A stretch of 27,379 nt of DNA from positions 1-27,379 of the IMG/VR virus record IMGVR_UViG_3300037549_000043; one strand, 5' to 3'. This document shows, in pieces, positions 1 to 27,379 of this stretch. The translations under genes were made by a program, and so were the position numbers. This DNA is from a virus. Position 1 is the first letter of the stretch, and the number at the start of each line of letters is the position of its first letter. Under the pieces are notes generated by a model. The model searched no databases, was not told where the DNA came from, and saw nothing but the letters and a program-made list of their open reading frames with translations.

Positions 1-201
1 CAAAGCGTCACGCGCTTGCTGCTCTGCAATTTCGCTGACGGTCGGTTCATCGGCTGGCAGGTGCGCTACTTCTTCGGCCAATTCTTCCGGCGGCAATGGG
101 CGCGGCTTAGTATATTCTTCGGGAATTGGCGCCAAAGGTGCATCAACCTTTCCAGCGAATTTGTCCATGCCAGCTTTAATCTTATCTTCCAAGTCAACCA
201 T
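1..201 (-). CDS. Hypothetical protein, N-terminal part, cut by window edge
   Basis: Leftward gene starting at ATG 201-199, with an AAAGGA ribosome-binding site a few bases upstream. It stays open to the window edge, giving 67 residues. The visible part begins MVDLEDKIKAGMDKF and is acidic and rich in Pro and Glu (PRPLPPEELAEEVAHLPADE). It has no membrane segment. I do not recognise the family. It is the last visible member of the leftward operon, and its first 136 bases overlap the end of the preceding gene in another frame. The strong ribosome-binding site and protein-like composition favour this frame over the overlapping one. Confidence 0.6.
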   Translation of the reverse strand, partial: MVDLEDKIKAGMDKFAGKVDAPLAPIPEEYTKPRPLPPEELAEEVAHLPADEPTVSEIAEQQARDAL

Positions 202-320
202 CGTGTGTCCTTTATGGGTATGTGGGTTATAGTGCCGTCGTCGTGTTGCAGGTAACAGCCGGTGCCGTAGATAAGCATATCCATTTGGTACTTGCGGATT
301 TCTTCGTCGTTGTCAGTCAT
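66..320 (-). CDS. Small hypothetical protein with long out-of-phase overlap
   Basis: Leftward gene of 84 residues. Its ATG (320-318) overlaps the TGA of the lipoprotein gene, the usual coupling in this operon. The first 40 residues look like real protein (start MTDNDEEIRKYQMDM, then a YLQHDDGTITHIPI segment). The remainder, from residue 41, overlaps the next gene by 136 bases and reads like a shadow of it (Trp-, Arg- and Lys-rich). Either this is a true long overlap, or the real product is shorter through a frameshift or a one-base sequence error joining it to the next frame. Function unknown. Confidence 0.5.
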   Translation of the reverse strand: MTDNDEEIRKYQMDMLIYGTGCYLQHDDGTITHIPIKDTRWLTWKIRLKLAWTNSLERLMHLWRQFPKNILSRAHCRRKNWPKK

Positions 321-613
321 TGAACCGTGTAGCCCTTTGACTTCATGCACTTGTCGATATAGGCGTGCTGACCTTGAAAGCTGGAAAGCTGTTCGCTCTC
401 GGCAACCTCGGCGTCGCTGTAATGCCCGTAACCGTAAAGCATCCCGGCGAGGCCGAAGCCGTTTTGCAGGCGATGCTGAATATCTTCCATCTGCGTTGTG
501 CAGGCGTGAAGATCGTCGGCATAGTGTGGCTTGGCCTGCTGGGCTGCCGGTACGTCTGGCTGGTAGCTGGCACATCCGGCCAGTAACAGCGTTATCAATA
601 CGATGCGCTTCAT
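317..613 (-). CDS. Small outer-membrane-type lipoprotein
   Basis: A 98-residue protein with a clear lipoprotein signal: Lys-Arg at positions 2-3, a hydrophobic stretch (IVLITLL) and the lipobox L11-A12-G13-C14. Ala at +2 predicts sorting to the outer membrane in a Gram-negative host. The mature part is soluble, with Cys38 and Cys88 that could pair, and it ends with a YIDKCMKSKGY motif common in small bacterial lipoproteins. The start has a GGAGG ribosome-binding site at ideal spacing and overlaps the upstream stop (ATGA). It is not the o-spanin, which is found in the lysis region. Small phage lipoproteins often block superinfection, but nothing in the sequence proves that here. Confidence 0.8.
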   Translation of the reverse strand: MKRIVLITLLLAGCASYQPDVPAAQQAKPHYADDLHACTTQMEDIQHRLQNGFGLAGMLYGYGHYSDAEVAESEQLSSFQGQHAYIDKCMKSKGYTVQ

Positions 614-1026
614 GGTGCTTCCTCCGCTGGTGGTGAGACAAAAGCTTCCAACGCCTCTGCGTATGCCTTGTCGGCTACGTTCGACGCCTTCATGGCTAGA
701 TGCTGCTTGATATCAAGTTCGACGCGTTCAGGAAGCTTTAACGGGTCGCGGTTCGTGTGGACATAATTCATCCACGTGCTGTGCGCGCGCTCTTTGGCGT
801 CCAGTAAGTCGCACAGCCTCACGTGGTCTTGATCCACGGCTGTAAAGGTTTCGGTCGTGATATCCACCTGTAGGGTTCTAGGTTCGGCCATTGTCTTTTT
901 CCTTTCGATACGCGGGGTGCGCGCAGTTGGGTTATTTAAGCAAAAAGCCTCGTATGCTGGCATTCCGTAATCTTTGTAGAGTTGCCGCGCCATTTCCTTG
1001 ACGATGCAATTTCTGTCGAATGCCAT
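610..1026 (-). CDS. Hypothetical protein with a possible internal start
   Basis: Leftward gene of 138 residues from ATG 1026-1024, one base after the upstream stop. A second in-frame ATG at 891-889 has a better ribosome-binding site (GAAAGGA) and would give a 93-residue product starting MAEPRTLQVDITTE. The C-terminal part is helical and charged: an acidic segment around DQDHVRLCDLLDAKER, then KLPERVELDIKQHL, then an Ala-rich end. The N-terminal extension (MAFDRNCIVKEMARQLYKDYG) also looks protein-like, and a 135-base noncoding gap would be odd in an operon this tight, so I chose the longer form. Both forms may be made. Family not recognised. Confidence 0.6.
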   Translation of the reverse strand: MAFDRNCIVKEMARQLYKDYGMPAYEAFCLNNPTARTPRIERKKTMAEPRTLQVDITTETFTAVDQDHVRLCDLLDAKERAHSTWMNYVHTNRDPLKLPERVELDIKQHLAMKASNVADKAYAEALEAFVSPPAEEAP

Positions 1027-1027
1027 A

Positions 1028-1273
1028 TCAGCCGTACTTCCGTTCGTAATAACGATCCATAGCGCCGTCCTCGTCGAAGTCGTCGGCCTGCGCTTCGTCA
1101 AGGGATTCGATAATCGCCGCGTTTTCTTCCTCGGTCAGTTTGATAAGCTGATGAGGTGCGTCGATCTCGAACCCTTCAAATTCGCCACGATAGTATTTGC
1201 CCGTGACTTCGAGTTCGATAACCGTTTCGTCGTCGTCACGGTAAATTGTGTGGGTGATGCTGATGCTGTTCAT
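1028..1273 (-). CDS. Small acidic hypothetical protein
   Basis: An 81-residue, strongly acidic protein. The N-terminal half looks like a short beta-sheet domain (ISITHTIYRDDDETVIELEVTG). The C-terminal half is an acidic helix (LTEEENAAIIESLDEAQADD) ending in a basic YYERKYG tail. The start overlaps the stop of the upstream gene (ATGA), so translation is probably coupled; its own ribosome-binding site is weak. Very acidic small phage proteins sometimes bind host factors or mimic DNA, but I see no specific signature and assign no function. Confidence 0.7.
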   Translation of the reverse strand: MNSISITHTIYRDDDETVIELEVTGKYYRGEFEGFEIDAPHQLIKLTEEENAAIIESLDEAQADDFDEDGAMDRYYERKYG

Positions 1274-1533
1274 GCTGCACCGTTGCCTGTATCGACATAC
1301 TGCCAGCCTTGGGCATAGCCCTGACGGCGCAGACGAAGCGCCAAAGCTTTCTGCACGCGCTGTTCAACCTTCACGGCTTCGCGCTCTGCATCGCCGTAAC
1401 TGTCGAAGAGGAAGCCTGACACCACATGTTCATAGAAAACGCCCTGTGGGTCGTAATGCCCGATCTCGTAATAGAATTTCGGGGCTTCGAGCGATACGCG
1501 TACCCGGTGGGTGAGTTGTTGGATCATAAGCAT
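1270..1533 (-). CDS. Small hypothetical protein, first gene of leftward operon
   Basis: An 87-residue protein. The start at 1533-1531 has AAAGGAG about 9 bases upstream; a second in-frame ATG two codons later lacks that spacing. Residues 8-50 look beta-rich (RVRVSLEAPKFYYEIGHYD). A charged helix follows (GDAEREAVKVEQRVQKALALRLR), then a short Trp/Tyr tail. It is transcribed from the leftward promoter at 1566-1595 and so is the first product of this early-type operon. Family not recognised; no membrane segment or signal peptide. Confidence 0.7.
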   Translation of the reverse strand: MLMIQQLTHRVRVSLEAPKFYYEIGHYDPQGVFYEHVVSGFLFDSYGDAEREAVKVEQRVQKALALRLRRQGYAQGWQYVDTGNGAA

Positions 1534-1565
1534 TTTGGACTGCTCCTTTGCTGGTTGGTTGCATG

Positions 1566-1595
1566 ATTATAGACATGTCTAGGATAGACAGTCAA
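1566..1595 (-). promoter_or_regulatory. Leftward sigma70-type promoter
   Basis: Read on the minus strand: TTGACT (-35, complement of 1590-1595), an 18-base spacer, then a perfect TATAAT (-10, complement of 1566-1571). It faces the leftward operon, whose first ATG lies about 33 bases past the -10 box. Two TAGACA half-sites lie in the spacer or touch the -10, so a repressor there would block it. Confidence 0.65.
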
Positions 1596-1637
1596 GCACA
1601 ATTTTAGACACCTAGATATAAGGGGTCGATGTGTCTA
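1570..1637. promoter_or_regulatory. Cluster of five TAGACA half-sites (putative operators)
   Basis: TAGACA occurs at 1570-1575, 1585-1590 and 1605-1610, and its complement TGTCTA at 1576-1581 and 1632-1637. The first two form the perfect 12-base palindrome TAGACATGTCTA (1570-1581). The second and third form an inverted repeat with a 3-base spacer. The array spans the divergent gap; its outer members overlap the leftward -10 and the rightward -10. This is the layout of operators for a dimeric regulator controlling both operons. The regulator is not in the window. Confidence 0.55.
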
Positions 1638-1641
1638 TAAT
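1613..1641 (+). promoter_or_regulatory. Rightward late promoter candidate
   Basis: A perfect TATAAT -10 box lies at 1636-1641, six bases before the TerS ATG. At 17-base spacing the -35 position reads TAGATA, a poor match to TTGACA, so the promoter is either weak or helped by an activator. The -10 overlaps a TGTCTA half-site. Transcription would be expected to start at or next to the TerS ATG. Confidence 0.45.
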
Positions 1642-1647
1642 GCACCT

Positions 1648-2202
1648 ATGCCAGATATCACTGATATGGTCACAGCGGGGGAACTGACAGACAAGGAACT
1701 TCGGTTCATTGATGAGTATCTCATTGATTGTAATGGAAGTCGGGCCGCAACTGCCGCAGGATATGAAGGGCCTCACATACGCAGCCACGCGTCGAAACTT
1801 CTACAAAACCCAACAATTTCGCGCGTACTCGCGTTAAAGCGCAAACAGCTTTCTGACGAACGCCACATAACGGCAGGCGTGATTATTGACAATCTCATGG
1901 AAACATACAGCCGTGCGATGCAACAGGAACCCGTGCTTGAGTTTGACCCGGAGGAAAAGGCTATGGTGCCTTCTGGCGAATGGCAGTTTGACGGCAAGAC
2001 CGCGACGCGCTCAATGGAACTTGTCGCTAAGATGTTGGGATATATTGATAGTAAGACAAAGCCCGGCGAAGGCACGGGCAACGGTTTCACCCTGAACATC
2101 ATCACACGGGCGGCGCAGCTTGAAATGAAACAGGCTGGAATTACGATTGACCAACGCGGGGCATTTGTTCCACGTGAAACAATAGGTGAACATCGTGAGT
2201 AA
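1648..2202 (+). CDS. Terminase small subunit (Terminase_2-like)
   Basis: A 184-residue protein. It recognises phage DNA and feeds it to the large terminase during packaging. The N-terminal region (LTDKELRFIDEYLIDCNGSR, then AATAAGY and HASKLLQNPTISRVL, about residues 12-65) matches the Terminase_2 helix-turn-helix pattern, in which an Ala/Gly turn is followed by a tandem helix ending in 'L...P.i...l'. A helical middle part probably mediates ring assembly. A flexible C-terminus follows; its last 8 bases overlap the TerL start. No ribosome-binding site precedes the ATG, and a TATAAT lies six bases upstream, so the message may be leaderless. Confidence 0.85.
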   Translation: MPDITDMVTAGELTDKELRFIDEYLIDCNGSRAATAAGYEGPHIRSHASKLLQNPTISRVLALKRKQLSDERHITAGVIIDNLMETYSRAMQQEPVLEFDPEEKAMVPSGEWQFDGKTATRSMELVAKMLGYIDSKTKPGEGTGNGFTLNIITRAAQLEMKQAGITIDQRGAFVPRETIGEHRE

Positions 2203-3808
2203 TTTCAGCAAGTTATGCGTCAATTACCGCACCAGTGGCGACGTATCGGAAGCATTCTTGCAATCTGATGCGTTCATCCGTGGCATTCGTGGCCCGGTTG
2301 GTGGCGGCAAGACGGTCGTCAACGTTATCGACATGCTCAAGACAGCATCGCTTCAACATCCCGGCCCCGACAAGGTGCGCCGGTATCGCGCCGCGATTAT
2401 CCGCAACACCTACGGGGAATTGAAAACTACCAGCATCAAGACGTTTCACGATTGGGTGCCAGAGGATTACGGCAAGTTTCGGCAGGATGTTCCGATCACG
2501 CACCACATCTTCGACGCGCTGGACGACGGCACGTTCATTGACGCTGAATTCATATTCCTTGCTCTTGACCAGCCAAAGCACGTTAAGAAGCTGTTATCAT
2601 TGGAACTTACACAGGCTTTCATCAACGAAGCCCGCGAAATCCCCAAGGCTGTGCTTGACCATCTGACGATGCGCGTCGGGCGTTACCCGCGCAAAGAGAT
2701 TGGCGGCGCGGTGCGGGCTGGCATCATCATGGATACCAACAGCCCTGACGTAGATCACTGGTGGGCGCTGATGCAGGATCACGCCACGCCTGAAACGCTG
2801 GAAGATAACCGGCGCCTTGAAGGCCAGTTGCGGCAGATGGGTGCCTTGCGTGCCAATCAGCCATTGGTGCAGATGTTCACCCAGCCGCCTGCCGAATTCA
2901 AAGACGGCACGCCAAACGATCAGGCCGAGAACCTAGAAAACCTGCCGGTTGGCTATTACGTCCTTGGCAAGGTTGGCAAAACCCTCGATTGGATCAAGGT
3001 TTATATCCAAAACGAATATGGGTTCGTAATGGATGGTAAGGCGATTTATGAGGGATACCGCGATAACCTGCACTGCGTCGCCAAGATGTATAACCCGAAC
3101 TGGCCGCTGTTCATCGGCATGGACTTTGGGCTGACGCCCGCCGCTGTGTTTGGACAACGGACGCCATTCGGGCAGGTGCGCGCACTATCCGAAATAGTCG
3201 CAACCCGGCTTGGTGCAAAGAATTTCGCCCGTGAAATCAAGGTTCACTTGGCCGAACGTTATCCCGGCGTGACACTCGAAACCTACAATCCTATGATGGG
3301 AGCGACGATCAGCGCAGGCATTGGCGGCATCTTTGGTGATCCTGCCGGTGAGGCTGGCGCACAGACAGACGAAACCACCGTGTTTCAGATGCTTGCCAGT
3401 GAAGGCGTCAAGGCAACGCCAGCGCCTACCAATGACTTTGCAATCCGTGTTGAATCCGTCGTGACGCCGCTTAATCGTTTGATCGACGGCGAACCCGGTT
3501 TAATAATTCATCCCGACTGCAAGGTGTTGCGCAAGGCTTGCCAAGGCGGATATCACTATCGGCGCATTCAAATCAGTGGGGAAACGCGCTATGACACCAA
3601 GCCAAACAAGAATGAATTCTCACACGTTGCCGAAGGTTTACAGTACATGTGTTGCGGCATGGGTGAAGGCAAGGCGGCGGTCAAAGCCGCAATGTCCTTG
3701 CAGACGCAGAACCGACCGGCTTATGCCAACGCTTCCGGCGAGTATCCCGGCCCGCAAAACCCCACACCATATCGTGCGCCTCGTCCTACGTTCGCCACAA
3801 GGGATTGA
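2195..3808 (+). CDS. Terminase large subunit (packaging ATPase/nuclease)
   Basis: The motor that pumps DNA into the prohead and cuts it. I chose GTG 2195 (537 residues) because AGGTGA lies at good spacing; GTG 2186 would add three residues. The Walker A motif GPVGGGKT is at residues 33-40. A Walker B-like TQAFINEARE segment at about 138-147 carries the likely catalytic Glu145. The RNase H-like nuclease domain begins around LFIGMDFGLTP, with Asp310 as the expected first metal ligand. Length fits the 450-650-residue family norm. The Pro-rich tail (about residues 500-537) looks disordered. It overlaps TerS by 8 bases. The exact terminase subtype, and so the packaging strategy, cannot be told from the sequence. 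Confidence 0.9.
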   Translation: MSNFSKLCVNYRTSGDVSEAFLQSDAFIRGIRGPVGGGKTVVNVIDMLKTASLQHPGPDKVRRYRAAIIRNTYGELKTTSIKTFHDWVPEDYGKFRQDVPITHHIFDALDDGTFIDAEFIFLALDQPKHVKKLLSLELTQAFINEAREIPKAVLDHLTMRVGRYPRKEIGGAVRAGIIMDTNSPDVDHWWALMQDHATPETLEDNRRLEGQLRQMGALRANQPLVQMFTQPPAEFKDGTPNDQAENLENLPVGYYVLGKVGKTLDWIKVYIQNEYGFVMDGKAIYEGYRDNLHCVAKMYNPNWPLFIGMDFGLTPAAVFGQRTPFGQVRALSEIVATRLGAKNFAREIKVHLAERYPGVTLETYNPMMGATISAGIGGIFGDPAGEAGAQTDETTVFQMLASEGVKATPAPTNDFAIRVESVVTPLNRLIDGEPGLIIHPDCKVLRKACQGGYHYRRIQISGETRYDTKPNKNEFSHVAEGLQYMCCGMGEGKAAVKAAMSLQTQNRPAYANASGEYPGPQNPTPYRAPRPTFATRD

Positions 3809-3815
3809 TTACGTT

Positions 3816-3851
3816 GTTGCGAAATTTATAAATTAACAATACCTTCGGGCG
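3816..3851 (+). promoter_or_regulatory. Shared intergenic element, copy 1
   Basis: The 68-base gap after TerL contains GTTGCGAAATT (3816-3826), TTAAC (3833-3837) and CTTCGGGCG (3843-3851). The same three blocks in the same order occur in the gap before the fiber gene at 21296-21341. The direct repeat AATACCTT is also here (3838-3845 and 3854-3861). It could be a weak phage late promoter or an RNA element; no good -10 box is obvious. Confidence 0.3.
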
Positions 3852-3876
3852 AAATACCTTACGGTGAGGCGCGCCC

Positions 3877-4338
3877 GTGTCAGTATCCATCCGTCAATGC
3901 TCTGTTGCTGAATTGGAAGCGGCCCCGAACTTCGCGGCGCTGCTGGATGAGTACGCGCAGGAATCCGCCATTGATGGCCTACCACCACCCAAAGCCAAGA
4001 TTGAAACCTACCGGGCGTTGAACAAAGCCGGTGCGTTAACCGTCATTGCAGCGTTCTATGACTTCGATTATGTGGCTGGTTTCATCACGGTTTTGGTGCA
4101 TGACCTGCTGAAATACTCAGAACAGGGCGCAACCTGCGAGGCTTTCTTCGTCGCCAAGGACAAGCGCAAGACCGGCGCAGGGTTCAAACTCAAGGCCGAA
4201 GCCCGACAATTCGCACGCGACAAAGGCGTCGCTGGTTTGTTCTACAGCGCAAAGCCCGGCTCAAGTCTCGATCTGATGCTTTCCATGACGCATGAATGCG
4301 AACACACCAACAATGTTTATTTCGAGGCTTTGCGATGA
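3877..4338 (+). CDS. GNAT-like N-acetyltransferase protein
   Basis: A 153-residue protein from a GTG start. The fold order fits GNAT: an N-terminal helix pair (residues 10-55), strands TVIAAFYDFDYVAGFITVLVH (55-75), a further strand CEAFFVAKDKR (87-97), then KTGAGFKLKAEARQFARDKG (98-117), which matches the acetyl-CoA pyrophosphate-binding loop and helix (motif A, R/K-x-x-G-x-G/A). A final strand VYFEAL closes the domain. GNAT-like proteins at this spot, between terminase and portal, are seen in several podophages; their substrate is unknown. It overlaps the next gene by ATGA, so the two are probably made together. Confidence 0.7.
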   Translation: MSVSIRQCSVAELEAAPNFAALLDEYAQESAIDGLPPPKAKIETYRALNKAGALTVIAAFYDFDYVAGFITVLVHDLLKYSEQGATCEAFFVAKDKRKTGAGFKLKAEARQFARDKGVAGLFYSAKPGSSLDLMLSMTHECEHTNNVYFEALR

Positions 4339-4778
4339 ACGAAGGCGTTCCACAAAATTATAAGATGAAGGTTACGTGCCACGGCATGACGCCGGAGGAA
4401 CTCGCTATCAGTCAGGCAATCGAAGATGAAGCCAAGACGCGCCCACAAGTGAAGCTGGAAACCCAGCACGATCTGCACGCAGGCATGTATGCCCGAACGA
4501 TTTGCATTCCACACGGTCACACGATCACGGGCGCGCTGATTAAAATCCCCACGCTGCTTGTCATGGTCGGTTGTGGCAAGGTGTTTTTAGGTGACGAAGT
4601 TGTCGAACTCAAAGGTTATGCCGTACTCCCAGCAGAAGCGAACCGCAAACAGGTGTTTGAGGCAATCACGGACGTTTACTTAACGATGATATTCCCCACA
4701 GAAGCGACGACCGTTGCCGAATGTGAGAAGGAATTCACCGATCAGTGGGCTGAACTTCTATCTAATCGGGGGGAATAA
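4335..4778 (+). CDS. Cupin-like (RmlC fold) hypothetical protein
   Basis: A 147-residue protein from ATG 4335, which overlaps the GNAT stop. The segment from about residue 55 to 125 has the strand spacing of a double-stranded beta-helix: IPHGHTITGALIKIP, VMVGCGKVFLGDEVVELKGY, VLPAEANRKQVFEA, DVYLTMIFPT. His56 and His58 could be metal ligands, but the full His-His-Glu-His cupin set is not evident, so it may be structural rather than enzymatic. The N-terminal 50 residues are helical and charged. The tight coupling with the GNAT-like gene suggests a joint role. Function is not known. Confidence 0.55.
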   Translation: MNEGVPQNYKMKVTCHGMTPEELAISQAIEDEAKTRPQVKLETQHDLHAGMYARTICIPHGHTITGALIKIPTLLVMVGCGKVFLGDEVVELKGYAVLPAEANRKQVFEAITDVYLTMIFPTEATTVAECEKEFTDQWAELLSNRGE

Positions 4779-5605
4779 TGTCAGGTGCCATTACGGCGGT
4801 TGCCGCCACAATCACAACATTGGCAGTCTCGGCAGGCGTAGGCGCTGCAACGGCTGGCATTATCGGAACAATTGCAACCGGCGCGCTCGTAGGGGCTGGC
4901 GTCGGTACGGTTTCAAGCGCAATCACTGGCGGCAATCTCGGTAAGGGTGCGTTGTTTGGTGCTATTGGCGGCGCAGTCACGGGTGGTGCTGGCGCGGCAA
5001 TCGGCAGTGGTGCTGGCGCTGGCGCAGGTGCGGCAGGGGATGCAGCGGCAGGATCAGCCGACGCGGGCGCAACAGCAGGTACGGCAGCAGGTGGTACAGC
5101 AGATGCAGCAGCATCTTCCGCGCCAAGCGTCGGTGCAGCAGCGGGTGGTTCGGACGGTTCTGTCCTTGGTGCCACAGGTGCAGCAGCCGGTGATGGTTCA
5201 GCAGTTCCAGCCGGATTGACTTCTGGCGCAGGTGATGCAGCGGTTTCGGGTGCCACCACGACGGCAGCCCCGACAGCAGCAGGTGCAGGTGCAGGCGCAC
5301 CAGCCGGTGCAGCAGGCGGTACATTCTCCAAGATCGCAGCCTTTGCACCATTGTTGCAGGCTGGTATCGGTGCCTTGACGGCAAGCGGTGCCGTTAATCC
5401 GCAGCCAACTGTCCCGACGGCGCCTTCAACGACTGTGAACTTGCAGGATCAAACGCCTAGTTTCAGCGATGCACGTTCGGCTGCCCGTCAACAGGCTGCG
5501 AATTCCAATCAGCGCGGCGCGTTGGCGAACATCCTTTCGCCGGTCGGAAGTGGCAACACGCTGGGAACGTCCAACACAAGCTTACGCACAATGTTAGGCG
5601 GCTAA
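4778..5605 (+). CDS. Ala/Gly-rich small virion protein candidate
   Basis: A 275-residue protein from ATG 4778, with a GGGGGA ribosome-binding site and one-base overlap with the upstream stop. Residues 1-90 are Gly/Ala-rich and hydrophobic, with glycine-zipper-like spacing (IIGTIATGALVGAGVG, ALFGAIGGAVTGG). Residues 90-200 are a low-complexity Ala/Gly/Ser stretch. The C-terminus is ordered: SARQQ-type helix, then SNQRGALANILSPVGSGN and a final RTMLGG. A C-terminal 'R..T.L....G.......TLLG' ending recurs in small proteins next to podophage portals, as I recall, so this is probably a virion or assembly protein. The zipper region could insert into a membrane during ejection. Confidence 0.65.
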   Translation: MSGAITAVAATITTLAVSAGVGAATAGIIGTIATGALVGAGVGTVSSAITGGNLGKGALFGAIGGAVTGGAGAAIGSGAGAGAGAAGDAAAGSADAGATAGTAAGGTADAAASSAPSVGAAAGGSDGSVLGATGAAAGDGSAVPAGLTSGAGDAAVSGATTTAAPTAAGAGAGAPAGAAGGTFSKIAAFAPLLQAGIGALTASGAVNPQPTVPTAPSTTVNLQDQTPSFSDARSAARQQAANSNQRGALANILSPVGSGNTLGTSNTSLRTMLGG

Positions 5606-5606
5606 A

Positions 5607-7277
5607 ATGGAAGATCGTTTAAGGGACGCAATCCAGTTTCACAGCAAGCTTGAAGAACAGCGCAACATCTATTTACCGATGTGGCAGGAAATCTTCGACC
5701 GCGTGCTGCCGGATAGTGCAACTATTCTGAAACAATACTCGCCGGGTGGCAAGCGAACACAGATGATGTTCGACGCCACGGCGCCTTTGGCATTGCAGAA
5801 GTACGGCGCCGTCATGGAAAGCATGGTCGTGCCGCGCACACAGAAATGGCACGGCCTCAAGCCACGTGATCCAAAGCTTGCCGCGAATTCGGAAGTGCAG
5901 ACGTATTGCGAACAGCTAACCAACATCCTGTTTGATGTGCGCTATCGCTACGAAAGCAACTATGCCGAACAGGCGTTTCAGTGTTTCATCAACCAAGGGG
6001 CTGTTGGCAATGGTGCGTTATTCATTGATGATATGGAAGGCGTCGGAATCCGTTATCGCGCGCTGCACCCTTCCGAACTCTTTTACGCCGAAAACTTTGT
6101 TGGCAAGATTGATATCGTCCATCGCAAATTCAAATACACCGCACGCCAAGCCAAGCAGCGTTTCCTAGATCGTGGTGGTTCATTGCCGCCCGGCGTCATG
6201 CTGGCTATTGAGAAGAACCCACTGCAAGAATTTACGTTCATCCATCGCGTTTGCCCTAACGATATGTATCGTGAAGGAAGTTACGGCAGCAATTCGCTGA
6301 AATACGAATCAATGTATTTCTGCCTTGATGAGCCTTGGATTTGCCGCGAAGGTTCAGGCTATCGCACATTCCCTTATGTGTTCAGCCGTGGCATGACGGT
6401 GCCGGGCGATGTGTACGCACGTGGCCCTGCAAGTTTGGTTCTGCCAGATATTAAGCAGTTGAACGAAATGGAAAAGACGCTGTTGCGTCAGGCGCAGCTT
6501 GCTGTCGATCCTCCCATCCTGTTGCCAGAAGATGGCGCGCTATCCGGCTTCAACATGCAGCCCGGCGCTTTGATGTGGGGTGGTACAAACTCCGACGGTC
6601 AGGCGCTTGCGCAGCCGTTCGAGACAAAGGGCAACCTGCAAATCGGTTTCGATCAACAGCAGCAGAAGCGCGAAGTTATCAATAACGCGTTCCTGATTAA
6701 CCTGTTCCAAATCCTTGTTCAGGAACCTGAAATGACTGCAACGCAAGCCATGCTGCGCGCGCAGGAAAAGGGGATGCTGCTTGCGCCAACAATGGGCCGT
6801 CAACAGTCTGAATTCGTTGGCCCGACCATCACACGCGAAATTGAAATCCTCGACAGTGCAGGTGCGTTGCCACCAATGCCGCAAATTCTGGCAAACGCTG
6901 GCGGTCACGCGATGCTGGTTGTCGAATACAGTTCGCCTTATGACCGTGCGCAACAGGCTGATGAAGGTGTTGCAATCATGCAGACGGCACAAAGTGCAGC
7001 TATATTTGCACAGTTCGACCCTTCGGTGCCGACCATGTTCAAGAGCCAAGACAGTATGCGGGCGATTGCCAAGATCAACGGTATGCCTGCCAGCTTACTG
7101 TTCAGTGAAGATGAAATGGCAGCCAAGGCACAGCAACAAGCCAAGCAGGCGCAGATGCAGAACCTTGTGCAGATTGCCCCGCAGGCAGCCAGTGCAGCGA
7201 AAGACTTTGCATCAGCACAGGCCATTCAAGCGTCGTCACCTAATCAAGCAGCCCCTAACATCGTACCTAGTCGATAA
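5607..7277 (+). CDS. Portal protein (head-to-tail connecting protein)
   Basis: A 556-residue protein of the podophage head-tail connector family, typically 500-560 residues. It forms the dodecameric ring at one capsid vertex through which DNA enters and leaves. Family features visible are the N-terminal helix with YLPMWQEIFDRVLPDS, the TQMMFDATAPLALQKYGAVMES segment (split here as TQMMFDATAP and LALQKYGAVMES), VVPRTQKWHGLKP, and later GPASLVLPDIKQLNEMEKT, a well-conserved stem region. The C-terminal 60 residues are Gln/Ala-rich helix, as expected for a barrel or crown. It follows the Ala/Gly-rich gene by one base and precedes the scaffold region, the normal order. Confidence 0.92.
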   Translation: MEDRLRDAIQFHSKLEEQRNIYLPMWQEIFDRVLPDSATILKQYSPGGKRTQMMFDATAPLALQKYGAVMESMVVPRTQKWHGLKPRDPKLAANSEVQTYCEQLTNILFDVRYRYESNYAEQAFQCFINQGAVGNGALFIDDMEGVGIRYRALHPSELFYAENFVGKIDIVHRKFKYTARQAKQRFLDRGGSLPPGVMLAIEKNPLQEFTFIHRVCPNDMYREGSYGSNSLKYESMYFCLDEPWICREGSGYRTFPYVFSRGMTVPGDVYARGPASLVLPDIKQLNEMEKTLLRQAQLAVDPPILLPEDGALSGFNMQPGALMWGGTNSDGQALAQPFETKGNLQIGFDQQQQKREVINNAFLINLFQILVQEPEMTATQAMLRAQEKGMLLAPTMGRQQSEFVGPTITREIEILDSAGALPPMPQILANAGGHAMLVVEYSSPYDRAQQADEGVAIMQTAQSAAIFAQFDPSVPTMFKSQDSMRAIAKINGMPASLLFSEDEMAAKAQQQAKQAQMQNLVQIAPQAASAAKDFASAQAIQASSPNQAAPNIVPSR

Positions 7278-7303
7278 CAACAAGCCCCAGCAGGGAACAC
7301 AAA

Positions 7304-7636
7304 ATGTTTGAACGCGTACAAGATGAAGTCCAGAAGGCCGTTGATGTTCTGCGATATCGAATTCACCGCAAGCGACAGATACGCATTTTCTTTCTCGACG
7401 ATCACGATCAGATAAAAGATCAGGCCCGCTTCTTCATGAAGTGGATGCACCAATTCTGTCACGCTGACCGTGCGACATACAAAGTTAACCCCGCGAATGG
7501 GGTCATTGATCCGTATGCGACACATGTCGCAGCCGGACGGCAAGAGGTATATCAAGAATTCCTCAAGCTGTTATCGACGAACGAGGACGCCCTTGTTCGG
7601 CAACTTCAACAACTAGAAAAGGATCAACGGATATGA
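7304..7636 (+). CDS. Small hypothetical protein between portal and scaffold
   Basis: A 110-residue, charged, mostly helical protein with no membrane segment. It starts MFERVQDEVQKAVDVL, has a basic stretch (YRIHRKRQIRIFFLDD), and ends in a helix (ALVRQLQQLEKDQRI). The start has GGGA upstream, and the stop overlaps the scaffold ATG (ATGA). Small unnamed proteins at this position are common in podophages; an assembly role is likely from context only. Confidence 0.65.
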   Translation: MFERVQDEVQKAVDVLRYRIHRKRQIRIFFLDDHDQIKDQARFFMKWMHQFCHADRATYKVNPANGVIDPYATHVAAGRQEVYQEFLKLLSTNEDALVRQLQQLEKDQRI

Positions 7637-8592
7637 CAACCGATAACGCCCCCGGAGCAGCCGGGCAAGGTGCCGGTGCAGGTACAGGTGATGCTGCCGC
7701 ATTAGCAGCCGCAGCAGCAGCACAAGGTCAAACAGGTGTAGATGGTGCCGCGCGCGCCGATGCGCTTCAAAACGGCACAAGCGAATTCACTGTGCCGCCG
7801 GAAATGCTCGAATGGGGCAAATCCAAAGGCTACAACGCGGAAAAGATGGCCGCGATTTTCAAAGACAATCCCGACGTTTATTCGATGGCGAACAGCTATC
7901 GCAATGCTGAAAAGCTACTCGGCGGCGAAAAGCTTGTCATGCCAAAGGATGCAACCGATCAGGCAGGTTGGGATGCGCTTTACAATAAGCTTGGCCGACC
8001 AGAGAAGGCAGACGGTTACAAAATCCCATTGCCAGAAGGCAGTGCGGGCGGCGAACTGGAAGCATGGGCAAAGGCAACGTTCCACAAAAACGGCCTCACA
8101 CAGGCGCAAGCCGAAGGTGTTGGCAAAGAGTGGATCAACATTATGAACGCCACGATTGCCCGTGACGAAGCCGAATCAGCCAAGGCAGCAGCAACCCAGC
8201 GTGTCGCACTTGAAAAAGAGTGGGGAGCCGACTTCAAAGGCAATGAAGAAATTGCCAAGCGGGCTGTGGCGAAACTTGGCCCTATGGTTGGTATCGACGG
8301 CCTCGATCTCGATCAGATGGAAAAGGCTTTCGGCCTGCAAAAGTCCATGAAGATGATGGAACAAATCGGGCGTATCCTGAAAGTTGATAGCGATACCTTC
8401 GAGGGTTCAGGCGACAATAATCGTGGCGGCGGCGTTAAATCCGTCGAAGCTGCGCGCACTGAAAAAGAAAACCTGTGGAACGATGCAGGTTTCCGCGAGA
8501 AGTACAACAAGGGTGACGTTGCAGCACGTGCGAAAATCACGGCGCTGAATGCTCTTATCGCCCAAGCCAACCCGCAATACAGCGGTCAATAA
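7633..8592 (+). CDS. Capsid scaffolding (assembly) protein
   Basis: A 319-residue protein directly upstream of the major capsid gene. It is expected to template prohead assembly and then leave. The first 45 residues are a disordered Ala/Gly stretch. Then comes VPPEMLEWGKSKGYNAEKMA, and a region with WDALYNKLGRPEKADGYKIP, a hallmark of podophage scaffold proteins ('...y.kLGrPe..egY.lp'). Long helices follow (residues 150-250). The C-terminus (about 270-319) is basic and Ala-rich, suited to bind the inner capsid surface. Position, size and the LGRPE motif together make the call strong. Confidence 0.85.
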   Translation: MTTDNAPGAAGQGAGAGTGDAAALAAAAAAQGQTGVDGAARADALQNGTSEFTVPPEMLEWGKSKGYNAEKMAAIFKDNPDVYSMANSYRNAEKLLGGEKLVMPKDATDQAGWDALYNKLGRPEKADGYKIPLPEGSAGGELEAWAKATFHKNGLTQAQAEGVGKEWINIMNATIARDEAESAKAAATQRVALEKEWGADFKGNEEIAKRAVAKLGPMVGIDGLDLDQMEKAFGLQKSMKMMEQIGRILKVDSDTFEGSGDNNRGGGVKSVEAARTEKENLWNDAGFREKYNKGDVAARAKITALNALIAQANPQYSGQ

Positions 8593-8755
8593 AAATCCTA
8601 TAAGAACGGACTTGACGACGCGGGGCTGTTACAGATAAAAATTCTATATCTAGTGACGGCCCCGTGCCGGAGAGACAACCCCTAGTGGGCCTCTACACGA
8701 CGGATAAGCTGAAATGTTCAAGGTTTTCCTTTTAACCCAAACATGAGGCTATCCC
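8593..8755 (+). other. 163-base gap before capsid gene: stem-loop and possible promoter
   Basis: This is the largest gap without a gene. A strong stem-loop lies at 8621-8664 (separate entry). Just before it, TTGACG (8612-8617) with GATAAA (8634-8639, 16-base spacing) is a possible weak sigma70-type promoter whose -10 falls inside the stem-loop. A second, weaker hairpin may form at about 8668-8693 from AGAG/CTCT and CCC/GGG arms. The capsid gene's ribosome-binding site (GAGG) is at the 3' end. No small ORF with a good start was seen. Confidence 0.5.
8621..8664 (+). other. Long intercistronic RNA stem-loop
   Basis: CGGGGCTGTTAC (8621-8632) pairs with GTGACGGCCCCG (8653-8664) over 12 base pairs with two G-U pairs in RNA. 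The stem continues as AGATA (8633-8637) with TATCT (8647-8651) past a single bulged A8652, leaving a 9-base loop. No T-run follows, so it is not a standard intrinsic terminator. Placement between scaffold and capsid genes fits an RNA processing or stability element that raises capsid output. Confidence 0.6.
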
Positions 8756-9670
8756 ATGTCGAATCAAATTCCTTCGCAGTACATCCTTCAATACGAAGAT
8801 GAAATGCGTCTCGCATACCAGTTTGAAGGCCCGAAGCTTCGGAGCCTTATCCGCACCGGCACCAATATGGGCGCAGGCGCTTCACCCGCTGATTATGTTG
8901 GCCCAATGCTGGCTAACGATAACCCCGGTCGTTTGGCTGCAACGCCGAATAACAACGCGACTGTCACGCGTCGTTGGGTTTATCCGAACTACTTCGATAT
9001 CGGCACGCAGATTGCCAAGCAGGACGTAAGCCGTACCTTCAATGGTGGCAGCTTGCAAACCGGCTATGCCAAAGCACAAGGCAAGGCGATGGGTCGTAAA
9101 GTTGACGATATCATCATGGAATCAATCTTCATTACGGCCACGACCGGCCAGAATGCTGGTTCCACGACCGCTTTCCCATCCAGCAACATCATCGCTGACA
9201 GCTTCAACGCTGCCGCCGCGACGGGTTGCACGGTTGCGAAATTGATCGAAGGTAAGCGTATCCTTGAAGCTGGTGGCGTTGATCTGGAAACAGAAAAACT
9301 AACCTGCATCATCACTTCAACCGATCATGCTTTCTTGCTCAAGCAAATCGAAATCCGTTCCAAGGATTACAACGATAAGCCACAGCTTGTTGATGGCTAT
9401 CTGCGTAACTACCTCGGTATCGACTTCGTTCATATCGACTTCCAGAATGCCGCTTACTATCCGCGTGCAGCCGCGCAGATGTTTAACGGTACGGATCGTC
9501 TGGTTCCGCTGTTCGCCAATTCGGCGCTTTACATGGGTGAATGGACGCCAATCGGCCTCCGCGCCAATGAACGGCCCGATCTGTCGTATGCGTGGCAGCT
9601 TTACAGCTACGCAGAAATCGGCGCAACTCGTTTGCAAGAATTGGGCGTCGTCCAAATTCTCTGCCAATAA
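8756..9670 (+). CDS. Major capsid protein
   Basis: A 304-residue protein immediately after the scaffold gene, forming the icosahedral shell. Start ATG 8756 has GAGG about 8 bases upstream. Features typical of podophage capsid proteins of this size: an N-terminal helix (YILQYEDEMRLAYQFEGPKL), an RRWVYPNYFDIGTQIAKQD segment, DDIIMESIF, and the C-terminal RANERPDLSYAWQLYSYAEIGATRLQE region (RANERPDLSYAWQLYS, then AEIGATRLQE), which is well conserved in related phages. Codon use looks optimised compared with the small left-end genes. It is probably an HK97-fold protein, but that is family knowledge rather than visible here. Confidence 0.9.
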   Translation: MSNQIPSQYILQYEDEMRLAYQFEGPKLRSLIRTGTNMGAGASPADYVGPMLANDNPGRLAATPNNNATVTRRWVYPNYFDIGTQIAKQDVSRTFNGGSLQTGYAKAQGKAMGRKVDDIIMESIFITATTGQNAGSTTAFPSSNIIADSFNAAAATGCTVAKLIEGKRILEAGGVDLETEKLTCIITSTDHAFLLKQIEIRSKDYNDKPQLVDGYLRNYLGIDFVHIDFQNAAYYPRAAAQMFNGTDRLVPLFANSALYMGEWTPIGLRANERPDLSYAWQLYSYAEIGATRLQELGVVQILCQ

Positions 9671-9705
9671 GTTGATCTAAACAGCTAACCGAAAGGAACA
9701 CTACA

Positions 9706-10173
9706 ATGGCAAACTTCAATATGAACCCTTACAGCGGCACGCAGCTAACACCTGTCGTGCTGCCGGGTGCAGACAAAGGTTACGGTGGCCGTAAAATTTC
9801 GCTCACCGCGACCTTAACGATGGCAGCGCAAGCTGCTGGCTCAACCTTGACTGCGTTCAAGGCAAATGCTGGCTGGCTGTTCATGGGTGGTTATATTCTA
9901 ACCAACACAACCCTTGGAACGGCAACCCTTGCGATTGGTGGTACGTTCGGCGGCGCGAACACATTTCAGGCAGCTTTGTATTCGGCTGCTGCTGTTTTGA
10001 CGACCGTTGATAAGCCTCAGTTGTTCTTTAATAACTCGGCAGCATCGCCGCAGGTTGTTACCGATCCGCTGACGCCATACAGTGGCCCTGAAACGTTTAT
10101 CCTGACGACAGCAACCGCTGCGTTGCCTGCTTCGGGCATCCTGTTGGTAGTTGCCGACTTCATGATCTCTTAA
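9706..10173 (+). CDS. Probable capsid cement/decoration protein
   Basis: A 155-residue, Thr/Ala/Gly-rich, beta-strand-dominated protein directly after the capsid gene, with a strong AAAGGA ribosome-binding site. Repeated strands separated by turns are visible (KISLTATLTMAAQAAG, WLFMGGYILTNTTLG, ETFILTTATAALP, GILLVVADFM), consistent with a jelly-roll. In BPP-1 the gene in this position (Bbp16) is a capsid cement protein of similar size. The call rests on position, size and all-beta character rather than on a motif. Confidence 0.6.
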   Translation: MANFNMNPYSGTQLTPVVLPGADKGYGGRKISLTATLTMAAQAAGSTLTAFKANAGWLFMGGYILTNTTLGTATLAIGGTFGGANTFQAALYSAAAVLTTVDKPQLFFNNSAASPQVVTDPLTPYSGPETFILTTATAALPASGILLVVADFMIS

Positions 10174-10192
10174 TCCCTGCTGGGGTGGGTGA

Positions 10193-10210
10193 TGGGGGCG
10201 CAAGCCCCCA
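10193..10210 (+). other. Perfect GCAA-tetraloop stem-loop
   Basis: TGGGGGC (10193-10199), loop GCAA (10200-10203), GCCCCCA (10204-10210): seven perfect pairs capped by a GNRA loop. It sits between the cement gene stop and the next ribosome-binding site. Only AAAA and no T-run follows, so it probably protects the upstream message from 3' decay or limits read-through rather than terminating strongly. Confidence 0.6.
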
Positions 10211-10232
10211 AAACTCTTGAAAGGAAAACACG

Positions 10233-10475
10233 ATGGCAAATACCTACATTTCTTGGCAAACATCGAATGACCTGCCAATGCAAGATACCGCTGTTCTGGA
10301 GACAAACGCAGGGACAACCTTTCCGGTTGGCTTTGGCACCGTACTTGGCGGCACTGCAAACGTGATGGTCATTGTGAACACAACCGCATACACCGGCGCA
10401 AATATCGAAGCCGAAGTGCGCGGCGCATTGGAACGTATCAACAAGAAGTTGGACGAGTCTCTTAACCTCAACTAA
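10233..10475 (+). CDS. Small hypothetical structural-region protein
   Basis: An 80-residue protein with a strong AAAGGA ribosome-binding site. It is beta-rich in the first 50 residues (ending VMVIVNTTAYTG) and closes with an amphipathic helix (EAEVRGALERINKKLDESL). There is no signal peptide or membrane segment. Placement between cement and adaptor genes suggests a minor virion or assembly protein. Family not recognised. Confidence 0.65.
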   Translation: MANTYISWQTSNDLPMQDTAVLETNAGTTFPVGFGTVLGGTANVMVIVNTTAYTGANIEAEVRGALERINKKLDESLNLN

Positions 10476-10493
10476 CGGATCGGGCAGCATGGC

Positions 10494-11096
10494 ATGGCAT
10501 CGCAAACCGATATCTACAATCAAGCCCTCACCATCATGGGTGAAGAATTAGTCGTAAGCCCGACTGATACTTCGACCGCTGCCAAAACATTATCTGCCGT
10601 CTATGATCTAATCCGCCTTGGCGAACTACGTCGTTATCGCTGGAAATTCTCGCTGACACGCACCCTTTTACCCGCGCTGACAAATCCGCCGGCCAACACT
10701 CCTTACGCATACGGCTATCAGCTTCCACAAAACTGTTTGAAGGTTCTGGATATCAACGGCCTGCGTCAGGATTTGGGCTGTTACAATTACCGTTCGGGCC
10801 TCGAAAAGCTTTATGAATTCCAAGGTAGTGTTCTGCTGACCATGATCGCGGCACCAATCACGCTGCACTATGTTCAGGACGTTACCAGCACGACGGCGTT
10901 TGATCCGCTGTTCATCAATGCCCTGTCGGCAGCCTTGGCCCGCAAAACCGCCTATCGGCTCACGCAATCTAACAGCATCGTGACGCTGTGTGAACGTGAG
11001 TACAAAAAGGCAATGGCCGAAGCAACCATGATGGACGCGATTGAAAAGCTGCCGGAGGGTCAAGCCGAATCGAGTTTCATTTTATCGCGTTTATAA
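10494..11096 (+). CDS. Head-tail adaptor (T7 gp11-like tail tubular protein A)
   Basis: A 200-residue protein, matching T7 gp11 (196 residues), that forms the ring joining portal and nozzle. Visible family features: an N-terminal helix DIYNQALTIMGEE, the LGELRRYRWKFSLTRTLLP segment ('..lr...W.fa..r..L.'), then YAYGYQLPQNCLKVLDI ('y.Y.yqlP.dcL.v..i'), and a C-terminal helix (INALSAALARKTAYRLTQS). The gp12-like nozzle gene follows 9 bases later, as in T7. Its ribosome-binding site is weak. Confidence 0.85.
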   Translation: MASQTDIYNQALTIMGEELVVSPTDTSTAAKTLSAVYDLIRLGELRRYRWKFSLTRTLLPALTNPPANTPYAYGYQLPQNCLKVLDINGLRQDLGCYNYRSGLEKLYEFQGSVLLTMIAAPITLHYVQDVTSTTAFDPLFINALSAALARKTAYRLTQSNSIVTLCEREYKKAMAEATMMDAIEKLPEGQAESSFILSRL

Positions 11097-11105
11097 GGAT
11101 GCAGA

Positions 11106-13877
11106 ATGGCAAAGGCCCTCCCGTGGAAAGGCTCATTTAACGGCGGCGAATTGTCGCCACGCATGGCTGCGCGTACCGATCAAGGCAAGTATGCTGCTGG
11201 CTGCCAGACACTTCAAAACTTTATTCCCACAGTTCAAGGCCCATTGATTCGTCGTGGTGGCACGATGTACGTCAATGAAGTGAACGCAAGCGCAAACCGC
11301 ACGTGGCTTGTGCCTTTCACCTATCAGGTCACACAAAGCTTTCAGCTTGAGTTTGGCGACCGTTACATTCGTTTCTTCACCAATCGCGGCATCGTAACCG
11401 AAGCCGCTATCAACATCACGGGTGCCACACAGGCAAACCCTGTTGTGCTGACGGTTGCGAATAGCTTTACGGCTGGGCAAGAATTCTATGTCGCTGGCGT
11501 CGTTGGTATGACGCAGCTTAATAACCGCTTCTTCCGCGTCGCAAGCGCCACTGGCACCACGATCACGCTTGAAGATACGGACGGCAACCCAATCAACGGC
11601 ACGGCGTTCAGCGCCTATGTATCGGGCGGCACGGTTGCGCGTATCTTTCAAATCACTTCGCCCTACGCTGTGGCTGACCTTACCGATGCGCAAGGCAATT
11701 TCCGGCTGCGCTTCCAGCAGTCCGAAGATGTTATGTACATGGTGCATCCTTCGTATCCCGATCAGCAAATCAGCTATACGCCTGCCAACGGTACGACCGG
11801 CTGGGCGATTGCGAAAGCGGCGCGCGTCAATGGGCCTTTCCAAGACAACAACAATGATCAAACCAAAACCGTTACCGTCACGCCAACAACCACGACAGTT
11901 TCGGGCGCGGTTAACAATGGCAGCGGTTTAATCCGCCTTACAGTTGCCAGCACGACAGGCATCACGACCGGCAATCAGGTCAACATCGTTGGGGTTGGTG
12001 GTACGTCCGAAGCGAATGGCGCGTGGGCTGTGACGGTTATCGACGTCACACATATTGATTTGATCGGCAGTGTGTTCACGAATGCCTTTTCATCGAACGG
12101 CACACTGTACGGTCGTGACGGAACGGCTATCACGATCACGGCTAATTCGCCGCTGTTCACATCGACCACCATCGGCGCCGACGGGATGTTCTATCTTGAA
12201 AATCCCCTCAAGATCACCGGCAGCAATAGCGGGCTGCAACAATGGTATCCGGGCAAAGCCGTGAGCCTTGGCGACCGTTGGGTTGCTGGGCAAAATGGTT
12301 ATATCGCCATGACGGGCGGAACTTCTGGCAACAACACGCCTGTGCATACAAGCGGCAGCTTGGTTGACGGCCCCGGCGGGGTTGTGTGGCTCTACGAAGA
12401 TACTGGCTATGGATCAATCCAGATAACCAGCATCACTGATTCGATGCACGCGGTCGGCACCGTGATGGTCACGCCGCCATACCTGACATGGACGGCAGGC
12501 GCCAACTTAGCAACGTTCATTTGGGCATACGGCCTTTTCGATAGCGTCAACGGTTATCCCGAAGATGTGACGATCTTCCGCGACCGCGTTTGCTATTACA
12601 AAGGCATTCAGCTTGCTGGCTCGGTCACTTCCGATTATCTCAATTTCTCGCCGACCGTGAACGGCGTCCAGACTGCTGACAGCGGTTTCGTCATTACGCT
12701 GCCGACCAGCGATGCAATCCGTTGGATGAGCAGCCAAAACGATCTGTTGGTAGGTACAGCGGCGGAAGAAATTCTGGTCAGTGAAATTGATCCCACGCAG
12801 GCATTTGGCCCCGGCAACATTAAGACCCGGCGCCAAACTCCGCACGGCAGCCGATTCGTCGAGGCTATCCCGATTGAATTCGTGACCATGTTCGTGACCC
12901 GATCCGGTCAACAGCTTCGGCAGATGATTTATTCCGTGTACATTAACGGGTACGCGGCAGAAGATTTGACGACCCTATCCGAACACATCCCCAAAGGGCC
13001 TGACGGCAAGCAGGGCATTCTGCAAATGGCATGGCAGCAGGAACCTGATTTAATCCTCTGGTGCGCCACCACAGACGGACGTCTGGTAGGTTTTACCTAC
13101 AACCGCGACCAACAGGTGCTTTGCTGGCATAACCATCCGTTGGGCGGTTCTTGTGCGACTTCACCACTGGCTGCGAAGGGGTTCACAAATGCTGTTGTGG
13201 AATGTGTGTCGAGCATCCCAAGCCCCGATGGCACGCAGGATGATCTTTGGCTTATCGTTCGCCGAACCATCAATGGTGTTACTCGTCGTTACGTTGAATA
13301 TCTTGTCCCTTATTTCACAGATATTGATGCTAACTTACCTAATGCTTTCTATGTAGATGCAGGATTAACTTACAGTGGTGCATCAAGTTCATACCTGACC
13401 GGCGCGCGCCATTTGGTCGGACAGACGGTCGATGTTCTGGCTGGCGGTGGTTCGCACCCTCAAGTCGTCGTTGATGCGACCGGCGGCGTGCAGCTTCAAT
13501 TCCCCGTCACGATTGCACAGATCGGCCTGCCATGCCCGGCTCTGGTCGTTCCTATGCGGTTGGATGCTGGTTCACAGCTTGGCAGCGCGCAGGGTTCTAT
13601 CAAACGGATCGTTAAGCTGGTGATGCGTCTGCTCCGCACTGTCGGCGGAAAATTTGGCGACCCGAACAATGGCAGCAGCACATACGAAGAATTGGACGCC
13701 CGCAGTGTTCAAAACCAGATGGATACACCTGTTCCAACATTTACCGGCGACGTAGAAAAGAAGTTTCCTTCCGGTTTTAATTCAGATGGCTATAGCGCGA
13801 TGTTGTTCGACAAGCCGTTCCCCGCTACATTGGTTGGGCTTCGTCATGAAGTCACGCTTAACGAGAACACGGATTAA
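11106..13877 (+). CDS. Tail nozzle (T7 gp12-like tail tubular protein B)
   Basis: A 923-residue protein that forms the hexameric tail tube end through which DNA exits. The N-terminus is the family signature: FNGGELSPRMAARTDQGKY, then GCQTLQNFIPTVQGPLIRRGGT. The C-terminal third has the conserved YVDAGLTYSG, then HLVGQTVDVLAGGG and QIGLPCPALVVPMRLD. It is longer than T7 gp12 (794 residues), mainly because of two similar beta segments at about residues 100-180 and 262-336 that look like a duplicated inserted domain. A patch around 13321-13380 has only 21 G or C in 60 bases, well below its neighbours. Confidence 0.9.
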   Translation: MAKALPWKGSFNGGELSPRMAARTDQGKYAAGCQTLQNFIPTVQGPLIRRGGTMYVNEVNASANRTWLVPFTYQVTQSFQLEFGDRYIRFFTNRGIVTEAAINITGATQANPVVLTVANSFTAGQEFYVAGVVGMTQLNNRFFRVASATGTTITLEDTDGNPINGTAFSAYVSGGTVARIFQITSPYAVADLTDAQGNFRLRFQQSEDVMYMVHPSYPDQQISYTPANGTTGWAIAKAARVNGPFQDNNNDQTKTVTVTPTTTTVSGAVNNGSGLIRLTVASTTGITTGNQVNIVGVGGTSEANGAWAVTVIDVTHIDLIGSVFTNAFSSNGTLYGRDGTAITITANSPLFTSTTIGADGMFYLENPLKITGSNSGLQQWYPGKAVSLGDRWVAGQNGYIAMTGGTSGNNTPVHTSGSLVDGPGGVVWLYEDTGYGSIQITSITDSMHAVGTVMVTPPYLTWTAGANLATFIWAYGLFDSVNGYPEDVTIFRDRVCYYKGIQLAGSVTSDYLNFSPTVNGVQTADSGFVITLPTSDAIRWMSSQNDLLVGTAAEEILVSEIDPTQAFGPGNIKTRRQTPHGSRFVEAIPIEFVTMFVTRSGQQLRQMIYSVYINGYAAEDLTTLSEHIPKGPDGKQGILQMAWQQEPDLILWCATTDGRLVGFTYNRDQQVLCWHNHPLGGSCATSPLAAKGFTNAVVECVSSIPSPDGTQDDLWLIVRRTINGVTRRYVEYLVPYFTDIDANLPNAFYVDAGLTYSGASSSYLTGARHLVGQTVDVLAGGGSHPQVVVDATGGVQLQFPVTIAQIGLPCPALVVPMRLDAGSQLGSAQGSIKRIVKLVMRLLRTVGGKFGDPNNGSSTYEELDARSVQNQMDTPVPTFTGDVEKKFPSGFNSDGYSAMLFDKPFPATLVGLRHEVTLNENTD

Positions 13878-13879
13878 TC

Positions 13880-14386
13880 ATGGTTGCTGTTCCATCATTC
13901 CAAGATGCAGGTGCGTTTGCTAACGGTGCTTACGGCGTCGGGCAAATCATCAGTGGCTTTGGTGCGTATGAGAACGACCAGCAAAAAGCCAATGCGGCCA
14001 CGTTTAATGCAGGGATTGCAGGCAGCAATGCTGCGCTAGTCGGTGCCGAAACGGCATCGAACACAGAACAGACTGCCTATAAGCAGCAGTTGCAAGAGGG
14101 TGAAGAACGCGCAGCGATGGGCGAAAGCGGAACCGGCGGTGCTGGGACTGGCAGTAACCTGCGGGCAATCCAGCAAAGCGAAATGCAAAACAACATGACG
14201 TTGCTTAACAACCAGTTTGCCGGAACGGTGAAGCGTTACAGCCTTTTGGATCAGCAATCGCTGGATAACTATTCGGCGTCGGTCGATAAGACAAATGCGA
14301 ACACAGATTTAATCAACACAGGTATTTCGACCACCAGCACATTGCTGAAAGGCGCTTCGCAATACTTCAACAGTTCAGGGTTCTAA
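13880..14386 (+). CDS. Internal virion (ejection) protein, T7 gp14-like
   Basis: A 168-residue protein in the gp14 position between nozzle and the two large ejection proteins; T7 gp14 has 196 residues. The N-terminus has a Gly/Ala-rich hydrophobic segment (GAYGVGQIISGFGAY) suited to form an outer-membrane channel during infection. A long helix follows (residues 50-85), then a small-residue loop (GESGTGGAGTGSN), then helix NLRAIQQSEMQNNMTLLNN. The Asn/Gln-rich helical composition is typical of this family. The next ATG immediately follows its stop. Confidence 0.75.
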   Translation: MVAVPSFQDAGAFANGAYGVGQIISGFGAYENDQQKANAATFNAGIAGSNAALVGAETASNTEQTAYKQQLQEGEERAAMGESGTGGAGTGSNLRAIQQSEMQNNMTLLNNQFAGTVKRYSLLDQQSLDNYSASVDKTNANTDLINTGISTTSTLLKGASQYFNSSGF

Positions 14387-17038
14387 ATGGCACAGCTTCC
14401 CGATCTTGTAGGCACCGATCTAGCCAGTGGCCGCAAATTAGCTGCGCCTGATGCGTCGCCGAAAGTCAATACCGGCACGGCTCCCGACGGTATGGGAACG
14501 CCAACGGTTGACGCCCACATGGATGCGACGCCTATCGTGAATTCAGGCGAAGCCGTAGAGAACGCAGCCAATCAGGCAAACCAAGTCGTGATGCAGCAGG
14601 TCGATGCTGCGCAGAAAACTTGGCTGCTTAATGCTTCCGCACAGCACGAATTAGACGCGCAACAGATGCTTTCCAATGCACAGCGCAACGCGGCGCCGGG
14701 CCAAGAGATTACACCTTTGCTTTCGGATGCACTTAACCAGAACATGCAACAGAAGGCCGCGCAGGTTGATAGCCCGCTGCTGGCACAAAACTATCAGAAC
14801 GAAATGACGCGCGCCAATCAGGGTGTTTTGTCGCAGGCTCAAGCGTTTGATTTCCAGCAACGTGATGCAGCGGTCGAGAATAACTTCAAGCAGGGCATTG
14901 ATGCGCAGCAGAAAACATTATCGCTGCTGACCGATCCCGGCCAGATTGAAAGCAAGTTCGGCGAAATGATGAGTGGCGTTAATTCCAACATCGCAAGCCT
15001 GCCGCTGGCGCCGAATGTCAAGTTGCAGTTGCAGGACTACGCCCGCAAGAATCTGACAGATGCAGCCAACCAGACAGCGATTAATCTTGATCCAAAGGGC
15101 TTCCTTGCCCGCAATACCGGGACACCCGCGAGTGCCACGCAGCAATTTGCCAGCACGGCGCCCGGCTCACCGATTGATTTCGTGCAGGCTCAAGAGGGAA
15201 CCGCAACAGTTGCAAACGATGGCGGCAAGGGACTTACAAAGTTCGGTGTCAATCAGGCGGGGAACCCTGATGTGAATGTTGCAAATTTAACGCAGGATCA
15301 AGCGAAACAAATTCTGCAAACTCGTTATATCGACAAGGTTGTGACACCCGGCATGTCGCCACAGATGGCTTTGGTTGCTGGCGATACCGCCGTGAATATG
15401 GGCGTCAGTAAAGCACAAGATTTAATCGCTCAATCTGGTGGCGACCCACAAAAGCTTATTGATTTGCGCCGCGCACAGTATCAGCAGTTGGCACAATCAA
15501 ACCCAGCGCAATATGCACAATATCTGCCGGGATGGAATGCCCGGCTTGATGCTTTGCAGCAACGCTTGCCTGACGTTACACCACGCACCGATCCCGGCGA
15601 TGAACCCGGCACGACGGTGCAGAACATCGGCGGCTGGGCGCCTATGCAGCTTTCGACCTACGATCAGCGCGCAAAGAATGTCGAGTTGGCGCAAAACTAT
15701 AGCGACCAAGAGGACAAGCAGGCGCAGCAGCAGCAGGCGGTTCAGAAAGCAGCGTTTAATTCTGATTTCAATATCGCGCTTAACCGTGGGCAGAAAACCT
15801 ATCAGGATATCGAAAACGCCTATCAGGCTGGTATGATCTCGCCGACACAGCGCACCGAATACACCAAGACGCTTGACGATGTGAACGGCAATAACTTGAA
15901 GGGCATGGCGGCTATGGGCCGCGTACAGGACACGCTGAATGGTACGGGCGTTCTTGATCCCAAGAACGCTGATGATCGCGCTGCCGTGGATCGCCACTAT
16001 GAAGGGTGGTTGCAACAGCAGCCCCAGCCACAAAACGATCAGGACAAAGCTTTACTGCAAGCCAAGGAAGTTGATATGGCTGGCAAATATGGGATGCTGC
16101 CTAAAACGATGGTCGGCGGTTTAGCCGGTAGCCTGCGCAGCAATAAGCCCGAAGATGTGACGAATGCCGCCGGGATGATTAATCAGATTCGGCAAACCAA
16201 TCCTGCGTTGCTATCCGACATTCCCGAAAACGATTTGAAGGGTGCGAACCACATTCAATCCTTGGTGATGGCTGGCTACACGCCTCCAAATGCGGTAGCG
16301 GCTGCGCAACAGGAATTGAAAGTCACCCCTGATGTTAAGCAGTACCGCACCGATGAAGCCGACGCGGCTTTGAAAGATGGCGGCCTTGGCAGCATGGCAA
16401 CCAGTTCGATCAATGGTCAGTACAGCAGCAAAAACCCTCTGAATAACACCGCTGATGTTACGTGGTCGAAGGCTGACATTCCCAGCGACATGAAGGCTGC
16501 GTGGAATGAGGCTTACAAGAATGAATATATCCGCACCGGCAACCCGAACACAGCTACGCAGACGGCAACGGATTTGATTTCAAATACTTATCAACGCACC
16601 AACGTTGGCGTCGGCCCCAATGGCAACAGCACGCGCTGGATGCAATCAGCACCCGAACAATACTATTCCGCGCCGGTAAAGGTCGATCAATCCAAGTGGA
16701 TGAACGAACAGTTGGAAGATGATATCGGCAAGAACACAATTAACCCCGGCACCTTGAAGGCTGAAAATATGCAGCTTGTGCCAAGTGGCAAAACGAACGA
16801 ACAAGGGCTGCCAACCTATAACGTTTGGACAGTTCAGAACGGTGCATCGGTGCCTCTGCAAACCAAAACTGGAAACCTCGAATGGTATCCTGATTGGAAC
16901 ACCAGCAAGGAACTTGATCGTTATAAGGCGCGCGCCCGTTACAGCACCATGACGCCGCAACAGCAAGACGATCAGGACAGGCAGGATTCGCCGATCACTA
17001 CCAAGCTGGGTAGTGCGCTTGAAGGGATGGCAAACTAA
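14387..17038 (+). CDS. Ejection protein with GH108-type muramidase domain (gp15-like position)
   Basis: An 883-residue internal virion protein. Residues 1-240 and 395-883 are Gln/Ala/Asn-rich helical arms, as in T7 gp15. Between them lies a domain matching the GH108/PG_binding_3 pair: FVQAQEGTATVANDGGKGL (264-282) aligns with the 'EGG....D.GG.T..GI' catalytic motif, giving Glu270 as the likely catalytic residue. GDTAVNMGVSKA (332-343) is next, then RRAQYQQLAQSNPAQYAQYL and PGWNARLDAL (361-390), the typical C-terminal 'R..fy..L....p....f..GW..R' motif. It should cut peptidoglycan glycan strands to let the ejection tube through. In T7 the muralytic domain is in gp16 instead. Confidence 0.8.
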   Translation: MAQLPDLVGTDLASGRKLAAPDASPKVNTGTAPDGMGTPTVDAHMDATPIVNSGEAVENAANQANQVVMQQVDAAQKTWLLNASAQHELDAQQMLSNAQRNAAPGQEITPLLSDALNQNMQQKAAQVDSPLLAQNYQNEMTRANQGVLSQAQAFDFQQRDAAVENNFKQGIDAQQKTLSLLTDPGQIESKFGEMMSGVNSNIASLPLAPNVKLQLQDYARKNLTDAANQTAINLDPKGFLARNTGTPASATQQFASTAPGSPIDFVQAQEGTATVANDGGKGLTKFGVNQAGNPDVNVANLTQDQAKQILQTRYIDKVVTPGMSPQMALVAGDTAVNMGVSKAQDLIAQSGGDPQKLIDLRRAQYQQLAQSNPAQYAQYLPGWNARLDALQQRLPDVTPRTDPGDEPGTTVQNIGGWAPMQLSTYDQRAKNVELAQNYSDQEDKQAQQQQAVQKAAFNSDFNIALNRGQKTYQDIENAYQAGMISPTQRTEYTKTLDDVNGNNLKGMAAMGRVQDTLNGTGVLDPKNADDRAAVDRHYEGWLQQQPQPQNDQDKALLQAKEVDMAGKYGMLPKTMVGGLAGSLRSNKPEDVTNAAGMINQIRQTNPALLSDIPENDLKGANHIQSLVMAGYTPPNAVAAAQQELKVTPDVKQYRTDEADAALKDGGLGSMATSSINGQYSSKNPLNNTADVTWSKADIPSDMKAAWNEAYKNEYIRTGNPNTATQTATDLISNTYQRTNVGVGPNGNSTRWMQSAPEQYYSAPVKVDQSKWMNEQLEDDIGKNTINPGTLKAENMQLVPSGKTNEQGLPTYNVWTVQNGASVPLQTKTGNLEWYPDWNTSKELDRYKARARYSTMTPQQQDDQDRQDSPITTKLGSALEGMAN

Positions 17039-20000
17039 TGCCTATCGTGGACGACAACAGCAGCTTGCCTGAAACGTTTCCGGCTCAAGGCGAACCCCAA
17101 AGCCAGCAGATTGCTGAACAGGGCATGCAACCACCTGTGCCGCGTGAGAACCGCTTCTTTCCAACACTTCCGCCTGACGATATCCGCAACGTGTTTGGCA
17201 CGGCGCTAAACAGCGAAAACAGCGTCGGTGAGATGATTAATTATTCCGGCTATCTGTCGCAGCTTTCCGGTGTCGATCACACGCCTGACCCTGATTTCGA
17301 TGCGTGGGAACAGATGAAAAAAGACCCAAGCATGGAACAATACGGCACCCAATTGGGGCAGGCGCGCAATCAAGCCGAATACGACGTTATGGCGCAGAAG
17401 ATCAAACAGGAAGAAGCCAACGCGGCCACGATGCAAGGCGCGGGTGTGACAGGCACGCTGGTGGGATTGGGCGCTGGTTTCGCCGATCCGATCAATTTTA
17501 TTCCCGGTATTGGTGTTGGGGAAGATGTTTACAAGGCTGCAAAGTTTGGACGCGGCACTGTCGAAGGTTTAACCCACGGCGCCACGGCTGGATTGTTTGC
17601 CGGTACGGCAGGCGCAGCCGTCAATTATGCGACCAATATCACGCCGACGCTATCGGATGAAGCCTATTCGATTGGCGGTTCTGCGCTGTTAGGTGGCGTA
17701 CTTGGTGGTTCGTTCGGCGCTTTGTCGGATGCGCTGCACGGCGGCAAGATTGCCTATGACGGCACGACGCTGAAAACTCCTGACGCTGTATCGGCATCAA
17801 TCGCTGATGCGTCCCGTAATTATGCCGATAACCTTCGGGCTGCCGACGGTGAAGTGCAGCCTTTCTACCCGCAACAGGTTGGCGCCGAATCAGTTGGTGC
17901 GGCCCGCGCGCCGGGGCCTGACACGACCCTTGCGCAGGAAAGCTTTGTGCCTGCCAACATTGTACCGAACAAACTCGCTGCCGCGCTGCCTGACGCCGTG
18001 GCGGATAAGCTGGATTTATCAAAGGCGCTGTCATTCAGTGACCCGACGCTTGCACTGATGAATAGCCCGGAGATTGAAAGCCGTCGCGCTGTGCAGTTGT
18101 TGGCTGATGTTCCTGCCGAAGTACAAAAGAACCGCGAAGGCATTGCCAGCAGCCCGTACAACGTCGAAGCCATTATGAAACAGTGGGAAGGTCAGCGCGC
18201 CCGTACCGACATGGCGGTGCATGATCTTTATAACCAATACCGCTTTGGCCGTGACACCAAGGTTGGCGATAGCCTGCGTTTGTTGCCCGATGCTATCAGG
18301 CAACCCAAAGACAAAATGACGATTTCGGATTTCAGTGCCGAAGTCGATAACGCGATGCGTAACAATGACCAGCACCCCGTGCCGGAGGTTGCCCAAGCGG
18401 CAAAGCTTTACCGTGACCAGTTGGTTGAGCCTTTGAAGCAACAGGCTATTAAGCTTGGTATGCTCGATCCTGACGTTAAGGCCGTCGGCGCACCCAGCTA
18501 TGCGCCGCGTTCCTATAATGTTCCTTATGTGATTGCGAATCGGCCACAGCTTGAAAACATCATTGCGCGGTCGTTCAAACGCTCAAACGTCAACATCACC
18601 GAACGTTATGACAATTTCAACGTGCAGGCTGCGAATGCCGACCGTCTGGTCAAGGAATATACGGCCAAGAAAGAGGAAGCGCAGAAGCTACTGTCTGCCG
18701 CGACGCCCCTTAACCGCGAACACATAAAGAATTTTAATATCCTGCAACGTGAAATGCAGGTTTTGAAAAAGCAGCATGACCGTTTGCAGACGCGTGCCGA
18801 CGCCGCGAAGCAACGCGTAACAACCATGACGCCCGCGCAATCAAGCGCAGAATTCAAAAAGGCAATCGGCCACGTTAAGAACGGCATCCCCAATAGCATG
18901 AAGGCAAAGACGCTTTCCGAATGGGTACGTTCCAATGGTGGCTTGCTGGATGATGAAGGCGGCGAAGTTCGTGCTGCCGGTGGCGGCGGCAAGGATGCAC
19001 GCCTGATTAACAACAAGTCTGGAATGAACCTAGACGACGCTGCGCGTAAAGCGCAGGAAGCTGGTTACTTTCCCGACAGCGAAGGCCGTCCAGATATCCG
19101 TGAATTCCTTGACGCATTGCATGGCGACGCGCAAGGCTCCGTGCCTCGCTACAGTGATAACGATCTCGGCAATTTGGACTATGAACATTATATCAACCAG
19201 CTTTCGAGTGAGTTAGATCAGCACGGCATCGACGTTAACAAAATGTCGCCCGGCCAGATTGAAAACTTTATCCGTGGCGACACTCCCGGCGCACCCGATA
19301 GCATCGCGCAACGCGCCAAAATGCGCGAAGCCGAATACGCACAACGCCGTGCTGACGCAAGCCTGCAAAGCATCAAGGATGAAATTAAGCGCCGTCAGTT
19401 ACGCTTCGACGATATCCGGGTCAACCGTGATGAAAGCAGTGCAAAGATTCAATCAGTAAAAGCAGAGTTGGAAGATATCGAACGCGTCATTTCGGCCAAT
19501 AATGAGAAGTCGCAGCGGTTCCGTTCGCAAGCTGCCGATGTGATGTATATCGCCCGCGCTGATGATGCGGAGTTGCTCGATCTGGCAAAGAATTCAGTTG
19601 ATGGTATCGTTGGCCTAGAGCCGGGCAGAGTTGCCTATAAGGGTATCCCAATGACGCGCGGCCCGTTGAAGGAACGCGTTCTGCCGGTGCTTGATAGTGA
19701 AATTCGGGACTTTATTGACCACGATGTGTTCCGCAACATGCGGAAGTATCAGCACACGATGGCAAGCGATGCTGCGCTTACCCGTGTGTTCGGTCGTCCT
19801 GACATGCAGCAGCAGTTCCAGAAAATCAATAACGGCTATGACGGCCAACGCATGGCGCTTGGTGAAAAGTACGGCGTTTCTGCATTGAAGATGGGACTTG
19901 ATCCTGATGGCAAGTGGAACGGCGACGTTGCGCTAAACGATCAGATGAAAGACATTCCACCCGAACTACAGAAAGAATTGACGGCGCTTAATGCGCAGCA

Positions 20001-21294
20001 GCAAAAAGATATCGACAATCTTTCCGGGGTTCGTGACCGGCTGCGTGGCACTTACGGCGCGCCCGCAAATCCGTACAGCCTTGCGATGCGCAGCTATAGG
20101 GTTATCAAGCAACTGAATTACATGCGCAGCCTTGGGATGCAGGCATTAACTGCATTATCGCACGCTGCCAAAATCCCTATGGCGCATGGTGTAATGCGTT
20201 TCATGGGTGATGGCGTGGCGGCTTTCGCACGTAACGGTGAACAGTTTCGCCTTGCAGCTAATGAAGTCAGGCTGGCCGGTACAGCTTTGGAAATGGCAAG
20301 CAACGCGACACAGCTTGCCCTGAACGGCCTATCGGATGATTGGTCGGGATACTCAAAGTTTGAACGTGGCCTGACGGGCTTGTCCGATAACTTCCGGTTC
20401 ATTACTTTGATGGCGCCTTTTATTTCGTCACTCAAAACCATGTCGGGTGTTATCAGCCAGACGCGCAGCCTTGAAATGATTGAGGCTATGGCAAAAGGTG
20501 GGGAAACAAACCCCGCTGAATTGGCGCGCTTGGCTAAGTATGGGATTGACACCCCGATGGCGCAACGCATTTTTAATGAAGTCGATCAGCACGGCACCAA
20601 AAAGGATGATATCTGGTGGGCCAACACCCAAGCGTGGAACGATCAGCAGGCCGCCGAAGTGTACCGGATGGCCCTACAGCGCGAGACTGACAAGATCATC
20701 GTCACGCCGGGGCAGGATACACCCCTGTTCATGTCGCGCCCTATGGGGTCGATGCTGTTGCAGTTCCGAAGCTTTGCCTTCGCGTCGGTGCAGCGCACCC
20801 TTATTTCAGGGCTACAGCAGCGTGATATGGCCGTCCTGAATGGCTTTATGGCAGCTACAGCAATCGGCATGTTCAGCTATTGGGCAAAAACCCCAGCCGA
20901 CAAGTTAAGTTCCGATCCCGCTACGTGGGCCGTCGAAGGTATCGACCGGGCCGGTGCGTTCGGATGGTTTGACGATATGAACAATGCTGTGGAAAAGCTG
21001 ACCGGCAACCGGGTCGGGATGCAAAGTCTGGCGGGTGAATTTAGCCCCAAACAGCAGAAGTTTGATTCCAGCCAAGCTGCCGCCGCTATCCTTGGGCCTA
21101 CCTACTCGACAGTGTTCACCACTATGCTGCCGCTGCTTAACGACGTTGGCGGTGGGCAATTCAATCAGAATGACCTGCACCTGATGCGGCAAATGTTGCC
21201 GTTGCAGAATTGGTTCGTGGCTTCAAAGATCATGGATCAGGCCGAGCAGGGCGTTAATAGTTCGCTTAACATTCCGAAAAAGCATCGACAATAG
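17038..21294 (+). CDS. Large ejection protein (T7 gp16-like)
   Basis: A 1418-residue protein; T7 gp16 has 1318. It starts at ATG 17038, overlapping the upstream stop by one base. In order: a Pro-rich N-terminus; a Gly/Ala hydrophobic region (about 134-232: TGTLVGLGAGFADPINFIPG, GGSALLGGVLGGSFGAL) likely to contact the membrane; a coiled coil (about 537-600); a module with SEWVRSNGGLLDDEGGEV and AARKAQEAGYFPDSEGRPDI (about 618-700), known to me from large multi-domain phage and plasmid proteins; another coiled coil (about 755-828); and a C-terminus with MGSMLLQFRSFAFASVQRTL (about 1234-1255), a conserved ejection-protein segment. No transglycosylase motif is visible, consistent with the enzyme being in the upstream gene. 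Confidence 0.85.
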   Translation: MPIVDDNSSLPETFPAQGEPQSQQIAEQGMQPPVPRENRFFPTLPPDDIRNVFGTALNSENSVGEMINYSGYLSQLSGVDHTPDPDFDAWEQMKKDPSMEQYGTQLGQARNQAEYDVMAQKIKQEEANAATMQGAGVTGTLVGLGAGFADPINFIPGIGVGEDVYKAAKFGRGTVEGLTHGATAGLFAGTAGAAVNYATNITPTLSDEAYSIGGSALLGGVLGGSFGALSDALHGGKIAYDGTTLKTPDAVSASIADASRNYADNLRAADGEVQPFYPQQVGAESVGAARAPGPDTTLAQESFVPANIVPNKLAAALPDAVADKLDLSKALSFSDPTLALMNSPEIESRRAVQLLADVPAEVQKNREGIASSPYNVEAIMKQWEGQRARTDMAVHDLYNQYRFGRDTKVGDSLRLLPDAIRQPKDKMTISDFSAEVDNAMRNNDQHPVPEVAQAAKLYRDQLVEPLKQQAIKLGMLDPDVKAVGAPSYAPRSYNVPYVIANRPQLENIIARSFKRSNVNITERYDNFNVQAANADRLVKEYTAKKEEAQKLLSAATPLNREHIKNFNILQREMQVLKKQHDRLQTRADAAKQRVTTMTPAQSSAEFKKAIGHVKNGIPNSMKAKTLSEWVRSNGGLLDDEGGEVRAAGGGGKDARLINNKSGMNLDDAARKAQEAGYFPDSEGRPDIREFLDALHGDAQGSVPRYSDNDLGNLDYEHYINQLSSELDQHGIDVNKMSPGQIENFIRGDTPGAPDSIAQRAKMREAEYAQRRADASLQSIKDEIKRRQLRFDDIRVNRDESSAKIQSVKAELEDIERVISANNEKSQRFRSQAADVMYIARADDAELLDLAKNSVDGIVGLEPGRVAYKGIPMTRGPLKERVLPVLDSEIRDFIDHDVFRNMRKYQHTMASDAALTRVFGRPDMQQQFQKINNGYDGQRMALGEKYGVSALKMGLDPDGKWNGDVALNDQMKDIPPELQKELTALNAQQQKDIDNLSGVRDRLRGTYGAPANPYSLAMRSYRVIKQLNYMRSLGMQALTALSHAAKIPMAHGVMRFMGDGVAAFARNGEQFRLAANEVRLAGTALEMASNATQLALNGLSDDWSGYSKFERGLTGLSDNFRFITLMAPFISSLKTMSGVISQTRSLEMIEAMAKGGETNPAELARLAKYGIDTPMAQRIFNEVDQHGTKKDDIWWANTQAWNDQQAAEVYRMALQRETDKIIVTPGQDTPLFMSRPMGSMLLQFRSFAFASVQRTLISGLQQRDMAVLNGFMAATAIGMFSYWAKTPADKLSSDPATWAVEGIDRAGAFGWFDDMNNAVEKLTGNRVGMQSLAGEFSPKQQKFDSSQAAAAILGPTYSTVFTTMLPLLNDVGGGQFNQNDLHLMRQMLPLQNWFVASKIMDQAEQGVNSSLNIPKKHRQ

Positions 21295-21295
21295 G

Positions 21296-21341
21296 GTTGC
21301 GAAATTCGTAGTGGATTGTTTATGTTAACCAACTTCGTGCG
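21296..21341 (+). promoter_or_regulatory. Shared intergenic element, copy 2, before the fiber gene
   Basis: The 56-base gap holds GTTGCGAAATT (21296-21306), TTAAC (21325-21329) and CTTCGTGCG (21333-21341), the same blocks as after TerL at 3816-3851 but with 18 rather than 6 bases between the first two. Here TTGCGA with TATGTT at 18-base spacing could act as a weak sigma70-type promoter for the fiber and lysis genes. Confidence 0.3.
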
Positions 21342-21350
21342 GGGGCTTAA

Positions 21351-23291
21351 ATGACTGTCAACCAAGATATTCTGAAATCTGGCCCCTACAACACGGATGG
21401 GACAACGAAGGCGTTCGCCGCCACGTTCCAGTACCTTGAGGACAGCGATATTGTCGTCACGCTGCTGAACACCACCACCGGCGCTTCACTGGTCGGGGTT
21501 CTCAATACCGATTACACGGTTGTTGATAACGTTTCGCCTATCATTGGTGGCACGGTCACGATTGCCAATAATGGTTTTGGTGGCATCGCCAATGCGACCG
21601 GCGTCATTGCCGCTGGCTATACCGTAACGCTGAACCCTGCAATTCCTTTGTTGCAGCAAGAAAGCTACCCCAATGCTGGCCTGTTCCCTAGCGCCGCCGT
21701 CGAACAGGCGCTTGATCGCCTGACCTTGATCTGTCAGGGCCTACAACTTGCCACATCCGAATCACTGAAATATCCAGTGACCGACTCGTCCACAATCTCG
21801 AACGTTTTGCCAAATAGCACCTTGCGCGCCAATTTGTTTTTGGCATTCGATAGCTTGGGCAATCCGATTGCTGCATCTTCTGCCAGTGGCGGCGTGACAA
21901 TTTCAGGGGCAATGATCCCTGTGGTTCAATCGACCACAACCATGTTGGCGACAAAAATTCTTCTGAACGCCACGATTGCCAGCTTGGCTGCCGGGTATGT
22001 TGATACGAATGTGCTTGAGCAAATGACGGGGAACGTCAACAGCTACGCGCAAGAAATTATCCAGAACACAAGCAACGGCACAACCGCTTCGGCTGATTTG
22101 GTTGTAAGCAATAACCTATCAACGGCGACGACATTCTACGGCAATTTCGGCATGAATTCGTCGGGCTTCACGGGAAGCGGCTCGTTCAACAAAGCATCAG
22201 CCGTTTATCTGACAAGCACATCTGGCGACCTTGCTATTGGCACCACGACCGCAAACGCGATTCATTTTGTCTATAATAGCGGCACGACTGATGCGGCCTT
22301 CATCGACGGCACAGGCTTTAACACCATCACGCAGGCCGCGAATAATAGTTCGACGTTGGTTGCCACAACCGCGCAATCCGCGCAGGCTGCGCAGTACAAT
22401 GGCAGCGGATTTATCAACAAGTTTCGTAATGCAAGCTGCACAATCGCACAGCTAGGCACCAGCGGCACAATCACGGCAGGAACGCCCGGCTATACACTTG
22501 ATGGCTGGATAATTGGCTGCACTGGCGCGAATGTCGGTTGGGGCCAAGCATCAGCTATGGCGACAGCACAGCAAGAAGCACCTTGGGCTGTTTTTGCATC
22601 GACTGCTGTCGGCGTTACTGATCTATTCTTCAAGCAGCGTATTGAAAGCGTCGATTGCGCGCAATTAGTTAGCAAACAGGTTACGGTGCAATTCGGCATT
22701 TTCCAGAACACAGCAGGAAGCATTACCCCCACCCTGACAGTGAAACACGCTGGATCGACAGACAACTGGACTTCGCCGGTTACTGATGTAAATGCGGTTT
22801 CTCTACAGGCTTGCGCGCCCAACGTCGTGACGCAGGTTGCCTATACGTTTGCCTGTTCTGCATCAGCATTAAATGGTTTGGAAATCACGGTTGACTTTGG
22901 CGGATCGGCTAACGTTGCTGGCAAGACAATCACGGTAGGCGTTGCCGATATCCGCGCCACGCCCGGCGTCGCCACAGGGTTGAACGCCACGCCACCCGTT
23001 GCTGAAATTCGTCCTGTCGCTTTCGAGTGGACACACAATTTGCGTTATTATTATGCTGCTTCTGGCATTAGCTGGACTGCATATCCCGGTTCCGCTTCTG
23101 CTGGTAATCGGGATATTTACGTTGCTTGCCCTGTGCCGATGCGTACCACACCAACGTGTGCCGGTACATTTGGCGCCGGGGCCGCTACGGTGAACACACC
23201 AACACCTAACGGTGTAGACTTCTTCATCAATGTGGGCAACACGACTACCGTTACTCCACTGACTTCATTTTCGTTTGATGCGAGGTTGTAA
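21351..23291 (+). CDS. Tail fiber/receptor-binding protein with T7 gp17-like N-terminus
   Basis: A 646-residue protein. Residues 1-135 match the T7 gp17 N-terminal anchor that binds the tail: 'Y.tdG....F...F.YL..sdivVtl' (YNTDGTTKAFAATFQYLEDS), DYTVVDN, then PSAAVEQALDRLTLICQGLQ. The middle is Ser/Thr/Asn-rich beta structure, probably a trimeric shaft. Residues about 352-545 (start NKFRNASCTIAQLGTSG, then YTLDGWIIG) resemble the carbohydrate-binding-module-like domain found in many tail proteins. The end (EIRPVAFEWTHNLRYYYAAS onward, 556-646) is the conserved 'E.Rp...E....RYYY' closing domain. It should recognise a cell-surface sugar. Gap and ribosome-binding site suggest separate control. 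Confidence 0.82.
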   Translation: MTVNQDILKSGPYNTDGTTKAFAATFQYLEDSDIVVTLLNTTTGASLVGVLNTDYTVVDNVSPIIGGTVTIANNGFGGIANATGVIAAGYTVTLNPAIPLLQQESYPNAGLFPSAAVEQALDRLTLICQGLQLATSESLKYPVTDSSTISNVLPNSTLRANLFLAFDSLGNPIAASSASGGVTISGAMIPVVQSTTTMLATKILLNATIASLAAGYVDTNVLEQMTGNVNSYAQEIIQNTSNGTTASADLVVSNNLSTATTFYGNFGMNSSGFTGSGSFNKASAVYLTSTSGDLAIGTTTANAIHFVYNSGTTDAAFIDGTGFNTITQAANNSSTLVATTAQSAQAAQYNGSGFINKFRNASCTIAQLGTSGTITAGTPGYTLDGWIIGCTGANVGWGQASAMATAQQEAPWAVFASTAVGVTDLFFKQRIESVDCAQLVSKQVTVQFGIFQNTAGSITPTLTVKHAGSTDNWTSPVTDVNAVSLQACAPNVVTQVAYTFACSASALNGLEITVDFGGSANVAGKTITVGVADIRATPGVATGLNATPPVAEIRPVAFEWTHNLRYYYAASGISWTAYPGSASAGNRDIYVACPVPMRTTPTCAGTFGAGAATVNTPTPNGVDFFINVGNTTTVTPLTSFSFDARL

Positions 23292-23293
23292 TC

Positions 23294-23533
23294 ATGTCGG
23301 ACTATCAACTAACACAATCTGGCAACACGGTGATGCGTACGGCAGATAATGCCTATATCCCGATTGATCCGATGAACGCCGATTATCAAAATTATGAGGC
23401 ATGGCTTGCAGAAGGCAATACACCCGATGCTGTGCCTGCACCTACGCCCGATCCGGCACCCACACTTTCCGATCTTCAAGCACAACTTGCCGCCTTGACA
23501 GCGCAGATACAGGCTTTCGCAGGGGGGGTCTAA
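23294..23533 (+). CDS. Small fiber-associated/assembly protein
   Basis: A 79-residue protein 2 bases after the fiber stop, with GAGG upstream. The N-terminal pattern VMRTADNAYIPIDPMNADYQ followed by YEAWLAEGNTPDA is a frequent small phage protein motif ('..R..DgafIP.D..N.dy..Y..Wla.GNtP'), found next to fiber genes. A Pro-rich linker and a short C-terminal coiled coil (LSDLQAQLAALTAQIQAF) follow. A chaperone-like or fiber-tip role is likely from context, unproven. Confidence 0.65.
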   Translation: MSDYQLTQSGNTVMRTADNAYIPIDPMNADYQNYEAWLAEGNTPDAVPAPTPDPAPTLSDLQAQLAALTAQIQAFAGGV

Positions 23534-23787
23534 TGGCTGATGAAACCAAACAGGAAAAGCAAAACCTGTATGAGGTTTTCCGCCTCATTACACCAATGCT
23601 CATTACTGCGTTCGCGGTAATCCTTTGGTCACAAATTGGTGATATTAAAACATCCACCACCCACACAGCCGATGCGGTCAATGCACTGGCCGTGCAACTC
23701 GCTACCGTTTCGGCGAAAACTCAATCGCTCGAAGAACGATTGAACAACGATGAAAGCCGAACCGTCAACGGGAAGGGAAGCCACTAA
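23533..23787 (+). CDS. Small single-pass membrane protein with coiled coil
   Basis: An 84-residue protein from ATG 23533 (one-base overlap with the upstream stop). It has a charged N-terminus, one membrane segment (about residues 19-36, ITPMLITAFAVILW), then a heptad-like soluble helix (ADAVNALAVQLATVSAKTQS, LEERL). It stands at the head of the lysis region and could be an antiholin, a holin partner or a hemolysin-XhlA-type accessory with reversed order. No motif decides between these. Confidence 0.65.
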   Translation: MADETKQEKQNLYEVFRLITPMLITAFAVILWSQIGDIKTSTTHTADAVNALAVQLATVSAKTQSLEERLNNDESRTVNGKGSH

Positions 23788-24366
23788 ATGTTTTTTCTTA
23801 TTGTCGCACTTTTTGTGTTCGCTTATCATTATGAGCGCAATGGCAATCCTTGGAACTTTGGCGACTTCGTTAGCAGGCTGGCTTGGTCAGCGGCATTTGG
23901 CACCGGCTATGTGTGCCTGACGTTCCCGCAAACAAATTGGTTCCTTGGCCTGTGGTTCATCGTGGGTGCCTTTCTCGAAATTCTTATCCCGCACGCCTTT
24001 GCGCAACGGATGGGACACCGCACAGATTCATGGACGACGTTGCCGGTATCGAAGTGGTGGCCTGCCTATTGGTTCAAGCCATTCCTTGCAACCACCAGTG
24101 CGCTTGAACAAGACTTTCTCGGCATGTCGATGGTAGGTTTTATCCGTGGCTTTATCGTATTCTTCCCGCCTTACCTGATTGGCTTTACGTCAAACTGCGT
24201 TTTGCCAATTTGCATTGTGTTGCTGTGGCAGCCCGTTAGCTATGTGGTCGGATATCAGACACCTTGGACGCTTTGGACGAACACAGCAAAATCTTCAACG
24301 TGGGGTGAATTCTATATTGGTATCGGCTGGGCCTTGGCGCTTGCGGTGTCGCTATGTTCAATCTGA
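23788..24366 (+). CDS. Multi-pass membrane protein of unknown function
   Basis: A 192-residue, Trp/Phe-rich integral membrane protein. The ATG follows the upstream stop directly and has GGGAAGGGAAG in front. About five membrane segments are visible: FFLIVALFVFAYHY (2-15), LAWSAAFGTGYVCLTF (30-45), FLGLWFIVGAFLEILI (52-67), GFIRGFIVFFPPYLIGF (112-130) with VLPICIVLLWQPVSYVVGY after it, and IGWALALAVSLCSI (178-192). It is too large and has too many segments for a usual holin. It overlaps the holin candidate by 13 bases. Superinfection exclusion, an unusual holin, or lysis control are all possible. I do not recognise the family. Confidence 0.7.
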   Translation: MFFLIVALFVFAYHYERNGNPWNFGDFVSRLAWSAAFGTGYVCLTFPQTNWFLGLWFIVGAFLEILIPHAFAQRMGHRTDSWTTLPVSKWWPAYWFKPFLATTSALEQDFLGMSMVGFIRGFIVFFPPYLIGFTSNCVLPICIVLLWQPVSYVVGYQTPWTLWTNTAKSSTWGEFYIGIGWALALAVSLCSI

Positions 24367-24587
24367 ACTTTCATACCTCGATCAATGAAGCTGCTCTGCA
24401 CGCTACCCCGTGGGCAGCGATTGGTGGTATCCTGATGGGGTTCGCCGCTATGCTGCCAAGTCCTGCAAACTACGTGGTGGGCGGTATCGCAACGGCCATG
24501 ATGATTATGGGCTGCATTATCAAAAGCCCAAACGACGGCAAGCCTGAAAGGGTGCAAGATGGCAATTCTGGAATTTCTGCTGAATAA
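24354..24587 (+). CDS. Holin candidate
   Basis: A 77-residue protein with two short membrane segments (AAIGGILMGFAAMLPS, about 21-36, and NYVVGGIATAMMIMGCII, about 39-56) and a charged C-terminal tail (KSPNDGKPERVQDG). Size, class II-like topology and position just before Rz support a holin, the pore that lets the signal-less endolysin reach the wall. It overlaps the upstream membrane protein by 13 bases and the Rz gene by 29 bases. Confidence 0.6.
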   Translation: MFNLNFHTSINEAALHATPWAAIGGILMGFAAMLPSPANYVVGGIATAMMIMGCIIKSPNDGKPERVQDGNSGISAE

Positions 24588-25092
24588 TTGGGCGTGGATC
24601 GCAGCCTTTGCTGTGACCGGGTTCATCGCTTATCTGCTGGCCTTTCAGGCAGGTGGTGGCTGGCAGACAATCGCTATGGCAGCCGTGGCGGCCGCATTGT
24701 TCTTTGGCGCCCACGAACTTGATATCTACAGGCTCGAACAGAAGGAAGCCGCAGACATTACCGCCCAGCAGACAGCCGACACCAAATCCTGCAACGCCGA
24801 CAAGGCTATAACCGAAGGGGTTTCCCATGCTTACGAAGATAAAATTACTGCTCTTAATTCCCAGCTTAATGATTTGCAGCGCGTGCGCCCCAACGTGTGT
24901 GTCACCATCGCTGCCGTCCCCACCCGTGGAAGTCATGGAAGCGCCCAACAGTCAAAGCCTGCTGGATCGGATGCAGGCGTTAATTCGGACGCCCTCTACG
25001 CCCTTGCCGGTGAAGGCGAAAAGTACCGCCTCCAACTGATAGCCTGCCAGCAATTCGTTACCGAAACATGGGCTGAAAAAGCGGCCCAATAA
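24559..25092 (+). CDS. Rz: i-spanin (Rz-like)
   Basis: A 177-residue inner-membrane spanin. Hydrophobic segments are at about 9-31 (NWAWIAAFAVTGFIAYLLAF) and 36-52 (TIAMAAVAAALFFGA). A periplasmic helical region follows (LEQKEAADITAQQTADTKSC, then YEDKITALNSQLNDLQRVRP) and a C-terminal helix with EKYRLQLIACQQFVTE, typical of Rz. The strongest support is the o-spanin gene nested in its +1 frame. Two segments instead of the usual one imply an N-out start, or a shorter protein from the internal ATG at 24676. It links with Rz1 to fuse inner and outer membranes at lysis. Confidence 0.8.
   Translation: MAILEFLLNNWAWIAAFAVTGFIAYLLAFQAGGGWQTIAMAAVAAALFFGAHELDIYRLEQKEAADITAQQTADTKSCNADKAITEGVSHAYEDKITALNSQLNDLQRVRPNVCVTIAAVPTRGSHGSAQQSKPAGSDAGVNSDALYALAGEGEKYRLQLIACQQFVTETWAEKAAQ
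24827..25039 (+). CDS. Rz1: o-spanin (Rz1-like), nested inside Rz
   Basis: A 70-residue outer-membrane lipoprotein encoded wholly within Rz in the +1 frame. It has a short basic N-terminus (MLTKIK), a hydrophobic core (LLLLIPSLMI), and a lipobox ending S18-A19-C20; Cys at -3 is unusual, but the -2 and -1 residues fit. The mature part is Pro-rich (SPSLPSPPVEV and TPSTPLPV), as in classical Rz1. AAGGGG lies 7 bases before the ATG. Fully embedded Rz1 genes are known from phage lambda. Confidence 0.82.
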   Translation: MLTKIKLLLLIPSLMICSACAPTCVSPSLPSPPVEVMEAPNSQSLLDRMQALIRTPSTPLPVKAKSTASN

Positions 25093-25100
25093 CAATGATG

Positions 25101-25127
25101 TTGCACCCTCAAAAGGGTCGATATAAT
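25101..25127 (+). promoter_or_regulatory. Candidate promoter with small hairpin before the beta-protein pair
   Basis: A perfect TATAAT lies at 25122-25127, with TTGCAC at 25101-25106; the 15-base spacing is short. Between them ACCCT-CAAA-AGGGT (25105-25118) can form a 5-pair hairpin. The following gene starts 23 bases downstream with a GGGGGA ribosome-binding site. A local promoter for the two genes downstream is possible but weakly supported. Confidence 0.3.
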
Positions 25128-25150
25128 TTCAATCAACCTAGGGGGATATC

Positions 25151-25480
25151 ATGGCTACTTTTGGAAACAATTTTAACACCGTAGAGGTGCGAAATCTCGC
25201 TGCTACGACAGCCAGTTCACGCATTACGTTTAGCACAAACGACGCAATCAACAACTGCGCTGACGCGATGATCGTCAACCAAGGCCCTAACGCGGCTTGG
25301 ATTTTGGCCGGCAACGCTTCCGTGGTGGCGTTGAATGCAGCAGGCAACAACGGCACCAAGAACACGCTTGTTCTGCCCGGCAACTCGATCATCATCGGTG
25401 TAGGCACCAATCCATGCGTCGCTGCAATTTGTGATGCTGGCACGGCGCAGTTGGCTATCCATGCAGGTAGGGGTCAATAA
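25151..25480 (+). CDS. Small beta-rich protein, virion decoration candidate
   Basis: A 109-residue protein, nearly all short strands and turns, with no signal or membrane segment. Pattern 'adamiVNQGPNAAWILAGNA' then VLPGNSIIIGVGTN and AICDAGTAQLAIHAGRGQ fits a recurring phage beta-sandwich type ('v.N.Gtn.a.v..G....a.......lpgs..........i.ai...gta.l.it.G.G') found as capsid-surface or decoration proteins. It has a strong GGGGGA ribosome-binding site. The next gene's ATG overlaps its stop. Role inferred from pattern only. Confidence 0.6.
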   Translation: MATFGNNFNTVEVRNLAATTASSRITFSTNDAINNCADAMIVNQGPNAAWILAGNASVVALNAAGNNGTKNTLVLPGNSIIIGVGTNPCVAAICDAGTAQLAIHAGRGQ

Positions 25481-25785
25481 TGTTAAAAGGCGTATCGGTT
25501 CTTCTCGGTGCTGTGCAGGCAGCTTTCGGTAAAACGATTGCAGGCAGCACGGGTGCGCAGACTGTTTCTACCGCAGCAGGACAGGTTCAATTTGCAGCAG
25601 CCGCTACATCTCTGGTGGTGACGAATCCAAGCGTCACGGCCAACAGTTTGATTTTCTGCCAAGTGGCAAGTAATGATGCAACGCTGAAAAGCGTTCAGGC
25701 CGTTGCGGCTGCTGGGTCTTTCACGATAACCGGGGTTGCCGCCGCAACAGCAACGTGCTTAGTCAATTACCAAGTATTTTATTAA
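25480..25785 (+). CDS. Small beta-rich protein, second of pair
   Basis: A 101-residue protein, translationally coupled (TAATG) to the preceding gene. The N-terminal 15 residues are helical or hydrophobic (MLKGVSVLLGAVQAAFG). The rest is Ala/Thr/Val beta structure: LVVTNPSVTANSLIFCQVAS, NDATLKSVQAVAAAGSFTIT, then TCLVNYQVFY. The 'vtNp.VTanSlI...v.snDat.ksv.av...gsFti' pattern is one I associate with small phage structural proteins. Together with its neighbour it may decorate the virion; both lie oddly between spanins and endolysin. Confidence 0.6.
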   Translation: MLKGVSVLLGAVQAAFGKTIAGSTGAQTVSTAAGQVQFAAAATSLVVTNPSVTANSLIFCQVASNDATLKSVQAVAAAGSFTITGVAAATATCLVNYQVFY

Positions 25786-25794
25786 GGGGTCGGG

Positions 25795-25974
25795 ATGGCC
25801 GAATCAAAAGATTGGATGCAGCACGCCGTCAAACATCCCGGCGCGCTCACGCGGGCGGCTAAACGGGCCGGGCTGACAAACTCACAGTACGAAGAAAAGC
25901 ACAAGGGTGACTCTGGTCATTCCGGCCAGATGGCACGCTTGGCTATGATATTCAAAAAGAACAGGCCAAAATGA
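25795..25974 (+). CDS. Small basic phage protein (59 residues)
   Basis: ATG 25795 with GGGG a few bases upstream; the stop overlaps the endolysin ATG (ATGA). The protein begins MAESKDWMQHAVKHPGALTR and ends LAMIFKKNRPK. The layout 'W.....k.pGaL.r.A...G......y..k....g..g..ArLa...k' is a widespread small phage protein of unknown role found beside virion or lysis genes. It is very basic with His-rich spots. Translational coupling suggests co-expression with the endolysin. Confidence 0.65.
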   Translation: MAESKDWMQHAVKHPGALTRAAKRAGLTNSQYEEKHKGDSGHSGQMARLAMIFKKNRPK

Positions 25975-26417
25975 TTTGCAACCCACAGGGCATTGCCCTT
26001 ATCAAACGCTTTGAAAGCTGCCGCCTGCAAGCGTATCTGGACGCTGTGGGCATTCCTACGATTGGGTGGGGGCATACTGGCCCGGAGGTTCATCTAGGGC
26101 TTACGTGGACGCAGCAGCAGGCTGACAATATGTTCCTGACTGACTTGATGAACCGGGTTGAAATCCCGCTTAACTCAATGCTTTCAGGATTGGCGAATTG
26201 TCAACTGAACGCGAATCAGTACAGCGCCCTTTGCAGCCTTGTGTACAATATAGGGTCAGGCGCATTTCGCGGTAGTACGCTTCTAGCTGATATCCACGCG
26301 GGCAATCTGTCGGATGTTCCTGCACAATTCTTGCGTTGGGACAAAGCCAACGGCGAGGTATTGAATGGGTTGCTGGCGCGTCGTGAAGCCGAAGCTGCTC
26401 TATGGGATCAGGCATAA
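25971..26417 (+). CDS. Endolysin, GH24 lysozyme
   Basis: A 148-residue T4-type lysozyme that cuts the MurNAc-GlcNAc bond in peptidoglycan. The catalytic triad Glu15-Asp24-Thr30 has exactly the T4 spacing (9 and 6 residues, as E11/D20/T26), within LIKRFESCRLQAYLDAVGIP and TIGWGHT. The C-terminal LCSLVYNIGSGAFRGSTLL and a WDKANGEVLNGLLARREAE (split) region are classic for the family. There is no signal or SAR segment at the N-terminus, so it is cytoplasmic and needs a holin, in line with the candidate upstream. Confidence 0.95.
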   Translation: MICNPQGIALIKRFESCRLQAYLDAVGIPTIGWGHTGPEVHLGLTWTQQQADNMFLTDLMNRVEIPLNSMLSGLANCQLNANQYSALCSLVYNIGSGAFRGSTLLADIHAGNLSDVPAQFLRWDKANGEVLNGLLARREAEAALWDQA

Positions 26418-26599
26418 TGCACCATTTGATGAACCGCCGTAATGTGCCGGTGGGGCCACGCCCTCAAGACGTTAAAGGCGTGACCACACCAGATGCACAA
26501 GTTCGCAGTCGCAAGATGAAACTCGCGTCTGCTAATCGCCGTTTACTTGGGAAGCATCAGACGAAATCTTCGCCAAACCCGTTCCCCGGACAGCCATAA
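26417..26599 (+). CDS. Small basic hypothetical protein at end of late operon
   Basis: A 60-residue protein from ATG 26417, overlapping the endolysin stop by one base. It is strongly basic, with Arg/Lys clusters (NRRNVPVGPRPQDVKG, RSRKMKLASANRRLLGK) and a Pro-rich end. No motif is recognised. Its last 68 bases overlap the convergent leftward gene at 26532-26798, so one of the two frames in the overlap must be tolerated. Coupling supports it being real, but it could be spurious. Confidence 0.5.
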   Translation: MHHLMNRRNVPVGPRPQDVKGVTTPDAQVRSRKMKLASANRRLLGKHQTKSSPNPFPGQP

Positions 26600-26798
26600 G
26601 ATCGACGCCCCATTCGCCACAAAAGAATTCTTTTTTCGTTGGCGGAAAGTCTGAAAGTATCGACGGGCCTTGCGGGCCAATCACCAATAGCGCGGTCGGC
26701 GGATAGCGTCGGCACTGACCGACCTTTCCAGAAACATCAGCGGGCGACTTCACAAAGTGAACGCAGGCGCCACATTCCTTTTTGGCTATCGGTATCAT
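26532..26798 (-). CDS. Small four-cysteine protein (possible zinc-binding)
   Basis: An 88-residue leftward protein. Cys9, Cys12, Cys29 and Cys60 lie in the motifs KKECGACVHF, GQCRRYPP and EFFCGEW. The 'C..C..f......C.r.PP........wCGe' layout is common in small phage and bacterial proteins of unknown role, probably holding zinc. The start has AAGGGGG in front, and it overlaps the upstream gene's stop (ATGA). The C-terminus overlaps the convergent late operon. The residues after Trp63 carry no motif. Confidence 0.7.
   Translation of the reverse strand: MIPIAKKECGACVHFVKSPADVSGKVGQCRRYPPTALLVIGPQGPSILSDFPPTKKEFFCGEWGVDLMAVRGTGLAKISSDASQVNGD
26615..26644. terminator. Candidate bidirectional terminator inside convergent gene
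   Basis: The perfect palindrome AAAAGAATTCTTTT (26621-26634) runs into T-rich sequence on the plus strand and is flanked by CGCCA (26615-26619) and TGGCG (26640-26644). The whole is a nested inverted repeat 16 bases after the last late-operon stop. It lies inside the leftward four-cysteine gene. The A/T-rich stem is weak, so confidence is low. Confidence 0.25.
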
Positions 26799-27055
26799 GC
26801 TGCCCCCTTTTTAAGTTCACGGTAAATGCCGCGCACCGTTCCCTTGTTGTTGATACCTGTTTTTGAACTGATGATTCGGCACATAGGATTTGCCTTGTAG
26901 TTGACATATCCGTTCCTGCCGACACTAACCACTTTCCATTCTACCGGCAGCGGTTCGTCGCGGCTTATCATCACGTTGCGGTCACGCTCTGGCATCACTC
27001 CCATGCTGCGTTCGCGGGCTTCCTTGCGGAGGCGCTTTGCTTTAACGCCCCTCAC
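26795..27055 (-). CDS. Small basic hypothetical protein
   Basis: An 86-residue leftward protein from GTG 27055, chosen because AAAGGAG lies 8 bases before it and the GTGA overlaps the upstream stop; no ATG is well placed. The N-terminus is a basic helix (GVKAKRLRKEARERS). The rest looks like a small beta or winged domain (EWKVVSVGRNGYVNYKANPM, then IISSKTGINNKGTVRGIYRE). The net positive charge and the SSKTGINNKGTVRGI segment are compatible with nucleic-acid binding, but this is only an impression. Confidence 0.6.
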   Translation of the reverse strand: MRGVKAKRLRKEARERSMGVMPERDRNVMISRDEPLPVEWKVVSVGRNGYVNYKANPMCRIISSKTGINNKGTVRGIYRELKKGAA

Positions 27056-27255
27056 TTCCTGCACTCCTTTATCATCAGTACGATAAAGGCAACGATCAGA
27101 ACGACTGCCAGTAAAACTAGGCCGCCCCAAAAAGGTGCTGTTACCCACCACCATGACCAACCGATAAAGCCGGTCAATTTTAATCCGACGAACAGGACGC
27201 CAAGCAATCCTAATACGCCAATACCGCTGTTGGATGCGGTGCTTTCCTTACTCAT
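27052..27255 (-). CDS. Small two-pass membrane protein
   Basis: A 67-residue leftward protein. A short polar N-terminus (MSKESTASNSG) precedes a hydrophobic segment (IGVLGLLGVLFVGLKLTGFI, about 12-31), an aromatic turn (GWSWWWVTAPFWGG), a second segment (LVLLAVVLIVAFIVLMI, about 46-62) and a basic KECRK tail. Both ends of the gene overlap its neighbours by four bases. It is holin-like in size and shape but lies outside the lysis region and on the opposite strand, so another inner-membrane role is just as likely. Confidence 0.7.
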   Translation of the reverse strand: MSKESTASNSGIGVLGLLGVLFVGLKLTGFIGWSWWWVTAPFWGGLVLLAVVLIVAFIVLMIKECRK

Positions 27256-27379
27256 TTCACACCACTTATTTTCAGCGTCACGATCTTGGTCGTTAGGCTG
27301 CGAAGCTTCTTAGCGTGAACAGCACGTATTTTTTGCTGCTCAAGAATTTTGCTTTCGCAAACTTCAATTGCGCGTTGCT
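27252..27379 (-). CDS. Hypothetical protein, C-terminal part, cut by window edge
   Basis: The frame is open from the right edge to TGA at 27254-27252, giving the last 41 residues of a leftward gene. It starts in view as QRAIEVCESKILEQQKIRAV and continues HAKKLRSLTTKIVTLKI, a charged helix with coiled-coil character. The stop overlaps the next ATG (ATGA), so it belongs to the same operon. Product unknown. Confidence 0.6.
   Translation of the reverse strand, partial: QRAIEVCESKILEQQKIRAVHAKKLRSLTTKIVTLKISGVK

Follow-up and report, generated by a model that had tools for sequence, protein, structure and literature searches.

The gap between two divergent operons at the left of the window (27,379 bases, the entire viral record) is probably an operator array for a phage repressor of the lambda/434/D3 type (CI class); judging from its letters and from comparison with other phages, such a repressor would shut both divergent promoters and would have its gene in the portion of the genome that the record lacks. 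The gap is 114 bases long, bounded by start codons at 1533(-) and 1648(+), and contains five of the six TAGACA/TGTCTA words of the window packed into 68 bases (1570–1637). Two of these words form a dyad whose sequence is common to the CI promoter gaps of other phages. Features of the region are collected in Table 1.

Table 1. Genes, promoter matches and candidate operator sites in and around the divergent gap
Feature	Position	Strand	Remarks
Leftward gene 4, 98 aa, probable lipoprotein	317..613	-	weak Rz-like spanin match
Leftward gene 3, ~93 aa	610..891	-	no family
Leftward gene 2, 81 aa	1028..1273	-	no family
Leftward gene 1, 87 aa	1270..1533	-	no family; low-confidence model with three strands and one helix, no HTH
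Leftward promoter TTGACT-N18-TATAAT	1566..1595	-	11/12 match
Candidate full operator dyad O1 (half-sites A+B), ATAGACATGTCTAG	1569..1582		13/14 to ATAGACATGTCTAT; over spacer and -10 edge of leftward promoter
Half-site C (TAGACA)	1585..1590	+	adjoins leftward -35 (TAGACAGTCAA; string also in CI gap L040/L311)
Possible second leftward promoter TCGACC-N17-TAAAAT	1601..1629	-	9/12 match; half-site D overlaps its -10
Half-site D in weak dyad TTAGACACCTAGAT	1604..1617	+	4 mismatches of 12; over rightward -35
Rightward (late operon) promoter TAGATA-N17-TATAAT	1613..1641	+	10/12 match
Half-site E in weak dyad GTCGATGTGTCTAT	1625..1638		3 mismatches of 12; overlaps rightward -10
Terminase small subunit TerS (Terminase_2), late operon gene 1	1648..2202	+	family match
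Terminase large subunit TerL (BcepC6B/BPP-1-like podovirus)	2198..3808	+	coding start uncertain; ORF list has GTG 2186

The record is a genome fragment. The genes that run rightward constitute a BcepC6B/BPP-1-like podovirus module for packaging, head and tail, and encode TerS, TerL, an acetyltransferase, portal, scaffold, capsid, tail proteins, internal virion proteins, a fibre and a lysozyme; small genes with no assigned function point leftward from 1533 and, at the far end, from 27255 to 26532. The acetyltransferase gene (3877–4335) directly follows that of TerL, an order shared with Methylophilales phage MEP301, and the single late operon carries two lysozyme/endolysin domains, one (14387–17038) inside an 883-residue protein that is probably a virion protein (phrog_315, residues 262–428) and the other (25971–26417) a free endolysin. 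Genes for CI, Cro or an integrase are absent from the window and gene family searches of the record gave no repressor, in agreement with the sequence-only reading, which had placed the regulator outside it. Leftward gene 1 was considered as the regulator and rejected, having no family and a low-confidence fold that lacks an HTH. An RNA element or tRNA was also looked for and none was found.

TAGACA occurs in the window at 1570(+), 1576(-), 1585(+), 1605(+), 1632(-) and 22268(-). The total of six is unremarkable against a chance mean of 5.6, but the clustering is not due to chance: the maximum per 70 bases was five, compared with two across 300 dinucleotide shuffles of the window, and no 6-mer reached five copies in 5000 shuffles of the gap. 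The array described by the sequence-only reading is therefore real, and the same can be said of the perfect 12-base palindrome it had noted (TAGACATGTCTA, 1570–1581) and of the overlap between the outer half-sites and both -10 boxes (two bases common to each TATAAT). The palindrome extends to 13 of the 14 bases of ATAGACATGTCTAT, and a site as good as O1 arose in one gap shuffle in 5000. Half-sites A and B form the only full dyad, with C, D and E having poor partners, and the centres of the sites are 15, 20 and 21 bp apart. The rest of the window holds the single further copy at 22268(-), an exact TGTCTATAAT on the + strand (22268–22277) that lies within the tail-fibre gene and has no -35 match.

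The 11/12 leftward and 10/12 rightward promoters are the top scores in the first 4 kb, the rightward one tying with one other 10/12 match. The ATG of TerS lies 6 nt past the end of a perfect TATAAT, and owing to this short distance its mRNA is predicted, from the layout of the letters, to be leaderless, which we regard as probable; neither this ATG nor the alternative at 1666 has a Shine-Dalgarno sequence. Start codons near the -10 box are also seen for the CI genes of L040, L312 and their relatives.

All five words read TGTCTAnnnT outward, sharing a T at the same later position, and in three of them TGTC directly precedes TATAAT or TAAAAT in an identical register. It is conceivable from this that the word is a promoter element, with RNA polymerase, helped by a special sigma factor or an activator, reading the TGTC upstream of the -10 (TGTCTATAAT), and the palindrome being two such elements back to back; consistent with this, TGTCTATAAT with up to one mismatch occurs five times in the window versus 0.6 expected, with the third exact copy at 22268. 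This explanation is better supported than the host, packaging-site and other-fold alternatives considered below. We regard it as unlikely, however, as the sequences in the -10 position after half-sites B and C are poor matches (TAGGAT and TATCCT), the copy at 22268 is inside a gene with no -35, and other phages have this dyad in their CI operator regions.

Evidence for the last point came from motif scans covering 2.9 million viral contigs (IMG/VR), in which unrelated temperate phages had the 14-base dyad ATAGAC-NN-GTCTAT within their CI/Cro switches, with the register relative to the -10 boxes matching that in the window. A single record matched a scan for the dyad accompanied by another half-site: the 93-kb phage IMGVR_UViG_2900588628 (G001), which has ATAGACATGTCTAT at several intergenic places. 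One of these is at a distance of 390 bp from a gene for CI (HTH_3 + Peptidase_S24) that faces a divergent Cro-like gene, with the dyad in the same register as in the window, TAGACATGTC[TATAAG]. Scanning for ATAGACATGTCTAT alone gave 111 stretches, the majority of which are probably chance matches; a CI HTH-domain profile applied to these loci picked out the independent phages L054, L040/L067 and L072, with CI at most 410 bp from the dyad. In L040/L067 and L054 the dyad lies directly in the CI gap, with a Cro/YdaS-like gene running leftward on one side and the CI gene running rightward on the other, and in L072/L289 it is 408 bp from CI. L040 also shares a longer string with the window, TAGACATGTCTA-t-TAGACAGTCAA compared with TAGACATGTCTA-gga-TAGACAGTCAA (a spacer of one base versus three), and its weaker sites have 3–4 mismatches, comparable to sites D and E.

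The association was also examined starting from the protein. CI genes were chosen by their recognition helix GI[TS]QPS[IV]N only, yielding six not already found via the motif, and sites with up to two mismatches to ATAGAC-NN-GTCTAT were sought within 200 bp upstream. Five of these six genes had such a site (L312, L313, L315, L317 and L319; L314 was without), against a background of 10/1112 same-size windows at other positions of these contigs. In eight CI genes with different helices, no such site was present. The sites in the CI gaps were usually 24 bp apart and overlapped the -10 boxes of both divergent promoters; in those CI phages seen in near full length they were nearly confined to the CI/Cro gap, with none at terminase genes. 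No description of an operator ATAGAC-NN-GTCTAT was found in the literature searched. On these sequence comparisons, we judge the link between the motif and this CI class to be good.

The gaps of the phages with this helix (L040/L067/L311, L054/L318, L312, L313, L315 and L317) resemble that of the window in having the 14-base dyad, in the position of O1 on the leftward -10 with another site on the rightward -10, and in a rightward start codon very near the -10; L040 in addition has the TAGACAGTCAA string at its leftward -35. They differ in having cI on the right and a Cro/YdaS-like gene on the left, where the window has TerS and the gene of an 87-aa protein without an HTH that no test identified as DNA-binding, and in that the window has irregular spacing and an extra half-site in place of the usual 24 bp. 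G001 and its relatives L288 and L289 have the same dyad, including TAGACATGTC[TATAAG] adjoining the -10, although G001 is a large phage record with operators dispersed over several operons and a TQPT[LI]S recognition helix, and it was not recovered in any search with the window late genes. The immunity region of Pseudomonas phage D3 (434/lambda-type) likewise has 14-base operators in a divergent gap, adjoining an XRE + S24 CI gene, but its operator is ATGGGAATACTCAT-like, its recognition helix is DQTSIS and its spacing is 24 bp. The Burkholderia phage BcepC6B/Bordetella BPP-1 group has homologous terminase, portal and tail modules, whereas its CI/Cro gap is kilobases upstream of TerS, ahead of the gene for DNA polymerase, and it has no TAGACA array.

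The window gap therefore has a dyad-symmetric operator-like site of the expected length of ~14 bp and sites overlapping divergent promoters, as CI arrays do, yet it contains one complete dyad where two or three complete operators at ~24-bp spacing would be typical, and it is not flanked by cI and cro. From its letters, it would appear to work like a CI operator region without being a CI/Cro switch, that is, an array of a known operator kind in an unusual position, before packaging and structural genes.

As proposed, the repressor would be an XRE helix-turn-helix protein that most likely also carries a self-cleaving S24 domain, or else the Cro partner of such a protein, with its gene in the portion of the phage genome absent from the 27-kb record. 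In a lysogen, the repressor dimer would bind ATAGAC-NN-GTCTAT and silence both divergent promoters, acting on the leftward one at the complete O1 dyad and half-site C, and on the rightward TerS/late promoter at sites D (-35) and E (-10); following induction the repressor would be lost, both operons would fire and TerS would then be translated from the leaderless mRNA. The claim of the sequence-only reading that one dimeric regulator serves both operons holds to the extent that the dyad is an operator-like motif of the CI class, but because there is one complete dyad and the other half-sites are weakly partnered, the case for the same protein controlling the rightward promoter depends on half-sites D and E. 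That reading had also seen no LexA box, and rightly so: positions 1534–1647 are without GTTC/GAAC (alphaproteobacterial GTTC-N7-GTTC) and without CTGT-N8-ACAG. The regulator is nonetheless likely to be LexA-like in build (HTH + S24).

The nearest late modules come from an alphaproteobacterial MAG, whose TerL is 58% identical, and from prophages of Cupriavidus, Pandoraea, Trinickia and Achromobacter, with 46–51% identity in TerL. The late genes of the window are 30–51% identical to those of these prophages, which makes a temperate lifestyle plausible. IMG/VR searches with TerL and the 1418-residue virion protein, in a set from which records very near the window may be absent, found no closer relative. 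Among ~160 distant relatives identified by TerL no locus had more than two TAGACA in 120 bases, and their divergent gaps had no common array in what was a crude survey, the gene caller having misplaced the window's own gap; in those distant relatives that possess CI, the CI/Cro gap is located elsewhere. Absence of the array from TerL relatives would fit a scenario in which structural genes evolve more slowly than immunity specificity.

The sequence-only reading had allowed the regulator to be coded by the host as an alternative to the rest of the phage genome. A host protein, or the repressor of another prophage, acting on an operator through which the phage senses its host, would account for the lack of a regulator in the window, but so would the fragmentary record. 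Moreover, across 784 alphaproteobacterial and Burkholderiales genomes there is no enrichment of TAGACATGTCTATAA, its three matches being about what chance would give, and TAGACATGTCTA is missing from six genomes bearing related late genes. In alphaproteobacterial genomes, CI of this class was found only as weak, mostly S24-only matches without an array. We hold a host origin to be improbable.

The position of the array immediately 5' of the TerS gene also brings to mind a packaging site, as cosB/pac sites are usually immediately upstream of TerS in several phages; the TerS of this phage matches Terminase_2, an HTH protein, and might bind the repeats and also repress its own promoter. This is improbable given that the sites overlap both -10 boxes, that distant relatives with a homologous TerS are without the motif, and that the motif is also found at CI genes of phages with no related TerL.

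TAGACA arrays also occur in different phages from those above. In L291 (8843–8880; also L292, L293, L295 and L296) TAGACA-c-TAGACATGTCTA-ctgtt-TAGACATAGACA is just 5' of a RuvC-like resolvase gene, and in phages of this type TAGACA is over-represented genome-wide (G792: 85 versus 31 for the reversed word), including head-to-tail triplets. L294 (7956–8110) has ~12 TAGACA/TGTCTA words in a dense irregular array 5' of a small gene, and in L073 (1516–1795) and L111 (9117–9390) AT-rich TAGACA/TGTCTA arrays are embedded in longer inverted repeats that may mark the end of a mobile element. A repressor dimer with a different fold (ribbon-helix-helix of the Arc/MetJ kind, or similar), binding the hexamers and tolerating irregular spacing, would suit the isolated half-sites of the window, as for proteins that bind short tandem words, and the dense arrays of L291–L296 and L294, but it is very improbable as no proteins other than XRE CI proteins were linked to the motif in this analysis.

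Assignment to a CI-class repressor connects a previously anonymous repeat with a defined class of repressors, with recognition helix QP[ST] and operator ATAGAC-NN-GTCTAT, and predicts that this podovirus is temperate with a late operon under direct repressor control. More tentatively, and as a possibility that we still regard as doubtful, the phage may have relocated a CI-type operator switch, taking it away from cI/cro and placing it at the start of its structural operon, such that the repressor directly silences terminase and the late genes at a leaderless promoter. If true, late genes would be under the direct control of the repressor, as opposed to being controlled only indirectly via an early gene product.
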